Shown piece by piece: positions 1 through 64,000 of a stretch of DNA of 64,000 bases (the stretch's first letter is position 1; the number at the start of each line of letters is the position of its first letter). The stretch is from an uncultured Pseudomonadales bacterium (GTDB lineage Bacteria; Pseudomonadota; Gammaproteobacteria; Pseudomonadales; Azotimanducaceae). Below the pieces are notes generated by a model. The model ran no database searches, was not told the origin of the DNA, and saw only the letters and a program-made list of their open reading frames with translations. A program made the translations under genes and the position numbers. Where the stretch lies: NCBI GenBank assembly GCA_958296195.1, contig OY282455.1, forward strand, positions 1,426,001 to 1,490,000, given 5' to 3'.

Positions 1-539
1 TGCAGCACCCGCTGCTCCATTTCCAGAACATGCACCTCCAAACCCGCCGCCACGCAGACTGCAGCGACTTCAAGGCCAATGTAGCCGCCGCCGACCACCA
101 CCGCGGTCTTGCCCGACGCCATGTCCGCCTGGATGGCGTCGGCATCGGCGATGGTTCTTAGGTAGTGGACGCCGTCGAGTTCGCCACCGGGCAGGTTCAA
201 CCGCCGCACCAGGCTGCCCGTGGCCAGCAGCAGGCCGTCATAGGCGAGGGCCTGCCCCTCCGAAGTGGTCACAGTGCGGGCCGCGCAGTCGATCGCTTCG
301 ACCCGGACGCCGGACTGCACGGCAACGCCCTTGTCCGCATAAAACTTGTCTGGACGCAGATAAACCCGATCCAGCCCTTGCTCCCCAGCCAGATACTGCT
401 TCGACAGCGGCGGACGTTGATAGGGGATGTGCGGCTCGTCGCCGATGACGGTGATCTGGCCCTCAAACCCTTCTTGGCGCAAGCTGGCCGCCGCCTGCCC
501 CGCGGCGTGGCCGCCGCCCACAATGATGATCGCGGACAA
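1..539 (-). CDS. FAD-dependent ferredoxin/rubredoxin-type NAD(P)H reductase, C-terminus outside window
   Basis: Reading the minus strand from a TTG at 539 gives a protein opening with the dinucleotide-binding motif IIIVGGGHAAGQAA. It continues with PYQRPPLSKQYL, the signature of the ferredoxin/rubredoxin reductase branch of pyridine nucleotide-disulfide oxidoreductases, then LLLATGS and a second Rossmann motif, VVVGGGYIGLEVAA (NAD(P)H site). The reading frame is still open at base 1, so about 180 N-terminal residues are present and the C-terminal half lies outside. The TTG start is chosen because an in-frame TGA directly precedes it and GGGAG lies 7 nt upstream. Such flavoproteins pass electrons from NAD(P)H to a [2Fe-2S] ferredoxin or rubredoxin serving P450s or dioxygenases. 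The electron partner is not visible here. Confidence 0.88.
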   Translation of the reverse strand, partial: MSAIIIVGGGHAAGQAAASLRQEGFEGQITVIGDEPHIPYQRPPLSKQYLAGEQGLDRVYLRPDKFYADKGVAVQSGVRVEAIDCAARTVTTSEGQALAYDGLLLATGSLVRRLNLPGGELDGVHYLRTIADADAIQADMASGKTAVVVGGGYIGLEVAAVCVAAGLEVHVLEMEQRVL

Positions 540-665
540 TCAAGCTCTCCCGTTGCCGAAATGGGCATTGTAGCCAAGAGCGGACAAAGTTCTTCCTTTA
601 TATAGGGGGGGTTGTATATGGGGGAGTTGCCCGTCGCGAACCGCGGCCTGATCCGTTTCTTAACG

Positions 666-685
666 CCCACTTATATATAGGTGGG
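666..685. promoter_or_regulatory. AT-cored inverted repeat upstream of the flavoprotein gene
   Basis: CCCAC and GTGGG arms flank a TATATA-rich core of 10 bp. A second TATATA stretch lies at 599-605. Both are in the intergenic region upstream of the minus-strand reductase gene, and contrast with the GC-rich surroundings. Promoter or operator function is inference from position and symmetry only. Confidence 0.3.
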
Positions 686-724
686 TCGGCGGCGGTAAGC
701 CACTGAGCCTGATCAACAGGCCGG

Positions 725-1063
725 TTAGGGCCTTTTGCCCCGGTCGCCGGGCACCGGCATGGGGAAAGGCGTGACGTTGCCGGTGGAGGATTCGGTTACC
801 TTGGCCACGCCCTCTTTTTCCACCTCGTCTATGCGGACCACCGTATGCATGGGGATGAAGCTGCGCTGCACCCCCTCGAATTCGGTGCGCAGCTTGTCTT
901 CCCCCGGGTCGATGACCACCTTGGAGCGCTTGCCGAAGATGTAGTCCTCCACCTCGATGAAGCCGTACAGCTCGCTGCTGTAGATGTTGTGGGCGTACAC
1001 CTCGTAGATCTGGCCCATGTTGTGGAACAGAACCTTATAGATGTGGGATTGATCGTCGCTCAT
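725..1063 (-). CDS. DUF1820 family protein
   Basis: A 112-residue soluble protein with the features of DUF1820: IYKVLFHNMGQIYEVYA near the N-terminus, LYGFIEVEDYIFG, and RSFIPMHTVVRIDEVEKEG near residue 80. The family is small, conserved mainly in gammaproteobacteria, and of unknown function; an association with the miaB region fits what I recall of pseudomonads. The start ATG lies 356 nt from the divergent secreted-protein gene at 1419. The C-terminal tail is proline/glycine-rich and probably disordered. Family membership is confident, the role is not known. Confidence 0.85.
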   Translation of the reverse strand: MSDDQSHIYKVLFHNMGQIYEVYAHNIYSSELYGFIEVEDYIFGKRSKVVIDPGEDKLRTEFEGVQRSFIPMHTVVRIDEVEKEGVAKVTESSTGNVTPFPMPVPGDRGKRP

Positions 1064-1344
1064 GGGGGTTCCGGCGGGTTCAACTCAGGGGCAATGCCGA
1101 TTCGCCCCGCCACCATAGGTTCAAGCGCCCAGGCTTGCAACTTTTATCGGTTTTTTTGTCGATGAGCCGGATTTTTCCGCATTTTCCGCTTGCTTTCCTG
1201 TTTTTGGGGCTATACGCTCAAACCAATGCTCGCTTTCGGGTGCTCATGCGCTTGTTGGGTGGGCAGTTGGGGTCTGCGCCATAGCAGTTGCGGCTCTTTG
1301 CGCACAGGCTCTTTTTGCGAGGGGAAAAAATTTTGAAAAAAACC

Positions 1345-1372
1345 TTGCAGTATTGTTTTTTGTGGCTATTAT
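1345..1372 (+). promoter_or_regulatory. Predicted sigma-70 promoter of the 1419-2999 gene
   Basis: TTGCAG (1345-1350) and TATTAT (1367-1372) are separated by 16 bp, with an A/T-rich stretch just upstream (1326-1342). This would start transcription near 1379, immediately before the hairpin at 1381. The rest of the 1064-1418 intergenic region shows several T-rich runs (1142-1215) and no convincing gene. Confidence 0.5.
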
Positions 1373-1380
1373 TCGCCCAA

Positions 1381-1422
1381 CCTCCATTAAGGAGGCAACC
1401 AGAGATGGAGAATTTGAGATGA
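1381..1422 (+). promoter_or_regulatory. Shine-Dalgarno hairpin and 5-codon leader ORF
   Basis: CCTCC (1381-1385) and GGAGG (1391-1395) form a perfect 5-bp stem with a 5-nt ATTAA loop. GGAGG is a strong ribosome-binding site, placed 9 nt before an ATG at 1405. That ATG opens a 5-codon frame (M-E-N-L-R) whose TGA at 1420-1422 overlaps the ATG (1419) of the secreted-protein gene as ATGA. A second SD-like GGAG (1407-1410) precedes the 1419 ATG directly. The layout suggests control of ribosome access or translational coupling. The sequence elements are seen; regulation is inferred. Confidence 0.45.
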
Positions 1423-2999
1423 TTGAGCAGAAGATGCGTTCGGCCCTGCCGCTGTTGGCGGGTTTGCTGCTTTCGGCGGGCGCTTGGGGGCAATCGGTGA
1501 AGCTGGAGCAGTCGGTCAGCTACCAGCTGTTTGTGGCCCAGGAGTTCTTCGGGGCGGCGGACGGCCGGACGGTGGTGATCGACGACGGCGCCCAGGCGGC
1601 GGTCAACATCAACATTGTCGGGGCGGCCGAGGGCACCCCCAATGTTGGCACGCTGGACGCGGGGAACAAGGCCACCCTGACCTTCACGCTGGCCGGCGCG
1701 ACCTTCGCCGGGCCGGTCACCCCCAACGTGCTGAAGCTGTTTCGCGGAGGCACTGAGCTTCCGAACGTCGTGAGGACCATTGATGACGGCGGCGGCCGGG
1801 GCGACCGGAGCGTCTCCTTCGAGCTGGACGTGCGGGCGACGGTTGACCTTGCGACCGCCGGCCAAGAGTTCTTTTTCTTCGCGGTGCCGAGCCTGGTGGT
1901 GGACCCGGTGGTTCTGAACCCGACCGCGATGCCGGATGATCGGGTGCAGGGCGTGACGGTGGTTGCGACCATTACCCAAGGTGCAAGCGTCTCCAACCCC
2001 TTCCCGACGCAGGTGGTGGGCGCGGACGGCGCGCCGAACTTGGCCGCCGGCGTCCTCGTCAACCTCAACAACTCCCGCCTCATCACGCTTCAACGGGCGG
2101 TGGCCGCGGCCATGGGGGCTGGCGAAACGGCGAACGTGGCGATCAACAACCTCAAGGCCATCGCCGACGGCACGCAGGTCACGATGGCGGACGGCACCAC
2201 CAAGGTGCGCGGCGTGACGGTTGGCGCGCTGAGCATCACGCCGACGCCCTCCCCCGACGCCTCGGGCACTCGAAGTGCGCTGCGGGTTCTGAGGTCGAAC
2301 GCCAAGACGAACGTCAACGGCGTGTTGAACGCCGGCTTGGGGGGCACGGCGCGCGTGACGGTGTCGGGGCCGTTCCAGGAGGGCGACCGGGTGGTTCTGG
2401 GCGATAACCAGGCCGCGCAGGGCGCCAAGGCGTTCGAGATGGCTGACGGGGCCATGACGACCGACGTGCAGCTTGCGTCGATGGCCTCCACGCCGGTGGT
2501 TTACATTCCCGGCGGCACTGCGGACTTGAGGCCGGGGGTGTTCTCGGCTTCGCTGGAGCTGAGGTTCAACGATCCCTTGAACGACAGCGGCCCGGTGGGC
2601 GCGCCCTCCACGGGCAGGATCGAATACGCAGGCATCACCACAAGAGCATACGCCTATGGGGTGGTTAGAGGTGGCGGCCTTGAGAGCAGCTTCCTCCGAG
2701 TGGGTTGTGTTGATGCCCCCTCTCCCGCTAGGACTTGCAGTGTTTACATGACGTGCTTTGACCAGGCTGGACAATCCCACTTTGGCGGCATTGACCCCAT
2801 TCCGAATAACGCCACCGTGGTTGTCAACAGCGCCGCAATCGCTACCGCCTTGGGTGGCGGTTGGAGCAGCGGGCGTGGCCGGTGCGACCTCATGTCCAAC
2901 GGTGCCCTTGAGGTCCAGCACATGGTTCGCAGCGGAGGAGGCGTTCAGGTCAACAACTCCGTCGTTATCGGAGCAAACGGAATCCTCGACAAGGAGTAA
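1419..2999 (+). CDS. Secreted protein of unknown function, signal peptide, Cys-containing C-terminal domain
   Basis: A 526-residue protein. The first 25 residues form a Sec signal peptide ending near LLSAGAWGQS. What follows is rich in Val, Thr, Gly and Ala with alternating hydrophobic residues, as expected for beta-sandwich or surface domains. Only the last ~110 residues contain cysteines (in VGCVDAPSPARTC, YMTCFDQAG and RGRCDLMS), so a disulphide-stabilised C-terminal domain is likely. No catalytic motif or membrane anchor is visible. The internal ATG at 1419 is chosen because it starts the signal peptide; the upstream in-frame extension (from 1353) overlaps the predicted promoter. The gene has its own promoter, leader and terminator. 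Probably an exported or cell-surface protein; function unknown. Confidence 0.75.
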   Translation: MIEQKMRSALPLLAGLLLSAGAWGQSVKLEQSVSYQLFVAQEFFGAADGRTVVIDDGAQAAVNINIVGAAEGTPNVGTLDAGNKATLTFTLAGATFAGPVTPNVLKLFRGGTELPNVVRTIDDGGGRGDRSVSFELDVRATVDLATAGQEFFFFAVPSLVVDPVVLNPTAMPDDRVQGVTVVATITQGASVSNPFPTQVVGADGAPNLAAGVLVNLNNSRLITLQRAVAAAMGAGETANVAINNLKAIADGTQVTMADGTTKVRGVTVGALSITPTPSPDASGTRSALRVLRSNAKTNVNGVLNAGLGGTARVTVSGPFQEGDRVVLGDNQAAQGAKAFEMADGAMTTDVQLASMASTPVVYIPGGTADLRPGVFSASLELRFNDPLNDSGPVGAPSTGRIEYAGITTRAYAYGVVRGGGLESSFLRVGCVDAPSPARTCSVYMTCFDQAGQSHFGGIDPIPNNATVVVNSAAIATALGGGWSSGRGRCDLMSNGALEVQHMVRSGGGVQVNNSVVIGANGILDKE

Positions 3000-3071
3000 G
3001 ATCAGGGCAAGACATCTCTGGTCGAGGGCTGACAACCGCAGCGCAAGCTGACTGCGCTGGTCGAAGTCCTT

Positions 3072-3111
3072 AAGCCCCCGATCCCGAAAAGGTGACCGGG
3101 GGCTTCTTTTT
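3072..3111 (+). terminator. Rho-independent terminator
   Basis: A perfect 9-bp stem, AAGCCCCCG (3072-3080) with CGGGGGCTT (3097-3105), is followed by CTTTTT. It closes the 1419-2999 unit 72 nt after its stop codon. The miaB start codon lies only 11 nt beyond the T-run. Confidence 0.85.
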
Positions 3112-3122
3112 GTCTGCAAAAA

Positions 3123-4472
3123 ATGGCTACATCCCCCGCCTCAATCGCGCCCAAGGTCTTTATCAAGACTCAGGGCTGCCAGATGAATGAGTACGACTCC
3201 ACGCGGATGCTGGACCTGCTGCGTGAGCGTCACGGCTACCTGCCGGCCGTTGCCGAGGAGGAAGCCGACCTACTCCTGCTCAATACCTGCTCCATTCGCG
3301 AGAAAGCTCAGGAAAAGGTGTTCCACCAACTCGGGCGCTGGAAGGCGCTAAAAGCCCGCAATCCCCACTTGCTGATCGGCGTTGGCGGCTGCGTGGCGAG
3401 CCAGGAGGGCGCCGCCATCACCAAGCGGGCGCCCTTTGTCGATATCGTGTTCGGCCCGCAGACCCTGCACCGGCTGCCGGGGATGGTGGATGACGTCAAG
3501 GCCCGCAAAGCCGCTCCCGTCGTCGATGTCAGTTTTCCGGAAATCGAGAAGTTCGATCGGTTGCCAAAGCCCCAAGCCCAAGGGCCAACCGCCTTTGTTT
3601 CCGTCATGGAGGGCTGCAGCAAGTACTGCACCTTCTGCGTGGTGCCCTACACTCGAGGTGAAGAAGTCAGCCGTCCAGTGGCGGACGTGTTGCGGGAGGT
3701 CGCCCAGCTCGCCGAGCAGGGTGTGCGGGAGGTCAATCTCCTAGGCCAGAACGTCAACGCCTATCGCGGTGCCATTGACGGGGACCAGGCGGACCTGGCG
3801 GAGCTGATCCACTATGTGGCGACGGTGGAGGGCATAGACCGCATCCGCTACACCACCTCCCACCCGGTGGAGTTCAACGACAACCTCGTTCAGGCCTACG
3901 CAGCGGTGCCGCAGTTGGTGGACCACTTGCACCTGCCGGTTCAGTCCGGGTCGGACCGGGTGCTGGCGGCCATGAAGCGCGGCCACACCGTTCTGGAATA
4001 CAAGTCGAAGATCCGGGCGCTGCGTTCGGTACGGCCGGGCATCAGCCTCTCTTCGGACTTCATCGTCGGCTTCCCGGGCGAAACCGATGCGGACTTTGCG
4101 GCTACCTTGGCGTTGGTTGAGGAGGTCGGCTTCGACACCTCCTTCTCCTTCATTTACAGCAAGAGGCCCGGCACTCCGGCGGCCAGCCTGCCGGACCCCG
4201 TCCCTATGGCCGTAAAGCAACGTCGCCTTACCATCCTCCAGGAGCAGTTGCGCCGCCAAGCCGCCGCTGTCGCCGAGGGCATGGTCGGCCAACATCACCG
4301 CATTCTGGTCACCGGCCCCGCCCGCAAAAACCCCAACGAACTGCAGGGCCGCACCGAAAACAACCGCATCGTCAACTTCCCCGCTCCCAATCCAGAAACC
4401 CTAATTGGCCAATTCGCCAAAGTACAAATCACCGAGGCCCTCCCCAACTCCCTCCGCGGCCAACTAACCTGA
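3123..4472 (+). CDS. miaB: tRNA-2-methylthio-N6-dimethylallyladenosine synthase MiaB
   Basis: A 449-residue radical-SAM methylthiotransferase that adds the methylthio group to i6A37 of tRNAs reading UNN codons. The N-terminal UPF0004 domain has the auxiliary [4Fe-4S] cysteines ([30 protein letters not shown]). The radical-SAM motif is GCSKYCTFC with Cys165, Cys169 and Cys172. A TRAM domain follows at about 375-440. Length matches the family (E. coli 474). The ATG at 3123 is the only reasonable start before FIKTQGCQ, but it has no Shine-Dalgarno and sits just after a terminator. It heads the conserved gammaproteobacterial miaB-ybeZ-ybeY-ybeX-lnt order, here with a Uma2-like gene inserted before ybeZ. 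Confidence 0.97.
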
Positions 4473-4722
4473 CCCGACGCCGCGCAGTTTCTGCTGCCTC
4501 TTGCTTCATGAATGGCTGATTTCCTACATACGGGGACGGTGTGGAGTCCTATGGTGGCCGGATGGGAACTGCAAACCCACAATGCAAAGGCCGCCGTGCG
4601 CCGCAAACCGGGGTCGGCCCGCTATTGGCGCTTAGCTTGTGTTACGGTCTAGCCCAAGGACCGGCTGCGGCCCACCACCAACACTTGACGCCGACAGCCT
4701 GCCGACAAAGAAGGAGACGCCG

Positions 4723-5598
4723 ATGGCCGAAGCCGTCCAATTCCATGCGGAGCGCCGTGCCGCGCCGTTTTGCATTGACGTCAAAGACATCCCGCAGGGG
4801 CCTGAGGCCAAGGCGCCTGACGCCTATTTCGCTTTCATGCAGATTGAGCCGCGCCGAACGGAGGATCGGGTGCCGATGAGGCCGGTGCATGGTGCGGCCA
4901 TGCGCGACTCAGCGACCGCCTTCGCGCATCACTTCCGCGGCCAAGCGGTGGAGGTTTACGAAGACGTGCCGCTGCGCTACCTGAAACGGAACAAACGCGG
5001 CTTGGTGCGTCCAGCGCACCTGTACCCGGATGTGCTGGTGCGACTTGGCATTCCGCACAGCCTGGTGCGGCGTCGGTATGATCTTAACAAGTTGGGGCCT
5101 CCGGACTTTGTGCTGGAGGTGCTCTCGCTCAGCACTTGGCGGTACGACCTTGGGCACAAACTCAACCTTTACGCCCTGCTGGGCGTTCGGGAGTGCTTCT
5201 TTTTTGAACCCACCGGGGAGCTGCCGGCGGGCGGCGAACTGCAAGGTTTCGCCCTTTCCCGGAGCGGCAAACGGCGGCTGCCGCTGGAGGCGCTTCCCAA
5301 CGGCAAGCTGGGTTTGTGCAGCAAGGTGCTGGGCCTTTGCGCCTATGTGGCGGATGAACGGCTCTCGCCGCAGGGGGAAGACGAGGGCTGGGCGCTGTCG
5401 ATTCGCTGGTATGACCCGGAGGCTGGAGCGGACATTCCTTCCTACGAGGAGTGGGTGGGGGCTTGCGCCGCCGCCGAAGCCCGCGCCGAAACGGCCAATG
5501 CCCGCGCTGAGGTGGCCGAAGCCCAAACTGAAGCAGCGATGCGCCGTGCAGCGGAACTCGAGGAGACAGTTCGCCGCCTCCAAGCCGGTTCGGGCTAA
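4723..5598 (+). CDS. Uma2-like (DUF820, PD-(D/E)XK-fold) protein with C-terminal coiled coil
   Basis: About 291 residues. Residues ~90-165 carry the Uma2/DUF820 pattern: a conserved YPDVLV, then PDFVLEVLS.ST followed by D and K residues and LYALLGV.E.FFF, consistent with the E-x-K/D-V-E core of the restriction-endonuclease-like fold. The C-terminus (~245-291) is an Ala/Glu/Arg-rich coiled coil, often seen in Uma2 proteins. ATG at 4723 is chosen for AAGGAG 6 nt upstream and loss of homology before it. The family is abundant in cyanobacteria and other large genomes; its biological role is unclear. It lies between miaB and ybeZ, which are usually adjacent, so it looks like an accessory insertion. 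Confidence 0.75.
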   Translation: MAEAVQFHAERRAAPFCIDVKDIPQGPEAKAPDAYFAFMQIEPRRTEDRVPMRPVHGAAMRDSATAFAHHFRGQAVEVYEDVPLRYLKRNKRGLVRPAHLYPDVLVRLGIPHSLVRRRYDLNKLGPPDFVLEVLSLSTWRYDLGHKLNLYALLGVRECFFFEPTGELPAGGELQGFALSRSGKRRLPLEALPNGKLGLCSKVLGLCAYVADERLSPQGEDEGWALSIRWYDPEAGADIPSYEEWVGACAAAEARAETANARAEVAEAQTEAAMRRAAELEETVRRLQAGSG

Positions 5599-5745
5599 TA
5601 GCCTTAAGGATGTCTGTCAAAAAAGTCCTGGATTCAACGCACCGACTGACGGGCGTTCCACAATCCTCAAATTCCCCATTTGACAGGCCCCAAGGCGTGG
5701 CTATGCTAGGGGTCCCAACAGGTTCAAGAGGCGCAATCACAACAC

Positions 5746-6795
5746 TTGAGCGATGACTTATCCCAAGCCGCCGCAGCGGCGCGGGAACAGAACGTGGTGC
5801 AGCTCACCACCAACCTAAACCTCGAACCGGAAGACTCCCGCCGCTTGGCGGCCCTGTGCGGCCCGTTCAACCAGAACCTTAAGCACCTTGAGAGGCGCTT
5901 GGGTGTGCAGATCCGCGGCCGCGGCAGCCTGTTTCAGGTGCGTGGCCCGGAGCGGCGCGTACAAGCCGCCAGCGCAGTGCTGGCGCAGCTTTACGGCGAA
6001 ACGTCGGAGCGCCCCGCCATTGAGCCGGAACTGGTGCATCTGCACCTGCAGGAATCTGGTGTGGAGGCCCTGCTTGCCGCTTCTCCGGAGGAAGCGAGGG
6101 ACTGCGGTGGGGAGGTCATCCGCACCCGGCGCAAGACCGTCAAGCCCCGGGGCGGCAATCAAACCCGCTACGTTCGGGCGGTGCGCAGCCATGACGTGAA
6201 CTTTGGCATCGGCCCCGCCGGCACCGGCAAGACCTATCTGGCCGTCGCCTGCGCTGTGGAGGCATTGGAAAGCAGCGCGGTGGAAAGGGTCCTGCTGGTG
6301 CGCCCAGCGGTGGAGGCCGGCGAAAAGCTCGGCTTTCTGCCCGGCGACCTGGCGCAAAAGATAGACCCCTACTTGCGCCCCCTCTATGACGCCCTGTACG
6401 AGTTGATGGGTGTGGAGCGGGTTAACAAAACCATAGAGCGCAACGCCATTGAAGTGGCGCCCTTGGCCTACATGCGCGGGCGCACCCTGAACAACGCCTT
6501 CATCATCCTGGATGAGGGGCAGAACACCACCGCCGCGCAGATGAAGATGTTCCTCACCCGCATCGGTTTCGGCTCTACGGCGGTCATCACCGGCGACATC
6601 ACCCAAATCGACCTGCCGCCGGGCCATCAATCCGGGCTGATCAACGCTCGCAACGTGCTGCGGGAGGTGAAGGGCGTCACCTTCACCCACTTCGGCGCCA
6701 AGGACGTGGTGCGCCATCCCTTGGTCAAGAAGATCGTCGATGCCTACGCCGCTCAAGCCAAGCAGGATGGGCAGGAGGGCCGCAATGCCGGTTGA
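5746..6795 (+). CDS. ybeZ: PhoH-like NTPase YbeZ
   Basis: A 349-residue PhoH-family ATPase. An N-terminal KH/RNA-binding-like region (~20-90) precedes a P-loop domain with Walker A GPAGTGKTYLA and Walker B AFIILDEGQNTT, then TRIGFGS and VITGD. YbeZ works with the endoribonuclease YbeY, encoded next with an 11-nt overlap. The start is TTG at 5746; no better in-frame ATG precedes the conserved NLEPEDSRRLAALCG. A 147-nt gap separates it from the Uma2-like gene, so transcription probably restarts here. Confidence 0.95.
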   Translation: MSDDLSQAAAAAREQNVVQLTTNLNLEPEDSRRLAALCGPFNQNLKHLERRLGVQIRGRGSLFQVRGPERRVQAASAVLAQLYGETSERPAIEPELVHLHLQESGVEALLAASPEEARDCGGEVIRTRRKTVKPRGGNQTRYVRAVRSHDVNFGIGPAGTGKTYLAVACAVEALESSAVERVLLVRPAVEAGEKLGFLPGDLAQKIDPYLRPLYDALYELMGVERVNKTIERNAIEVAPLAYMRGRTLNNAFIILDEGQNTTAAQMKMFLTRIGFGSTAVITGDITQIDLPPGHQSGLINARNVLREVKGVTFTHFGAKDVVRHPLVKKIVDAYAAQAKQDGQEGRNAG

Positions 6796-7231
6796 GGTGC
6801 AGTTGGCGTCCGGCAGTGACGCACTGCCGTCGGCGGCGGACTTCCAGCGTTGGGCGGAATGCGCCTTGGAGGGCGCTGTCGGCGAGGTTTGCGTTCGCGT
6901 GGTGGACCGGGAGGAGTCCAAGGCGCTGAACGGTCAGTACCGGGGCATTCAAGCACCGACCAATGTGCTGAGCTTTCCCGCTGGGGATTTCCCTGCCAAT
7001 GGGGGCCTGTTGGACGGGGCTATTCCTTTGGGCGATGTGGTGGTCTGCGCTCCGGTTGTGGAGATGGAAGCCCGACAGCAGGCTAAGGCGGCGGCCGGCC
7101 ACTATGCGCACATGGTGGTGCATGGTGTCCTGCACCTGCGCGGTCACGACCATCAGACGGACTGTGAGGCCGAGGCCATGCAGCGTTCGGAGGCCACCAT
7201 CCTCGGCAAACTCGGCGTGGCCGCGCCTTAG
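6785..7231 (+). CDS. ybeY: Endoribonuclease YbeY (16S rRNA maturation)
   Basis: A 148-residue UPF0054 metalloprotein. The zinc-binding motif H-G-x-L-H-L-x-G-x-D-H is present as HGVLHLRGHDH near the C-terminus, preceded by the typical PTNVLSFP segment and GDVVVCAPVV. YbeY processes the 16S rRNA 3' end and takes part in ribosome quality control. ATG at 6785 is chosen over the longer frame because GGAGG lies 8 nt upstream inside the end of ybeZ; overlap with ybeZ is 11 nt, implying coupled translation. The ybeX homologue follows after 2 nt. Confidence 0.95.
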   Translation: MPVEVQLASGSDALPSAADFQRWAECALEGAVGEVCVRVVDREESKALNGQYRGIQAPTNVLSFPAGDFPANGGLLDGAIPLGDVVVCAPVVEMEARQQAKAAAGHYAHMVVHGVLHLRGHDHQTDCEAEAMQRSEATILGKLGVAAP

Positions 7232-7233
7232 CC

Positions 7234-8124
7234 GTGAGCGTTGTCCAACAACCTCAAGCCGAATCGCGCTCCAGCCTGCGCGAATGGCTACTTGACCTGT
7301 TCAGTGGCGAGCCGGAGAACCGGACCGAACTGAGAGAGATGCTGCACACCGCGGCGCAGCGCAATCTGATGGACGACGAGGCGCTCAACATCAGCCTCGG
7401 CGCGTTGCAGATCGCCGACATGCAGGCCCGGGACATCATGGTGCCGCGCTCCCAACTGGTGTGCTTGGAGGCCGGAAAGCCCTTTGATGAGTTGCTGCAG
7501 GTCATCGTCGAATCCGGGCACTCCCGCTTTCCCGTCATCGCCGATGACCCGGATGACATCCGCGGCATCCTGCACGCCAAGGACCTGCTGCCGATGCTGC
7601 GCAACGCCAGCCCACACCCCGGCAGGGCGGACTTTGACCTCAAGGACTGCATTCGCCCCGCCCATGTGATTCCGGAAAGCAAGCGGCTGAATGTGCTGCT
7701 GCGCGAGTTCCGCGAGACGCGCAACCACATGGCCGTGGTGGTGGATGAGTACGGCCACGTCAGCGGCGTCGCCACCATTGAGGATGTGCTGGAACAAATC
7801 GTCGGCGAAATCGAGGACGAGCACGACGTGGACGAGGACAGCCTCATCAGTCGTCTTGACGACGGCGCCTGCAACGTCAAGGCGACTACGCCCATAGAGG
7901 AGTTCAACGCCTACTTTGGCGTCAATTTGGCGGAAAACGGCTTCGACACCGTTGGCGGCATCGTGCTCAACGCCTTTGGCCGCATGCCCGACCGCGGCGA
8001 AGCCGTTACCATCGGCGGCCTGAACTTCGAGGTCCTCTCAACAGACTCCCGCCGCCTGCGGTTATTGCGGGTGTCCACCGAAGTTTTGGACAGAAAGCGA
8101 AATAGACAACCCGACCAGATTTGA
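7234..8124 (+). CDS. ybeX: CBS-pair HlyC/CorC-family protein YbeX (CorC)
   Basis: A 296-residue cytoplasmic protein with no membrane segments. Two CBS motifs occupy ~65-185 (DIMVPRSQLVCLE, SRFPVI, HMAVVVDEYGHVSGVATIEDVLEQIVGEI). A CorC_HlyC transporter-associated domain follows (~205-285, ending SRRLRLLRV). E. coli YbeX has been linked to magnesium/cobalt efflux and to ribosome metabolism. Start GTG at 7234, two nt after the ybeY stop. The usual next gene, lnt, is displaced by the 8278 and 8528 genes. Confidence 0.95.
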   Translation: MSVVQQPQAESRSSLREWLLDLFSGEPENRTELREMLHTAAQRNLMDDEALNISLGALQIADMQARDIMVPRSQLVCLEAGKPFDELLQVIVESGHSRFPVIADDPDDIRGILHAKDLLPMLRNASPHPGRADFDLKDCIRPAHVIPESKRLNVLLREFRETRNHMAVVVDEYGHVSGVATIEDVLEQIVGEIEDEHDVDEDSLISRLDDGACNVKATTPIEEFNAYFGVNLAENGFDTVGGIVLNAFGRMPDRGEAVTIGGLNFEVLSTDSRRLRLLRVSTEVLDRKRNRQPDQI

Positions 8125-8277
8125 CGGCCGTTGACGGTTTATCATAGGTATTCTTGTGGGAACTGATCTCGCTCAGTTGTTGACAAGTCCGCAACCGAAG
8201 TGGAAATTGTGGACGTAGATTGACAGGGGATAGTTTTGTTAACGCCCCATAGCCGCCATCGACTAGGGAGATATGCG

Positions 8278-8541
8278 ATGACAGACCCGCTCGCAATGGA
8301 AAAAATCTACCTGCAGGAGCATCAATCGGAGTTAGCCGAAGCCCATCCTGGGCGGTATTTGGTCATTCAAGGAGAAAACGTGTACGGTGCCTTTGAAACT
8401 TATGACCAAGGCGTGAACGAGGGCGTGAAGATGCTTGGTGCCGGGCCATTTTTGGTGAGGTCGGTGTTGCAGCCCGAAGATCCACCACCACTGAGCATCC
8501 CCGTTCTTTCTTTGGGGATGCCGCTCAGTGTCGATTCTTAA
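8278..8541 (+). CDS. Small DUF5678-like protein
   Basis: An 87-residue soluble protein. The core (H-x-x-x-L-A-E-A-H-P-G-R-Y-L-V-I-Q-G then G-A-F-E-T-Y-D-Q-G-V-N-E-G) resembles DUF5678: a short strand-turn-strand in which the protein must 'carry' something, then a helix and PFLVRSV. ATG at 8278 follows AGGGAG by 7 nt. It overlaps the next gene, a retropepsin-like protease, by 14 nt, so the two are translated together. Assignment to DUF5678 is by eye and function is unknown. Confidence 0.6.
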   Translation: MTDPLAMEKIYLQEHQSELAEAHPGRYLVIQGENVYGAFETYDQGVNEGVKMLGAGPFLVRSVLQPEDPPPLSIPVLSLGMPLSVDS

Positions 8542-9010
8542 CGCACGATTTGATGCCCCAGTAGGTATACCAGCCGGGCAGCGGGAACGTTTACCGTTGT
8601 CCGCCCTGCATCAATTGGGGCCTAGGTTACAGATTACGCTCTCCCCTCTAGAGGCCCAGCTCAAGGCTATTGCCGACATAGGGGAGCCGTTGCCGAACCC
8701 AATTTCGGGGGTGGCCCTGATTGACACTGGAGCGCTGTCCACTTGCATCGATCAAAAGGCTGCGGATGCGGCTGGGCTTGCGGTGGTGGATTCTGGCTTA
8801 ATGACCTCGGCCACCCACGAAAACGAATTAGTGCCCATCTATGCCGCACGGTTGGATATTGCGGGCATTCCAGAGAATGTGGAGGCAAAAAGAGCGTACG
8901 GTGCAATTCTCGAGCCGCAAGGACTTATTGCACTCGTTGGCCGGGATTTGCTGGCTAGTTGCGTCTTGGTTTACAACGGCACCGACGGGTCTTTTTCGCT
9001 GTCGTTGTGA
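8528..9010 (+). CDS. Retropepsin-like (clan AA) aspartic protease
   Basis: A 160-residue protein with the single-lobe aspartic protease active site GVALIDTGALSTCIDQ (catalytic Asp of D-T-G) at about residues 61-76, and the paired hydrophobic-Gly element IALVGRDLL near 139. Retropepsin-like proteins act as homodimers with one DTG per monomer. Start GTG at 8528 lies inside the preceding small gene. No signal peptide or anchor. Together the two genes form a compact two-gene module inserted between ybeX and lnt. The substrate is unknown; processing of the partner protein is only a possibility. Confidence 0.75.
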   Translation: MSILNARFDAPVGIPAGQRERLPLSALHQLGPRLQITLSPLEAQLKAIADIGEPLPNPISGVALIDTGALSTCIDQKAADAAGLAVVDSGLMTSATHENELVPIYAARLDIAGIPENVEAKRAYGAILEPQGLIALVGRDLLASCVLVYNGTDGSFSLSL

Positions 9011-9040
9011 CAGTGCTGATCGTCTTGCTACGTCGGGTTT

Positions 9041-9145
9041 AGTCAGCTGAAGGTTCTCTTCATGCGAGGGGTGCTCCCTCGCGCACCCCGGCTGAGCTCT
9101 TTCTTGCGAGGGGCATCCCCTCGCGCACCCCGGCTGAAGGCTCTT
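9041..9145 (+). repeat. Tandem palindromic repeats (forward) at the lnt start
   Basis: Two 42-bp units begin at 9064 and 9106, preceded by a partial unit (9041-9060). Each has a palindromic core of GCGAGGGG and CCCTCGC, followed by GCACCCCGGCTGA and a CTCTT segment. The partial unit supplies GAAGG (9049-9053), 8 nt before the ATG at 9062 used by lnt. The same family recurs at 9911-10042, 10172-10212, 10808-10846, 13452-13556 and, degraded, at 23681-23779. Confidence 0.85.
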
Positions 9146-10849
9146 ACCCTTGCGTTGGGTTTTGGGGCGTTGCTGCCGCTGAGTTTGGCGCCTTTTGACT
9201 GGTGGCCGCTGGGTTTAGTGTCCATTGCCGGGTGGCTTTGGCTGCTGGATCGTTCGGCGGCGGGGGCGGCGGCGCTGGGTTTTGCCTATGGCGTTGGCAA
9301 GTATGGTGTGGGGGTGAGCTGGGTCTATGTCAGCATTCACCTCTACGGTGGCGCCTCGCCTTGGCTGGCTGGGTTTTTGGTGCTGTTGTTCGTTTGCGGC
9401 TTGGCCCTGTTTACGCTGCTGCAAGGCTGGGCTTACGCGCTGTTGCGGGTGCCGCCCTCGTCCGGGCGTTGGGCGGCGGTGTTGTTCAATGCTTGGTTGT
9501 TCGCCGCCGTTTGGGTGCTGTTCGAGTGGCTGCTCACTTGGTTTCTAAGCGGCTTTCCGTGGCTCTATCCCGGCTACGGGCATCTGCGCACACCGTTGGC
9601 CCATCTCATTCCGGTGGGGGGCGTCAGCTTGGCCAGTCTAGGGGTGGTGGTCACCGCCGCCTTTCTGCTGCTGGCGTTGCAGCCGGAGCGAAGCTGGGGC
9701 TTTCGGGCGGCGGCCTTGGCAATTGGCGCCGCGCCTTGGCTGTTTGGCTTGGCGTTGTCCGCCGTGCAGTGGGTGGCACCGGCGGGGGAGCGCTTCGCCG
9801 CCTTGGTGCAGGGCAATGTCGATCAAGCGGTGAAATGGCGGCCGGAAAGCCGGGAACCCATCGTCAAGCGTTACTTGGGCTTAAGCGAACCCTACTGGGG
9901 CAGTCGCGCCCATGCGAGGGGCATCCCTCCGGGAAACTCGGCTGAGGGGTCTCTTCCTGCGAGGGGGGCCCCCACGCACACCCCGGCTGAAGGCTCTTTC
10001 ATGCGAGGGGCAAGCCCCTCGCGCACCCCGGCTGAAGGCTCTCTAATCGTCTGGCCGGAAGCGGCCATTACTCTGTTTGAACATGAAGCTGGAGATCTGT
10101 TGGAGCGGTTGGCGCGGCGTGGTGAGCAATCCGGCACCGCCTTGGTGCTGGGCCTTCCCCGTTTGCAGGCGCAGCCGAAGAGTGCAAGGCGGCACTCCTC
10201 GCATGAGAGCTCCTACGGCTTTCAGAATGCGGCTTTGGCGCTCGGCGACGGCGAGGGGCGCTACATAAAGCGCCGCCTGGTGCCGTTCGGTGAATATGTG
10301 CCCTTGGGGGAATTGCTGCGCGGCCTAATTGAATTCTTCGACCTGCCCATGTCCCGCAGCACACCTGGACCTTGGCGGCAGCCGCTGCTGCGCGTTGGGG
10401 CGGACGCCGCCGCCTTGGTCATCTGCTATGAGGTCGCCTACGCAGACCTCATGCGCAGCGCGGCGGCGGAGGCCGACTTGCTCATCACCATCACCAACGA
10501 CACTTGGTTCGGGCGCAGCATCGGCCCCTTGCAGCACCTGCAGATCGCTCAAGCCCGCGCCTTGGAGAACGGCCGCTGGCTGCTGCGCACCGCCAACAGC
10601 GGCGTCACCGCCATCGTGGACCATCAAGGGCGCATCACTGCCCGCCTGCCGCAATTTGAGCAGGGGGTACTAGCTGGAAACTTCCAAGTGATGGTGGGCC
10701 GCACACCCTACAGCCACTTCGGTAGTGCTTGGCTGACTGTCCTATGCGCCGCCACTCTATTGCTTGCGGGTTGGCAGCGCCGCTTGACGGATTACCCCGC
10801 CAATGAGACTGAGGGGATGCCCCCCGTAGGAAGGAACTCAGCCCGGTAG
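9062..10849 (+). CDS. lnt: Apolipoprotein N-acyltransferase Lnt with repeat-derived insertions
   Basis: A 595-residue inner-membrane enzyme that N-acylates lipoproteins in the last step of maturation. About five to six membrane helices (residues ~28-235) precede a nitrilase domain with catalytic residues Glu333 (WPEAAI), Lys403 (IKRRLVPFGEYVP) and Cys455 (VICYEV), all intact. A last helix lies near 565-580. It is longer than E. coli Lnt (512), mainly because of repeat-encoded segments: the first ~27 residues, a 43-residue in-frame insert (~284-326) seven residues before the catalytic Glu, ~14 residues at 371-384, and the C-terminal tail. The repeat also supplies the ATG and Shine-Dalgarno. 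Insertions fall in likely loops, so the enzyme is probably active. Confidence 0.93.
   Translation: MRGVLPRAPRLSSFLRGASPRAPRLKALTLALGFGALLPLSLAPFDWWPLGLVSIAGWLWLLDRSAAGAAALGFAYGVGKYGVGVSWVYVSIHLYGGASPWLAGFLVLLFVCGLALFTLLQGWAYALLRVPPSSGRWAAVLFNAWLFAAVWVLFEWLLTWFLSGFPWLYPGYGHLRTPLAHLIPVGGVSLASLGVVVTAAFLLLALQPERSWGFRAAALAIGAAPWLFGLALSAVQWVAPAGERFAALVQGNVDQAVKWRPESREPIVKRYLGLSEPYWGSRAHARGIPPGNSAEGSLPARGAPTHTPAEGSFMRGASPSRTPAEGSLIVWPEAAITLFEHEAGDLLERLARRGEQSGTALVLGLPRLQAQPKSARRHSSHESSYGFQNAALALGDGEGRYIKRRLVPFGEYVPLGELLRGLIEFFDLPMSRSTPGPWRQPLLRVGADAAALVICYEVAYADLMRSAAAEADLLITITNDTWFGRSIGPLQHLQIAQARALENGRWLLRTANSGVTAIVDHQGRITARLPQFEQGVLAGNFQVMVGRTPYSHFGSAWLTVLCAATLLLAGWQRRLTDYPANETEGMPPVGRNSAR
9911..10042 (+). 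repeat. Three palindromic repeat units inserted in frame in lnt
   Basis: Units start at 9914, 9959 and 10003 (GCGAGGGG), spaced 45 and 44 bp, same orientation as the upstream copies. They are translated as part of Lnt in the frame giving ARG-(A/I)P-x-x-TPAEGS. The first unit has a damaged right arm, the second a changed core, the third a good palindrome. Alignment with E. coli Lnt (EPYLGRASLIIWPE) shows that the surrounding protein is continuous and that only these ~43 residues are extra. Confidence 0.85.
10172..10212 (-). repeat. Degenerate palindromic repeat copy, reverse orientation, inside lnt
   Basis: The + strand here (CAGCCGAAGAGTGC then CTCCTCGCATGAGAGCTC) aligns over ~41 bp with the reversed units at 13459-13542. 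The palindrome is eroded. It encodes residues ~371-384, at a point where other Lnt proteins have only a short loop between GLPR and the FQNAALALG strand. Confidence 0.65.
10808..10846 (-). repeat. Degenerate palindromic repeat copy at the lnt 3' end
   Basis: Read on the minus strand, this matches the CGGCTGAG..TTCCT..GGGGCATCCCCTC portion of the repeat. It encodes the last ~13 residues of Lnt, up to the stop codon. The left part of the unit is missing. Confidence 0.55.
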
Positions 10850-10993
10850 CGGCGCGAAGTACCCCGCAACGGTAACCGCTGTGCCGTTGATGACTGGCCT
10901 CCGCCTTGAAAGGGTCCACTTTTCGTTCGGGCTGCCGCTTTCCGGCCACTCTTGCAAGGTGATATCGTTGCGTTTTTGCCAGCCGGCGCCACC

Positions 10994-13450
10994 ATGACCG
11001 ACCAACAGGACCGCTACGACCCCGCCGCCGTGGAGCGCAAATGGCGCGAGCGCTGGGAGCGGGATGGCGTCAACCGCATGACCGATGCGGATCTGCAGAA
11101 CGCCAAGAACCCCTACTACAACCTGATGATGTTCCCCTATCCGTCCGCTGAGGGGCTGCACATCGGCAACATCTACGCCTACACCGGCGCCGACGTGAAC
11201 GGGCGCTTTTGGCGGCTGCGCGGCAAGGAAGTGTTCGAACCGATTGGCTTTGACGCCTTCGGCATCCACTCGGAGAACCACGCCCTCAAGGTGGGCGGCA
11301 ACCCGAACGACCTCATTCCCAAGAACATAGAGAACTTCACCCGGGTGCTCAGGCGCTTCGGCGGCATGTTCGACTGGAGCCACGCCGTCGATACCACCCA
11401 CATCAGCTACTATCGCTGGACGCAGTGGGTGTTTCTGCAGCTCTACCAGGGCGGTTTGGTGGAGCGGCGGGAGGCGCCGGTCAACTGGTGCCCCTCCTGC
11501 AAGACGGTGCTGGCCAACGAGCAGGTCTTGAGCGGCCTGTGCGAGCGCTGCGAGTCCGCGGTGGAGACGCGGCAACTGCCGCAGTGGTTCTTCAAGATCA
11601 CCCAATATGCCGAGAAGCTGCTGGACAATCTAGAGGAAATCGACTGGTCCGAGGTCACCAAGAAGGCGCAAGCCAATTGGATTGGGCGCAGCGAGGGTGC
11701 GGAAGTGGATTTCCCCATCGCTGCTGCCGACGGCGCAACGGACGCCGCCATCCGCGTGTTCACCACCAGGCCGGACACCCTGTTCGGGGCCACCTACATG
11801 GTGCTGGCGCCGGAGCATCCCTTGGTCGATGCGCTCACCTCCCCAATCCAGCGCCAGGCCGTGGCGGAGTACCGCGCCGAGGTCGCCGCCCGGGATCTGG
11901 TGGAGCGGCAGAAGATCGACAAGGAGAAAACCGGCGTCTTCACCGGCGGCCATGCGATCAATCCGGTCAACGGTGCCCGCATCCCGGTGTGGATTGCGGA
12001 CTATGTGCTGACGGGCTACGGCACTGGCGCCATCATGGCCGTACCCGGCCACGATCAACGGGACTTCGAGTTCGCCAACGCCTTTGGCTTGCCAGTGGTT
12101 CGCGTCATCGCCGGCCCCGGCGAAGACGCCGCCACCCCCTTGGCGGAAGCCTACGCGGGTGACGGTGTTCTGGTGCATTCCGGGCCGTTCGATGGGCTGC
12201 CCATTGAGGCAGGCAAGCAGGCCATCGTGCAGCGCCTCTCCGCCGCCGGCAGCGCGGTGCCCAAGACCAACTATCGCCTGCGCGATTGGTGCGTCTCCCG
12301 CCAGCGCTACTGGGGGCCGCCCATCCCCATCATCCACTGCGCGGATTGCGGCCCGGTACCGGTGCCGGAGGCCGACCTGCCCGTTGAACTGCCCCATTTG
12401 CAGGACTTTCGTCCGGACGACAGCGGCGAAAGCCCGCTGACTAGAGCAGAGGCTTGGCATCGCGCCCCCTGCCCAACCTGCGGCAAGGCCGCCGAGCGGG
12501 ACACCGACGTCACCGACAACTTCCTGTGCAGCGGCTGGTACTTCCTGCGCTACCCCTCCGCCGGCCGGGACGATGCGGCCATGGACCCGAAGCTCACCGC
12601 CAAGTGGCTGCCGGTGGACTCCTACATCGGCGGCAACGAGCATGCGGTGCTGCACCTGATGTACGCCCGCTTTTTGACCATGGCCTTGCATGACCTCGGG
12701 GTGATCGACTTTGACGAACCCTTCCGCCGGTTCCGCGCCCACGGCCTGCTCATTCGAGAGGGGCGCAAGATGTCCAAGAGCAAGGGCAACGTCATCGTGC
12801 CGGACGCCATCATCGACGAGTACGGGGCGGACGCCATGCGCCTCTACCTCATGTTCCTTGGCGCCTACGAACAGGGCGGGGATTACCGGGGCGCCGGCAT
12901 TCAGGGGCCATACGGGTTCCTCAACCGTCTGTGGCAGAGCGTCGCCGAAGCGGATTTGGATGAGGATGCGCCCCCGGCGGCGGAGGTGGAGCGCAGCCTG
13001 CACCGCACCATCAAGCAGGTCACCGAGCAGGTGGCGGAGCTTCAGTTCAACACCGCCATCGCCGCCATGATGGAGTACATGAACGTGGTGCGCGCCGGCG
13101 GGCGGCGGCCTCGGGTCGCGGAGCTGCTGCCCTTGGTGGTGATGGTCGCGCCGTTCGCACCGCACATCGCCGAGGAGCTGCACGAGCGGCTGGGCTTTGC
13201 GCAAAGCCTGTTCACTTCCGCCTGCTGGCCGAACTTCGATCCGGCCAAGCTGGTCGAAGCAACCCAGAACATCGCCGTGCAGGTGAACGGCAAGGTGCGC
13301 GGCCAGGTGCAGGTGCCGGCCGACACCGGGGAGGACGCTGTGCGGGCGGCGGCCGAGCGGGAAAGCAACGTCGCCCGCCATCTGGCCGGCAAGCGCATCC
13401 GCAAGGTGATCTACGTGCCGAACAAGTTGGTCAATTTGGTGGCTGCATGA
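10994..13450 (+). CDS. leuS: Leucyl-tRNA synthetase, atypical subtype
   Basis: An 818-residue class I synthetase charging tRNA-Leu. HIGH motif as GLHIGN (~55), zinc-type cysteines WCPSC and CERC (~165-190), editing domain with TTRPDTLFGATYMVL (~255), KMSKSKGN (~592), anticodon-binding domain and a C-terminal tail ending KVIYVPNKLVNLV. The catalytic N-terminus (PSAEGLHIGNIYAYTG, FDAFGIHSEN) differs from the usual gammaproteobacterial form (PSG-x-LHMGHVRNYTIGD, DAFGLPAENAA). It resembles a LeuRS type I associate with other phyla. ATG 10994 is taken rather than a TTG at 10952. The gene lies in the normal gammaproteobacterial position before lptE and is flanked by palindromic repeats, which suggests replacement by transfer. 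Confidence 0.95.
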   Translation: MTDQQDRYDPAAVERKWRERWERDGVNRMTDADLQNAKNPYYNLMMFPYPSAEGLHIGNIYAYTGADVNGRFWRLRGKEVFEPIGFDAFGIHSENHALKVGGNPNDLIPKNIENFTRVLRRFGGMFDWSHAVDTTHISYYRWTQWVFLQLYQGGLVERREAPVNWCPSCKTVLANEQVLSGLCERCESAVETRQLPQWFFKITQYAEKLLDNLEEIDWSEVTKKAQANWIGRSEGAEVDFPIAAADGATDAAIRVFTTRPDTLFGATYMVLAPEHPLVDALTSPIQRQAVAEYRAEVAARDLVERQKIDKEKTGVFTGGHAINPVNGARIPVWIADYVLTGYGTGAIMAVPGHDQRDFEFANAFGLPVVRVIAGPGEDAATPLAEAYAGDGVLVHSGPFDGLPIEAGKQAIVQRLSAAGSAVPKTNYRLRDWCVSRQRYWGPPIPIIHCADCGPVPVPEADLPVELPHLQDFRPDDSGESPLTRAEAWHRAPCPTCGKAAERDTDVTDNFLCSGWYFLRYPSAGRDDAAMDPKLTAKWLPVDSYIGGNEHAVLHLMYARFLTMALHDLGVIDFDEPFRRFRAHGLLIREGRKMSKSKGNVIVPDAIIDEYGADAMRLYLMFLGAYEQGGDYRGAGIQGPYGFLNRLWQSVAEADLDEDAPPAAEVERSLHRTIKQVTEQVAELQFNTAIAAMMEYMNVVRAGGRRPRVAELLPLVVMVAPFAPHIAEELHERLGFAQSLFTSACWPNFDPAKLVEATQNIAVQVNGKVRGQVQVPADTGEDAVRAAAERESNVARHLAGKRIRKVIYVPNKLVNLVAA

Positions 13451-13451
13451 G

Positions 13452-13556
13452 AGCCTTCAGCCGGGGAGCGCGAGGGGGTACCCCTCGCATGACAAAGCTC
13501 AGCCGGGGAGCGCGAGGGGGTACCCCTCGCATGACAAAACTCAGCCGGGGAGCGCG
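13452..13556 (-). repeat. Palindromic repeats (reverse) between leuS and lptE
   Basis: Two nearly identical 42-bp units start at 13459 and 13501 on the + strand, with a third truncated unit from 13543. Each contains GCGAGGGGGTACCCCTCGC, an 8-bp-arm palindrome around GTA. Orientation is opposite to the copies around the start of lnt. The array follows the leuS stop codon by a few bases, and its end carries a GGGGAG that could serve as Shine-Dalgarno for an ATG at 13559. Confidence 0.85.
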
Positions 13557-13612
13557 GAATGGCAGGTGCCGGCGCGGCGCAGTTTGGGCTAGGGCAGTTC
13601 CATAAAGTCGCC

Positions 13613-14164
13613 ATGCAGCTTGCTGAATTTCGCAACGCCGCCTCGCGCCGGCTTGGGCTTGGTCAAGCAACCGGGTTGATCTTGGCTGCTTGCTTGGCTG
13701 CGGGCTGCGGCTTCCAGCTGCGCACTTGGGACTGGGCCGGCACGGACCTGCGCATTCACGTCCGTGCCGACGCCATGAGCGCCATGGCGGGACCTTTGCG
13801 CCGAGCGTTGGCCCAAGCCGGAGCGACGGTCAGCCCCGTGGCGGCCGACGCCGACATCGTCATCCGCATCCTCAACGAGCGGCGCTCCCGCCGCATCGCC
13901 TCCGTGGTCGCCGGCGCCAGGGCCGCGGAGTATGAGCTAGTGGCCGGCATCCAATACGCCATCCGCACCGGCAAGGAGCAGTTGGTTGCGCCCCGCTGGG
14001 CGGAAGCCTCCCGAGTGTTCAGCATAGACCGCACCAGTCTGACCGGCAGCAGCGAGGAGCAGGCCCTGATTGAGGGCGAACTGCAAACCGACTTGGTGCA
14101 GAATGTTCTGCGCAGCCTGAATGCGGCGGTGGCCGCGGCGCGGCGTTCCGCAGATGCAGCTTAA
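13613..14164 (+). CDS. lptE: LPS-assembly lipoprotein LptE
   Basis: About 183 residues. A lipoprotein signal ends in LAAGC followed by GFQLR, matching the AGCG-x-x-LR of LptE. The rest (IRILNERRSRRIASV, AAEYELVAGIQYAI, DLVQNVLRSL) fits the family. LptE plugs LptD in the outer membrane for LPS export. ATG 13613 gives a signal of normal length; ATG 13559, just after the repeat array, would add 18 residues and is an alternative. It overlaps holA by 11 nt, the usual lptE-holA pair. Confidence 0.9.
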   Translation: MQLAEFRNAASRRLGLGQATGLILAACLAAGCGFQLRTWDWAGTDLRIHVRADAMSAMAGPLRRALAQAGATVSPVAADADIVIRILNERRSRRIASVVAGARAAEYELVAGIQYAIRTGKEQLVAPRWAEASRVFSIDRTSLTGSSEEQALIEGELQTDLVQNVLRSLNAAVAAARRSADAA

Positions 14165-15155
14165 GCCCGAAAACCTAGGCGCCAAGCTGGCCGGGAACTT
14201 GGCGCCCATCTACTTGGTGGCCGGCGACGAGACCTTGCTGGTCGAGGAAGCCTGCGACGCCGTCCTGAGCGCCGCCCGCCGCCAAGGCTACTCCGAGCGC
14301 CGGGTGATGCATGTGGAGTCCGGCTTCAATTGGAGCGAACTCGCCGGGGAGGCCGCCAGCCAGTCCCTGTTCGCCGAGCGCCGCATCATCGACCTGCGCC
14401 CCCCGGCCAACAAGTTCGACCGCAAGGCTTCCGAAGCCATCAGGGCCTACGCGGCGGCCCCGCCGGAAGACGTGCTGCTGCTCATTCGCACGGGGCGCTT
14501 GGATGGTCGTCAACGCTCAAGCGCTTGGTTCAAGGCCATCGACAAGGCCGGGGTGGCGGTTCTGGTTTGGCCCGTGGGCGTTCGAGAGTTGCCGCAGTGG
14601 CTGGCGGCTAGGCTGCGCAGCGCCGGTTTGCAGCTCAATCAGGAAGCCTTCGCCTACTTGTGCGAGCGGGTGGAGGGCAACCTGCTGGCCGCGGTGCAGG
14701 AAATCGAGAAAATCAAGCTGCTCGACCCGCCGCAGCCCGTTGACGCCGCGGCCGTCGCCGCCGCGGTGGAGGACGTCTCCCACTACGACGCCTTTGAATT
14801 GATCGACGCCGCCTTCGGCGGGGAAGCCAAGCGGGTGCGCCATGTGCTGCGTACCCTACGCGAGGAGGGGGTTGCGATCATGGCGGTTCTAAGCGCCTTC
14901 GCCAGTCAGCTGCGCCGCATCGACTCCGGTGCCTGGATGCCCAACCACCGCCGGCCGCTGGTGGCCCGCTTCAAACGCAGGGCCGGTGGCGTCGAGGCCG
15001 TGCTGGCGGAGTTGGCCCTGATCGACCAGCAGGTGAAGGGCGTTGTCTTTGGGGACCCTTGGCTGTCCTTGGAGCGCCTGCTGCTGCGCCATTGCGGCCT
15101 TGGCGTTCCCCGCTTCGAGGACCAATGGCGCTACTTGCAGCGCTCGGATTTGTAG
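14154..15155 (+). CDS. holA: DNA polymerase III delta subunit HolA
   Basis: 333 residues, the normal length for the clamp-loader delta subunit, which opens the beta clamp during replication. Typical features: PIYLVAGDETLLVEEACDAV at the N-terminus, SLFAERRIIDLR (~75), and the C-terminal helical region with DAFELIDAAF and a conserved RLLLRHC near the end. ATG 14154 starts inside lptE (11-nt overlap), pointing to coupled translation. It is the last gene of the core cluster. Confidence 0.95.
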   Translation: MQLKPENLGAKLAGNLAPIYLVAGDETLLVEEACDAVLSAARRQGYSERRVMHVESGFNWSELAGEAASQSLFAERRIIDLRPPANKFDRKASEAIRAYAAAPPEDVLLLIRTGRLDGRQRSSAWFKAIDKAGVAVLVWPVGVRELPQWLAARLRSAGLQLNQEAFAYLCERVEGNLLAAVQEIEKIKLLDPPQPVDAAAVAAAVEDVSHYDAFELIDAAFGGEAKRVRHVLRTLREEGVAIMAVLSAFASQLRRIDSGAWMPNHRRPLVARFKRRAGGVEAVLAELALIDQQVKGVVFGDPWLSLERLLLRHCGLGVPRFEDQWRYLQRSDL

Positions 15156-15165
15156 ATTCGGCGGC

Positions 15166-15408
15166 TTAGCCTTGCCTCCCAGACGGCCCGGCGGCAACCG
15201 CTGGCTTGGCGCTTCCCAAGCTTACGGCTTTAGCGAAGCCTTCCCGGAAACCCTCAAGACGGGCTTGGCCTCGTTCGAGCGCCAGCAAGCGGGCGTTGAT
15301 TGCCCGGAGCTCGCCTCGCAGGGAGGCGAAGGAGCCGATAATCAGCCCGGCTAACGTTACGGCGACGGCGGCAAGTGCAAGGAGAATGCTGATGGTCGTT
15401 GTGTCCAT
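15166..15408 (-). CDS. Small single-membrane-segment coiled-coil protein
   Basis: 80 residues. One N-terminal hydrophobic segment (ISILLALAAVAVTLAGLIIGS) is followed by a helical, charged region (LRGELRAINARLLALERGQARLEGFREGF) able to form a coiled coil, then an Ala/Gly tail. It is convergent with holA, 10 nt apart. No family is recognised, but the layout resembles the coiled-coil orphan at 22379-22717. Function unknown. Confidence 0.5.
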   Translation of the reverse strand: MDTTTISILLALAAVAVTLAGLIIGSFASLRGELRAINARLLALERGQARLEGFREGFAKAVSLGSAKPAVAAGPSGRQG

Positions 15409-15477
15409 GTGAGCGACTATAGGCCTGTACTCTACCGAAATCCGTAGGTTTTTGCCTACATTGTTGTAGGGAATCGT

Positions 15478-16026
15478 TCAATTGATCTTCGTCGTCGATT
15501 GGCGGCCCAGTTCGAGTAGGCGCAACTTGCCGCCCTCATTGCTGAAGGTGGTGACGGAGGCGTTGTCCGGATGGAAGATGACCAGCCGGTCGTCCTGCTG
15601 GGCGGCGCCGACGGCGACGTTGATGGCGATGAAGTGGCAAAAGACCACGCAGTCCCGCTCTAGACCCGCCACGCAGTCCACCAGCCGCCGCCGCCAAAGT
15701 TGCAGATCTTGACTTAGGTTCGCCCAGCCGCCGGCCATGGCCTGCCGCAGCCAGCGGGAGCGCTCGCTGAGGTCGGTGGTTGGAAAGGGAATCTCCGCCA
15801 CGCGGGGTTCGATGCTGACCTCCGCGTCCCAAAGCGCCGCCAGCGCCGCCGCCGTCTGCCGGGCGCGGGCAAAGGGGCTGGAGTAAATGGGCAGGGGGCC
15901 TTTCTCCTGCAGAGCCAGCGCCGTCTCCCCGGCCTGCCGGCGGCCAAGGTCATCAAGCCCTGGGTCCAGTGGATTGGCGGCGCCGGTTTCCGCCCGCCCA
16001 TGCCGCACCATGTAAATCCTCGCCAT
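15478..16026 (-). CDS. Histidine phosphatase superfamily protein, SixA-like
   Basis: 182 residues starting MARIYMVRHGRAE: the RHG phosphohistidine motif is at residues 8-10. IYSSPFARARQTA (~50) is the second conserved block and VFCHFIAIN (~145) carries the second catalytic histidine. SixA-type enzymes dephosphorylate phosphohistidine on signalling or PTS proteins; other members are broad phosphatases or mutases. ATG 16026 is supported by GGAGG 8 nt upstream. It is divergent from cobS across 182 nt. Confidence 0.8.
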   Translation of the reverse strand: MARIYMVRHGRAETGAANPLDPGLDDLGRRQAGETALALQEKGPLPIYSSPFARARQTAAALAALWDAEVSIEPRVAEIPFPTTDLSERSRWLRQAMAGGWANLSQDLQLWRRRLVDCVAGLERDCVVFCHFIAINVAVGAAQQDDRLVIFHPDNASVTTFSNEGGKLRLLELGRQSTTKIN

Positions 16027-16208
16027 TTGTTGTCCTCCACTGGTTGTTTTGCCTCGCCGTCGCCCACCGCCATTGGCCATTCGGGTGCTTGCAGGAAAGC
16101 GGGCTTTGCCATGCCGTCGCGCCCTTCGCATCCAACATGCACTAATGATGGAACAAGGCGCCGATGGTTCCTTACAATATGCGCCTTTGCCGAATACGGG
16201 AAATCAGC

Positions 16209-17201
16209 ATGGATTCAGGCTTGTCAGTGGACTTCGCCCCTGACGCAACAGTGGATGTGCGCACGGCGTTCGGCATCGATCAGGACCTTGAGGTTCCGGC
16301 GTTCTCGCAGCGCACGGATTATGTGCCGGTCATCGACCAAGACTACCGCTTTGATCGGGACACCACCCTGGCCATCCTCGCCGGCTTCACCCACAACCGG
16401 CGGGTGATGATACAGGGCTATCACGGCACTGGAAAATCCACCCATGTGGAGCAGGTTGCCGCCCGGCTGAATTGGCCGTGCGTTCGGGTGAACTTGGACA
16501 GCCACATCAGCCGCATCGATCTCGTGGGCAAGGACGCCATCGTCATTGAGGACGGCCAGCAGATCACTCAGTTCAAGGAGGGCATCCTGCCTTGGGCGCT
16601 GCAGCATCCGGTGGCGCTGTGCTTCGATGAGTACGACGCCGGCCGCCCGGACGTCATGTTCGTCATTCAGCGGGTGCTGGAGGTGGAGGGCAAGCTGACG
16701 TTGCTGGACCAAAGCAAGGTGCTCATGCCCCATCCCTACTTTCGCCTGTTCTCCACCACCAACACCGTCGGCCTTGGGGACACCACCGGCCTCTACCACG
16801 GCACCCAGCAGATCAACCAAGGGCAGATGGACCGCTGGAGCATCGTCACCACCCTGAACTACTTGGCGCACGATGCGGAGACCGAGATCATTCTGGGCAA
16901 GGCGAAGTCCTATGCCGCCACCGACGCCGGCCGGCGCACGGTGTCCAACATGGTGGCCGTGGCGGACCTGACGCGGCGCGGCTTCATGAACGGCGACGTC
17001 TCCGTGGTCATGTCGCCGCGCACGGTGCTGACTTGGGCGCAGAACGCCGAAATTTTCAGCGATCTGGGCTTCGCCTTCCGCTTGACGTTCCTTAACAAGT
17101 GCGATGAGCTCGAGCGGCCCATCGTCGCCGAGTACTACCAACGCTGCCTAGGAGAGGATCTCGGCGACGCCACTGCCGGGATCAGGCTGCAAAGCGCGTG
17201 A
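16209..17201 (+). CDS. cobS: CobS-type AAA+ ATPase (cobaltochelatase subunit family)
   Basis: 330 residues with close similarity to alphaproteobacterial CobS along the whole length: [13 protein letters not shown], Walker [10 protein letters not shown] (70-78), [15 protein letters not shown], Walker [15 protein letters not shown], sensor segment [14 protein letters not shown] and [19 protein letters not shown]. With CobT and CobN this class inserts cobalt into hydrogenobyrinate diamide in aerobic B12 synthesis, in a MoxR/VWA-like chaperone arrangement. Here only CobT is adjacent (4-nt overlap) and no cobalamin gene is in view. ATG 16209 follows GGGAAA and matches family starts. Confidence 0.92.
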
Positions 17202-19036
17202 CCCCGGGCGAAGACAATCCTCTGGAGCCGTTCAAGCGCGCCACCGTTGCCACCGTGCGGGCGCTGGCCGAGGACGACGAACTGGAGGTCTCGTTTGGCC
17301 AAGGCAACCCGACGGCGCGAGGCAATCGGCTGCGCCTGCCGCTGCCAGTCTTGGGCAGCGAAGAAGCGGAAATCAACGCCGTGCGCGGCATGGGCGATGA
17401 ACTGGCTTTGCGGTTTAAGCACCATGACGAAGCCATGCACAGCCGCTACTCGCCCAGGGGCGGCGCCGCCGAAGAGATGTTCCAGTGGATTGAAGACGCC
17501 CGCATAGCGTCCATCGGTTCGCTGCGCATGGCCGGAGTGGCCGCTAATCTTGATGCCTCCTTGGAGGCCCAGTGCCGGCAAGCCGCCTTCGACGCCATCG
17601 TCGATGTCGCCGATGCGCCCTTGTCCGTGGCGGTCGGCCTGCTGGTGCGCCAGTTTCTGACGGGCCGGGAACTGCCGCCAGCGGCGGAAAATGTCGTCAG
17701 GCACTGGCGCAGCTTCGTTGACGAGCAGGCCGGCCAGGACATTAAGGCACTGCGCGACTGCATGTTGGACCAGCGGCGCTTCGCCAGCGTCTGTCGGGAG
17801 ATTATCGCCGACCTCGGCATCGCCGCGGAGTTCGACGATCTGCCGGAGGACAGCCAAAACCCGGAGGACGCCGAGACGTTGGACGAAGAGGCGGACAGCG
17901 ATTCGGAGGCGAGCGCCGAGGACGTGGTGCTTGATGACGACGCCTTGAGCGAGGAGTCCGCCGAAGGCGAAACCAGCATGGTGGAGATGGACGTTGACGC
18001 GGACATGGACGAGCTGCGGGCGGAGGCCGACCCTGATGAAGCGCCGACGCCCATGCCGGATGAAGCCGGGCGCATCCGCATGGACGTCAACTACCAAGCC
18101 TTCACCACGGAGTTCGACGAAGTTGCAGCCGCCGAAGAGCTCTGCCCGGAGGAGGAGCTCATCCGCCTGCGGGCGTTGCTGGACCAGCAGCTTCTAGGGC
18201 TTCAGCACACCACCTCCCGGCTGGCCAACCGCCTGCAGCGCCGTTTGCTGGCGCGGCGCAACCGCACTTGGGAGTTCGACTTGGAGGAGGGCGTTCTGGA
18301 CGCCTCGCGGTTGGCCCAGGTGGTGGTGGATCCGATGAGTCCCTTGGCCTACAAGCAGGAAAAGGAGATGGACTTCCGCGACACCGCGGTGACCCTGCTG
18401 ATCGACAGCTCCGGCTCCATGCGCGGGCGCTCCATCACCATCGCCGCGGTATGCGCGGACATCCTCGGCCGCACCTTGGAGCGCTGCGCGGTGCGGGTGG
18501 AGATTCTTGGCTTCACCACCTGCGCTTGGCGCGGCGGGCAAGCCCGCGAGCGCTGGATTGCCGCCGGCAAGCCGGCTTCGCCCGGGCGGCTCAACGACCT
18601 GCGGCACATCATCTATAAATCCGCGGACGCCGCTTGGCATCGTTGCCGTCGCAACCTCGGCCTGATGATGCGCGAGGAGCAGCTCAAGGAGAACATCGAC
18701 GGCGAAGCCCTCATCTGGGCGCACAATCGCCTAGTTGTCCGCCCGGAGGAGCGCAAAATACTGATGGTGGTGTCCGATGGCCTGCCGGTGGACAACTCCA
18801 CGTTGCTGGTGAACCCCTCCAACTACTTGGAGCAGCACTTGAAGTACGCCATCGACATGATCGAAATCCACTCCCCGGTGCAGCTCATCGCCATCGGCAT
18901 CGGCCATGACGTCACCCACCACTACAGCCACGCCGTCACCATCACGGACGCCGAGCAACTCGGCGGCGCCATGACCGAACAGCTTGCCGCCCTGTTCGAC
19001 TTGGCGCCGCGCCACGCGGCCAAGGGCGGCGAATAG
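17198..19036 (+). CDS. cobT: CobT-type VWA protein (cobaltochelatase subunit family)
   Basis: 612 residues. An N-terminal helical domain (~1-220) is followed by a very acidic linker (~220-290, Asp/Glu runs) and a C-terminal VWA domain (~395-600) with the MIDAS motif DSSGSMRG. The order is that of CobT, which forms a ring complex with CobS and loads metal together with CobN. GTG start overlaps the cobS stop as GTGA. With no cobN visible, the pair may serve B12 synthesis from a distant locus or activate another metalloprotein. Confidence 0.9.
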
Positions 19037-19105
19037 GCCGCCGGCTCGGGCAGACCTGCATGGTCGAATTAGCTAAAGTGTTCAAAAACCTTGGGGACAC
19101 AAACA

Positions 19106-20287
19106 ATGAGTGATCAAACCGGCACCGATGAGCGCGTCATGCTGGACGCCATCGCCAAGTGGCTGGACCGGGACGTGCGGCCCCATGTCATGGCGATGGA
19201 GCACGATGACGTCTATCCACACAAGATGGTGGAGCAGATGCGGGAGATGGGGCTGTTCGGCGCCACGGTTGGTCAGGACTACGGCGGCTTGGGGCTGAGC
19301 GCCACGGTTTACAGCCAAATCGTCGCCCTCATCTCGGAGGTTTGGATGTCCCTGACGGGCATTTTCAACTCGCACCTGATGATGGCGCGGGCCGTGGAGA
19401 GGAACGGCACCGACGAGCAAAAGGAGTATTGGCTGCCGAAGTTCGCCACCGGCGAGATTCGCGGCGCCCTGGCGCTCACCGAGCCGGGCGCCGGCACGGA
19501 CTTGCAGGGCATCCGCACCCGCGCCGCCGCCGAGGGGGACGATTACGTCATCAACGGCACGAAGACTTGGATATCAAACGGCATCGAAGGCGGCGCCTGC
19601 GCCCTGCTGGTTAAGACGGACCCGGAAGCGTCGCCGCCGCGCAAGGGCATGTCCATGTTCATCGCTCCGAAGGTGGATCCGGACACTGGGCAAGCGCATC
19701 AGGGCTTCAGAACCGGGCGCAAGCTGGAGAAGCTGGGCTACAAGGGCATCGACTCCGCCGAACTGATTTTTGAGGACTACCGGCTGGACGCCAAGCGGCA
19801 TTTGATCGGCGGCATTCCCGGTCGGGGCTTCTACATCGCCGTAGGCGGATTGGAGCTTGGGCGCATCAACGTGGCCGCCCGCGGCGTTGGCATCGCCCGC
19901 CGCGCCCTCAAGGAGGCGACGGCCTACGCCCAGGAGCGGCGCACCTTCGGCAAGCCCATCGGCCAGCACCAAGCCATTCAACTGAAACTAGGCGAGATGG
20001 CCACCCGCAGCCGCGCCGCCGAACTGCTGACGTTGGACGCCGCCCGCGCCTATGACGCCGGGGAGCGTTGCGACATGGAGGCCGGCATGGCCAAATACTT
20101 CGCCTCGGAAAGCGCCATGGAGAACGCCGCCGAGGCCATGCGCATCCACGGCGCCTACGGCTACTCCAAGGAATATCCCGTCGAGCGCCTGTACCGGGAC
20201 GCCCCCCTGCTGTGCATCGGCGAGGGCACTAACGAGATGCAGCGCATCATCATCGCCCGCCAGTTGCAGGAGCGAAACCCCATCTGA
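19106..20287 (+). CDS. Acyl-CoA dehydrogenase
   Basis: 393 residues, full-length ACAD. ALTEPGAGTDLQGI and WISNGIEGG are the FAD/substrate signature segments; ERRTFGKPIGQHQAIQLKL and the C-terminal IHGAYGYSKEYPVERLYRDA, then EGTNEMQRIIIARQL, are typical. The segment IGEGTNE carries the Glu expected to be the catalytic base in short/medium-chain enzymes. ATG 19106 follows GGGGA. It oxidises an acyl-CoA to the enoyl-CoA, passing electrons to ETF; chain length is not predictable. 69 nt after cobT. Confidence 0.93.
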   Translation: MSDQTGTDERVMLDAIAKWLDRDVRPHVMAMEHDDVYPHKMVEQMREMGLFGATVGQDYGGLGLSATVYSQIVALISEVWMSLTGIFNSHLMMARAVERNGTDEQKEYWLPKFATGEIRGALALTEPGAGTDLQGIRTRAAAEGDDYVINGTKTWISNGIEGGACALLVKTDPEASPPRKGMSMFIAPKVDPDTGQAHQGFRTGRKLEKLGYKGIDSAELIFEDYRLDAKRHLIGGIPGRGFYIAVGGLELGRINVAARGVGIARRALKEATAYAQERRTFGKPIGQHQAIQLKLGEMATRSRAAELLTLDAARAYDAGERCDMEAGMAKYFASESAMENAAEAMRIHGAYGYSKEYPVERLYRDAPLLCIGEGTNEMQRIIIARQLQERNPI

Positions 20288-20356
20288 GGCCGCCGGCAAG
20301 GCTGGTCCCTTCCAATTCGATTGACGGCTAGCCGCTAGGGATGCTGTTGCCGGGGC

Positions 20357-20641
20357 CTAGCCGATCACTTTCAGCCTTTGGATTTCCGGCGGGCCGGACA
20401 TGAGGCCGCGAAAGCTGGCGCCGGACGCCTTGAAGTGCTCCGATTGGCCGTGGGCGGCGATGTCCTCCTCGCTGTCATACAGCTCCAGCATGAGGTAGCT
20501 CCCATCGTCGTCTTGGCACAGGGTGTAGAGATGGTTGCCCGGCTCCTTCTCCCGCACTTGGCCGGCCAGCGCCAGCATGGCTTGCTCGAATTCGGCGCCC
20601 TTGCCCTCTGCGACCTGAAGTTTGGCGATTACCGCGATCAT
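20357..20641 (-). CDS. ABM-domain (antibiotic biosynthesis monooxygenase-like) protein
   Basis: 94 residues with the dimeric ferredoxin-like fold pattern of the ABM family: MIAVIAKLQVAEGKGAEFEQ, REKEPGNHLYTLCQDD, and the helix with AHGQSEHFKA. These proteins are small cofactor-free monooxygenases or degradative enzymes. ATG 20641 has GGGAGG 7 nt upstream; the longer frame to 20803 lacks support. Convergent with the acyl-CoA dehydrogenase. The 261-nt region upstream (20642-20902) shows no gene. Confidence 0.85.
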   Translation of the reverse strand: MIAVIAKLQVAEGKGAEFEQAMLALAGQVREKEPGNHLYTLCQDDDGSYLMLELYDSEEDIAAHGQSEHFKASGASFRGLMSGPPEIQRLKVIG

Positions 20642-20902
20642 GGTGTCCTCCCTATGAATTTCCTGGATGCAGGGAAACCTGACGGCTGAGGTGAGGTCTT
20701 TGGCCGCGCCCCGACCGGGTGTCAGTCTGCCGCCGCGCCCCGCCGATGGCTGGTTATGTGGATGGGGTGAGAATAACAACTGAATGCACGGAAACAAACT
20801 CATCGGTGGCCTGGTGGCTTGCCGATGGCGCCATCCGCAGGAGCCGGCGCTCTTGGAGCGCCGCGTACGGTGATCAGGGGTGCGGCGTTCACTCGCCGCG
20901 CC

Positions 20903-21646
20903 TCAGTGGTCTCCGGTCAGCGGCACAAAGGCGACCGGCAGCACCTTCTCGGCCTTGTGCCCCTCTTCAAGGCGGGTTGCCACGGTGAGGTTTTGGGCGC
21001 TGTATTGGCTGCCCACGGGCAGCACCATGCGCCCGCCCACCTTCAACTGCTGCAGCAGCGCCGGGGGAATGTCCGGACCGACCGCAGTGACTATGATGCC
21101 GTCAAAGGGTCCCATCTCGGGCCAGCCGAAGTAGCCGTCCCCAATCTTCACGGAAACGTTGCCGATGCCCAGCTCGGCAAGGCGGCGTTCCGCGCTGGCC
21201 GCCAATTCGGGGATGATCTCGATGCTGTACACATGGCTGACCAGCGCGGCCAGCACCGCCGCTTGATAGCCGGAGCCGGTGCCGACCTCCAGCACGATTT
21301 GGCCTGGTTCGGGGTTCAACAGGTCCGTCATCAAGGCGACGATGAACGGCTGCGAAATGGTCTGCCCGTGGCCGATGGGCAGGGGCCGGTTGGCGTAGGC
21401 GGAACCAACGCCGTAGCGGTCCACGAACTCGTGCCGAGGAACCGCCGCCATGGCCTCCATAACCGGCTTGCTGAGTGTGCCGCGGCCGGTGTAGCCCCGT
21501 GTCTCCCAAGCGTCGGCGGCGATTTGCTCCAGCAATCTGGCCTGCAGTTCAGCCACCTGCTCGTCTCCGTTGGCGACCCCACAGGCCCCCGCCAGCAAGC
21601 CGGCTGTCAGCACATAAGTGGAAAAACGAATGCACGAGAAGCACAT
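20903..21646 (-). CDS. pcm: Exported protein-L-isoaspartate O-methyltransferase family protein
   Basis: 247 residues. The methyltransferase body matches PIMT: ETRGYTGRG..SKPVMEAMAAVPRHEFVD, QPFIVALMTDLL, SAM-binding VLEVGTGSGYQAA, and VLPVGSQ near the end. An unusual N-terminal extension (~28 residues) has a hydrophobic stretch ending LLAGACGVANGDE, that is, a signal peptide with a possible lipobox cysteine. The enzyme would therefore act in the periplasm or at the envelope, repairing damaged exported proteins. The fold assignment is firm; localisation is inferred. Confidence 0.9.
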   Translation of the reverse strand: MCFSCIRFSTYVLTAGLLAGACGVANGDEQVAELQARLLEQIAADAWETRGYTGRGTLSKPVMEAMAAVPRHEFVDRYGVGSAYANRPLPIGHGQTISQPFIVALMTDLLNPEPGQIVLEVGTGSGYQAAVLAALVSHVYSIEIIPELAASAERRLAELGIGNVSVKIGDGYFGWPEMGPFDGIIVTAVGPDIPPALLQQLKVGGRMVLPVGSQYSAQNLTVATRLEEGHKAEKVLPVAFVPLTGDH

Positions 21647-21706
21647 GATCGGGTTGTGCGGGCCATGAATCCTGATAAATGCCGCGGCGTTGCAACTAAT
21701 GAGCCA

Positions 21707-22174
21707 TCAGGGATTTGCCGGAAGTTCCGCGGGCTGGTCCAGCCGATCGGCAAAAAGCGCCCGCGCCCGCCAAAGCGCCACCATCGGCACGGCAAACAGG
21801 CCGCCGGAAACGATGGCCATCCACAGGCCGCCGCCGCGTGGGTCAAGCAGATTCCACACCGCCATGGCGACCACCACCTGCCCGGTGTAAAGAGCGGCCC
21901 AGGGCCACATCCAAGGACGCATCCGCCAGAACCCGTAGGCGCCGGCGGCGTATATGGCCCAATGCAGAGGCTCGGTGGCCTTTGCCGCCCACCCGTGCAG
22001 CGTAAAGCCGAACCAGACTTCCTCATCCGCCGCGACTGGTTTGAGGAACAGGTCAAAGGGCATGTAGATGAATGTCATGTACAGGCAGAACAGCCAGATG
22101 CCGTTCACCCACCAAGGCCGCCGCCGCCACTCGGCGGCCAATTTCGCTAGAACACCTTCGCTTGAATTCGCCAT
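21707..22174 (-). CDS. Integral membrane protein, four predicted helices
   Basis: 155 residues with hydrophobic segments at about 22-43, 64-84, 90-108 and 117-137, and a basic N-terminus rich in Trp/Arg (EWRRRPWWVNGIWLF). No family recognised. Same orientation as the pcm gene, 60 nt upstream of it, so possibly co-transcribed. Function unknown. Confidence 0.6.
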   Translation of the reverse strand: MANSSEGVLAKLAAEWRRRPWWVNGIWLFCLYMTFIYMPFDLFLKPVAADEEVWFGFTLHGWAAKATEPLHWAIYAAGAYGFWRMRPWMWPWAALYTGQVVVAMAVWNLLDPRGGGLWMAIVSGGLFAVPMVALWRARALFADRLDQPAELPANP

Positions 22175-22378
22175 GAAGCCCGCTCGCCGTTAGAGTTCAC
22201 TTAGATTGCGTCCTCGGCTCTTCGGCGTCAAGGGTGCGCCCTGAGCGTTGCCGAGCTTAGGTCGTTGGATTCGCCCAGCTCTTGGAAACCGCTGGCTGCG
22301 AGAAGAAGGGGATTCAGGGTTGCGCGGTGGGAGTTGGCCGGTCCTCGCCAGTTGACTGACGCGGCTGGCGCGGCTTCT

Positions 22379-22717
22379 CTAGTCGGAGCGGGCGGCGGCT
22401 TGCGGAATGCCCAAGACGCCCTCCACCGTTCCTAGGCGCTCGCGCACATCGGCCAGTTTCTCCCGCACATCGGTGAACCCGTCGTTCATTTCCTTGCGAA
22501 TGGCGGTGAACCCGCCGTTCATTTCTTGGCGCACGGCGATGAACCCATCGCTCATTTCCTTGCGCACGGTGGCCAATCCGTCGTGCAGTTGCCTCCGCAG
22601 ATCATCCAGCGCCTTCCGCTGCTCGGACATCTCGTTGCGCAGGCTGCGCTGCCCCGTCAGCATTGCCCCCAACAGAACCGCGCCCACGCCAATGATGGCC
22701 CAAAAATTTGCGTCCAT
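22379..22717 (-). CDS. Membrane-anchored protein with 11-residue coiled-coil repeats
   Basis: 112 residues. An N-terminal membrane segment (FWAIIGVGAVLLGAML) is followed by a long helical region built from tandem 11-mers of the type (V/I)R(K/Q)EMN(D/G)GF(T/I)(A/D), three clear copies plus degenerate ones. Such hendecad repeats form right-handed coiled coils. The repeats are also visible as 33-bp DNA units (22471-22602). It resembles the small coiled-coil orphans often scattered in Gram-negative genomes. Function unknown. Confidence 0.55.
   Translation of the reverse strand: MDANFWAIIGVGAVLLGAMLTGQRSLRNEMSEQRKALDDLRRQLHDGLATVRKEMSDGFIAVRQEMNGGFTAIRKEMNDGFTDVREKLADVRERLGTVEGVLGIPQAAARSD
22471..22602 (-). 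repeat. 33-bp tandem repeat within the coiled-coil gene
   Basis: Units begin at 22471, 22504 and 22537 and share GAACCC..TC..TCATTTC.T; a fourth, diverged unit runs 22570-22602. The period equals 11 codons. Copy-number change would lengthen the coiled coil without changing frame. Confidence 0.8.
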
Positions 22718-22829
22718 GCCGGCCAGCCTAGCTAAGTCAAAATGCGCCTGTCAACGCCGCTGATCCCGCTCAGGCAGGAGCATCCCAAGGCCCGGTACGC
22801 CCTAGTTGTAGGATGACCGCGGTTGGCGT

Positions 22830-23248
22830 GTCGAGGAGAAGCGTTGTAACATGCGCTCAATTGGTGGGCATTGGGAGGGTCGGATATTCATTCGGGGCAA
22901 CGCCGATGGCAGCAACCCGAACCGCACCAACGCCGCCACCGCCACCAGTGGTCCCACGGGAACGCCGCCACCGGCTACGCGCAGTTGAGCTATGCCCCTA
23001 CACCGCCAAGTCCTGGAACTTGCTCATCACCGAGCCCTTTCAGGCCGAGGCGCCAAGCGGCCTACGACCTGATGGACCTGCGGGTGGGCTGGGAGTTCTC
23101 TGGCGGGCGCTACGGCGTGGAGTTGTTTGGCGCCAACCTGTTCGACGAGCAGGCGCAGATTTTCATCAACACTGGCAACTACGACGAGCGCATCACCACC
23201 AACCGGCCGCGCACTCTAGGTGTGCGGCTGAAAGTGCGAATGAACTGA
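22830..23248 (+). pseudogene. TonB-dependent receptor remnant (C-terminal barrel)
   Basis: In one frame the segment ending at 23248 reads YDLMDLRVGWEFSGGRYGVELFGANLFDEQA and then RPRTLGVRLKVRMN. These are the last beta-strands of a TonB-dependent receptor, including the conserved NLFDE. Upstream, barrel-like fragments (GHWEGRIFIRGN; YTAKSWNLL) occur in other frames, and no start or plug domain is present. The piece is therefore a decayed, frameshifted tail about 140 codons long. It lies just before a carboxylesterase, possibly a former partner. Confidence 0.75.
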
Positions 23249-23266
23249 CGGCTGCAATCGCCACGC

Positions 23267-25030
23267 TTGCCGAACGACTCCGCGGATAGCTTCCTGAAAG
23301 CAGAGAACGTTTTGTTCTGGGACAAGCGGCTTTTCGGACGAGTGGGGCTGGCCCTATGCGTCGCCGCCTGCGCCGAGCAAGAGCCGGCATCCGGTGTGGG
23401 AGCGGCGCAATTGTCGCCTTCACCCCAAGCCCTTAGCTATGTTGGCGCACCGAAGACCACCTCTGAAGGCGTTGCGGTGATGCGCTTCAGCGGCATTCGC
23501 TACGCCGAGCCGCCGGTGGGAGAGCGGCGCTGGCGGGCGCCTGTGGGCGCAGAGCTGGTCGGCCGCATCGACGCGACTAATTGGCCACCAGTGTGCGTTC
23601 AAGACAACGGCACCGCGCAGTGGTATCAGAGCGTGGCCGATGCCTTCGGCTATGTTGCCGAGGAAGGTCTCCCTTCCAGTGCTCCGGCTGAGCGGATGCC
23701 TGCGCGGGATGCCCCCTTGCACACCTCCGCCGAACCTGCTGCTGCAGGCGCTGTCCCTGCACGACCCCCAGCCGAACCAGATTCTGCGGAGAGCATCCTA
23801 CCGCAGCCCGCTCCCGGAGAAACCGTGCCCCAGCTTCCACCGATGGACGAAGACTGCCTGTTCCTGAATGTTTGGACGCCAAACGTGGAGGCCGAGCTGC
23901 CGGTGATGGTTTGGATCCACGGCGGCGGCAACATCAACGGCTGGTCCTTCGAGCCGAACTACCGAGGCGTGGAGTTGGCGGCCAAGGGTGTGGTGGTGGT
24001 CTCCATTCAATACCGACTGGGGGTGTTCGGCTTTCTGGCCCATCCGTCGCTTAGCGCCGAATCCCCGGCCGCCTCCTCCGGCAATTACGGCATTCTGGAC
24101 CAGATCGAGGCGCTGCGTTGGATTCAGCGCCATATCCGGCGTTTCGGCGGCGACCCGAACAACGTCACCCTGTTCGGCGAATCCGCCGGCGCCGGGGACA
24201 TCGCCTACCTGCTGCTGTCGCCCCTCGCCGAGGGCCTGTTTCAGCGCGCCATCTCGCAAAGCGGCGGTTGGCCGGCGGAGCAGCGCCGCACCTTGGCGGA
24301 AAACGAAGCCCAAGGGGTGGACTTCCTTGCCGCCGCCGGTGTTGCCGACATCGCGGCGCTGCGCTCCATGCCGGCGGGAGAACTGCTGGAAACCGCGGCG
24401 GAACATTTCGTCCGCGACTATGACGACCCGCCGGTGGACAGCTGGCTGCTGCCGGCCCCGCCAGCGGAACTGCTGCGCCGAGGCGCCTTTGCGCTGCGGC
24501 CGGTGATCTTCGGCGTCAACGCCAACGAAGCCCAGCCCAATCTAACCGAGCCGAAGGAGGCGCAATGGCGCGAAGCCTTGGCCGACCTCCCCAATGCCGC
24601 GGCGGTGCAGGCGCTGCTGGGCGCCCTGCCGCTGCGGGAGCGCCTCGACGCTCTGCTCTCCGCCACCGCCTTCGACTGCCCCAGCCGGAAACTGGCGAGC
24701 GGCTTCGCCGCAGCCGGCGCTCCCACCTACTTCTACCGCTTTGACCGCGTGCGCCCCGGCGGGCACGACCTCGGCGCCTACCACGGCGCAGAAATCCCCT
24801 ATGTGTTCAACACCCATGACGCCTGGCTGCCAACCGGGTCTGCGGATCAGGCGCTAACGCAGCGCATGATGGCCTATTGGCTGAGCTTTGCCGCCAAGGG
24901 CGACCCCAACCACGAAGGCGCACCGCCTTGGCCGAAGTGGAGGCCGGAAGACCAGGCGCTTGTATTGGATCGGGGCATCCGCGCAGAAACGCTGGGCCGC
25001 CGCCTCTGTTCGCTGTTGGAAGCGTCATGA
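23267..25030 (+). CDS. Type-B carboxylesterase, probable lipoprotein, with repeat-derived insert
   Basis: 587 residues of the carboxylesterase/cholinesterase family. EDCLFLNVWTP, the oxyanion-hole HGGGN, the nucleophile elbow FGESAGAGD and the late AYHGAEIPYVF (catalytic His) are intact. The N-terminus has a hydrophobic stretch ending VAACAEQ, suggesting lipoprotein export. Compared with the esterase at 34970, there are ~50-60 extra Pro/Ala-rich residues just before EDCLFL. Part of these (ARDAPLHTSAEP) matches the peptide encoded by the palindromic repeats in lnt. The TTG at 23267 is a tentative start; no good ATG or Shine-Dalgarno is visible. Confidence 0.85.
   Translation: MPNDSADSFLKAENVLFWDKRLFGRVGLALCVAACAEQEPASGVGAAQLSPSPQALSYVGAPKTTSEGVAVMRFSGIRYAEPPVGERRWRAPVGAELVGRIDATNWPPVCVQDNGTAQWYQSVADAFGYVAEEGLPSSAPAERMPARDAPLHTSAEPAAAGAVPARPPAEPDSAESILPQPAPGETVPQLPPMDEDCLFLNVWTPNVEAELPVMVWIHGGGNINGWSFEPNYRGVELAAKGVVVVSIQYRLGVFGFLAHPSLSAESPAASSGNYGILDQIEALRWIQRHIRRFGGDPNNVTLFGESAGAGDIAYLLLSPLAEGLFQRAISQSGGWPAEQRRTLAENEAQGVDFLAAAGVADIAALRSMPAGELLETAAEHFVRDYDDPPVDSWLLPAPPAELLRRGAFALRPVIFGVNANEAQPNLTEPKEAQWREALADLPNAAAVQALLGALPLRERLDALLSATAFDCPSRKLASGFAAAGAPTYFYRFDRVRPGGHDLGAYHGAEIPYVFNTHDAWLPTGSADQALTQRMMAYWLSFAAKGDPNHEGAPPWPKWRPEDQALVLDRGIRAETLGRRLCSLLEAS
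23681..23779 (+). repeat. Degenerate palindromic repeat copies inside the carboxylesterase
   Basis: About 99 bp align with two consecutive units of the lnt insert: CCGGCTGAGC.. then GCCTGCGCGGGATGCCCCC..GCACAC..C, then a second, weaker unit ending CAGCCGAACC. Stems are eroded, but the order of blocks and the ~45-bp spacing persist. The reading frame relative to the repeat is the same as in the lnt insert. Confidence 0.55.
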
Positions 25031-25096
25031 AAGACCACTCCCCGCCAAACCACCTGGCGCCAAGCTGCCGGGCCGCTTGCTGTCATTCGGCCGGCG

Positions 25097-25282
25097 CTAC
25101 TTCCGCATGAACCCAAAACGGATGTACAGCACCACCAAGACGATGGCCACGACAGCAGCGGCGCTGCCGTAAATCGGGTTTACCTGCAGGCCCAACCACA
25201 TCGCCGTGGCGAAGGCGAGATACAGAACGGCGATCGCGGCTAGGTGGGCGACGACCTTAAGCGCCTTTCCGAGCGGAGTCAC
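25097..25282 (-). CDS. Small two-helix membrane protein
   Basis: 61 residues from a GTG at 25282 that overlaps the stop of the upstream PKD lipoprotein gene as GTGA. Two hydrophobic segments (VAHLAAIAVLYLAFATAMWLGL and a second one rich in Ala/Val/Ile) are separated by QVNPIYG, followed by a short basic tail. The overlap implies coupled expression with the metalloprotease-like gene. Family not recognised. Confidence 0.6.
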   Translation of the reverse strand: MTPLGKALKVVAHLAAIAVLYLAFATAMWLGLQVNPIYGSAAAVVAIVLVVLYIRFGFMRK

Positions 25283-27162
25283 AACCCCAACCTTTGCTTG
25301 AATTCCTCCGGCAGTTTGGGGCCGATGCGGATGCAGCCGAGGAAGCTGGGCTGCGGCGCGGCCCGTGCAACCGGGCTGTTCGGCAGTTCGGGCTCTAGCT
25401 GCTGGGTGCCGGCGCTTGCGGTGGGTGGCGCCTTGGAGCTGAAGTCCGCACCGCCGTCCAGCACGATGTTGTTGGTCCATGTGTCCCCGCGGCGCATCGG
25501 CAACGGCGCCGGCCGGCTGGTCAGGTAGCTGTCCAGTTCATGCACGTTGCCCGGATACATGGCCTCAACCACCCAGCGGGTGCGGGCGATGACCGCTGGG
25601 TCCGTCATGCGGCCCCGCTGCCCCCAGGCCACCGTAAGCGGCGTTTCGTCATCGGAAGGGTTGTCCGTTATGCCGGTGTCCTGCTCTTGGCCGAAGTGGC
25701 GGCTCATCAGGGCGGCGGTGTGCAGGTCGGCCAAGTCCTCGAATTGGGATGAGTAGCTGTAGTAGTCCACAGCACTGTCCGTCGAGAATTCCTGCACCAA
25801 GTCTTCCGGCCGCAGGGCGGCTTGTTGCGGAGTGGGTTCGGTGCCGGTGAAGGAAACCGCGGCTAGGGCCTTCATCAAGTTTGAGCTTAAGGGATGGACC
25901 CTCACCAAGTCTGTGGAAGGCCACGGCCAAGATGAGTTGATCGCATCGAACACCGTCTCGCTTCGCCTGAGCTCCTCGAAACTCGAGGGAGGCGCAAAGT
26001 CCGCCGCATGGCTCAGTTCATGGAACAGGAGGAACCCCATGTACAGGGCCACGTCATCCAAATTCCGTACGCCGTTGGCGTCCCGCCGAATGCCGAAGCG
26101 CTGGTTGTTGCGCACGAAGCGCCACGGCAGCAGCACCTGCAGCTTGCTCTGGAAGGCGGCGCGATAGTCCGGCTCCCGAGTCACCACTGCCAACTGCTCC
26201 GCGGTGCGCCAGAAAAAGTCCGCATCCAGATAGATCGCCCCCGTGTAGGGGCGGTAGTGCGCTGGGCGAATGTCGCTGGCGATCACGATGCCGGTGAGGG
26301 AGCGGGCCAGCAGCCGCACATCGGTCGGTAGCATCTCCAGCACTGTCTTGAAGTTGTCGCCCATCCAACGGTGGGAGACCAGCACACGCGACATCAGGTC
26401 GTTGATGGTGGGGGCGCTGTTCTCCATGCCGATGAACGGCAGCCGGGCCATGGTGCAGGACTGCTCATCAGCCTCGCCCGGATATAGGCAAGGGCGCAGA
26501 TCATCCGCGTGGGGACCATTGGCAATGTAGGGAATGGTGTAAACCACATCGGCGTCGTCCCCCACGTTCACCTCGAAAACCACTTCATCGGCACCGCCCA
26601 AGTCGTCCGTGACGGTGAGGCGCACCCCATAGACGCCGGGAGTGGTGAAGGTGTGGGAAGCGGCAGCGCCTTCGCCGTTGGCGCCGGCGGTGAAGCTCCA
26701 AGCATAGCTGGCGATGGCGCCGTCGTCGTCGCTGGAGGCGGAAGCGTCAAAATTCACGGTTAGGGGCGCGGCGCCGCCCACCGGGTCGGCTGAAATCCGG
26801 GCGGTTGGTGGAGTGTTGACCACGACTTCCTGGCTGGCGGAGGCTGTGCCGCCGCGGTTGTCGGTGACGGTTAGTCCGACCGTATAGGCGGCGGACTGAT
26901 TGAAGGTGTGCTCGACGGTGCGCCCCGTGCCGGTTGTTCCGCCGCCGAAATCCCATTGGTAGCTGGTGATGCTGCCGTCGCTGTCCGCCGAAGCCGAGGC
27001 GTCGAACGTCACGGTCAACGGCGATGGCCCGCTGGCGGGGGTGGCGGTGAAGGCGGCGGTCGGCGGCTGGTTGGGAGGCGGCGTACTGCCGCCGCCGCCG
27101 CAGGCCGCCAAAGCGAACGGCAACACACCCAGCAGTATGCGCATCACAGTTGGTCGCTGCAT
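25279..27162 (-). CDS. Lipoprotein with two PKD domains and a HExxH metalloprotease-like domain
   Basis: 627 residues. A lipoprotein signal ends LAACGGGG; two PKD domains follow (~33-115 and ~118-200; each with VTFDASAS..D..G.I.SY.W.F and a VTV/TD strand). The large C-terminal domain (~215-600) has HELSHAADF near residue 385, an HExxH zinc motif, with EEFSTD..VDYYSYSSQFEDLADL downstream that could give the third ligand. It is likely a surface-exposed zinc peptidase, but the domain family is not recognised. An in-frame ATG at 27144 is an equally plausible start. The 61-aa membrane protein gene follows with overlap. Confidence 0.75.
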   Translation of the reverse strand: MQRPTVMRILLGVLPFALAACGGGGSTPPPNQPPTAAFTATPASGPSPLTVTFDASASADSDGSITSYQWDFGGGTTGTGRTVEHTFNQSAAYTVGLTVTDNRGGTASASQEVVVNTPPTARISADPVGGAAPLTVNFDASASSDDDGAIASYAWSFTAGANGEGAAASHTFTTPGVYGVRLTVTDDLGGADEVVFEVNVGDDADVVYTIPYIANGPHADDLRPCLYPGEADEQSCTMARLPFIGMENSAPTINDLMSRVLVSHRWMGDNFKTVLEMLPTDVRLLARSLTGIVIASDIRPAHYRPYTGAIYLDADFFWRTAEQLAVVTREPDYRAAFQSKLQVLLPWRFVRNNQRFGIRRDANGVRNLDDVALYMGFLLFHELSHAADFAPPSSFEELRRSETVFDAINSSWPWPSTDLVRVHPLSSNLMKALAAVSFTGTEPTPQQAALRPEDLVQEFSTDSAVDYYSYSSQFEDLADLHTAALMSRHFGQEQDTGITDNPSDDETPLTVAWGQRGRMTDPAVIARTRWVVEAMYPGNVHELDSYLTSRPAPLPMRRGDTWTNNIVLDGGADFSSKAPPTASAGTQQLEPELPNSPVARAAPQPSFLGCIRIGPKLPEEFKQRLGL

Positions 27163-27492
27163 GCTAATGCGCTGGCGTCAGTGTTGCGGCTTGGGCAACC
27201 GCAGTTTGATGGAGGTGTGCATGTCGAAGGCGAAGGGCAAGGGCTTTTCCGTGAGCCATGTTTGCGCAGCAGCATAGCGGGGAGACGTTTGGCGCGTCAA
27301 CGATCAATATGGGTGCGGCGGCGGCTTGCGCGGCGACTTCGGAGTTGCGGATGGCAGCGACCCCCCTGCGCACGGTTGACCTGAACGGATTGAAGGTGGA
27401 AACTGCGGGCATCCGTCCCTTGCGGTTCCGGGGGGCGGGCCAGGCAAACAAATCAGTTGGTGGAAGCGCATTCCGCCAGGGAGGGACAAGCT
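27163..27492. other. Intergenic region without a supported gene
   Basis: 330 bp between the divergent PKD lipoprotein and cupin genes. Open frames exist on both strands, but none has a Shine-Dalgarno, plausible composition or recognisable motif. It presumably carries the promoters of both genes; none is clear. Confidence 0.4.
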
Positions 27493-27945
27493 ATGGAAAC
27501 TAGTGCGAACAACGCCATGCAGGACTATGTGCAGATGGACGCTGTGGATTGGGTGCCGTTCCCGGAAGGGCTGTGCAGTGGCCCCATTCGTTGGAAGCTG
27601 CTGCATGTATCGCCGGAAATGGGGGCCTGGACCGCCATTTTCGACTGCCCTGCTGGGTCCTCATTCGCCAAGCACATCCACATGGGGCCAGGCGAATATT
27701 TCCTGACCAAGGGCAAGATGCATGTACGCGGCGGCAGCGTCGAAGGCGGGGCCACGGCTACGGCGCCCGGCTACGGCTACGAGGAGTGCAACGCCCAGCA
27801 CGACCATACGGAGTTCCCGGTGGATAGCGAGTTCTACATGACGTTTCTGGGTCCGCTGAATTTCATCGACGATGACGGCAACACCATCGCCTTGGTCGGC
27901 TGGCGGCAGGTGTACGAGGCCTGGAACGCCCGGGAAGCTGCCTGA
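27493..27945 (+). CDS. Cupin, 2,4'-dihydroxyacetophenone dioxygenase/ChrR-like
   Basis: 150 residues with a single cupin barrel. Metal-binding residues appear in FAKHIHMGPGEYF (H, H, E) and a later His in NAQHDHTEFPV; EFYMTFLGPLNFIDDDGN and ALVGW match cupins annotated as dihydroxyacetophenone dioxygenase-like. ATG 27493 follows AGGGAGGG. The substrate cannot be deduced; ring-cleaving or acetone-cleaving dioxygenase activity is only a family possibility. Confidence 0.8.
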   Translation: METSANNAMQDYVQMDAVDWVPFPEGLCSGPIRWKLLHVSPEMGAWTAIFDCPAGSSFAKHIHMGPGEYFLTKGKMHVRGGSVEGGATATAPGYGYEECNAQHDHTEFPVDSEFYMTFLGPLNFIDDDGNTIALVGWRQVYEAWNAREAA

Positions 27946-28048
27946 AGCACAAGCCAACGGTACGTTGCCCTACGCCGGCGGCGGTTGCCTCGCTGCTGGA
28001 TGTTGGGCGGCGGTTGCCGCTGGCTCATGCAGCCCCGGTTATGTCGGG

Positions 28049-28094
28049 CTGGCCCTGCCTTGCCGGCTAAAACAACAGCTTTTGGCAGGGCCGG
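28049..28094. repeat. Inverted repeat between convergent genes
   Basis: CTGGCCCTGCC (28049-28059) pairs with GGCAGGGCCGG (28084-28094), 11 bp with one G-T, around a 24-nt loop containing AAAA and TTTT. It lies between the convergent cupin and TonB-receptor genes. It may act as a bidirectional transcription block, though no T-run follows on either strand. Confidence 0.5.
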
Positions 28095-28114
28095 CCGGAT
28101 AGCGCCAACAGGCC

Positions 28115-30403
28115 CTAGAAAGAGAAGCTCAGGCTCAAGCTCAGCAGCCGGGGCTGGCCGAGGGTGCCGATCACGATGCTGTCACCGCCGTCCAATAGAT
28201 AGAAATTGGGGAAGTGCTGGACATCGTTGTAGTAGTCCTCGTCAAGCAGGTTTTTGACGTGGGCCATTAGCTGCCAATTCTCCCCGGCGACGCCGAGTTG
28301 GGCGTTGACCACCGTGTAGCTGGGGTTGGTGACTGGGTTCCAAGCCAGCAAGCCTTCGTAGCTGCCGGTGTGCCCCACTTGGACGCCGGCGATGAGGTCC
28401 ATGCCGTTTTGGATGGGCTGCCGGTAGTCGGCGGAAACGCTGATGTTGAAGTCCGACACCACCGGCGGGGTTTCCCCGCTGAGGTCCACCCCGGCGACGG
28501 AGGTGCCGTTCTTCCACTGTGCATCCACCCAGCCGGCGGACACGGCAACCTGCAGGGCCTCGGTCAAGCGCAGGGCGATGTCCGCCTCCAGGCCGAATTG
28601 CTTTGAATCGCCGACGTTGATGATGCCCTCAGTGACGGCACCGGATTCGTCCGTCACTTGGTACTCCACTTGGCGGGACTTGTAGTCGATGTAAAAGGCC
28701 GCAGCGGTGGCCACCACCCGGCCGGCGGCATCCCCGCCCTTCCAGCCGATCTCGTAGCTGGTGGCCTTTTCGGCGTCGAATCCGAACAGTTCATTGACGC
28801 CGGGTAAGTTGGCTAGGTTGAAGCCGCCCGGTTCATAGCCCCTGGCGATGGTGGCGTATAGCATGGAGTTGTCGAACTGCCGGGAGAGCGAGGCGCGCGG
28901 CAGCACCTCGGTGGATTGGCGCTTGCTGGCGAGGCCGCTGTCCAGGTTTTCGCTTTCGTTGCGCCAACGGTCGATGCGCAGGCCGGCGGCGAGTTCCCAG
29001 CCCTCCGCCAAGGCGTAGGTGAGGTTGGCGAAGGCGGCCATATGGCTCTTGTCCCGCATGCGCTTCTCAAAGGGAGTGCGCAAGGTGAGAAGCTCCTGCT
29101 GCAAGGTGAGGGTCTCCCCCGCCCACACGCCGGAGCAGGTGGGCAATTCGGCGGCGCAGCCTAGGGGGCCGGTGAAGTTGCCGTCGGGAAGCGCTTGGGT
29201 GTTGAACCAGATCAGGTCCGCGTCCATTTCCTCCTCGTAAAGCGAGTAGTAGAGGCCGCCAAGCCACTGCAGCGGCCCGTCGCTGGTGGAAGTGAAGCGC
29301 AGCTCCTGGGTGTAAACGGTCATGTCCTCGGGACGGATAAGATCGAGCAGGAACTCCTCCCTGATGTCCAAGTCGGTGTAGCGCTCGCTGTCCGTGTCGG
29401 TGAAGGAGGTTACGGAAGTGACGTCGACCCCGTCCAGCGACAGCACCAACTCCAGCATCAGGCCGATGGTGTCCCGCTCGTGGCGCGGATTGCTGGAGGT
29501 GGCCACGATGTTAGGATGCTCCAGTTGGTCGGGATCCAACTCCCGCACCCAAGTGTTGTTCGGCCCGTCAAACTCGTTGTAGCGCAACGACGCGTAGGCG
29601 GAAAGCCGCTCCGACAGCGGGCCGGCGATGGAGGCGCGCAGGCCCCATTCGTCCATCTTGCCCACGTCTTCGTCGTTGTCCGTGCGCAGGCCGTTCACGC
29701 GGGTGCTGTTGGGATTCTTGAGGTAGCCGTCATGGCCGGCGGCGAAGCCGAAGGCGCGCAAGGCCCAACCGCCGCCGAGGGGCAGGTTGACGCTGGCCTC
29801 TCCATCGAGCAGAGATTGCTCCCCGGCTTGCAGCTTGACCCGGCCGAAGGTTGCCTCCGCATCCGGACGGGCGCTGACGAACTTGATGGCGCCGCCGATG
29901 TTGCTGCCGCCGTACAGGGTGCCTTGGGGGCCTTTGAGGACTTCAATTCGCTCCAAGTCGCCGAAGCGGGACGAGGCGTCCGAGAAGACCTGCACGTCAT
30001 CCAAATAGAAGCCCACGCCCTGGGTGTTGCCGAAGGCGCCCACGCCGCGGATCGACACATTGGGGAAGCCGTCCAAGCGGGTGCCCAAGTTGAGATTCGG
30101 CACCTTGATGCCGATGTCGTCAAGGGTGCGCAGATTCTCCCGGTTGATCGCCGCAGCGGAGATGGCGGCGACCGATTCGGGAATCTCCAGCAGGTTTTCC
30201 TCCCGCTTGCGGGCGGTGACCAGAATTTCCTCCACAATCACAACGCCTTGGTAGCTGCGACCTGAGGCTTCGCCGTCCGCCGCCGTTTGCGCCAAGGCCG
30301 CTGGTGCAAACAAAAGCGACGCAAGGCCCGGCAAAATCCACCGGTGCCCACAAAGACAGCGCCTCAGCGCTTCCTGCAACCGTCCCATTGCTTCCTGTTT
30401 CAT
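28115..30403 (-). CDS. TonB-dependent outer-membrane receptor
   Basis: 762 residues. Signal peptide ends APAALAQ; a TonB-box-like VEEILVTARKREENLLEIPESV leads into the plug (VSIRGVGAF, ERIEVLKGPQGTLYG, NIGGAIKF). A 22-strand barrel follows, ending LSLSLSFSF with terminal Phe, and including the conserved NLLDEDYY. The style (VTARKREE, FDNSMLYATIARGYEPGGFN) is that of the large sphingomonad/marine TBDR group importing organic molecules rather than a clear siderophore type. ATG 30403 has GGGAG 7 nt upstream. Complete and apparently functional. Confidence 0.95.
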   Translation of the reverse strand: MKQEAMGRLQEALRRCLCGHRWILPGLASLLFAPAALAQTAADGEASGRSYQGVVIVEEILVTARKREENLLEIPESVAAISAAAINRENLRTLDDIGIKVPNLNLGTRLDGFPNVSIRGVGAFGNTQGVGFYLDDVQVFSDASSRFGDLERIEVLKGPQGTLYGGSNIGGAIKFVSARPDAEATFGRVKLQAGEQSLLDGEASVNLPLGGGWALRAFGFAAGHDGYLKNPNSTRVNGLRTDNDEDVGKMDEWGLRASIAGPLSERLSAYASLRYNEFDGPNNTWVRELDPDQLEHPNIVATSSNPRHERDTIGLMLELVLSLDGVDVTSVTSFTDTDSERYTDLDIREEFLLDLIRPEDMTVYTQELRFTSTSDGPLQWLGGLYYSLYEEEMDADLIWFNTQALPDGNFTGPLGCAAELPTCSGVWAGETLTLQQELLTLRTPFEKRMRDKSHMAAFANLTYALAEGWELAAGLRIDRWRNESENLDSGLASKRQSTEVLPRASLSRQFDNSMLYATIARGYEPGGFNLANLPGVNELFGFDAEKATSYEIGWKGGDAAGRVVATAAAFYIDYKSRQVEYQVTDESGAVTEGIINVGDSKQFGLEADIALRLTEALQVAVSAGWVDAQWKNGTSVAGVDLSGETPPVVSDFNISVSADYRQPIQNGMDLIAGVQVGHTGSYEGLLAWNPVTNPSYTVVNAQLGVAGENWQLMAHVKNLLDEDYYNDVQHFPNFYLLDGGDSIVIGTLGQPRLLSLSLSFSF

Positions 30404-30570
30404 AACCACTCTCCCGTACTAGTGAGACCTCCAACACGATGGATTGCCGGATATTGCGCCACTGTCAGCCGATATGCAAACCACGCCAACGCCGCAAGGA
30501 CAAGCGAGGGCGCGGCGGAGTTGAACTACGCAGACTTCGCTATCAAGGGCATTAACTGCCCGCCTTGGGG

Positions 30571-30598
30571 TTGGACGGGAAACGGTAGTCGCTATACT
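30571..30598 (+). promoter_or_regulatory. Predicted sigma-70 promoter for the glyoxalase gene
   Basis: TTGGAC (30571-30576) and TATACT (30593-30598) are 16 bp apart, 33 nt before the ATG at 30631. A Shine-Dalgarno AAGGGGG lies at about 30616. Confidence 0.55.
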
Positions 30599-30630
30599 TA
30601 GGGGCCAAGCCTGATAAGGGGGATGCAGCC

Positions 30631-31026
30631 ATGGCGAAAGCGATTCACACGATGATCCGGGTGTTCGACCTAGATCGCTCCCTTGACTTCTACCAACGGG
30701 CCTTCGGCTTGCGAGTGGCGGCGCGAATGGACTTTGACGACTTCACGCTCGCCTATCTGCGCAATGAGGAGAGCGACTTCGAGATCGAGCTGACTTGGAA
30801 CAAGGACCAGGAGGAACCCTACTCCCACGGCAGCGGCTACGGCCACTTGGCGGTCTGCGTGGCGGACGTTGAAGGGGAGCATGGCCGCTTTGCGGCCGAG
30901 GGCCTGAACCCCAACCCGGTCAAGCAGATGCAGCATGAGGGTTCGCCGCTAGCGCGCTTCTTCTTCGTGCAGGACCCGGACGGCTACAAGATCGAGGTCA
31001 TCGAACAGGGCGGGCGCTACCAATAG
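30631..31026 (+). CDS. Glyoxalase I-like VOC-family protein
   Basis: 131 residues, one GloA-sized protein with two VOC modules. All four metal ligands of lactoylglutathione lyase can be seen: His in IHTMIRV, Glu in EIELTWN, His in YGHLAVCV and Glu in YKIEVIE; FFVQDPDGYKIE matches GloA. It would convert the methylglyoxal-glutathione hemithioacetal to lactoylglutathione. Similarity to GloA is good, but other VOC lyases remain possible. Confidence 0.88.
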   Translation: MAKAIHTMIRVFDLDRSLDFYQRAFGLRVAARMDFDDFTLAYLRNEESDFEIELTWNKDQEEPYSHGSGYGHLAVCVADVEGEHGRFAAEGLNPNPVKQMQHEGSPLARFFFVQDPDGYKIEVIEQGGRYQ

Positions 31027-31073
31027 CGACCCCCGGAAAACGGCCACAGACCAAACGCGGAAACGCCTTGGCG

Positions 31074-31092
31074 CCCCCCCCCCCCCCCCCCC
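31074..31092 (+). repeat. Homopolymeric tract of 19 C
   Basis: Nineteen consecutive C residues lie between the glyoxalase stop and the tRNA-Cys gene. Tracts of this length slip during replication and during sequencing, so the exact count is uncertain. No coding frame crosses it. Confidence 0.95.
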
Positions 31093-31155
31093 AGCCGGAA
31101 GGTGGATACGGCAAGACACTAGCGCTAGAATGGCTTTTGCCTACTGTAGAGCTTG

Positions 31156-31229
31156 GGCTGAGTGGCAGAGTGGTTATGCAGCGGACTGCAACTCCGTGTA
31201 CGCCGGTTCGATTCCGACCTCAGCCTCCA
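31156..31229 (+). tRNA. tRNA-Cys (GCA)
   Basis: Acceptor stem GGCTGAG/CTCAGCC, anticodon loop CTGCAAC (anticodon GCA), T loop TTCGATT, discriminator T and encoded CCA; the order matches E. coli tRNA-Cys. The T stem (GCCGG with CCGAC) has one C-A mismatch. Otherwise the cloverleaf is complete. Confidence 0.93.
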
Positions 31230-31452
31230 ACACCCGCCATGCGGCCTGCATCGTCCCTGAATTAGTAGCTGACGCCATACCGCTACGGAGCTTCCGCCGC
31301 TTGGCGCACTCCTTCATATGTCCGGAAGGCGGTACTCCTGTACAAGATTTGGCCAACCGGCATAATTCAAGCTAAATTATGACTGCTGATCCGTTCAGCG
31401 TGTTCAAATTGAACCTACCCAAGCCGTAAATCACGGCAGGAGTCGGATCAAA

Positions 31453-31722
31453 ATGCCAATGCATGCAATTGTCTTGTGGGAAGCCAATCCGAATGTGGCT
31501 GCAAGGATTGCGGAGAAATACCCATTGCACTATGCAGTCAACGAGACATTCTATCTCGTGCGCAGCCCCGAGATAGCCGAAAAAGTCGCCTGCGCCGCAG
31601 GAATAAAGGGGGACAATCAAGTTGAAGATGCGCTGGGCGTAGTGTTCAAGTTAAACAGCGCCTACTCTGGATACGCCCCTCGCTCCATTTGGGACTGGCT
31701 CATCACTGGGGAAGAAGAGTGA
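31453..31722 (+). CDS. Small hypothetical protein
   Basis: 89 residues, soluble. It starts MPMHAIVLWEANPNVAARI, continues YPLHYAVNETFYLVRSPEIAEKVACAAGI, and ends in SIWDWLITGEEE. The alternation suggests an alpha/beta fold of about two strands and three helices. GGAG lies ~14 nt upstream. It overlaps the next gene by 4 nt. Family not recognised; lower GC than its surroundings hints at acquisition next to the tRNA-Cys gene. Confidence 0.6.
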   Translation: MPMHAIVLWEANPNVAARIAEKYPLHYAVNETFYLVRSPEIAEKVACAAGIKGDNQVEDALGVVFKLNSAYSGYAPRSIWDWLITGEEE

Positions 31723-32003
31723 CTCAGGAAAGCAAAAATGTCGCTCAATTTCCGAGTTCGGACCCACCCGTAGCCGCGGCATCAGCCGGCAATGGCGGGG
31801 GCAATGGCCGCCGGTTGACTGCCATTGAAGCGCGTTTGGCTGGGTTGGAAGCTCACTTGCAGCATATAGCCACCCGGGAGGATATCGAGAAGTTAAGGGC
31901 CGATATTGCGGAAGGACAAAACAACACCCTGAAATGGCTGGTTGGAATCATAGCGGCTGCGGGGATAACGTTGGCGGCTGCGGTGATGAGAATGTTCATT
32001 TAG
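31719..32003 (+). CDS. Small tail-anchored coiled-coil protein
   Basis: 94 residues from a GTG overlapping the previous stop (GTGA). A disordered Ser/Gly-rich N-terminus precedes a coiled-coil stretch (LTAIEARLAGLEAHLQ..REDIEKLRADI) and a C-terminal membrane helix (WLVGIIAAAGITLAAAVM). Probably co-expressed with the 89-aa protein. No family assigned. Confidence 0.6.
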   Translation: MTQESKNVAQFPSSDPPVAAASAGNGGGNGRRLTAIEARLAGLEAHLQHIATREDIEKLRADIAEGQNNTLKWLVGIIAAAGITLAAAVMRMFI

Positions 32004-32220
32004 CCCCGCCAGACCGCAACCGCGATGTTTTTCACTCACAAGGGCCAGCAGTGGCGTTGTGGGCGAAAGCGCCCTTCCCTAGTGGGTTGTATACCGTTTC
32101 GCCGCATTTCCGCCCTAGACGGCGTTAGGCGGCCCGTACAATGAGAAGGCGTTGGGTGGGCAAAACTGAGGGGAAACGCCCCGCTCCGTCTTGGCGGATT
32201 TTTATTAACTTATTGATTTA

Positions 32221-32236
32221 CAAGGATTTTTCCTTG
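32221..32236 (-). terminator. Hairpin just downstream of tRNA-Ser
   Basis: CAAGGA-TTTT-TCCTTG is a perfect 6-bp stem directly after the tRNA-Ser 3' end on the minus strand, in an AT-rich stretch. No pure T-run follows, so it is a weak terminator candidate. Confidence 0.4.
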
Positions 32237-32238
32237 TT

Positions 32239-32330
32239 TGGCGGAGAGGGTGGGATTCGAACCCACGGATCCCTTGCGGGATCTCTTGATTTCGAGTCAA
32301 GCCCGTTCGACCAAGCTCCGGCACCTCTCC
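32239..32330 (-). tRNA. tRNA-Ser (CGA)
   Basis: Minus-strand acceptor GGAGAGG/CCTCTCC, anticodon loop CTCGAAA (anticodon CGA), a long variable arm GATCCCGCAAGGGATC typical of serine tRNAs, T loop TTCGAAT, discriminator G and encoded CCA. 92 nt in all. Confidence 0.96.
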
Positions 32331-32435
32331 GTGGCGGCGGGTAGTTTACGGCAAACAGGCCCCATGTGGAACGCGAAGGGAGGAAACCAGCGGCGGTTCT
32401 GCTAAATTGCCGCGCTTTCACCTAGGAGCGTTCGC

Positions 32436-33335
32436 ATGGCGGCGCCGCATTGGTTGCAACCCGCCCTTGACGCCCCCTCCGAAGCCGGGAACTTGGAAGT
32501 GGACGGGGTGCGCATCCACTTCGAGACTTGGGGGCAGGTGGGCAAGCCTGGCATTGTGTTGGTGCATGGCAGCAACGCCCACCTTGAGTGGTGGCGCTTC
32601 GTGGCGCCTTATTTGGCCGACCAGTTCAGAGTGGCCGCCCTGGACTCCTCCGGCAACGGGGAGAGCGGCTGGCGGGAACGCTACAGCGGGCGCGTCTTCG
32701 CCGATGAGGTTTGGGCGGTCTGCGCCGCTGCGCAGCTTGGGCCACGGCCCTTTGTGGTGGGCCACAGCTTCGGCGGCTTCGTCGCCGTGGAGGTGGGGCA
32801 CGCCTACGGCGCCCAGCTAGGCGGCATGATGTTTCTGGACTACACCACCGGGCCGCCGGAGCAATACATCGAATGGGGCATGCGCAGCCAGCGCGAAGGG
32901 GTCACGGCAAACCGGCCTAGGCCCCTGCATCCGAACCGGAAGACCATCATGAGTCGCTTCCGCTTCATACCGGAGCAACCGAACGTGCATCCTTTGGTTA
33001 TGGACTACATCGCCGGCAAGAGCATACGCCAAGTGGAGCGCGGCTGGACTTGGAAGTTTGACCCCGGCGTGTATGACCACTTGGCGATGGGTGCCGACCA
33101 AGCCGCCAAATTCCAAGCCTTGCCGTGCCGAACTGCCGTGGTGCTTGGGGAGAACAGCACCAGCGACGGGGTGCAGCACGGTGCCTACATGGCCAGTCTG
33201 AAGGGCGGCGCCTTGCCGGTTTTCAGCATTCCCGGCGCCTATCACCACCTGATGTTCGACGAGCCCTTGGCGGTGGTCGCCGCCGTCAAGGCCACCCTGC
33301 TCAACTGGTTGCGGGAGGACCAAGACAGCGCCTAG
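32436..33335 (+). CDS. Alpha/beta-hydrolase fold enzyme
   Basis: 299 residues. LVHGSNAHLEWWR gives the oxyanion region, VVGHSFGGFVA the nucleophile elbow (Ser in GHSFGG), and GAYHHLMFDEP the late catalytic His. LDSSGNGESG corresponds to the family's DxxGxGxS. A cap region (~150-220) separates the two halves. TAGGAG lies 8 nt before the ATG. Substrate unknown; esterase, epoxide hydrolase or C-C hydrolase are all possible. Confidence 0.88.
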   Translation: MAAPHWLQPALDAPSEAGNLEVDGVRIHFETWGQVGKPGIVLVHGSNAHLEWWRFVAPYLADQFRVAALDSSGNGESGWRERYSGRVFADEVWAVCAAAQLGPRPFVVGHSFGGFVAVEVGHAYGAQLGGMMFLDYTTGPPEQYIEWGMRSQREGVTANRPRPLHPNRKTIMSRFRFIPEQPNVHPLVMDYIAGKSIRQVERGWTWKFDPGVYDHLAMGADQAAKFQALPCRTAVVLGENSTSDGVQHGAYMASLKGGALPVFSIPGAYHHLMFDEPLAVVAAVKATLLNWLREDQDSA

Positions 33336-33446
33336 CCTGCATAATGCGGGCTGGACGCGAGGGAACCAATCCGATTTCTCCATCTGAAGAGGTCTGATTG
33401 CTTGGCACTCGTCGCCGTCGCCGGCATATCCGGGTTGGATGGGCCG

Positions 33447-34781
33447 CTACTCGCGTTCTTGGATGTCCTGCACCACCTTGGCGTGGGCGGCTTGGTCCAA
33501 GCGATACAGCCGTGCGGCGAGGATGATGGCCACCATGATGGCCGCTGGCGCTAGGGTCATCATGTTGTGGATGGCCGCCAAGGACGCCGTCGACTGCTCG
33601 GCGTTGGCCACATAGCCGGTCCAGGCCAGCCCGGCCGCCACCCCTGCGCCGCCCAGGGTTTTTGCCAGCTTTTGGAAGAAGCTGGACAGGGCGAAGATGG
33701 TGCCGTCGGCGCGAACGCCGTGCCGCCATTGGGCGAACTCCACGGTGTCCGGCAGCATGGCCCAGCCGAGCACGGCGATGGGCGTGCCGCCCAAGGCGAT
33801 CAAGGCTCCCCATGCGAAGATGGCGGGAATGTTGTCGTAGGGGCTGAAGTGTAGGCCTAGGCAGCCGGCCAAGGTGACCACCGCGCCGAGCAAGATGCCC
33901 CCGGCCTTGCCGTAGTGTACTGCCAACTTCGGGGTGGCGACCAAGCCGAGGAACATGACCAGCATGGTGAAGCCGAACCAAGCGGCGATCAGATCCGGGC
34001 GGTCAAGGTTGTACTTGAAATAATAGACCGCCACCGCTTGCCGCACCGTGAACGCCAGCATGCCGCAAGTGAACAGCACCATCACGATGATGAGCGGCGG
34101 GTTGGCGAAGACGGCCTTTAGGCTGTCCGCAAGGGTCAACCGTTGCGCCGGCGGCGGCTGCACTCGCTCCTCCGTGTAGCGGAAGGTCAGCAGCAGGGTG
34201 CCGGTGGCGACCAGCGCGAACAGCGCCATTGCGCCTTGGTAGCCGGCCGCCTCGGAGTCGAAGGCGCCCACCAGAATGGGCGTGCCCACGGAAACCGCCA
34301 AGCCGCCGGAGAAGGCGCAGGCCATGCGGATGGTGGAAAGCACAGTACGCTCCTGATGGGCCAGGGTAAGGGAGGCGGTCAGCGCGGAATAGGGAATGGA
34401 CACCACCGTGTAGGCGATGCCGAAGCCGATGTAGGTGGCGTAGGCCCACCACAGCTTGCCGGCGGCGGACAGGTCCGGTGCCGAAAACGTCAAAACGGCC
34501 AAGGCGCCGAGGGGCAGGCCGCCGAACAGCAGATAGGGGCGCAGCCGGCCCCAGCGGCTGCGGGTGCGTTCGGCAATGACGCCCATGATCGGATCGGTCA
34601 CCGCATCCACCAAGCGCGCCGCCAGCATCACCCCGGCTGCACCCGCCGCCGACAGGCCGAACACGTCGGTGTAGAAGTAGAGCAGGTAGGTCATCGCCGA
34701 GATGAAGTACAGGTTGATGCCGAAGTCGGCCGCCCCGTAGCCCAGCCGTTCGGCGATGGGCAGGCGTTCCGTTGCCACCGT
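33447..34781 (-). CDS. GPH-family (MelB-like) sodium/proton symporter
   Basis: About 445 residues and 12 helices. It begins LGYGAADFGINLYF, then MAARLVDAVTDPIMG-type D-x-x-x-D-P motif (ARLVDAVTDPIMGV) and RSRWGRLRPYLLFG, hallmarks of the glycoside-pentoside-hexuronide:cation symporter family; PYSAL and GTIFALSSFFQKLAKTLGG follow. ATG 34781 fits the usual family N-terminus; starts at 34808 and 34844 (GTG) are in frame. Its neighbour is a carboxylesterase, so a glycoside or ester may be imported. Substrate not deducible. Confidence 0.88.
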   Translation of the reverse strand, partial: TVATERLPIAERLGYGAADFGINLYFISAMTYLLYFYTDVFGLSAAGAAGVMLAARLVDAVTDPIMGVIAERTRSRWGRLRPYLLFGGLPLGALAVLTFSAPDLSAAGKLWWAYATYIGFGIAYTVVSIPYSALTASLTLAHQERTVLSTIRMACAFSGGLAVSVGTPILVGAFDSEAAGYQGAMALFALVATGTLLLTFRYTEERVQPPPAQRLTLADSLKAVFANPPLIIVMVLFTCGMLAFTVRQAVAVYYFKYNLDRPDLIAAWFGFTMLVMFLGLVATPKLAVHYGKAGGILLGAVVTLAGCLGLHFSPYDNIPAIFAWGALIALGGTPIAVLGWAMLPDTVEFAQWRHGVRADGTIFALSSFFQKLAKTLGGAGVAAGLAWTGYVANAEQSTASLAAIHNMMTLAPAAIMVAIILAARLYRLDQAAHAKVVQDIQERE

Positions 34782-34969
34782 CATGGCTTGCAGCGCCCGC
34801 ACCTGCATCCGGCGCCGCTGTTGACATCGACCATCATCACTCACGTTGCCACGAGTTGACGATGATAGACGCGGTGGCCGGCGGGAACAAAGGCCGCCTT
34901 GCCTGCGCGACGGAAATTCCCAGACGAGTCAATTGGCCTTACCATAGGCGCCATCTAGAGGCCCCAAGC

Positions 34970-36781
34970 ATGAACAAAATCGCCATCTCACTCATTGTTC
35001 TCGCCGCCCTAGTGGTCGCCGGCGGTTATTGGTACGTCAGTAGCCTGCCGGCGCTGGAACCGCAGCCGGAGGTGGATGGCGCCTCCCGCCGCACCACGCA
35101 GTCCGGCGATGTGGTGGGCTTCATCGCCCAGAGCGGGGCTAGGGCTTGGCTGGGCGTGCGCTTCGCCCGTCCGCCAGTCGGCCAGCGCCGCTGGCAGGCG
35201 CCGGAACCGCCGCCGCCGGCCGGCGAACTGATTGAGGCCCTGGAGTTCGGCGCCGCCTGCCCCCAATTGCATTCGCAGCTCACCAGTAGCGGCGACATGC
35301 CCGAACCGGGCCGCATGGTTGGCGATGAGGACTGCCTTTACCTCAACATTTGGTCGCCGCCAAACGCCAGCGGTCTGCCGGTCATGCTCTGGATCCACGG
35401 CGGCGGCAACACCATCGGCCACGGCGGCAACGTGGTGGGCGCCAATTTGGCGGCGGCCCGCCAAGTGGTGGTGGTGAGCATCAACTACCGTTTGGGCCTG
35501 TTCGGCTGGTTCAACCATCCGGCTCTTGCCTCGGGCGACCCCGCCGATGATTCCGGCAACTACGGCACTCTGGACATGATCCGCGCCTTGGAGTGGACCC
35601 GGGACAACATCGCCGTTTTTGGCGGTGATCCAGGCAACGTTACGGTGTTTGGCGAGTCCGCCGGCGCCTTCGACACCTTGGCGATGATCGCTTCTCCCCT
35701 GGCCAAGGGGCTGTTCCATCGGGCTGTCGTCCAGAGCGGTGGCTACGGCGTGGCCGACGTGGCCCAAGGCCAAGCGCATGAGGAGGACGGCGGGCACCCG
35801 AACAGCGCCCGGGAAATCACCAGCGCCCTGTTGATTGCCGATGGGCTGGCCGCCGATGCCGCCGCCGCCCGCGCCTTGCAGGAAAGCTGGCCCTTGACCA
35901 AATTGGTCGAGTACTTGCACGGCAAAACCCCGGCGGAGCTCTATGCAGTTTTGGACGGCGGCGCCTTTGGCATGGTCGATCTGCCCGCCAACTTCATGGA
36001 CGGCCATGTGCTGCCCGCCGTGCCCGCCGCGGAAGTTTTCTCGGTGGCGGAGAACCACAATCAGGTGCCCGTCATTCTGGGCACCAACCGCGATGAACCC
36101 ACCCTGTTCATGTCCCGCGATCCCCGGTATGTGGACAACAGGTTCGGCCTGTTCTATTCGTTGAAGGACGAGGCCGCCTACAAACGCCAAGTCCGCTACG
36201 GCGCCCGCGCTTGGAAGGCCCGGGGAGTGGATGAGCTGGCGCAGCACATGGTTGCCTCCGGCAACCCCAATGTTTACGCCTACCGCTGGGACTGGGACGA
36301 GGAGCCCAGTGTGCTGGGCTACGACCTGAGCGTCGCCCTGGGCGCCGGCCATGCCTTGGAGATTCCATTCGTCTTCGGCGACTTCTCCGGCGGCCTTGGC
36401 CTCGACTACATCTTTCCGAACGATGAAAATCAGCGGCGGCTGTCCGAAAGCATGATGTCCTACTGGACGGAGTTCGCCTACAACGGCGCTCCGGGACGGG
36501 GGCGCGATGGGGCGGAGGTTGCGTGGCTGCCTTGGGGCCAAGACGGCAAGACCTCGATCTTGCTGGACACGCCCACCGACGGCGGCATCCGCATGGACGA
36601 CGAAACCGTTACCTACGCCTCCATCAAGGCGGAACTGATTGCGGATGCGTCGTTCACCGGGGCCCAGGAGCGTTGCGAACTCTATGTGCGCATCTTCCGC
36701 TTCTCGGATTTGTTCGATGCGGACGAGTACGCAGATATTGGCTGCGCCGCCTACCCACCGGAGAACGTTAGCTGGTTCTAG
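34970..36781 (+). CDS. Type-B carboxylesterase, membrane-anchored or exported
   Basis: 603 residues. An N-terminal hydrophobic segment (ISLIVLAALVVAGGYWYV) serves as signal or anchor. The catalytic domain has EDCLYLNIWSP, HGGGNTIG, FGESAGAFDTLA (nucleophile Ser) and AGHALEIPFVFG (catalytic His). ATG 34970 is the only start directly before the signal. It is divergent from the GPH symporter and its last 4 bp are shared with the end of the following minus-strand transporter gene. Likely hydrolyses an ester in the periplasm. Confidence 0.92.
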   Translation: MNKIAISLIVLAALVVAGGYWYVSSLPALEPQPEVDGASRRTTQSGDVVGFIAQSGARAWLGVRFARPPVGQRRWQAPEPPPPAGELIEALEFGAACPQLHSQLTSSGDMPEPGRMVGDEDCLYLNIWSPPNASGLPVMLWIHGGGNTIGHGGNVVGANLAAARQVVVVSINYRLGLFGWFNHPALASGDPADDSGNYGTLDMIRALEWTRDNIAVFGGDPGNVTVFGESAGAFDTLAMIASPLAKGLFHRAVVQSGGYGVADVAQGQAHEEDGGHPNSAREITSALLIADGLAADAAAARALQESWPLTKLVEYLHGKTPAELYAVLDGGAFGMVDLPANFMDGHVLPAVPAAEVFSVAENHNQVPVILGTNRDEPTLFMSRDPRYVDNRFGLFYSLKDEAAYKRQVRYGARAWKARGVDELAQHMVASGNPNVYAYRWDWDEEPSVLGYDLSVALGAGHALEIPFVFGDFSGGLGLDYIFPNDENQRRLSESMMSYWTEFAYNGAPGRGRDGAEVAWLPWGQDGKTSILLDTPTDGGIRMDDETVTYASIKAELIADASFTGAQERCELYVRIFRFSDLFDADEYADIGCAAYPPENVSWF

Positions 36782-38022
36782 GGCGACGCACTCGCCGTGT
36801 TGGGCGCCGCATCCTGCGGCTGGTGACTTGACGAAGCGGCAGGCCGTTGCGCCTGCCGCAGCACCGGCCAGCAGAGGCTGAAGCCCAGCCAGAAGCAAGC
36901 CGCGGCGAACCAACCGGTGGCCGCGAAGCCGCCGGAGGCATCGCTGATGGCCCCGCCCACGAAGGGGGCCGCCGCGCCGGCCACCAGCACGAAGGCGGGA
37001 TGCGAACCGGCCAGCGCCCCGGAGGGGTCCAACCGCGCCAGCACGCCGAGCATGATGGGCATCAGCGCCATGGGCAGCACAGCGAACAGCGGTGCGGCCA
37101 GGATGAAGGCCAAGGGCCGGTCGAGGTTGGCCAGGATCAATGCACCCAAGGTCATCAGCGCGATGAGCACCAGCATGGGCGCCAGTGGTTTGATGCGGCT
37201 GCCGATGTAGCCGGTCAACAAGGGCAGCCCGATGCCGATGCCGGCACCGGCCATTAGAACGTAACCCACCACTTCCACCTCCAAGGACGCTTCACGGCCA
37301 AGGATGACCAAAAAGATGCCTAGGTTGCCGTGCCCGTGGAAGATGACGCCGAGGCCAAACAGGGCCAGCCAGCCGATGCCAATGGGCTTGGCGCCGGCTT
37401 GGTCTTGGGCTGTCGGCGGCGCTGGGGCCGGAACGGGGGTGTAGCGGATGAACAGCAGCGCCCCCAAGGAGAACAGGATATAGACCACGAAAAGACCGTC
37501 CATCTCGTTCCAGTGGGTCCAGCTCAAGGCTGGATGCTCATTGGCGAACAGGTGCATCGCCAAGGCGCGGGGCATGAGGAATCCCAACGCCATGCCCAAG
37601 ACCCCCACCATCGAATTGATGATGCCGAAGGTCATTTCCGGCTTGGTCGAACGGGCCGCGGTGGCCATGATGGTGGCCGCTACCGCGCCTAGGGCGAACC
37701 CGGCCGGCACCCGCAGCAACAACAGTTCCGTGACGTTGTTGGTGAACAAGGACAGGGCGTTGAAGGCGACGATGCCCGAGGCCCCTAGGAAATAGACCCG
37801 ATGCGGGTTCAGCTTGCCGGCCAGCCGGGCCAGCAGCAGATTGCCGCAGGCGATGGCGGCCATCTCCAGGGAGGCCACCAGTCCGGCCCGCGTATTGGTG
37901 ATGTCGAACGACAGGGCGATGGCGTCTATGTTGTAGGGCATGCCGATGTTGGCCGCAAAGGCCAGCAGCAGCACCGCCGTCAGCGCCACCACCTGCCAGG
38001 ACGTGAACTCAATCCGCTGCAT
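36778..38022 (-). CDS. Major facilitator superfamily transporter
   Basis: 414 residues, 12 predicted helices (first at ~11-30: VVALTAVLLLAFAANIGMPYNI), with a central loop rich in Pro/Ala (~195-215) and a Ser/Ala-rich C-terminal tail. The N-terminal GNLLLARLAGKLNPHRV resembles the MFS loop 2-3 motif. It converges on the esterase with overlapping stop codons (CTAG). Substrate unknown. Confidence 0.85.
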   Translation of the reverse strand: MQRIEFTSWQVVALTAVLLLAFAANIGMPYNIDAIALSFDITNTRAGLVASLEMAAIACGNLLLARLAGKLNPHRVYFLGASGIVAFNALSLFTNNVTELLLLRVPAGFALGAVAATIMATAARSTKPEMTFGIINSMVGVLGMALGFLMPRALAMHLFANEHPALSWTHWNEMDGLFVVYILFSLGALLFIRYTPVPAPAPPTAQDQAGAKPIGIGWLALFGLGVIFHGHGNLGIFLVILGREASLEVEVVGYVLMAGAGIGIGLPLLTGYIGSRIKPLAPMLVLIALMTLGALILANLDRPLAFILAAPLFAVLPMALMPIMLGVLARLDPSGALAGSHPAFVLVAGAAAPFVGGAISDASGGFAATGWFAAACFWLGFSLCWPVLRQAQRPAASSSHQPQDAAPNTASASP

Positions 38023-38323
38023 CGCTGATTCCCCAATCCGAACGCTTCATTCAGGGGCGCGATAGCCCCCATGATCCTTCGCCACCGGGTGCCAACACCG
38101 GCCGTTGCTTCCCATGCGCCAGCCTAGCACGGGGCTGTGGACGCTTCCGAGCAAAGACATCTCGCCGCCATGTGCCCGTGGTTGTGGCGCTGGGCAGGAA
38201 TCCCAGTGCGGCAGCGTCGCCGATAAACAACTTTGGGATGCTCCCCGTGCGCGCCTGCAGTTGATGGACGCGCCGCCGAATTTCGCTGACAATTACGGTC
38301 CCTTGCAACTCGGCTGACGTCTT
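38023..38323. other. Intergenic region without a supported gene
   Basis: 301 bp between the divergent transporter and MaoC-like genes. The open frames on both strands lack ribosome-binding sites and recognisable protein features. Confidence 0.4.
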
Positions 38324-39271
38324 ATGTCAAAACCTCCAAGCCTTGCGGACATCCGCGCTCTGGTTGGTCATCGCTTCCCCGGCGGGGTTTACAGCATCGC
38401 CCACTGGGAGAACTTTCTACTCACCGAATGCACCGGCGCTGCGCCGCTGCCCGATGGCTTGGCCCATCCGGTGGCGCTGTTTCATGCGCCCATTCTAGGC
38501 GCCAAGACGACCATCAAGGAGATGTTCACGGTGGGGTATGCGGAGTCGGACTTCTCCATCGGCATTGAGAGCTACGACTGGGAGATTTTCCGGCCCCTGC
38601 GCGAGGAAACCCCCTATCAAGTCACGGGAGAGGTGAGCGAGGCGGACCGCTGCGCCGCGGAAAGCCACGTCTTTGACCGCATTCAGTTTCGCTTCGAGCT
38701 GTTCGCCCCGGAAGGGGCGTTGGCCGCCCGCTCTACCATCACTTGGCACTACCGGCGCAGTCTTAAGCCGGATGGGTCCGAACGGGCGCTTGCCCTGTCT
38801 GCCGATGCGGAGCATGCATCCGCAGCACCGGCTGGCGCTTCGCCCGCCGCCGGTTCGGGCGGCGCGGAAGGTGGGGAAAGCGAGGTTCCACCCTGGCTTA
38901 TGGAGCGGGTGCGGCCGGAGCGCATGCGCACCATGGCCGCCATTCTGCGGGACCCGAACCCAGTGCATTGGGACCCGTCGGTGGTGGAGAAGTTGGGCTT
39001 CGGCCAGCACACCATCAATCAAGGGCCGCTCGGCCTGAGCTACATGGTCAACATGCTGCACGCTTGGGCCGGCCCGGAGTCCCTGCGCCGACTCTTCATG
39101 CGCTTCCCCTTAGTCATTCTCGACGGCGACCGCATCACCGCCCGCGGGCGGGTCACCCACCGGCGCGAAGCGGGCGGCGAACGGCTCGCGGACTGCGACA
39201 TCTGGCTGGATCGGGAAGGCACTGCGCCGCCGCTGCTGGGTAAGGCCACGGTTGCGCTCGGCCCAGCTTAG
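38324..39271 (+). CDS. MaoC-type double hot-dog hydratase/dehydratase
   Basis: 315 residues in two hot-dog halves. The first (~10-150) resembles the FAS1-like dehydratase region; the second (~195-310) has the hydratase-like motif DPNPVHWDPSVVEKLGFG..INQGPLG. A disordered Ala/Gly/Ser linker (~165-190) joins them. Such proteins hydrate enoyl-CoA or dehydrate 3-hydroxyacyl-CoA (mesaconyl-CoA hydratase-like). Substrate unknown, likely CoA-linked catabolism. Confidence 0.82.
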   Translation: MSKPPSLADIRALVGHRFPGGVYSIAHWENFLLTECTGAAPLPDGLAHPVALFHAPILGAKTTIKEMFTVGYAESDFSIGIESYDWEIFRPLREETPYQVTGEVSEADRCAAESHVFDRIQFRFELFAPEGALAARSTITWHYRRSLKPDGSERALALSADAEHASAAPAGASPAAGSGGAEGGESEVPPWLMERVRPERMRTMAAILRDPNPVHWDPSVVEKLGFGQHTINQGPLGLSYMVNMLHAWAGPESLRRLFMRFPLVILDGDRITARGRVTHRREAGGERLADCDIWLDREGTAPPLLGKATVALGPA

Positions 39272-39304
39272 CCGCGGCATCCGCCCGTCAGGCCAAAGCA
39301 CGCC

Positions 39305-39958
39305 CTATTCGGGTTGGTCGGGCGGCTGCCCCCAGCGGTCCCAGAAGGCGATCTCCCGCGCACCCGCCCGTTGCGCCCGCTTCATCTTCGCGCCCTTAGC
39401 GTAGGCGATGGGCAACATCACGGTTAGCACCGCGTCCTTGGGCATCCGGATGATGTCGGCCACCTCCGTCTGCCGGGAGGCCAGCAGGGACGTCCAGGTG
39501 GCGCCGATGCCCCGCGCCCGCAACGCCAGCATCAACGACCAAGCCGCCGGCAGAATGGAGCCGAAGTAGGCGACCTGGGTGGGGAAGCCCTCATCCGGTG
39601 GCGGCAGCGCGTTGCAGACCAGAATCATGGCCGGAATTTCGTGCAGGCGGCCGATCAGGGCTTGTTGGGTGGCCTTGATCTCGATGCCTCGCTGCTGCGC
39701 CAGTTGCTGCAGGCTGTCCCTGTACAGCGCCGCCAGCCGGGCCTTGACGGCCGCCTCCTGCACCACGACGAAGCGCCAGCTTTCGCCGCCCAGCCCGACG
39801 GGCGCTTGGGCGGCGATGTCGATGCAGTCGAGAACCACCTGCCGCTCCACTGGCCGCGCAAAGTCCAAGTGACGCCGCACGGAGCGGGCCGTGGCCAGCA
39901 CGTTGTCGATCCTGGCCAGGTCGGATGGCTGTTCGACATGGTCGCTTTGTTCCGGCAT
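39305..39958 (-). CDS. Nitroreductase-family flavoprotein
   Basis: 217 residues with the FMN-binding pattern: TARSVRRHLDFARPVERQ, AQAPVGLGGESWRFVVV, late SLMLALRARGIGATWTSL and the C-terminal IMLP-like IAYAKG. These enzymes are NAD(P)H-dependent FMN reductases of nitro compounds, quinones or enones. Converges with the MaoC-like gene, 33 nt apart. Substrate unknown. Confidence 0.9.
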   Translation of the reverse strand: MPEQSDHVEQPSDLARIDNVLATARSVRRHLDFARPVERQVVLDCIDIAAQAPVGLGGESWRFVVVQEAAVKARLAALYRDSLQQLAQQRGIEIKATQQALIGRLHEIPAMILVCNALPPPDEGFPTQVAYFGSILPAAWSLMLALRARGIGATWTSLLASRQTEVADIIRMPKDAVLTVMLPIAYAKGAKMKRAQRAGAREIAFWDRWGQPPDQPE

Positions 39959-40212
39959 TTTTTGGGTGTCCTGTCAACGGCAAGCCCCACCAACCAAGCA
40001 TTCTAGTCCCACCCCGGTGGCGTGACGGTCTTAACGCAACGTCTCTTTCCGCAGGTTCCAGTCCGGGAGCTCCCCGACCACCCTGACCGAGGTGGTTTCA
40101 AACCAAAGGAGAGAAGTGGCTGCGCCATTGCCCAGTGATGACGATTGAGTGGGATTTTGTAAAATAAGGAAATGAGATTTCAAAAAAGCGGGCAAGGCGC
40201 TGGTCAATTACC

Positions 40213-43200
40213 ATGAAATTTGGCCCTTTTTGCCTGAAAAGGACGTCCACAGCCCCCATGCACCGCTTGGAACAGTTCCTAAAGCTGCGCTTGCCGGCGT
40301 TTTGCGTAGCTGGAAACAATCGGCGAATTTGTTTGGCCAAGTCCTCGCCCGCGGTGTTCCTTGCCGTGGGACTGCTCGTCGCTGGGCAGTTGACCGCGCT
40401 GTCGGCGCACGCCATCAGAGGCGGGCAGGTGGCCGAGGCGGGCAGGTGGCCGTACCACGTCTCCATGTTCATCCGCGACGCCCACGCTTGCGGCGGCACA
40501 CTGGTGACGCCCCGCTACGTTTTGACCGCGGCCCACTGCCCGCAAGGCTTGCCGAGGGAGATCCTCAGCATCTATGTCGGCTCCCAAAGAATCGATGGTT
40601 CCGGCCAGTTCATCAAGGTGGCCGCTGTTTATGTGCATCCCCGCTACGACGGCAACCGAACCCACGACATCGCCCTCCTGGAGTTGGAGACGCCGGCGCC
40701 GGCCAGCTACGGCACGGCGACGCTGCCCAACCTCGCCATTCATGACCGCATTGTTGCGGCTGGCGAGGAGGCAGCGGCTATTGGTTGGGGGACCTTGGGC
40801 CCGCTCAGCTACAGTAGTCCCATCGAATTGCGCCAGGCATCCTTGACGCTGAGATCCGATGCTTCGTGCCGCAACGTATTCGGCAGCGGCTTCAATTCCG
40901 ATGCGCACTTCTGCACCCACAACGTCGTGGAGGTTCGAGGCATTTGCGTGGCCGACAGCGGCGGCCCCACGTTCGTGCGTCGCGACGGCATCGACTACCA
41001 GGTGGGCATCAACAGTTTCGCCGAGACCTTCTATTCAAGTAGCCTGTTCTGCACAAGGTCGGGCTTCACTAAGGTGGCGTCCTATGTGGATTGGATCAAC
41101 TACCTCATCAGCCCACGCCCGCCGGCGAGCCCCGCCAATTTCCGGGCCCTCGCCAGTAGGGGGGCCGTCTCGCTGACTTGGGACAGGGCGCGGACGCACC
41201 GCATCACGGGCTACGAATATCGCTACCGGACCGGAGGCGGCACCTGGGGGGAGTGGACGGCAGTGCCCGACAGCGGCCGGAACACGGACACCGCCAGGGT
41301 GGCGGGCCTGACCAACGGAGTGGCCTACGGGCTGCAGGTGCGGGCGATCAACTGGGACGGCGCCGGCGAACCCAGCGCGGAGGAGTTCGCAACGCCGATG
41401 GCCGCCATGGACCTCACGCCCTCCTTCGGCGACACGACGCTGGCGGGCTGGAGCTACATCAAGGACGCTCTGATCATCACCCGACAATTGCCGCAAGCGG
41501 CCGGCGGCGACGGCAACCTGACCTATGCGGTCTCGCCCACCCTGCCGGCCGGCCTCTCGTTCGCCGCCGCCACGCGCCAGCTCTCCGGCACACCCACGGC
41601 AACCCAGACGCCGGCCGAATACCGCTACACGGCCACTGATCTGGACGGCGACGTCGCCAGCCTGACGTTCGTTCTGGATGTGTCCGCCGCGATGAGCGAT
41701 CGCAGCGGGGCCGTCCGCAGCTTCATAGGCGGGTGGTTCGGTGACGTCGGGATAAGCTTCCCAAGCTGGAGCGATTTCAGCGAGGCGTTGATGGAGGAGG
41801 CGGCCGTGCCCGTCATTCGGTTGGGCCACTGCGCCGCGCAACCAGAGAGAATGGGCTGCATTATTGGTGCCGACGGGGTGAGCACCGTGGTGGCCCAGAG
41901 CCTTGCCGGCTGGCCCACTGTTCATACGATGACCATCCGAAACGAGCGTTTGAGCACCCTGCCCGGCACGTTCGTTGGCTACCACAATCGCTTGAGGAAT
42001 CTGCAGCTGTACGAAAACCGCATCACCGCCCTGCCCGACGGGATCTTCGACTACATGGACTTGGACGCCCTTTGGCTGCACGGCAACACCGGCAGCCCCT
42101 TCACGCTGGCGGTGGCCGCCAAGTCGTCCGACGGATCGGTTTACGCCCACCTGCCGCAGGCCGCGCCCAAGGAGATCAGCGTCGATTGGACGGCCTCCGG
42201 CGGCTCCACCGCCACCGGCACGGCCGTCATCCCGGCCGGCAAGCGCGACGGAACGCCGTTCAGCCTAGCCTCCCCGCAGGACATCGTCATGACCCTGAGC
42301 AACCCGAGGCTCACGGGAATCACCGAAAGCCTGAGCGACAGCGCCGGCAACTTTCGTGGATTCAACCTGACGATGGCGTCCACAACCACCGCCACCATAA
42401 CCGCCAGCACGGGAACCAATCCGCCGCCAGCGCCGCCGGCGCCGCCCGCGCCACCGAGCGAGGCGCCGACCGCCAACGCCGGCGCCGACGCCAGCGTGGC
42501 CGAAGGCGCGCAGGCGACTTTGGACGGCGCCGACAGCGAGGACCCGGAGGGCGGCGCCTTGACCTACGCCTGGACCCAGCTCACCCGGCCGCTGGTGGCT
42601 TTGAGCGACGCCGCCGCCACCCAGCCGACGTTCACCGCCCCGTCCGGGCTGCCGCTTAGCTTCGAGCTCAGGTTTTCGTTGACCGTCACCGACCCCACCG
42701 GCGTGGCCTCCGACCCGGACACCGTGGCGGTCCGCGTCATCTCCAAGCCCCGCATCAGCGCCGTGGCCATCGCCGGTGCGCCGCCCGTGGGCGGCAGCTA
42801 CCGCAAGGGCGATCGGATTCGCGCCACCGTGACCTTCACCCAGGCCGTCGCGGTGACAGGCTCGCCGCAACTGACGCTGGACGTCGGCGGGAGGCAGCGC
42901 CCGGCGCTTTGGACCGGCATCACCAACAGCCGCACCCTAACCTTCGATTACTTGGTGGGCGAGGGGGACCTGGACGCCAACGGCGTGGGCATTGACGCCA
43001 ACTCCCTCTCCCTCAACGGCGGCGGCATCAACTACCTCGCCGGCAGCGGCGGCGCCGCAGCCGTGCTCACCCACAAGGCCGCGGCTGAGGACGCCGACCA
43101 CAAGGTCGACGGCAGCGTGGCGACGATCAGCAGCGTCGCCATCGCCTCCGCGCCGGAGAGCGGCGCCGCCTACCAACTCGGCGAACCCATCATCGTCAAC

Positions 43201-45489
43201 GTCCGCTTCGACCGACCCGTGACGGTGACAGGCGCACCGCAGGTGGCGTTGACCGTCGGCTCGAACACCCGGCAAGCCGCTTACTTCAGCGGTTCCGGAG
43301 GGCGCAGCGTCTTTTTTCTCTACAAGGTGCAGGCAGGGGACAGCGACACGGACGGCGTCAGCATTGCCGCCAACTCCGTCAGCCTGAACGGCGGCGGCAT
43401 CGACGGCACGGCCGCCGCGCTCACTCATGACGCGGTGGCCGCGGACACGGCGCACAAGGTGAACGGCGGCGCGTCCCGAACGGCGGCGGTGATCCTTGTG
43501 GTGCTGGCCAACTCGCCGGAGGGGGACGGCACCTACAAACTCGGCGAAGGGATCGAAGTGGAGGTCTGGTTCGATCGGGCGGTGACGGTGACGGGGGCGC
43601 CCCATCTGGAGATCGCCATCGGCGCCAACAATCGGCAGGCAGCCTACGTTGGCGGCATCGGCAATCGGCTGACGTTCAGGTACGTCCTGCAGGCGAACGA
43701 CATCGACGCCGACGGCGTCGGCATCGCCGCCAACGCGCTGAAGCTCAACGGTGGCACTGTCAACGACGGGGTGTCCGCCGCCGCCGCCACGTTGACGTTT
43801 GCAGCGGTGGCGGCGGACAGCGCCCGCAGGACGGACGGACGCCAAGTAAGCCGGCCGCGCCTGATGCAGGTTCAGTTCAATGTCCACAGCCCGCCGAGCG
43901 GCGCCGCCTACGGTTCCGGCGAAGTGATTTGGGTGGAGGCTTGGTTCGACAAGGCGGTGGTCGTGACCGGCGCGCCGCGCATGGCGTTGGACATCGGCGG
44001 CAACGTTCGGCAGGCGGCCTATCACTCCTCCGCCTCCGGCGGCCGGGTGCTGTTCTTCCACTATGTCGTGCGAAGTGTTGATCTCGACGCCGATGGGGTC
44101 GGCATTGCCGCCAACGCCCTGGATTTGAACGGCGGCGCCATCAGGCTGGCGGCGAACAGCGCCACCGACGCGGCGGTGACCCACGCCGCCGTGGCCGCGG
44201 ATCCCGCCCGCAAGGTGACGGGCGGATCGGCCCCGCCGCCCCCTGCTCCGCAACCACCTCCGCCACCCCGTCCACCTCAGCCTCCGCCGGTGTCTCCCCC
44301 GCCGCCGCCGCCGAACAGGGCGCCGGAGGTGGTTCGCCCAATGGACGCGCTGTCGCTGCTGCCGGGTGCCTCCCGGGAGATTGACGTCTCCGCCGCCTTC
44401 CGGGATCGGGACGGCGACCGGCTGGCCTATTCGGCGCAGTCCTCGAACCCGGCGGTGGCGACGGCGGCCGTGCGCGGCGCAGTGGTGGGCGTCGCGGCGA
44501 TTGCGCCGGGCGCGGCGGCCGTCACCCTCCGGGCCACCGACCCCAGGGGCCTAAGCGCACGGCTTGTCTTTTCAGTGCAGGTCAAGGGACCGCCGCAGGC
44601 CACTGGCGAAATCGCGGACGTGTCGCTGCTGCCGGGCGCCTCCCGGGAGATCGATCCAACCGCGGCGTTCGCTGACCCGGACGGGGACCCGCTTCGCTAC
44701 GGGGCGCAGTCCGCGGACCCCTCGGTGGCGACCGCCGCCCATCAGGACGGCGTGGTGCGCATTGCGGCGGAGGCCCCGGGTTTGACGACGGTGACCCTCA
44801 CGGCCACGGACAGCGACGGCCTGAGCGCGTCGCTTGTCTTCGCCGTCAACGTCAAGGGCCCGCCGCGGGTTGTGGGCGAAATTGCGGCGCTGCCGCTGCC
44901 GGCCGGCGCATTGGCCGACATTGACGCGGCGGCCAGTTTCCGCGACCCGAACGGGGATGAGCTTGCCTACCAAGCCGCCTCCTCGAATGCTTCCGCGGCT
45001 GCGGCGACCATGGACGGCGGCGTGGCGAGGGTTGTCGCCAAGGCGCCCGGAACGGCGACGGTGACGATCACAGCGGCGGACGGGGACGGCCTGAGCGCGT
45101 CGCTCAGCTTCCCGGTGGCGGTGGCGGCGGCGCTTCCGAACCAGGAGCTTTTGGTTGGCGACGATGTTTTGGCGATGCCGCTGTCGAGCCTTTTTACGGG
45201 TGCGGGCGGCTTTGATGAGCCGGCCGCATCATCGAGCGACGCCGCCTTGGTGGCGGCCGACGTTGCGGACGGCGTCCTGACCTTGGCGGCCGTTGGGGAG
45301 GACGAGGGCGCTACTGTCGTCTCCGTGGCGGCGACGGGCGGCGCCGGCTGGCGCAGAACGCTGCGTCTCCAGGTGGAGGTGACCACCGCCGGCGGCTTTT
45401 TCAGGGATTGGCGCCTGCATTGGATCACGCGGCTTGGGCGGCCGGACGCGGAGGACTCCTCGATCCGATCCCGTTCGACGCCGCAATGA
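40213..45489 (+). CDS. Large secreted trypsin-like serine protease with multiple Ig-like repeat domains
   Basis: 1758 residues. A long N-terminus and signal peptide end SAHA (67), directly followed by IRGG, the N-terminus expected for mature trypsin. The S1 domain (~68-300) has His108 (TAAHC), Asp152 (HDIALLEL) and Ser249 (ADSGGP, usually GDSGGP). Then: fibronectin-III-like (~305-395), a He_PIG-like domain (~398-495), a leucine-rich-repeat-like segment (~560-620), a PKD/REJ-like domain after a Pro linker (~755-850), four ~115-residue repeats containing (V/A)TG(A/S)P and DGV(G/S)IAAN(~855-1340), a Pro-rich linker, and four cadherin-like repeats (~1370-1700). An alternative ATG is 40258. The subtilase autotransporter follows after 21 bp, so the two are likely co-transcribed. 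Targets are unknown. Confidence 0.85.
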   Translation: MKFGPFCLKRTSTAPMHRLEQFLKLRLPAFCVAGNNRRICLAKSSPAVFLAVGLLVAGQLTALSAHAIRGGQVAEAGRWPYHVSMFIRDAHACGGTLVTPRYVLTAAHCPQGLPREILSIYVGSQRIDGSGQFIKVAAVYVHPRYDGNRTHDIALLELETPAPASYGTATLPNLAIHDRIVAAGEEAAAIGWGTLGPLSYSSPIELRQASLTLRSDASCRNVFGSGFNSDAHFCTHNVVEVRGICVADSGGPTFVRRDGIDYQVGINSFAETFYSSSLFCTRSGFTKVASYVDWINYLISPRPPASPANFRALASRGAVSLTWDRARTHRITGYEYRYRTGGGTWGEWTAVPDSGRNTDTARVAGLTNGVAYGLQVRAINWDGAGEPSAEEFATPMAAMDLTPSFGDTTLAGWSYIKDALIITRQLPQAAGGDGNLTYAVSPTLPAGLSFAAATRQLSGTPTATQTPAEYRYTATDLDGDVASLTFVLDVSAAMSDRSGAVRSFIGGWFGDVGISFPSWSDFSEALMEEAAVPVIRLGHCAAQPERMGCIIGADGVSTVVAQSLAGWPTVHTMTIRNERLSTLPGTFVGYHNRLRNLQLYENRITALPDGIFDYMDLDALWLHGNTGSPFTLAVAAKSSDGSVYAHLPQAAPKEISVDWTASGGSTATGTAVIPAGKRDGTPFSLASPQDIVMTLSNPRLTGITESLSDSAGNFRGFNLTMASTTTATITASTGTNPPPAPPAPPAPPSEAPTANAGADASVAEGAQATLDGADSEDPEGGALTYAWTQLTRPLVALSDAAATQPTFTAPSGLPLSFELRFSLTVTDPTGVASDPDTVAVRVISKPRISAVAIAGAPPVGGSYRKGDRIRATVTFTQAVAVTGSPQLTLDVGGRQRPALWTGITNSRTLTFDYLVGEGDLDANGVGIDANSLSLNGGGINYLAGSGGAAAVLTHKAAAEDADHKVDGSVATISSVAIASAPESGAAYQLGEPIIVNVRFDRPVTVTGAPQVALTVGSNTRQAAYFSGSGGRSVFFLYKVQAGDSDTDGVSIAANSVSLNGGGIDGTAAALTHDAVAADTAHKVNGGASRTAAVILVVLANSPEGDGTYKLGEGIEVEVWFDRAVTVTGAPHLEIAIGANNRQAAYVGGIGNRLTFRYVLQANDIDADGVGIAANALKLNGGTVNDGVSAAAATLTFAAVAADSARRTDGRQVSRPRLMQVQFNVHSPPSGAAYGSGEVIWVEAWFDKAVVVTGAPRMALDIGGNVRQAAYHSSASGGRVLFFHYVVRSVDLDADGVGIAANALDLNGGAIRLAANSATDAAVTHAAVAADPARKVTGGSAPPPPAPQPPPPPRPPQPPPVSPPPPPPNRAPEVVRPMDALSLLPGASREIDVSAAFRDRDGDRLAYSAQSSNPAVATAAVRGAVVGVAAIAPGAAAVTLRATDPRGLSARLVFSVQVKGPPQATGEIADVSLLPGASREIDPTAAFADPDGDPLRYGAQSADPSVATAAHQDGVVRIAAEAPGLTTVTLTATDSDGLSASLVFAVNVKGPPRVVGEIAALPLPAGALADIDAAASFRDPNGDELAYQAASSNASAAAATMDGGVARVVAKAPGTATVTITAADGDGLSASLSFPVAVAAALPNQELLVGDDVLAMPLSSLFTGAGGFDEPAASSSDAALVAADVADGVLTLAAVGEDEGATVVSVAATGGAGWRRTLRLQVEVTTAGGFFRDWRLHWITRLGRPDAEDSSIRSRSTPQ

Positions 45490-45510
45490 CCGGCCTTTTG
45501 GAGCTTTACG

Positions 45511-48147
45511 ATGTTGAATGAACGACGCAGCCAAGTGGGTCGGTGGGCCTTGGCAATGGCGGCGGCGGCCTTTGCCGCCTCGCCCGCCGCAAGCCCGCCT
45601 GCTTCCCAAGAGACGGCCGGGGAGGACTGCGGACGCATTCCCGACCGCCAAGCCGGTGGCTTCGACCTGGCGTCGGCAACCTTGTTGGGCAACGGCTTGG
45701 CGGGGCGTTGCCTAAAGCCGCTGGACGGGTGCGGCACGGTTGAGGGCAGGTTGGCGCGCATGGTGGCGGGATGCCGTTTGCCTGTGGCTGGCGCCCTTGG
45801 GTTCGGCTTTGGACTGGGTGAATTCGACCATGGCGGCTGGGCTGCGCTCGGCGCCGAACGTGACGGCTTGGGTTTGCGGTCGGCTTCGGCCCCCTTGCAG
45901 CAGGCGATCGAGGCGCCCTCCCCCAGCAACGGGATTGCGCCGCTAAGTACGGTTCGTGCGGTGGCGGGTGAGTCCTTGGAGCCGGACGCGGCTCCGTCGT
46001 TGGCGAATTCTTGGAGGACCGCGGAGTACAGCCGCTCCACCACGGTCGGTTCAAGAACCGGCGCGAGTCGGCTGAACCTGATCCGGGCCGCGGAGGGATA
46101 CGCCCGGCGGGTCACCGGAAGGCCCGGCGGCGGCGGCGTCACGGTGGCGCTGCTCGACACCGGCGTCAACGCCGCCCATTCGCAGCTCGATGTCGCCAGG
46201 ACATTCGACTACGGCGCTGTTCCCCGCACCCACGGCACTTTTTTGGCCGGCGTCGTCGCCGCGCGCAGGGACGGCGACGGCATGCACGGCGTCGCCTACA
46301 ACGCCAATCTGGTCAGCATTGGCAGAGTGCCGACAGCAATGGCGACTCCCCATGAGGCGTCCGCCGCCGACATCGCCTCCGCGGCGGGACTGACGCGGAC
46401 TTACGGAACCTTTCAGTCCACTCCCGAGGCCAGTTCCCACATCCTGAACATGAGCTGGGGCGAACGCGGCCGGGTTCCCGTGATCGAGAGCGCCTTGCTG
46501 GAGGCCGCAGGCGCCGGGCGCATCCTGATCGCCGCCCTCGGCAACGAGGGTGAAACCAATCCGGTCGCGACGCCGGCCCTCCTGGTGGCGGATGCGGGGA
46601 TCGCCGGCTTCGCCATCGCCGTCGGCGCACTGAACGAGGCCGGCACGGGCGCCAGTTCCGGCACCAACTATTGCGGTGTGGTGGCGCGCTACTGCCTGTT
46701 CGCCCCCGGCACCAATGTCATGAGCACCGCCGCGACGCTTGGCTACGCCGTGCAAAACGGCACATCCCATTCGGCGGCCTTCGTCTCCGGCGCGGCGGCG
46801 GTGGTTTGGGCGGCGTTTCCCAACAAGCGCGGCGACCAAGTCGTCGGCCGCCTGCTCAGCACCGCCCGGCCTCTGGACGGCCAGGAGATTTCCAGCACCT
46901 ACGGGCACGGCGCCCTGGACCTCGGCGCCGCCATGAACCCGGTGGGGTTCCTGAGCCTTTCCCTCAAAGGCGCCGGCCGGGCGCCGCTGGCGGCCAGCTT
47001 CATCGACTTGCCGCGCGGCTTCGCGGTGCCCCCGACGGACGCCGTGCTGGCCAACGCCGTGGTTTACGACCAGCAGATGTTCCCGTTCCTTGCTGACCTG
47101 AACGCCGTGTTCCGAACGGCGCCGCAGCGCCCTCCGGAGAGCTTGCTCGATCCGGCGTCTTGGTCGCCGAGCGGCCTGTCGCCAACGGCTTGGCGCACCG
47201 GCTACGAGCGCTTGAGCCCCGTCGGCCAAGCGTTGCGCCCATACCCTTGGGCGAGGCGAACAAGTTGGGGGGGCACCGGAGCTTACCGCATGGAGTTTCG
47301 GCCGGCGCCGAATTTGTCGCTGGCCGTGGGCAGGGGCTTCGGCGCCTTCGCCGCGCCGAACGACTTCATCGCCGGGCGGATGCAGCGCAATCCGCTTCGC
47401 GATCAGTTCTCCACCGATCCATTCGCCGCGTTCACCGGCTGGGGAGAGGGCCTGAGCCTTAGCTGGCGGCTTGCTCCGCATACCGCGCTGGACTTCGCCG
47501 GCAAACGGGGGGAGGGCCACTTCGGCGCCGCCCGCAACCGGTTCGCTTCGGCGGGGCTTGCCCGGGACATCGGTGCTCTCACCTTGGGAGTGCGCTACGG
47601 CTTTCTCGACGAAAGCGGCTCTTGGCTCGGCGTCCGCACCCAAGGCGCCTTCGGCGGCTTGCGGGATGCGCGGACGGCCTTTGTGGACATGCGCATCCAG
47701 GGGCGTCTTGCCGGGCGCATGACGCTGTTCGGCAGCCTAAGCCGGGGCGCAACCGCCGGAGGTTCGGGGCGGCCCGGCTCCCTGGTTGCGCAGTGGGGCA
47801 AGGCGCGGTCGCGGTCGTTTCTGCTCGGCGGGGAAGTGGAGGGCCTCTGGCTGGCCTCCGACCGCCTGGCCTTGACGGCGGCGATGCCGTTCCGGGTCCG
47901 GCGGGCGAAAGTTTATTTGGATGTTCCGGATCGGGAGCTGGCAGACGGCGTGGTCAGCTACGCTCGACAGGCGGTGGACCTCAGGCCCCAAGGCCGGGAA
48001 GTCCAACTGCAGTTGGCTTACGCAGCCGAGGCGCTGGAGCGGCGCCTCTCCTTTTCCTTGGGCGCCGGCCTGCGCCTGCAGCCAAACCACTCGCCCTCCG
48101 CCGGCCCCGAATTCAGCACCGCGCTTAGGATGCGCTTGGTTTTTTGA
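45511..48147 (+). CDS. Subtilase-family (S8) autotransporter protease
   Basis: 878 residues. Signal peptide (~1-30), then an unusual Cys-containing region (~38-180) before the S8 domain. Catalytic residues: Asp216 (ALLDTGVN), His241 (THGTFLAGVV) and Ser421 (NGTSHSAAF; the usual GTSMAxP pattern has His/Ser/Ala here), with oxyanion Asn345 (ALGNEGE). The C-terminal ~270 residues have alternating polar/aromatic strands and end RMRLVF, terminal Phe as in autotransporter beta-barrels. A self-exported surface protease. It follows the trypsin-like gene closely; the pair may process each other or a common substrate (inference). Confidence 0.88.
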   Translation: MLNERRSQVGRWALAMAAAAFAASPAASPPASQETAGEDCGRIPDRQAGGFDLASATLLGNGLAGRCLKPLDGCGTVEGRLARMVAGCRLPVAGALGFGFGLGEFDHGGWAALGAERDGLGLRSASAPLQQAIEAPSPSNGIAPLSTVRAVAGESLEPDAAPSLANSWRTAEYSRSTTVGSRTGASRLNLIRAAEGYARRVTGRPGGGGVTVALLDTGVNAAHSQLDVARTFDYGAVPRTHGTFLAGVVAARRDGDGMHGVAYNANLVSIGRVPTAMATPHEASAADIASAAGLTRTYGTFQSTPEASSHILNMSWGERGRVPVIESALLEAAGAGRILIAALGNEGETNPVATPALLVADAGIAGFAIAVGALNEAGTGASSGTNYCGVVARYCLFAPGTNVMSTAATLGYAVQNGTSHSAAFVSGAAAVVWAAFPNKRGDQVVGRLLSTARPLDGQEISSTYGHGALDLGAAMNPVGFLSLSLKGAGRAPLAASFIDLPRGFAVPPTDAVLANAVVYDQQMFPFLADLNAVFRTAPQRPPESLLDPASWSPSGLSPTAWRTGYERLSPVGQALRPYPWARRTSWGGTGAYRMEFRPAPNLSLAVGRGFGAFAAPNDFIAGRMQRNPLRDQFSTDPFAAFTGWGEGLSLSWRLAPHTALDFAGKRGEGHFGAARNRFASAGLARDIGALTLGVRYGFLDESGSWLGVRTQGAFGGLRDARTAFVDMRIQGRLAGRMTLFGSLSRGATAGGSGRPGSLVAQWGKARSRSFLLGGEVEGLWLASDRLALTAAMPFRVRRAKVYLDVPDRELADGVVSYARQAVDLRPQGREVQLQLAYAAEALERRLSFSLGAGLRLQPNHSPSAGPEFSTALRMRLVF

Positions 48148-48279
48148 ACCGGCCGGCCTTGCCGGGCGAAGACGCAGCATAGGGCGAAGCGGGGTTTCGC
48201 CCTAAATTGATCGTTGATGGGGCTATGCTGATCGGGGTATCGCACCCGGTGGAAAGGGCCTATTCTTGTCGTTTACGCA

Positions 48280-49449
48280 ATGCGGCTGCGGAAAATGCAG
48301 AACCCGGAAATCGAAGAAATACGCCATTCGGTTCGGTCTCTGTGCGCCAAGTACGGGGAGGATTACTGGCTGGAGCTGGACCGGGAGCGGGGCTATCCCA
48401 CCGAGTTCGTCGCCGAGCTTACTGCGTCCGGTTTTCTCACGGTGCTCATCCCCGAACGCTACGGCGGCGCCGGCCTTGGCGTGTATGAGGGCGCCGTGGT
48501 CATGGAGGAGGTCTGTCGCTCCGGCGCCCATGCCGGGGCCTGCCATGCGCAGATGTACGTCATGGGCTCCGTGCTGCGCCACGGCAGCGAGGCGCAGAAG
48601 CAGGCGTACCTGCCGAAGATAGCCGCCGGCGAACTGCGCCTGCAGAGCTTCGGCGTCACCGAACCCACCACCGGCACGGACACCACCAACCTAAAGACCA
48701 CCGCCCGCAAGGAGGGCGACGTCTATGTGGTCAACGGCCAGAAGGTGTGGATCAGCCGCATCGAGCACTCCGACCTGATGGTGCTGCTGGCCCGCACCAC
48801 GCCCAAGGATCAGGTGCGGCGCAAGACGGAGGGCCTTTCCGCCTTCATCGTCGATGTCAACGAGGCCAAGGGCAACGGCCTGGAAATCCAGCCCATCGAG
48901 TCCATGATCAACCACCATAGCTGCACCCTGTTCTTCGACGATCTGCAAGTGCCGGCGGACAACCTGCTCGGCCAGGAGGGGGAGGGCTTCAAGGTCATCC
49001 TGGACGGCATGAACGCGGAGCGCATCCTCATCGCCGCCGAATGCGTCGGCGACGGCCGCTACTTCATCGACAAGGCCAGCGCCTACGCCAAGGAGCGCGA
49101 GGTGTTCGGCCGGCCCATCGGCCAGAACCAAGGCATTCAGTTCCCCATCGCCCGCTGCCACGCGGAGGTGGAGGCGGCTTGGCTGATGGTGGAGAGGGCC
49201 GCCCGCCTGTTCGACGCCGGGGAGAAGTGTGCGGCGGAGGCGAACATGGCGAAGATGCTGGCCTCCGAAGCGTCTTGGCGGACCGGTGACGTCTGCCTAC
49301 AAACCCACGGCGGCTTCGCCTTCGCCAAGGAGTACCACATCGAACGCAAGTTCCGCGAAACCCGCCTGTACCAAATAGCCCCCATCTCCACCAACCTGAT
49401 CCTGAGCTACATTGGCGAGCACATTTTGGGAATGCCGCGGTCGTTTTGA
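48280..49449 (+). CDS. Acyl-CoA dehydrogenase
   Basis: 389 residues, full ACAD fold: FGVTEPTTGTDTTNLKTTA, NGQKVWISRIEHSD, REVFGRPIGQNQGIQFPIA, and THGGFAFAKEYHIERKFRE. The usual late E-G-T-x-E segment is replaced by LYQIAPISTN, so the catalytic base differs, as in the glutaryl/isovaleryl-independent groups with Glu elsewhere. A start at 48295 is also possible. No close operon partner; it precedes the epoxide-hydrolase remnant. Catalyses alpha,beta-dehydrogenation of an unknown acyl-CoA. Confidence 0.92.
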   Translation: MRLRKMQNPEIEEIRHSVRSLCAKYGEDYWLELDRERGYPTEFVAELTASGFLTVLIPERYGGAGLGVYEGAVVMEEVCRSGAHAGACHAQMYVMGSVLRHGSEAQKQAYLPKIAAGELRLQSFGVTEPTTGTDTTNLKTTARKEGDVYVVNGQKVWISRIEHSDLMVLLARTTPKDQVRRKTEGLSAFIVDVNEAKGNGLEIQPIESMINHHSCTLFFDDLQVPADNLLGQEGEGFKVILDGMNAERILIAAECVGDGRYFIDKASAYAKEREVFGRPIGQNQGIQFPIARCHAEVEAAWLMVERAARLFDAGEKCAAEANMAKMLASEASWRTGDVCLQTHGGFAFAKEYHIERKFRETRLYQIAPISTNLILSYIGEHILGMPRSF

Positions 49450-49787
49450 GGCGGATGCGGCGGTGAGGCTGGTGGCGGGCCAACCGGGCGGCCGGCGCAT
49501 TCCAAGGCTTGAAGCCGTTGTGGACGGCCATCGCCTTGCTCAGCCATGCACGAAGCGTCGGTGCCGATGCGCCCTCCGGTCGTTGGCTGGGTGCTTGCAG
49601 CGACCGGCCGCGAGTTCGCGCCTCCGGGCTGTGGAACAACAACCACGTTGAAGATGAGATGACTACGACGTCGCCTTTCTGGATGGGATGGAGGCGCTGG
49701 TGGAGGCGTGGGCATGGTCTGTGCGGAGTCAATTCCAATACCGAAATGAGCCTGAACGAAGGGCGATGTATCGTGCCTGGGGCCGAG
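49450..49787. other. Region with no intact gene
   Basis: 340 bp between the acyl-CoA dehydrogenase and the epoxide-hydrolase-like remnant. Frames are short and change; one fragment (RNEPERRAMYRAW) at 49738-49780 looks protein-like and may belong to decayed coding sequence, but I cannot assign it. Confidence 0.35.
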
Positions 49788-49799
49788 AGGGGAATTGGT

Positions 49800-50148
49800 T
49801 GAGATCGTGGGCGATGATCGACGGCTTCAACCGCATCGACTGCTTCACCGAAGATGCCCGTACCACAACATCCCCATGCCAGCGGTGCGGGGCAAGGTCG
49901 CCATCCGCGAGTCCCTGGCCGGCTTCATGGCATCCTCGGAAGAGGTGCAATGGGAGGTGCTGAACTTAGCGGCGGATGCTGATGTGGTGCTCACCGAGCG
50001 GGTGGACAAGTTCAAGATTAACGGCGTTTGGGTGGAGGTGCCGGTGATGGGCGTGTTCGAGACCGCCGGCGGCAAGATCGCCGCCTGGCGGGACTACTTC
50101 GATCTGGGCCAATTCCAATCCCGCCTCGCCGCCCCAGGGGGTGAATGA
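49800..50148 (+). pseudogene. Limonene-1,2-epoxide hydrolase/SnoaL-like gene broken by a frameshift
   Basis: The 3' frame reads YHNIPMPAVRGKVAIRESL, then WEVLNLAADADVVLTERVDKFKINGVWVEVPVMGVFE and AAWRDYFDLGQF, a good match to the limonene-epoxide hydrolase branch of the SnoaL-like fold. The expected N-terminal part (MIDGFNRIDCFTEDA) is in a different frame just upstream; one missing base near 49857 would join EDA to YHNIPM. The N-terminal helix is also short. Either a decaying gene or a sequencing indel. Confidence 0.7.
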
Positions 50149-50180
50149 CGCCGGGCTTGCTGGCGGGCATAGAACCCCAA

Positions 50181-50648
50181 TTAGGTCAATTCAACCTGCC
50201 AGTCCTCAATCAGCTCGCTGCCGCTGCTGGAGAAGAGTTTTGAGACCGGGCAAAAACGGCGCAGGTTGCGCTTGACTTGGCCCAGCGCCTCTTGGCTGCC
50301 CTTGGCCTGCAGGTTGATCGTCAGCCTGACCTTGGGGAAGGGCGCATCGACCTCCTCCAGCAGCATGACGCCCCGAGGGTCAAGCTCCGCGTCCAAGGCC
50401 AGGTCCAGCGCATCCACCTCCAGACCTGCCTTCTTCGCGCACATGTTGAGAATAACGTTGGTGCAGCCCAACAGGGACGCCAAGGCGAGCTCGGTAGGCG
50501 CCAGCCCCTGATTGGTGCCGCCGCGCACCAAGGGCTCATCCACCGTCACGGCAACGTCCCGCACGGCAACGTCGGTGCGGGCATGACTGGCGCACTGCGC
50601 CGTCATCCTAAAGGGAATGTTCTTGGTTCGGATTCTTACGTTGGCCAT
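50181..50648 (-). CDS. OsmC/Ohr-family protein
   Basis: 155 residues from ATG 50648 (GGAGA 9 nt upstream). VDEPLVRGGTNQGLAPTELALASLLGCTNVIL matches the OsmC pattern, in which the Cys in LLGCTN is the conserved peroxidatic-type cysteine; a second Cys is in RFCPVSKL. The typical OsmC/Ohr members reduce organic peroxides. Here the genes for the peroxide response are not obvious; the gene is divergent from the GntR regulator with the operator-like palindrome between them. Confidence 0.88.
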   Translation of the reverse strand: MANVRIRTKNIPFRMTAQCASHARTDVAVRDVAVTVDEPLVRGGTNQGLAPTELALASLLGCTNVILNMCAKKAGLEVDALDLALDAELDPRGVMLLEEVDAPFPKVRLTINLQAKGSQEALGQVKRNLRRFCPVSKLFSSSGSELIEDWQVELT

Positions 50649-50684
50649 AACGGATTTCTCCTGTTGGTTGCCTCGATCGGGGAT

Positions 50685-50724
50685 TTTGCGGTTGCGTCCA
50701 GACACCGTATTATACAATGTGTAT
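50685..50724 (+). promoter_or_regulatory. Divergent promoter region with GntR-type operator palindrome
   Basis: ATACA-ATG-TGTAT (50712-50724) is a perfect inverted repeat of the half-site type used by FadR/VanR-like GntR proteins. It overlaps a possible -10 TATTAT (50708-50713), with TTTGCG (50685-50690) 17 bp upstream. This position would let the regulator repress its own gene and perhaps osmC. The symmetry is seen; binding is inferred. Confidence 0.5.
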
Positions 50725-50752
50725 GCAAACTGTGGGCAGGTTCGTTGCAGGC

Positions 50753-51532
50753 ATGAGCGGAGCATCGCAAAACACCGCCAAAGCGCGGGGGCGCCCCAAG
50801 GGTTCCGGGGCCAACGCTGTCTATGACGGGCTGCGCAACGACATACTGCACCTGCGTCTGCAGCCGGGGACCAACATTCAGGAGGCGCCCCTGCAGAAGC
50901 GCTTTGGGGTGTCCCGCACACCAGTGCGGGAGGCGCTGATTCGGCTGGCCTCCGAAGGCCTGATCAGCTTGCTCCCCAACCGCGGCGCACGCGTCGCTGA
51001 GATGGACATCGCCGACGTGCCCCGCTTCTTTGAAGCCCTGGACGTCTGTCAGCGCTTGGTTCTGCGCCTCAGCGCCCGGCGCCGCAGCGAAGCGCAGCTT
51101 GGCGAAATGCGCTCCCTTAACAGAGAGTTCGCAGACGCTGCACACACCCTAGATGTCGTGGCGATGACCGAGATCAACAAGCACTACCACTTTGTCACCG
51201 CCGAAGCTTGCTGCAACAAATACGTCCGCGAGTTTTACGAAGACCTTATGTCCACCGGGCTGCGCTTGGCTCGCTCCGCCTTCGGCTCCGCCCTGGAGGA
51301 CCCGGAATTTATCGAAAGCTATTACGGAAAGGTCGTCAAAGAGCATGACGCCATCATTGAGGCTATGCAGCGGCGCGATGCGGACGCCGCCGAAAGGCTC
51401 GGTCGGGCGCACACCCAATTGTTTCGCAGCAGGATCGTGCGAGCCATCGAAACTGGGCACGTTGAAGGTTTGGATCTGTCCGAGGCGACCAAGGAAGTGG
51501 CGGTGCCGCTTGGCGGCGCCGCCATTCCCTGA
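50753..51532 (+). CDS. GntR-family transcriptional regulator (FadR/FCD subfamily)
   Basis: About 259 residues. The winged HTH lies at ~20-90 (AVYDGLRNDILHLRLQPG..IQE..LQKRFGVSRTPVREALIRLASEGLI). An FCD ligand-binding domain follows (~100-235) with the metal-type residues in HDAIIEAMQRRDADAAERLGRAH. Starts at 50717 and 50723 fall inside the operator-like palindrome, so 50753 is preferred. The HyuAB and molybdenum-hydroxylase genes follow on the same strand, 25 nt away, making it the likely regulator of that cluster; the ligand is unknown. Confidence 0.9.
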   Translation: MSGASQNTAKARGRPKGSGANAVYDGLRNDILHLRLQPGTNIQEAPLQKRFGVSRTPVREALIRLASEGLISLLPNRGARVAEMDIADVPRFFEALDVCQRLVLRLSARRRSEAQLGEMRSLNREFADAAHTLDVVAMTEINKHYHFVTAEACCNKYVREFYEDLMSTGLRLARSAFGSALEDPEFIESYYGKVVKEHDAIIEAMQRRDADAAERLGRAHTQLFRSRIVRAIETGHVEGLDLSEATKEVAVPLGGAAIP

Positions 51533-51557
51533 ATTCACGTCTGGAGTCAGGGTCATT

Positions 51558-54500
51558 ATGTGGCAAATCTGGATTGACCGGGGCGGCACCTTCACCGATC
51601 TGGTGGCCAAGCGCCCGGACGGCCAACTGATCTGCCACAAACTGCTCTCGGAAAACCCGGAGCGTTACGAGGACGCCGCGGTGCAGGGCATCCGCGACCT
51701 TCTGGGACTCGACGCGGGGGCGCCCATTCCCCCCAACACCTTGGAGCACGTCAAGATGGGCACCACGGTGGCCACCAACGCGCTGCTGGAGCGCAAGGGG
51801 GACCGCACCCTGTTCGTCACCACCAAGGGCTTCGGCGACATTCTGCGCATCGGCCACCAAGCCCGGCCGGACCTGTTCGCCCTGAACGTCGTGCTGCCGG
51901 AAATGCTCTACGAACGGGTCATCGAAGTGGACGAGCGGGTCGATGCCCTCGGTGCGGTGCTTACCCCCTTGGACGAGGAGCGGGTTCAGGCGGATCTTCA
52001 GGAAGCCTTCGACAGCGGCATCCGCGCCGTGGCGGTGGCCTTCATGCACGGCTATCGGCACCGCGACCACGAGCTTCGCGTCGGGGAGCTCTGCCGGCGG
52101 GTCGGCTTCACGCAAATCTCCTTGAGCCACCAAGCCAGCCCGCTGGTCAAGCTGGTCTCCCGGGGCGACACCACGGTGGTCGATGCCTACCTATCCCCCA
52201 TTCTGCGCCGCTATGTGCAGCAGGTGGCCGATGAGCTGGGCGTCGAAGCAAGCGACGGCCCGCAGCTCATGTTCATGCAGTCCAACGGCGGCCTCACCGA
52301 CGCCCGCCTGTTCCAGGGCAAGGACGCCATTCTTTCCGGCCCGGCCGGCGGCGTAGTGGGCATGGTGCGCAGCGCCGCCATGAGCGGCCTCAGCAAGCTG
52401 ATCGGCTTCGACATGGGCGGCACCTCCACAGACGTGGCCCACTATGACGGGGAGTACGAACGCAGCTTTGAGACCGCGGTGGCCGGGGTGCGCATGAGGG
52501 CGCCCATGATGCACATCCACACCGTGGCGGCTGGCGGCGGCTCGCTGCTGCAGTTCGACGGCACCCGTTTCCGGGTGGGGCCGGAATCCGCCGGGGCCAA
52601 CCCCGGCCCGGCCTGCTACCGGCGCGGTGGCCCCTTGGCGGTGACCGACTGCAACCTGATGCTCGGCAAGATCCAGCCGCGCCACTTTCCCGCCATCTTC
52701 GGCCCCGATGGCGATCAACCCTTGGACTTGGAGACGGTGCGGCGCAAGTTCTCCGACTTGGCCGAGCGGGTGTCCACCGCCCAAGGCAAGACCGTCAGCG
52801 CCGCAGAGGTGGCGGAAGGCTTCCTGCGCATTGCCGTGGAGAACATGGCCAACGCCATCAAGAAGATCTCCGTGCAGCGCGGCTATGACGTCACCGAATA
52901 CACCTTGAACTGCTTCGGCGGCGCCGGCGGCCAGCATGCTTGCCTAGTCGCGGACGCCCTGGGCATGACCAGCATTTTCCTGCACCCCTTCGCCGGGGTG
53001 CTGTCCGCCTACGGCATGGGCTTGGCGGAAATCCGCGCCCTGCGGGAGGCGCAGTTGAACTTAGATTTCGCCGCCGCCGACTTGGAATCGCAGCTGGCCG
53101 AGCAATGCGAGCCCTTGGCCGCATCCGCCCGTCGGGAAGTGCGCGAGCAAGGCATCGGGGAAGGCGACATCTCCGTCGTCACCAAGGTCCACCTGCGTTA
53201 CGAAGGCACGGACACCAGCCTGCTGGTCGATGCCGGCCCAAGGGCGCAGATGGTGCAGGAGTTTGAGCAGGCGCATCGGCAAAGGTTCGGCTTCATCGCC
53301 CGGCAGCGGGGCTTGGTGGTGGAGGCGGCGTCGGTGGAGGCCATCGGCGTCACCGAAGCGGCAATCGACCCGGAAACGCCGGCGCCGCCCGCCGAGGATG
53401 CGCCCGTCAAGCGAGGTTTGGCGCCGATGTACGGAAGCGGCGAGTGGCGCGACGCCGCCCTCTATGACCGTAGCGATCTGCGCCCTGGCCAACGCGTCGT
53501 CGGCCCGGCCATCATCATCGAACCCACCGCCACCATCGTTCTGGAGCCCGGCTGGCGCGGCGCCCTCAACCGCCGCGGCCACCTGCTGCTGGAGCGCCAC
53601 GTCGAGCGGGAGAAGACCGAAGCGGTGGGCACCACTGCCGACCCGGTGATGCTGGAGGTGTTCAACAACCTGTTCATGTCCATCGCCGAGCAGATGGGCG
53701 CCACTCTGCGGAACACCGCCTACTCGGTGAACATCAAGGAGCGGCTGGACTTCTCCTGCGCCCTGTTCGACGCCAAGGGCAATCTCGTCGCCAACGCCCC
53801 CCATGTGCCCGTCCACTTGGGTTCGATGGGGGAGTCCGTAAAGTCCGTCATCAACGCCAACCAAGGCCGCATCAAGCCGGGTGACGTTTACGCCCTGAAC
53901 GCCCCCTACGCCGGCGGCACCCATCTGCCGGACGTCACCCTGATCACCCCGGCGTTCGACGACGCCGGCCAAGACATCCTCTTTTATCTCGGCGCCCGGG
54001 GCCACCACGCGGACATCGGCGGGCGCACCCCCGGTTCGGCGCCGCCGGACAGCACCCACATCGACGAGGAGGGAGTGCTGATCGACAACTTCCTGATCGT
54101 GGAAAGTGGCGAACTGCGCGAGCAAGCACTCCGGGAGCTGCTGGGCTCCGGCCGCTATCCGTGCCGCAATGTGGAGCAAAACCTGGCCGACCTAGCTGCG
54201 CAGATTGCCGCCAACGAAACCGGCGCGACCGAACTGCGCAAGATGGTGGCCCACTACGGCATTGACGTGGTGAGCGCCTACATGAGGCATGTTCAGGACA
54301 ACGCGGAGGAGTCCGTGCGCCGGGTCATCGACGTGCTTAAGGACGGTACCTTCGAATATCCCATGGACGAGGGTAGCGTCATCAAGGTGAAAATCTCGGT
54401 GGACCAAGCCAGTCGTTCCGCCACCATCGACTTCAGCGGCACCTCAAAGCAGAACCGCAGCAACTACAACGCCCCGGTGGCGGTCTGCAAAGCGGCTGTG

Positions 54501-55166
54501 CTCTACGTTTTCCGCACCTTGGTCAAGGATCAAATTCCGCTGAACGAGGGCTGCCTGAAGCCCATTAAGCTGATCCTGCCAAAGCGCTCAATGATTGACC
54601 CGGAGTATCCCGCGGCGGTGATCGCCGGCAACACCGAAGTGTCCCAAGCCATCACCAACGCCCTGTACGGCGCCCTCGGAGTGCTGGCCGCCGGCCAAGG
54701 CACCATGAACAACTTCATCTACGGCAACGACCGGCAGCAAAACTACGAAACGATATGCGGCGGGGCCGGGGCCGGCCCGGACCATCCAGGAGCCAGCGCC
54801 GTCCACACCCACATGACCAACACCCGCATGACCGACCCGGAAGTGCTGGAGCTGCGTTATCCGGTGCGCACGGAGGAGTTCTCCATCCGCCGCGGCGCCG
54901 GCGGCCAGGGCAGACAGCACGGCGGCGACGGCGTGGTGCGCAAGCTGCGCTTTCTGGAGGCCATGACCGCCACCCTGCTGACCTCCCACCGCGTGGTCCC
55001 GCCCTTTGGCCTGCAGGGCGGCGGGCCGGGCAAGTGTGGCAAGAACTATGTCGTTCGAGCCGACGGCGCCCAGGTGAATCTGCGCAGCAACGACCAAGTG
55101 GAGATGGCGCCCGGCGACCTGTTCGTCATGAAAACGCCGGGCGGCGGCGGCTTCGGAGGCACCTAA
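51558..55166 (+). CDS. Fused hydantoinase/5-oxoprolinase (HyuA-HyuB)
   Basis: 1202 residues. The N-terminal half is HyuA-like: WIDRGGTFTDLVA, TVATNALLERKGDRT, GFDMGGTSTDVA (ATP-binding actin-fold) and GGAGGQHACLVADALG. From ~695 it is HyuB-like: VMLEVFNNLFMSIAEQMGATLRNTAYSVNIKERLDFSCALFD, HLPDVTLITP, ARGHHADIGG and a C-terminus with GGGGFG. This is the ATP-dependent 5-oxoprolinase/N-methylhydantoinase layout, in one chain as in 5-oxoprolinases. It would open a lactam or cyclic amide ring at the expense of ATP. 26 nt after GntR; its stop overlaps the next ATG (TAATG). Confidence 0.93.
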   Translation: MWQIWIDRGGTFTDLVAKRPDGQLICHKLLSENPERYEDAAVQGIRDLLGLDAGAPIPPNTLEHVKMGTTVATNALLERKGDRTLFVTTKGFGDILRIGHQARPDLFALNVVLPEMLYERVIEVDERVDALGAVLTPLDEERVQADLQEAFDSGIRAVAVAFMHGYRHRDHELRVGELCRRVGFTQISLSHQASPLVKLVSRGDTTVVDAYLSPILRRYVQQVADELGVEASDGPQLMFMQSNGGLTDARLFQGKDAILSGPAGGVVGMVRSAAMSGLSKLIGFDMGGTSTDVAHYDGEYERSFETAVAGVRMRAPMMHIHTVAAGGGSLLQFDGTRFRVGPESAGANPGPACYRRGGPLAVTDCNLMLGKIQPRHFPAIFGPDGDQPLDLETVRRKFSDLAERVSTAQGKTVSAAEVAEGFLRIAVENMANAIKKISVQRGYDVTEYTLNCFGGAGGQHACLVADALGMTSIFLHPFAGVLSAYGMGLAEIRALREAQLNLDFAAADLESQLAEQCEPLAASARREVREQGIGEGDISVVTKVHLRYEGTDTSLLVDAGPRAQMVQEFEQAHRQRFGFIARQRGLVVEAASVEAIGVTEAAIDPETPAPPAEDAPVKRGLAPMYGSGEWRDAALYDRSDLRPGQRVVGPAIIIEPTATIVLEPGWRGALNRRGHLLLERHVEREKTEAVGTTADPVMLEVFNNLFMSIAEQMGATLRNTAYSVNIKERLDFSCALFDAKGNLVANAPHVPVHLGSMGESVKSVINANQGRIKPGDVYALNAPYAGGTHLPDVTLITPAFDDAGQDILFYLGARGHHADIGGRTPGSAPPDSTHIDEEGVLIDNFLIVESGELREQALRELLGSGRYPCRNVEQNLADLAAQIAANETGATELRKMVAHYGIDVVSAYMRHVQDNAEESVRRVIDVLKDGTFEYPMDEGSVIKVKISVDQASRSATIDFSGTSKQNRSNYNAPVAVCKAAVLYVFRTLVKDQIPLNEGCLKPIKLILPKRSMIDPEYPAAVIAGNTEVSQAITNALYGALGVLAAGQGTMNNFIYGNDRQQNYETICGGAGAGPDHPGASAVHTHMTNTRMTDPEVLELRYPVRTEEFSIRRGAGGQGRQHGGDGVVRKLRFLEAMTATLLTSHRVVPPFGLQGGGPGKCGKNYVVRADGAQVNLRSNDQVEMAPGDLFVMKTPGGGGFGGT

Positions 55167-58162
55167 TGACTGACTTTGCGATGCCCGAGCAGGTGCAGCC
55201 CCCCAACAAGCATGTCGGGCGGCGGACCCTGCGCCGGGAGAACCTTGCGCTGTTGACCGGCAAGGGCGAATTTGTGGATGACTTGCCGGTCAAGCCCGGG
55301 ACCCTCCATGCCGCATTTCTGCGCTCTCCCCATCCCCACGCTGAAATCGTCTCCATTGATTGTTCGGCGCTGAAGATGTCCGGAGTGCATGCCGTGGTGA
55401 CCGGCAAGGACTTGGCCGAACGCACCGACCCGATGCTAGTCGGTTTTCAAAATCCCATTGACTACTACGGAATGGCGACGGACCGGGTGCGCTACATGGG
55501 CGAGCCCGTCGCCGCGGTGGCCGCCACCGACCGCTACCTCGCGGAGGACGCTGTGGAGGCCATCAAGGTTGAGTACCGGCCGCTGGCCGCGGTGGTTGAC
55601 CCGCTCCAGGCATTGGCGCCGGATGCGCCGTTGCTGCATCCCAGGGCCGACTCCAATTGCGTTTCCACCCGCCACTTCATCCACGGCGCCCCGGAAGAGG
55701 CGTTCGCCCAAGCGGACCACGGCGCTACGTTGACCATTCGCTACCCGCGCAACTCCATCACCCCCATGGAGACCTATGCGGTGGTTGCCGAAGCGGTAGC
55801 CGAAACTGGCGGCTTCGACGTGCTTTCCAACTTCCAAGGCCCCTTCTCGCTGCATCCCGTCATGACTAGGGCGCTGCGTGTGCGCTCCAACGCCTTGCGC
55901 CTGCGCAGCCCCAAGAACTCCGGCGGCAGCTTTGGCTCCAAGCTGACCATCTTTCCCTACATCGTGGTGCTGTGCGTTTTGGCCGGCAAGGCCAAGCGGC
56001 CGGTCAAGTGGATTGAGGACCGGCTGGAGCACCTGTCCGCCGCCAGCTCCGCGGCCAACCGCGTCACCAAGATCGAGGCGGCCTACACCGAGGCCGGCAA
56101 GGTCACCGCCCTGCGGCTTACCCACTGGGACGACAACGGCGCTTATCTGCGTGCGCCGATGCCGGCGCCTTTGTACCGGATGCACGGGGTTTCCACCAAC
56201 GGCTATGACATCCGCAATCTGGAGGTCACCAACCATGTCGTGGTGACAAACAAATGCCCTTCCGGCGCCGTGCGCGGCTTCGGCGGCCCGCAGCTCTACT
56301 TCGCGGTTGAGCGCATGATGCAGAAGGTTGCGTCGGAGTTGGGGATGGACCCACTGGAGTTGGTGCGCCGGAATCTGATCAGGCCGGAGCAGTTCCCTTA
56401 CCAAGCCATCGCCGGCGCCCTGTTGGATTCAGGCAACTACCAGCGCGTCATTGAAGAAGCCTCGGCAGCCGGCGATTTGGACCGCCTTAAACAACGCAAG
56501 CAAGCGGCCTTGCAGGCCGGCAAGCTCTACGGCGTCGGCTACGCCGCTTGCGTTGAACCCAGCCAATCCAACATGGGCTACATCTCCACGCTTAAAACCG
56601 GCGACGAGCGGCGGCGGACCGGCCCCAAGGACGGGGCAGTGGCTTCGGTAACCGTTTCGGTGGACGCCACCGGCTCGGTCAACGTCGTTGGCGATTCGGT
56701 GCCCCAAGGCCAAGGCCACCAAACCGTGCTGGCCCAGGTGGTGGCGGACCAATTGGGCCTAACCCCAGACGACATCACCGTGGCTTTGGACACCGACACG
56801 GCCAAGGATGGCTGGTCCCTTGCCGCCGGCAACTACTCCAATCGCTTTTCGCCGGCCTCAGTCAGCGCCGCGCATTTGGCGGCGGAGCGGGTGCGCAAAA
56901 AAATGGCCGGCATCGCCGCCACCATGCTTAATGCCCCAGCCGAAGACTTGCGGTTCAAGAACGGCAAAATTCTTGCCGCCCACAATCCCGACAACGCGGT
57001 TCCCTTCTATCGAGTTGGCGGCTTGGCCCATTGGTCGCCGTCCAGCCTGCCGGAAGGCATGGACCCCGGCATTCGGGAAACCGCCATGTGGAGCGCACCG
57101 GAACTGACTCCAACCTCCGCCAAGGACGAAATCAATACCTCGCTGGCTTACGGTTTCGGCTTCGATTTCTGCGGCGTCGAAATAGACTCGGCCACCGGGG
57201 TTGTGCGCATCGACCAATACGCCACCGCCCACGACTGTGGGACCATCCTCAATCCCGGCATGGCTGAGGGGCAGATTCGCGGCTCCTGGGCGTCCGGCAT
57301 CGGCGCCACTTTTTACGAGGAGTTCGCCTACGGCGAAGACGGCAGCTTTCTGTCCGGCACCTTCGCTGATTATCTGGTCCCCTCGGCATGCGAAGTGCCG
57401 GAGTTTCAGTTGGTGCATCCCACTCCAACCCCCTCCCCCTACACCAGATTGGGAGCCAAGGGCATTGCCGAAGGCAATCAATACACCACCCCGGCCTGCA
57501 TCGCCAACGCGGTGGCCGACGCCCTCGGCTTTGAAGACGTGCTGTTGCCCTTGGCGCCCGCCAAGGTGCTGGCTTGGATCCAAAGTTCGGAAAGGCCCCC
57601 GGCGGAAGGCACCGCTCCGGCCAAAGCGGAGGAAGGCAAGCCCCGCATTGAGGGCAGCGGCGAAGTCCAAGTGTCGGCAACGCCGGAATCGGTTTGGGAC
57701 ATTTTTCTGGATCCCCAACAGATGGCCAAGATCATCCCCGGCTGTGACCGATTGGAGGCGGTCGGCGACAATCGGTTCCGGGGTGATGTGATGCTGGGCG
57801 TTGGCCCGATCAAGGGCCTTTTCGAGGTGCGCCTTGACCTGACGGATCTAGACAAGCCAAGGTCCGCCAAGCTAGTCGGCTCCGCCGCCGGACCCCTAGG
57901 CTCATCAAGCGGCGCGGGGTTTTTCAACCTGAAGCCGATGGAAGGCTTCGCCACTTTGGTCGAATATAGCTACTCGATTCAGCTGTCCGGTAAGGTAGCC
58001 GCTGTGGGGGGGCGGCTGCTGCACGGCGCGGCGCGGCAGTTGATCGAACGGTTCATGGCGGCGTTGGCCCGGCAAGCTGGAGGAGATGTCGCCGCCGAGG
58101 TCCAGTCGACGTGGAGGGCCTTGGGGCGAAGACTGCTTGCATGGCTGGGAGGTGCCCGATGA
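55166..58162 (+). CDS. Molybdenum hydroxylase large subunit fused to a CoxG/SRPBCC domain
   Basis: 998 residues. Residues ~1-800 are the Mo-binding subunit of the xanthine oxidase family: GKGEFVDDL, AAFLRSPHPHAEI, NSGGSFGSKL, NKCPSGAVRGFGGPQ and the late GAKGIAEGNQ with the expected catalytic Glu. The CO-dehydrogenase active-site loop AYXCSFR is absent, so it is not a form I CO dehydrogenase. From ~826 a CoxG-like domain is attached (EGSGEVQVSATPESVWDIFLD..IIPGCDRLEAVG), normally a separate protein for membrane attachment or assembly. Stop overlaps the next gene as ATGA. Substrate unknown, probably an N-heterocycle or aldehyde. Confidence 0.93.
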   Translation: MTDFAMPEQVQPPNKHVGRRTLRRENLALLTGKGEFVDDLPVKPGTLHAAFLRSPHPHAEIVSIDCSALKMSGVHAVVTGKDLAERTDPMLVGFQNPIDYYGMATDRVRYMGEPVAAVAATDRYLAEDAVEAIKVEYRPLAAVVDPLQALAPDAPLLHPRADSNCVSTRHFIHGAPEEAFAQADHGATLTIRYPRNSITPMETYAVVAEAVAETGGFDVLSNFQGPFSLHPVMTRALRVRSNALRLRSPKNSGGSFGSKLTIFPYIVVLCVLAGKAKRPVKWIEDRLEHLSAASSAANRVTKIEAAYTEAGKVTALRLTHWDDNGAYLRAPMPAPLYRMHGVSTNGYDIRNLEVTNHVVVTNKCPSGAVRGFGGPQLYFAVERMMQKVASELGMDPLELVRRNLIRPEQFPYQAIAGALLDSGNYQRVIEEASAAGDLDRLKQRKQAALQAGKLYGVGYAACVEPSQSNMGYISTLKTGDERRRTGPKDGAVASVTVSVDATGSVNVVGDSVPQGQGHQTVLAQVVADQLGLTPDDITVALDTDTAKDGWSLAAGNYSNRFSPASVSAAHLAAERVRKKMAGIAATMLNAPAEDLRFKNGKILAAHNPDNAVPFYRVGGLAHWSPSSLPEGMDPGIRETAMWSAPELTPTSAKDEINTSLAYGFGFDFCGVEIDSATGVVRIDQYATAHDCGTILNPGMAEGQIRGSWASGIGATFYEEFAYGEDGSFLSGTFADYLVPSACEVPEFQLVHPTPTPSPYTRLGAKGIAEGNQYTTPACIANAVADALGFEDVLLPLAPAKVLAWIQSSERPPAEGTAPAKAEEGKPRIEGSGEVQVSATPESVWDIFLDPQQMAKIIPGCDRLEAVGDNRFRGDVMLGVGPIKGLFEVRLDLTDLDKPRSAKLVGSAAGPLGSSSGAGFFNLKPMEGFATLVEYSYSIQLSGKVAAVGGRLLHGAARQLIERFMAALARQAGGDVAAEVQSTWRALGRRLLAWLGGAR

Positions 58163-58977
58163 AGCCGCCGCGCTTCGACTACGTTCGCGTGGAAAGTATC
58201 GAACAAGCGGTGGAGTTGCTAGCCCAACACGGCGACGAGGCCCGTGTCATCGCCGGCGGCCAGTCCCTCATGCCGATGCTGAACATGCGCCTAGTGCGCC
58301 CTCAAGTGCTGATCGACATAGCCAAGGCTGCGGAACTGTCCGGCATTAAAGCAAACGGCAAGGTCGTCAGCATAGCCGCTGCGACCACCCAAAACGCGCT
58401 TCTGCGCTGGCAGGGCTTAAGGGCGCACCTGCCCCTGCTGGCCCAAGCCCTGCCGCACATCGGGCATTTTCAAACCCGCAACCGCGGCACTGTCGGCGGC
58501 TCGCTCTGCCACGCGGACCCGAGCTCCGAACTGCCGCTCTGCTTGGCGTTGCTGGAGGGCGTGGTGGAGCTTCGCAGCCGCCGCGGCACTCGCCGGCTGG
58601 CGGCGCGGGACTTTCAAGTGGGCGTCCTGACCACGGCCAAGCAGGCTGACGAACTGGCCACCCGGATTCATTTTCCCAAGGCGCCGGAGGACGCCGTATT
58701 CGCCTTCAAGGAATTCCATCGTCGGCACGGTGATTTCGCCGTGGTTGCGCTGGCCGCCATGCGTTGCGAAAACACAGTTCGCTTGGCGGTGGGCGGCGTC
58801 GGCGACCGGCCCGAAGTGCGTAGTTGGGATGGCTTGCAGGGAAGCGCCATTGACGACGCCTTGAACGAATTCGCCTGGCAACTTGGCGGCAGCGACGACA
58901 TCCACGCCACCGCCCGCTATCGGCGCGAACAGGTGCGCCATTTGGGACGACTGGCCATTGCGGAGACGGCGCCATGA
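58159..58977 (+). CDS. Molybdenum hydroxylase FAD-binding (medium) subunit
   Basis: 272 residues, CoxM/XdhB type. The two FAD-binding signatures IAGGQSLMPMLNMRL and RNRGTVGGSLCHADPSSELP are present; the C-terminal CO_deh_flav_C region follows from ~165. ATG overlaps the large-subunit stop (ATGA) and its own stop overlaps the small-subunit ATG. Electrons pass from the small subunit's Fe-S centres to this flavin. Confidence 0.95.
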   Translation: MKPPRFDYVRVESIEQAVELLAQHGDEARVIAGGQSLMPMLNMRLVRPQVLIDIAKAAELSGIKANGKVVSIAAATTQNALLRWQGLRAHLPLLAQALPHIGHFQTRNRGTVGGSLCHADPSSELPLCLALLEGVVELRSRRGTRRLAARDFQVGVLTTAKQADELATRIHFPKAPEDAVFAFKEFHRRHGDFAVVALAAMRCENTVRLAVGGVGDRPEVRSWDGLQGSAIDDALNEFAWQLGGSDDIHATARYRREQVRHLGRLAIAETAP

Positions 58978-59486
58978 ATCTCTTGGAAAGCAACATTCGC
59001 CATTTGGTGCGTTTCACCCTGAACGGAGCGCAAGTTGAAGGCTACGCCGAGCCGCGCCTGCTGCTGACCGATTTCCTGCGCCACGAGCTTGGCGCCACCG
59101 GCACCCATGTGGGCTGCGAACACGGCGTATGCGGTGCCTGCACCATACTGCTGGATGGCCGGGCTGTGCGCTCCTGCCTGATGCTGGCCGTGCAGGCCGA
59201 GGGCGCAGCTATCGAAACCATTGAGGGGTTGGCGCACGAGGATGGCGGCTTCAGCCCCTTGCAGCAGGCGTTCCACGAAAACTTCGCCCTGCAGTGCGGC
59301 TACTGCACTCCCGGCATTCTGATGTCTATGACCGAATACTTGCGGGACAACCCGAACCCCACCAAAAAGGAAGTCAGGGTCGCGCTGAGCGGCAACCTTT
59401 GCCGCTGCACCGGCTACCATGAAATAGTCAACGCCATCCTCGATGCCGCCAAGGCGCTTCGGGAAGAAGATGGAGCATCATCATAA
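58974..59486 (+). CDS. Molybdenum hydroxylase [2Fe-2S] (small) subunit
   Basis: 170 residues, CoxS/XdhC type. Plant-type ferredoxin cluster cysteines occur in GCEHGVCGACTILLDG and RSC; the second cluster motif is QCGYCTPG..GNLCRCTGYHEIV. ATGA overlap with the medium subunit. Completes the three-subunit enzyme in the order large, medium, small. Confidence 0.96.
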   Translation: MNLLESNIRHLVRFTLNGAQVEGYAEPRLLLTDFLRHELGATGTHVGCEHGVCGACTILLDGRAVRSCLMLAVQAEGAAIETIEGLAHEDGGFSPLQQAFHENFALQCGYCTPGILMSMTEYLRDNPNPTKKEVRVALSGNLCRCTGYHEIVNAILDAAKALREEDGASS

Positions 59487-59495
59487 GGAGCAACC

Positions 59496-60506
59496 ATGCG
59501 CGCAATCGTCGTCCAAGAATTTGGCCCCATTTCCTCCCACAAGATCGAACAGCGCCCGGACCCGGCCCCCGGCGCTCGGGAGGTCTTGATCGACAACCAT
59601 GCCGTTGGCTTGAACTTCCCCGACGCCTTGATGTTGCAAGGGAAGTATCAGAAACGACCGGACCGGCCCTTCGTTCCAGGCCGGGACTGCGCCGGAACGG
59701 TTTTGGCGACTGGCCCCGGTACCAGCCGCTGCCAAGTCGGCGACCGGGTGGTGGCGCAGGTGTTCACAGGTGCCTTCGGCGAGCGGGTCATTGCCCCGGA
59801 AAACCGCTGCTTCCCATTGCCCGAAGGGGTGGCGTTCGCTGATGCGGCAGCAATGATTACCCCTTTCAACACGGCTTGGGCGGCGGTGGATGACCGGGCG
59901 GCGGTGAAGGCCGGGGACACAGTGATGGTGACTGGCGCCAGCGGTGGCGTGGGGGCCGCGGCCGTGCAGCTTTGCCGGGCCAGAGGAGCTAGGGTTCTAG
60001 CGGCCGTATCCAGTGCCGAGAAAGGCGAACTGGCGCTGCGCAACGGCGCCGACGTGTTAATCGACACCAACGCCGCCGACCTTGCGACCTTGAAGGAGCG
60101 TTTGCGGGAGCAGGTTGCCAAGGCCACCGGCATCGCCGAAGGGAAGGGCTGCGATGCGGTGCTCGACACTGTGGGCGGGGACCTGTTTGAAGCCGGGCTC
60201 AGGGTGCTGCGCTTCGCCGGCAGGATGGTCATCATCGGCTTCGCCAGCGGCGTCATTCCCGCGCCTCGGGCCAATTACCTGCTGTACAACAACCTCAGCG
60301 TCCTTGGCTCTCCCTTGGACATCCGCTTCGACAAGGTCTTCGGCGAGGTGGAGCGAGGCGTCAGCGCTTGGTTGAGCCTGCTGGCCGCCGGCAAGCTGAA
60401 CTCCAACATCGCCGCCAGCTACGACTTCGGCGACTTCGCCGCCGCCTTCGACCAAATAACCGAACGCAAAGTAGCGGGCAAGGTGGTTCTGCGGTTCAAC
60501 CGCTAA
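59496..60506 (+). CDS. NADPH:quinone oxidoreductase (zinc-less MDR)
   Basis: 336 residues of the medium-chain reductase superfamily, quinone oxidoreductase/crotonyl-CoA-reductase-like branch: GLNFPDALMLQGKYQ, PGRDCAGTV, and the NADPH-binding VTGASGGVGAAAVQL. No catalytic zinc ligands are seen. AAGGAG precedes the ATG by 6 nt. It follows the small subunit by 9 nt, so it belongs to the same operon; it could reduce an enone or enoyl-CoA intermediate of the pathway. Confidence 0.9.
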   Translation: MRAIVVQEFGPISSHKIEQRPDPAPGAREVLIDNHAVGLNFPDALMLQGKYQKRPDRPFVPGRDCAGTVLATGPGTSRCQVGDRVVAQVFTGAFGERVIAPENRCFPLPEGVAFADAAAMITPFNTAWAAVDDRAAVKAGDTVMVTGASGGVGAAAVQLCRARGARVLAAVSSAEKGELALRNGADVLIDTNAADLATLKERLREQVAKATGIAEGKGCDAVLDTVGGDLFEAGLRVLRFAGRMVIIGFASGVIPAPRANYLLYNNLSVLGSPLDIRFDKVFGEVERGVSAWLSLLAAGKLNSNIAASYDFGDFAAAFDQITERKVAGKVVLRFNR

Positions 60507-60574
60507 CGGGCTAGCGAGGCGTCGCCTCAGACCGACGAGAGAATGCGGCGCGGCGGAAAACTCGACTCATTTGT

Positions 60575-62215
60575 TCAGTTGCCCGCGGTGGAGAAAGCTA
60601 GGCGCGCCTGCAACACCTCCACCAGCTTGCTCTTGATGATCTTGCGGGTGGGGGTCATGGGCATGGCGTCCACCGTCTCCAAGCGCTCGGGCCATTTCAC
60701 CTTGGCCACGTCTTGCTCCGCAAGGTGAGCGCAAACCTCGTCAAGGGTCAGGGATTCGCCAAGCCGCAACTGCACGAACAGGCAGGCCCTCTCGCCTAAA
60801 ATCGGGTCCGGCATGGGCACGATGGCGGACAAGAACACCTTGTCATGGTCGTTGACCATGGCTTCAATGTCGAGGGGATTTATCTTGATGCCGCCGCGGT
60901 TGATGATGTCCTTTTGCCGCCCGGTCATATAGACGTTGCCGTCCGCGTCCATCTTGGCCAAGTCGCCGGTGCGAAACCAGCCATCCTCACGAAAGGCCGA
61001 TTGGTTGGCCGCCTCGTTGCCAAAGTAGCCGGCAAACAGGAAGGGGCCGCGAAACTCCAGCTCCCCCTCTTCATCGGCCGGCAGCACCCGCCCTTCCTCC
61101 GGTTCGCAGATACGAATTTCGTGGCCGCCCACGGACGTGCCGATGGATGTCATGCGCAGTTCCCGAGTGGCGTCCAGCGGATTCATCAAAGTCATTAGCA
61201 CCTCAGTCATGCCAAACATCTGACAGATGGCGGCGTTTTTGAAGGTCGCCTCCATTTGCGTAAACACCTCTGGCGGACAGGCCGAACCGGCCAGCACCGC
61301 CATGCGCAGCCATTGCGTCACATCCTCGGTCAGGGCGCCGGTGTGCAAGGCACCGAGAAAGTGCGCCGGCGCACAGAAGGTAATGGTCGCACGGTGCTCG
61401 GTCAGCGCTTCGGCAAAGGCCGATGGGGTGAACGACGGCATCAAAACCGCGGTGGCGCCACCATGCAGAGTCAGCCCAGCGACGCAAATTCCGTAGGCGT
61501 GGGTGAACGGCGGTGCGGACAGCACTCGATCCTCCTGGCTAAGGCCGCAGCGGGCGGACATCGCCCGATGGGTGGCCGCCAAAGTATGGAAAGGGTGGAC
61601 CACCGCCTTGGGCGCCGCCGAGGTGCCCGAGGTGAACGCCAACAAGCAGGGGGCGTCCGCCGACGGCTTGGCAATTGCCCGGGGCGCATGGGCAAGCAAT
61701 TCGTCAAAAGCCACGGTGCCGGGCGGGGCGTCGCCGCCCAGCACATAGATTTCCCCCAAACTGGAAACCCTCTGCCGCAAGGCGGACATGGTGGTCGGCG
61801 CGTCGTAGTTCCGCATTCCGTTCCAGCAAACCACAGCCTTTACGCCGCCGTGGTTCATCAGCGGCGCCAGTTCCCCTTCTCGATAGGGCATGTGCAGCAA
61901 GGTGGGCACAGCGCCCAGCCGGTGCAGGGCGTGCCAAGCGATCAGCATTTCCGGCACGTTGGGCAACTGCAGGCCCACGGTGTCACCGCCACGGATGCCG
62001 GCGGCGTCAAAACCGGCGGCGCAGCGCAGCACCCTGTCGTTGAACTCGGCGTAGCTGACCTCAACGCCTGGGCCAACGATCGCCGGATGATCGGGGATTT
62101 CCGCCGCCCACTTCGCCAACCACTCGAAGGGCCGTTCGGCGGCCCAAGCCCCCTCCCTTAGCCAACGCTCCGCATAGCCGGCGGGATACTGGACGCTCTC
62201 TCGTAAATTCGCCAC
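60575..62215 (-). CDS. Acyl-CoA synthetase (AMP-binding, class I adenylate-forming)
   Basis: 546 residues. ATP motif LAFTSGTSAAPKAVVHPF, MFGMTEV, WFRTGDLAKMD and the catalytic Lys region PMTPTRKIIKSKL are present. A GTG start at 62215 follows AGGGGA. It is like cyclohexanecarboxylate/short aliphatic-acid CoA ligases that begin with the same length. It opposes the quinone oxidoreductase. It forms an operon with the enoyl-CoA hydratase and ATP-grasp ligase on the minus strand, pointing to activation of a carboxylic acid followed by beta-oxidation. Confidence 0.92.
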   Translation of the reverse strand: MANLRESVQYPAGYAERWLREGAWAAERPFEWLAKWAAEIPDHPAIVGPGVEVSYAEFNDRVLRCAAGFDAAGIRGGDTVGLQLPNVPEMLIAWHALHRLGAVPTLLHMPYREGELAPLMNHGGVKAVVCWNGMRNYDAPTTMSALRQRVSSLGEIYVLGGDAPPGTVAFDELLAHAPRAIAKPSADAPCLLAFTSGTSAAPKAVVHPFHTLAATHRAMSARCGLSQEDRVLSAPPFTHAYGICVAGLTLHGGATAVLMPSFTPSAFAEALTEHRATITFCAPAHFLGALHTGALTEDVTQWLRMAVLAGSACPPEVFTQMEATFKNAAICQMFGMTEVLMTLMNPLDATRELRMTSIGTSVGGHEIRICEPEEGRVLPADEEGELEFRGPFLFAGYFGNEAANQSAFREDGWFRTGDLAKMDADGNVYMTGRQKDIINRGGIKINPLDIEAMVNDHDKVFLSAIVPMPDPILGERACLFVQLRLGESLTLDEVCAHLAEQDVAKVKWPERLETVDAMPMTPTRKIIKSKLVEVLQARLAFSTAGN

Positions 62216-62225
62216 GATGATTCCC

Positions 62226-63056
62226 CTAGCTGTCGATGGTCTTCATTTCCACTTGGTCGAGATTAACTTGCAAGGCGTTGGTCCGCTCGCCCCGGTCAAA
62301 GGCGTTCAACCGCTCCTTGGCGTAGGGATGCTCCAAGGCCTCGAGAATGTTCATGCATTCGTGTTCGGTGCATTCCTCCAAGGAGCGACGCCAGCCGTCG
62401 TGGAAAGTTTGCTTCACGAACTTCTGCAAGTGGGTTGGGCCATCGGCGAGCTGCTGGCCTATGGAGGCGGTCATTTCCGTAAATTTCTCGCCTTCATACA
62501 CGCGGTTGACGATGCCCCATTCCTGAGCCTCGTAGGCGTCCAGGGTGCGGTTGGTCAGCATCAGCTCAATGGCTCGGCGAAAGCCGACGATTTTCGTCAA
62601 CGTGTAGGAGGACCCGCCGTCGTTGGCCATGCCGTTCGCCATCCAGGAGGCGTAGAACTTGGCTGTTTCGTTGCAGATGGCAATGTCCGAGGCCAAGACC
62701 AGCCCCATCCCACCGCCGACGGCGATGCCGTTGACGGCGCACAGCACCGGCATGGGCAGGCGGGTGATTCGATGCAGCATCTGATGCCACCACATAGCCA
62801 CCTCGCGGAAACCCTGACGCAGCTCCTCGCGGTTGTCGATGCTATAGCCCTTCAGGCTGACCCCGGCGCAAAATGCCTCCCCCGCGCCAGTCAGCACTAG
62901 GACGCCGGCGTCCTCGTTGTCCTCCACCACGCCCAAGGCGCGGTGAATCTCGGACAGCGCTTCCGTGTTGAGGGAGTTGCGGGCGTAAGGCCGATTCAGA
63001 ACTAGCGTCGCCACACGATCGGCGATCTCCAAGGTGATGTTCTTGAATTCAGGCAT
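62226..63056 (-). CDS. Enoyl-CoA hydratase/isomerase
   Basis: 276 residues of the crotonase family. GEAFCAGVSLKGY is the first active-site block, ALCAVNGIAVGGGMGLVLASDIAIC the oxyanion-hole/CoA-binding block, followed by the ANDGGSSYTLTKIVG segment. The usual Glu of the second catalytic position appears replaced (DGGSS), so hydratase chemistry may be altered. ATG 63056 has AGGGGGG just upstream. Stop is 10 nt before the AMP-ligase start. Confidence 0.92.
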   Translation of the reverse strand: MPEFKNITLEIADRVATLVLNRPYARNSLNTEALSEIHRALGVVEDNEDAGVLVLTGAGEAFCAGVSLKGYSIDNREELRQGFREVAMWWHQMLHRITRLPMPVLCAVNGIAVGGGMGLVLASDIAICNETAKFYASWMANGMANDGGSSYTLTKIVGFRRAIELMLTNRTLDAYEAQEWGIVNRVYEGEKFTEMTASIGQQLADGPTHLQKFVKQTFHDGWRRSLEECTEHECMNILEALEHPYAKERLNAFDRGERTNALQVNLDQVEMKTIDS

Positions 63057-63069
63057 GGTCCCCCCTAAG

Positions 63070-64000
63070 TCAAGATGGTTGAAAATTCGCCCACTCGCCG
63101 AGCATAATCCTGGCGTCCACGGCAACGGCGCCATCCGCTTGGGCCAACACCGGGTTAACGTCCAGTTCGGCGATCTCGGGAAAATCGCAGATGAGTTGGG
63201 ACAGGCGCATGGCCATGTCCTCGATTGCATCCAAGTCACAGGCCGGCTGGCCGCGGGTGCCCTTGAGCACCTTGGCGAACCGGAGGTTGTCGATCATCGC
63301 CGCCGCCTCAGCTTCGTCAATGGGCGCTATGGCGAAGGCGAAATCATCGAGCAATTCCGTGTAAAGGCCGCCGGCGCCTAAAACCAACGCGGGGCCGAAC
63401 ACCGGATCGTTTTTGGCGCCTAGGATGATCTCCTGTCCACCAGTCACCATCTCCTGCACGAACAAACCATCGAGCTTGGTCCCTTGGCCAGCGGCACGCT
63501 CCGCCATGCGATCGAAGCAGGACAGCAGCTCCTTCGCATTGGCGATGCCCAGCCGCACACCACCGACATCGGATTTGTGGATGACGTCTTGGGACATCAT
63601 TTTCGCCGCCACTGGATAGCCGAGGGCAGGTGCCTGTTTTTGGAGTTGTCTCCGGTCCGCAGCCACCATCCAAGGGGCGGTGCGGAAACCGTATGCCTCT
63701 AAAACCGCAAATGCCTCGGCGAACAGGTGGCGCCGCTGCTCTTGTTGAGCTTTCTCCAGAACGGTTCGCGCCTTGGCGTGGTCCACTGGCCTTGGCACCA
63801 ACACCGGACGTGCGGCCTGGGCGGTGTGGCGGGCGTAGTCGTGCATTTTGCGCAAAGTCCGCGCCGCGTCCTCCAGGCTGGGAAAGACCATGAGGTTGCC
63901 GTCTCGCTCCAACCGCTTGGTCATGCCCTGCACGTCCAGACCGTAGCTCCAGCCGAGGATGGGCTTGCGCGGATGCTTGCTGGCCAGTGCCGGCAGATGC
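63070..64000 (-). CDS. ATP-grasp acyl-CoA synthetase / acetate-CoA ligase family, N-terminus outside window
   Basis: The reading frame is open to the window edge (codons for LGWSYGLDVQGMTK precede an internal ATG). The C-terminal ~290 residues match ATP-grasp_5 of NDP-forming acyl-CoA synthetases: AEAFAVLEAYGF, VAAKMMSQDVIHKSDVGGVRLG, LFVQEMV..GQEIILGAKNDPVFGPALVLGAGG, DLDVNPV-type ELDVNPVLA. The catalytic His and CoA-binding domains lie beyond base 64000. It heads the minus-strand operon with the enoyl-CoA hydratase. The substrate is unknown; related proteins handle acetyl-, pimeloyl- or aryl-CoA. Confidence 0.88.
   Translation of the reverse strand, partial: HLPALASKHPRKPILGWSYGLDVQGMTKRLERDGNLMVFPSLEDAARTLRKMHDYARHTAQAARPVLVPRPVDHAKARTVLEKAQQEQRRHLFAEAFAVLEAYGFRTAPWMVAADRRQLQKQAPALGYPVAAKMMSQDVIHKSDVGGVRLGIANAKELLSCFDRMAERAAGQGTKLDGLFVQEMVTGGQEIILGAKNDPVFGPALVLGAGGLYTELLDDFAFAIAPIDEAEAAAMIDNLRFAKVLKGTRGQPACDLDAIEDMAMRLSQLICDFPEIAELDVNPVLAQADGAVAVDARIMLGEWANFQPS

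Follow-up and report, generated by a model that had tools for sequence, protein, structure and literature searches.

In REP/RAYT systems, the RAYT gene (PF01797) is usually flanked by repeats. Palindromic repeats inside genes have been described under other names. In the available part of PMC2229807, the RPE is presented as a palindromic repeat of 105-146 bp with terminal inverted repeats, lying in frame inside conserved genes, where the translated insert is tolerated; its mover is unknown. The accessible portion of PMC3733652 describes intragenic GTAG and CGTC REPs as short hairpins, many of them within ORFs in several species, tRNA synthetase genes included. Over half of those within ORFs occur as dimers or groups; in Thauera and R. 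conorii, the stretch coded by a cluster runs from 43 to 82 residues. According to the same portion, CGTC repeats come without a dedicated transposase and REPtrons can be lost. In the mitochondria of Magnusiomyces, short inserts disrupt the frames of many coding genes and are skipped by ribosomes, as reported in the part of PMC5009743 at hand.

The repeats analyzed here form a family of 45-nt units. Like the RPE, they are palindromic and found in frame inside conserved genes, a likeness of descriptions rather than of compared sequences. They are set apart from the RPE described in the available part of PMC2229807 by their length, their unlike ends and their head-to-tail arrays. The difference in size does not hold for every RPE, as RPE-4 and RPE-6 are counted among the short CGTC repeats in the accessible portion of PMC3733652. 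Compared with the intragenic GTAG/CGTC REPs of that portion, the unit lacks the tag, and it is a codon-exact head-to-tail unit in which loop and linker compensate each other. Unlike the bypassed inserts of Magnusiomyces, as described in the part of PMC5009743 at hand, it keeps the frame and contains no stop. Short hairpins and many dispersed copies are shared with REPINs accompanied by a RAYT, but the RAYT family was not found in six of nine carriers.

The window is a 64-kb stretch (positions 1,426,001-1,490,000) of the source genome (G000), a single contig of 4,311,735 bases. A covariance model, R1, was built from 31 hand-picked units (one row carries a four-letter typing error) and run over the whole window with filters off. 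It returned seven full units of 40 to 70 bits, one truncated unit and one decayed unit between 9058 and 13575 (Table 1), a match that is partly by construction as some of these units fed the model. Elsewhere in the window, R1 matches were never above 9.7 bits. A sequence-only reading of this DNA had recognized at least nine units near lnt and leuS, in both orientations and as tandem repeats of 42-45 bp, and R1 agrees: the five full units in lnt are on the + strand, the two between leuS and the lptE-like ORF are on the - strand, and the periods given by TRF are 42 and 45. Its location of units inside core genes holds for lnt; the third array is intergenic, after leuS and before the lptE-like ORF, and not within leuS. 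The name lptE presumably applies to the ORF, given the gene order. A short 12-base piece taken alone matched 16 times in the window where 12.4 matches were expected, and so does not stand out from chance. Rfam recognized only two tRNAs in the window and no family for the repeats.

Table 1. Units and neighboring genes in the lnt-leuS-lptE region (positions in the window)
Feature	Position	Strand	Evidence
lnt (apolipoprotein N-acyltransferase)	9062..10849	+	LNT_N and CN_hydrolase matches
Unit 1, lnt 5' array, shortened at GGCTC end	9058..9099	+	R1, 54.5 bits
Unit 2, lnt 5' array	9100..9143	+	R1, 70.2 bits
Unit 1 of array inside lnt, diverged	9908..9951	+	R1, 40.4 bits
Unit 2 of array inside lnt	9953..9996	+	R1, 58.1 bits
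Unit 3 of array inside lnt	9997..10041	+	R1, 68.9 bits
Decayed unit inside lnt, opposite orientation	10169..10208	-	R1, 21 bits; alignment of 9 Lnt sequences
leuS, adjoins third array	10952..13450	+	Homology
Unit 1, leuS-lptE array	13451..13494	-	R1, 67.4 bits
Unit 2, leuS-lptE array	13495..13536	-	R1, 51.4 bits
Truncated third unit, only GCGCTCCCCGGCTGAG tail clear	13540..13556	-	R1 match 13540-13575, model 7-39, 15.4 bits
lptE-like ORF, downstream of third array	13559..14164	+	ORF call; homologues in relatives

In the 45-nt unit, GCTCCCCGGCTGARGGCTC follows an 8-bp hairpin whose loop has 3 or 4 nt. On one strand, the consensus of 31 units reads TTTCWTGCGAGGGG before this loop and CCCCTCGCGCTCCCCGGCTGARGGCTC after it. 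A palindrome pattern with a fixed 12-nt spacer gave no match because the loop is only 3-4 nt long. The lengths of loop and linker offset each other in the tandem arrays. Among 49 scored cases, with each class entered once per array, a loop of 4 was combined with a linker of 5 in 26 and a loop of 3 with a linker of 6 in 13, giving a total of 45 nt in 39; other combinations make up the remaining 10 (Fisher p = 2.6e-7 for the association, four main cells). Where arrays are read in frame, 18 of 20 unit spacings are multiples of three; in the remaining arrays 46 of 65 are, so the length of 45 characterizes the unit more than the genic arrays. Five of the six reading frames of the unit are stop-free, and the sixth holds a stop.

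On the right, the unit has a sharp edge: GGCTC is followed by C or T in 92% of 127 arrays, and the sequence is free beyond that base. On the left, the edge is less well defined and rich in pyrimidines. Such edges would be consistent with insertion between pyrimidines. The two ends, TTTCW and GGCTC, do not mirror each other as inverted copies, and terminal inverted repeats of the MITE type are absent. No clear target-site duplication was seen at L011 and L089 (loci are designated by L numbers, genomes by G numbers), and L009 and other single units are flanked on both sides by GCTC. The GCTC kept on the left of some single units may be a short duplication or the remnant of a neighboring unit. 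Covariation lends modest to weak support to the hairpin: three cells in two stem pairs are changed on both sides, and pairing amounts to 96.0% compared with 94.9% in shuffled alignments, 4 of 500 shuffles being as high. Folding of the unit as single-stranded DNA was not stronger than that of shuffles (z -0.6 to -1.5).

In lnt, two units are found at the N terminus and three in the nitrilase part. The ORF takes its first codons from both units of the 5' array, and the same site in the sister genome G001 has one unit. The internal array adds 45 residues directly before the conserved IVWPE strand. In an alignment of nine Lnt sequences (G002 and G003 left out), this site is without units in G004-G008, G014 and G011; G001 has three diverged units there, read by eye. 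The decayed unit coincides with the extra residues QPKSARRHSSHESS, which G001 has in a similar form. This reverse unit may explain nine further residues that, among the nine sequences, are common only to the source genome and G001. In an AlphaFold2 model of Lnt computed from nine sequences (mean pLDDT 65, pTM 0.68), the insert residues 283-324 have a pLDDT below 50 and lie between two more confidently modeled elements, a helix and a strand. As further stretches of the model are also below 50, this is a weak but fitting indication that the insert may be a floppy loop. The lnt gene of G001 (L232) has another in-frame insertion, of ~25 residues and located after YALLK, that is unlike the unit.

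The leuS gene, free of units in the source genome, has one inside in G001; this insertion was placed by homology and has a net length of 33, not 45. The units of the leuS-lptE array are nearly identical to each other, and the 200 nt that follow leuS in G001, G003-G008 and G014 yielded no unit (the G005 stretch holds Ns), so that this array is probably young. At the leuS-lptE junction of G002 and G004 (L206, L208), palindromic repeats of a different kind are present, GAGCGAGGGC..GCCCTCGA. Between lnt and leuS of G001 (L232), ~1 kb of extra DNA contains what looks like a nucleotidyltransferase/HEPN-type gene pair with similar repeats on its flanks.

The units are dispersed. Before R1 was built, a scan with the pattern CCCCTCGCGNNCNCCGGCTGA, allowing up to two mismatches, gave 27 matches in the source genome and 1 with the reversed control. 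R1 found at least 35 units at at least 20 places (E ≤ 0.001; 150 of 2,887 first-look candidates scored), and not the handful of copies at a single locus that the sequence-only reading had named as evidence against a mobile family. The survey covered 38 genomes, the source genome and 37 relatives. With one mismatch, the pattern was found in the source genome, in seven of the eight others of the genus, in a single one, G014, of the 16 that represent other genera of the same family, and in none of the 13 from other families, with one match of the reversed control over all 38. With up to 150 candidates scored per genome, R1 added G021 (11 matches of lower score and diverged form) and had no match in 28 of the 38, G003 included. 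The G021 matches L294, L304 and L314 sit inside a larger repeat of ~150 bp and were not counted as plain copies. This larger repeat is also present around L158 and L171; its outer arms are inverted in L304 and L314 (GTGRGCACAATCGCC / GGCGATTGTGCCCAC), and it could possibly be a vehicle.

At least 117 stretches with a unit were found by scanning the genomes of named species. Among the stretches listed, 113 are from Gammaproteobacteria or Pseudomonadales, two from Candidatus Azophilus lithoversatilis, one from Acidobacteria and one from Binatota. We take their isolate codes to be those of sponge metagenomes. Misbinning may explain the Acidobacteria and Binatota contigs (L089, L121); the L089 unit sits in a gene with 77% DNA identity to one of the source genome. 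Viral contigs gave no exact match to the unit, and in plasmids only its core was matched, in other bacteria.

Occupancy varies between relatives, and together with the many dispersed copies this supports the proposal of a mobile, non-autonomous family. The arrays contain 1 to 7 units. At the site of L014, G001 has a longer array (L275) of diverged units with GCGGG../CCCGC stems, which is array turnover in place. The flanks of L007 and L271, in the source genome and G001, are 99% identical, and ~630 bp are absent from the source genome; with one end of the gap in the L007 array, this suggests a deletion at repeats. Slippage and template switching alone, acting without a transposition system, might create and spread such units as a minisatellite. 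The size range of the arrays and the longer diverged array in G001 fit this explanation, as does the finding, given below, that none of three tested mover families accounts for all carriers. It is nevertheless unlikely: of the 127 arrays, 76 consist of one unit only and occupy unrelated sites, and the near-consensus units of G014, whose LeuS is 72% identical, contrast with the decayed copies in lnt, which suggests a dispersing source.

The comparison with REP and RPE made by the sequence-only reading divides in two. Its RPE half is sustained by the units found in frame in genes. Its REP half is not, as the consensus of 31 units has no unpaired GTAG or CGTC tag at the foot of the hairpin, and the RAYT that it proposed to look for elsewhere was not found in most carriers. 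No match to PF01797 was found in the source genome or in five of the eight other carriers (G001, G004, G005, G007 and G014), G000 and G001 being single-contig genomes. The carriers G002, G006 and G008 have one match each, and the element-free G003 has two, one of which is below the curated cut-off. The RAYT-like proteins of G002, G006 and G008 contain an MPNHVH stretch, which we take to be the HUH motif. No unit was present in the stretches fetched around their genes. Y2 transposase (PF04986) and reverse transcriptase (PF00078) had no match in G000, G001, G002, G007, G008 and G014, and some matches in G004-G006. None of the three families therefore accounts for all carriers. A shared neighboring gene was also rejected as mover: when 623 ORFs were clustered and the 14 largest groups inspected, the largest group spanned 9 loci.

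It is possible that a mover, RAYT included, has since been lost. A classic REP/REPIN family moved in trans by a RAYT (Y1 HUH transposase) that is now missing from some genomes would have the size, hairpin and double orientation of the units, and RAYT-like proteins do exist in G002, G006 and G008; the accessible portion of PMC3733652 offers precedents in intragenic and grouped REPs and in the loss of REPtrons. Such a family is rather improbable with no PF01797 match in six carriers and two in a genome free of the element, with no unit in the stretches around the three RAYT-like genes, and with no GTAG/CGTC tag.

The units are inserted in conserved genes and their frames are open. Among the 127 arrays with enough flank, 40 have coding-like sequence on both sides and 87 do not. 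The coding-like flanks are in the same strand and frame in 25 cases (23 of them stop-free), in the same strand and another frame in 10, and on opposite strands in 5. The same frame in 25 of 35 compares with an expected one third (p = 5e-6 if independent). A non-random sample of 33 arrays, drawn from the coding-like ones and the source genome, was read individually: 29 have a convincing frame, three have poor scores and one has no open frame. Frame use is uneven among the 29 (chi-square p = 0.0005), with 15 of the EPSAGEREG type, 5 of the QPGSARG type, 5 of the RGASPSRSPAEG type, 3 of the LSRGARG type, 1 of the CEGRAPRAPRLR type and none in the sixth frame, which has the stop. A Pfam family over the cut-off was found in 19 of 20 array-bearing proteins scanned, Lnt included. 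The arrays lie in or between conserved stretches in RpoB, PurD, CarB, an inositol phosphatase (seven units), a TonB receptor and Lnt. In L009, L011 and a hydrolase (seven units), the array closely follows a conserved stretch. In the other scanned proteins, the array precedes or follows the domain. The arrays of L105 (MutL), L014 and L144 may be upstream of the true start.

The joined flanks of 147 arrays were compared with 314 loci to find empty sites. For 12 arrays, a homologue without recognizable units was found, in some cases a paralogue. The net length of the insertion is a multiple of three in all 12: 45 four times, then 33, 42, 54, 90, 96, 120, 129 and 207 (a probability of about 2e-6 by chance if independent). 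L011 and L009 are the best cases. For the ATPase gene of L011, empty paralogues are found in the same genome at a distance of 2 to 4 kb; they are shorter by exactly 45 nt, and to the right of the site they show no difference over 50 nt. The PDDEXK_9 gene of L009 has an empty paralogue, 45 nt shorter, in the same genome, and a further homologue in G001 gives a net length of 42. One of the four 45-nt nets (L169) sits among other repeats, and identity is no more than 67 to 71% in five of the 12 pairs (L012, L093, L105, L001 and L232). The 12 do not include four sites at which one flank could not be aligned (L024, L010, L014 and L015) and where forced global alignments gave nets of 40, -45, -160 and -87. 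As empty sites are visible only where the flanks are conserved, which favors coding DNA, the 12 of 12 reflects what is retained and not the mode of insertion. In-frame retention may result only from selection against broken genes together with this requirement for conserved flanks.

A hairpin repeat with an identical core outside the loop (GCGAGGGG, loop, CCCCTCGC, GCTCCCCGG) is intergenic in plasmids of Leisingera, Tritonibacter and Rhodovastum. Besides the source genome, the identical core is present in 8 of 398 genomes of the phylum, all of one family. These core-sharing repeats (L315, L316, L317, L318-L325, L327, L328, L330, L331, L333 and L335) differ from the unit in that their copies are single and mostly have GATATTT-like tails without the GGCTGARGGCTC end. 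Judging from the core, a common origin is possible. A functional RNA or DNA signal under selection, such as a terminator or a protein-binding site, with only accidental copies in genes, would accommodate this single intergenic repeat and the 87 of 127 arrays without coding-like flanks on both sides, but is very doubtful given the two orientations inside conserved genes, the tandem growth, the presence or absence between relatives, and Rfam hits in the window limited to the two tRNAs.

The units are best explained, with good though not full confidence, as a dispersed, non-autonomous palindromic DNA element that lodges in genes and between genes. An insertion of 45 nt would add 15 codons and keep the frame. 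Genes would survive the insertion because their frame stays intact and because the unit is free of stops in five of its six frames. The insert would be read as a hydrophilic, probably disordered segment, of the EPSAGEREG type on one strand and RGASPSRSPAEGS on the other. The inserts are probably translated and presumably neutral for the host protein. Once in place, units would duplicate or be lost as head-to-tail arrays, and old units would decay.

A more tentative proposal is that the length of 45 nt is itself an adaptation, and the element a mobile codon cassette that passes unharmed through proteins, with a mover outside the Y1, Y2 and RT families. It is drawn from the two loop/linker sublineages, both of which total 15 codons, and from the five stop-free frames.

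No description of the 45-nt unit family, or of any codon-exact 45-nt unit, was found in the literature searched, and the translated strings EPSAGERE, GASPSRSPAEG and SAGEREG retrieved unrelated work only. In the available part of a recent REP survey (PMC12306157), the word "sponge" is used only in another sense. Coding palindromic inserts in Rickettsia and intragenic REPs in several other bacteria are already known, as the accessible portion of PMC3733652 relates. What is added here is a unit made exactly codon-sized by a compensating loop and linker, its expansion in tandem within genes, rpoB among them, and empty sites, even within one genome, that allow the insertions to be measured. Whether such elements are selected for translatability becomes directly testable, and the family supplies a natural series of 15-residue inserts, differing in number and age, in the same proteins.
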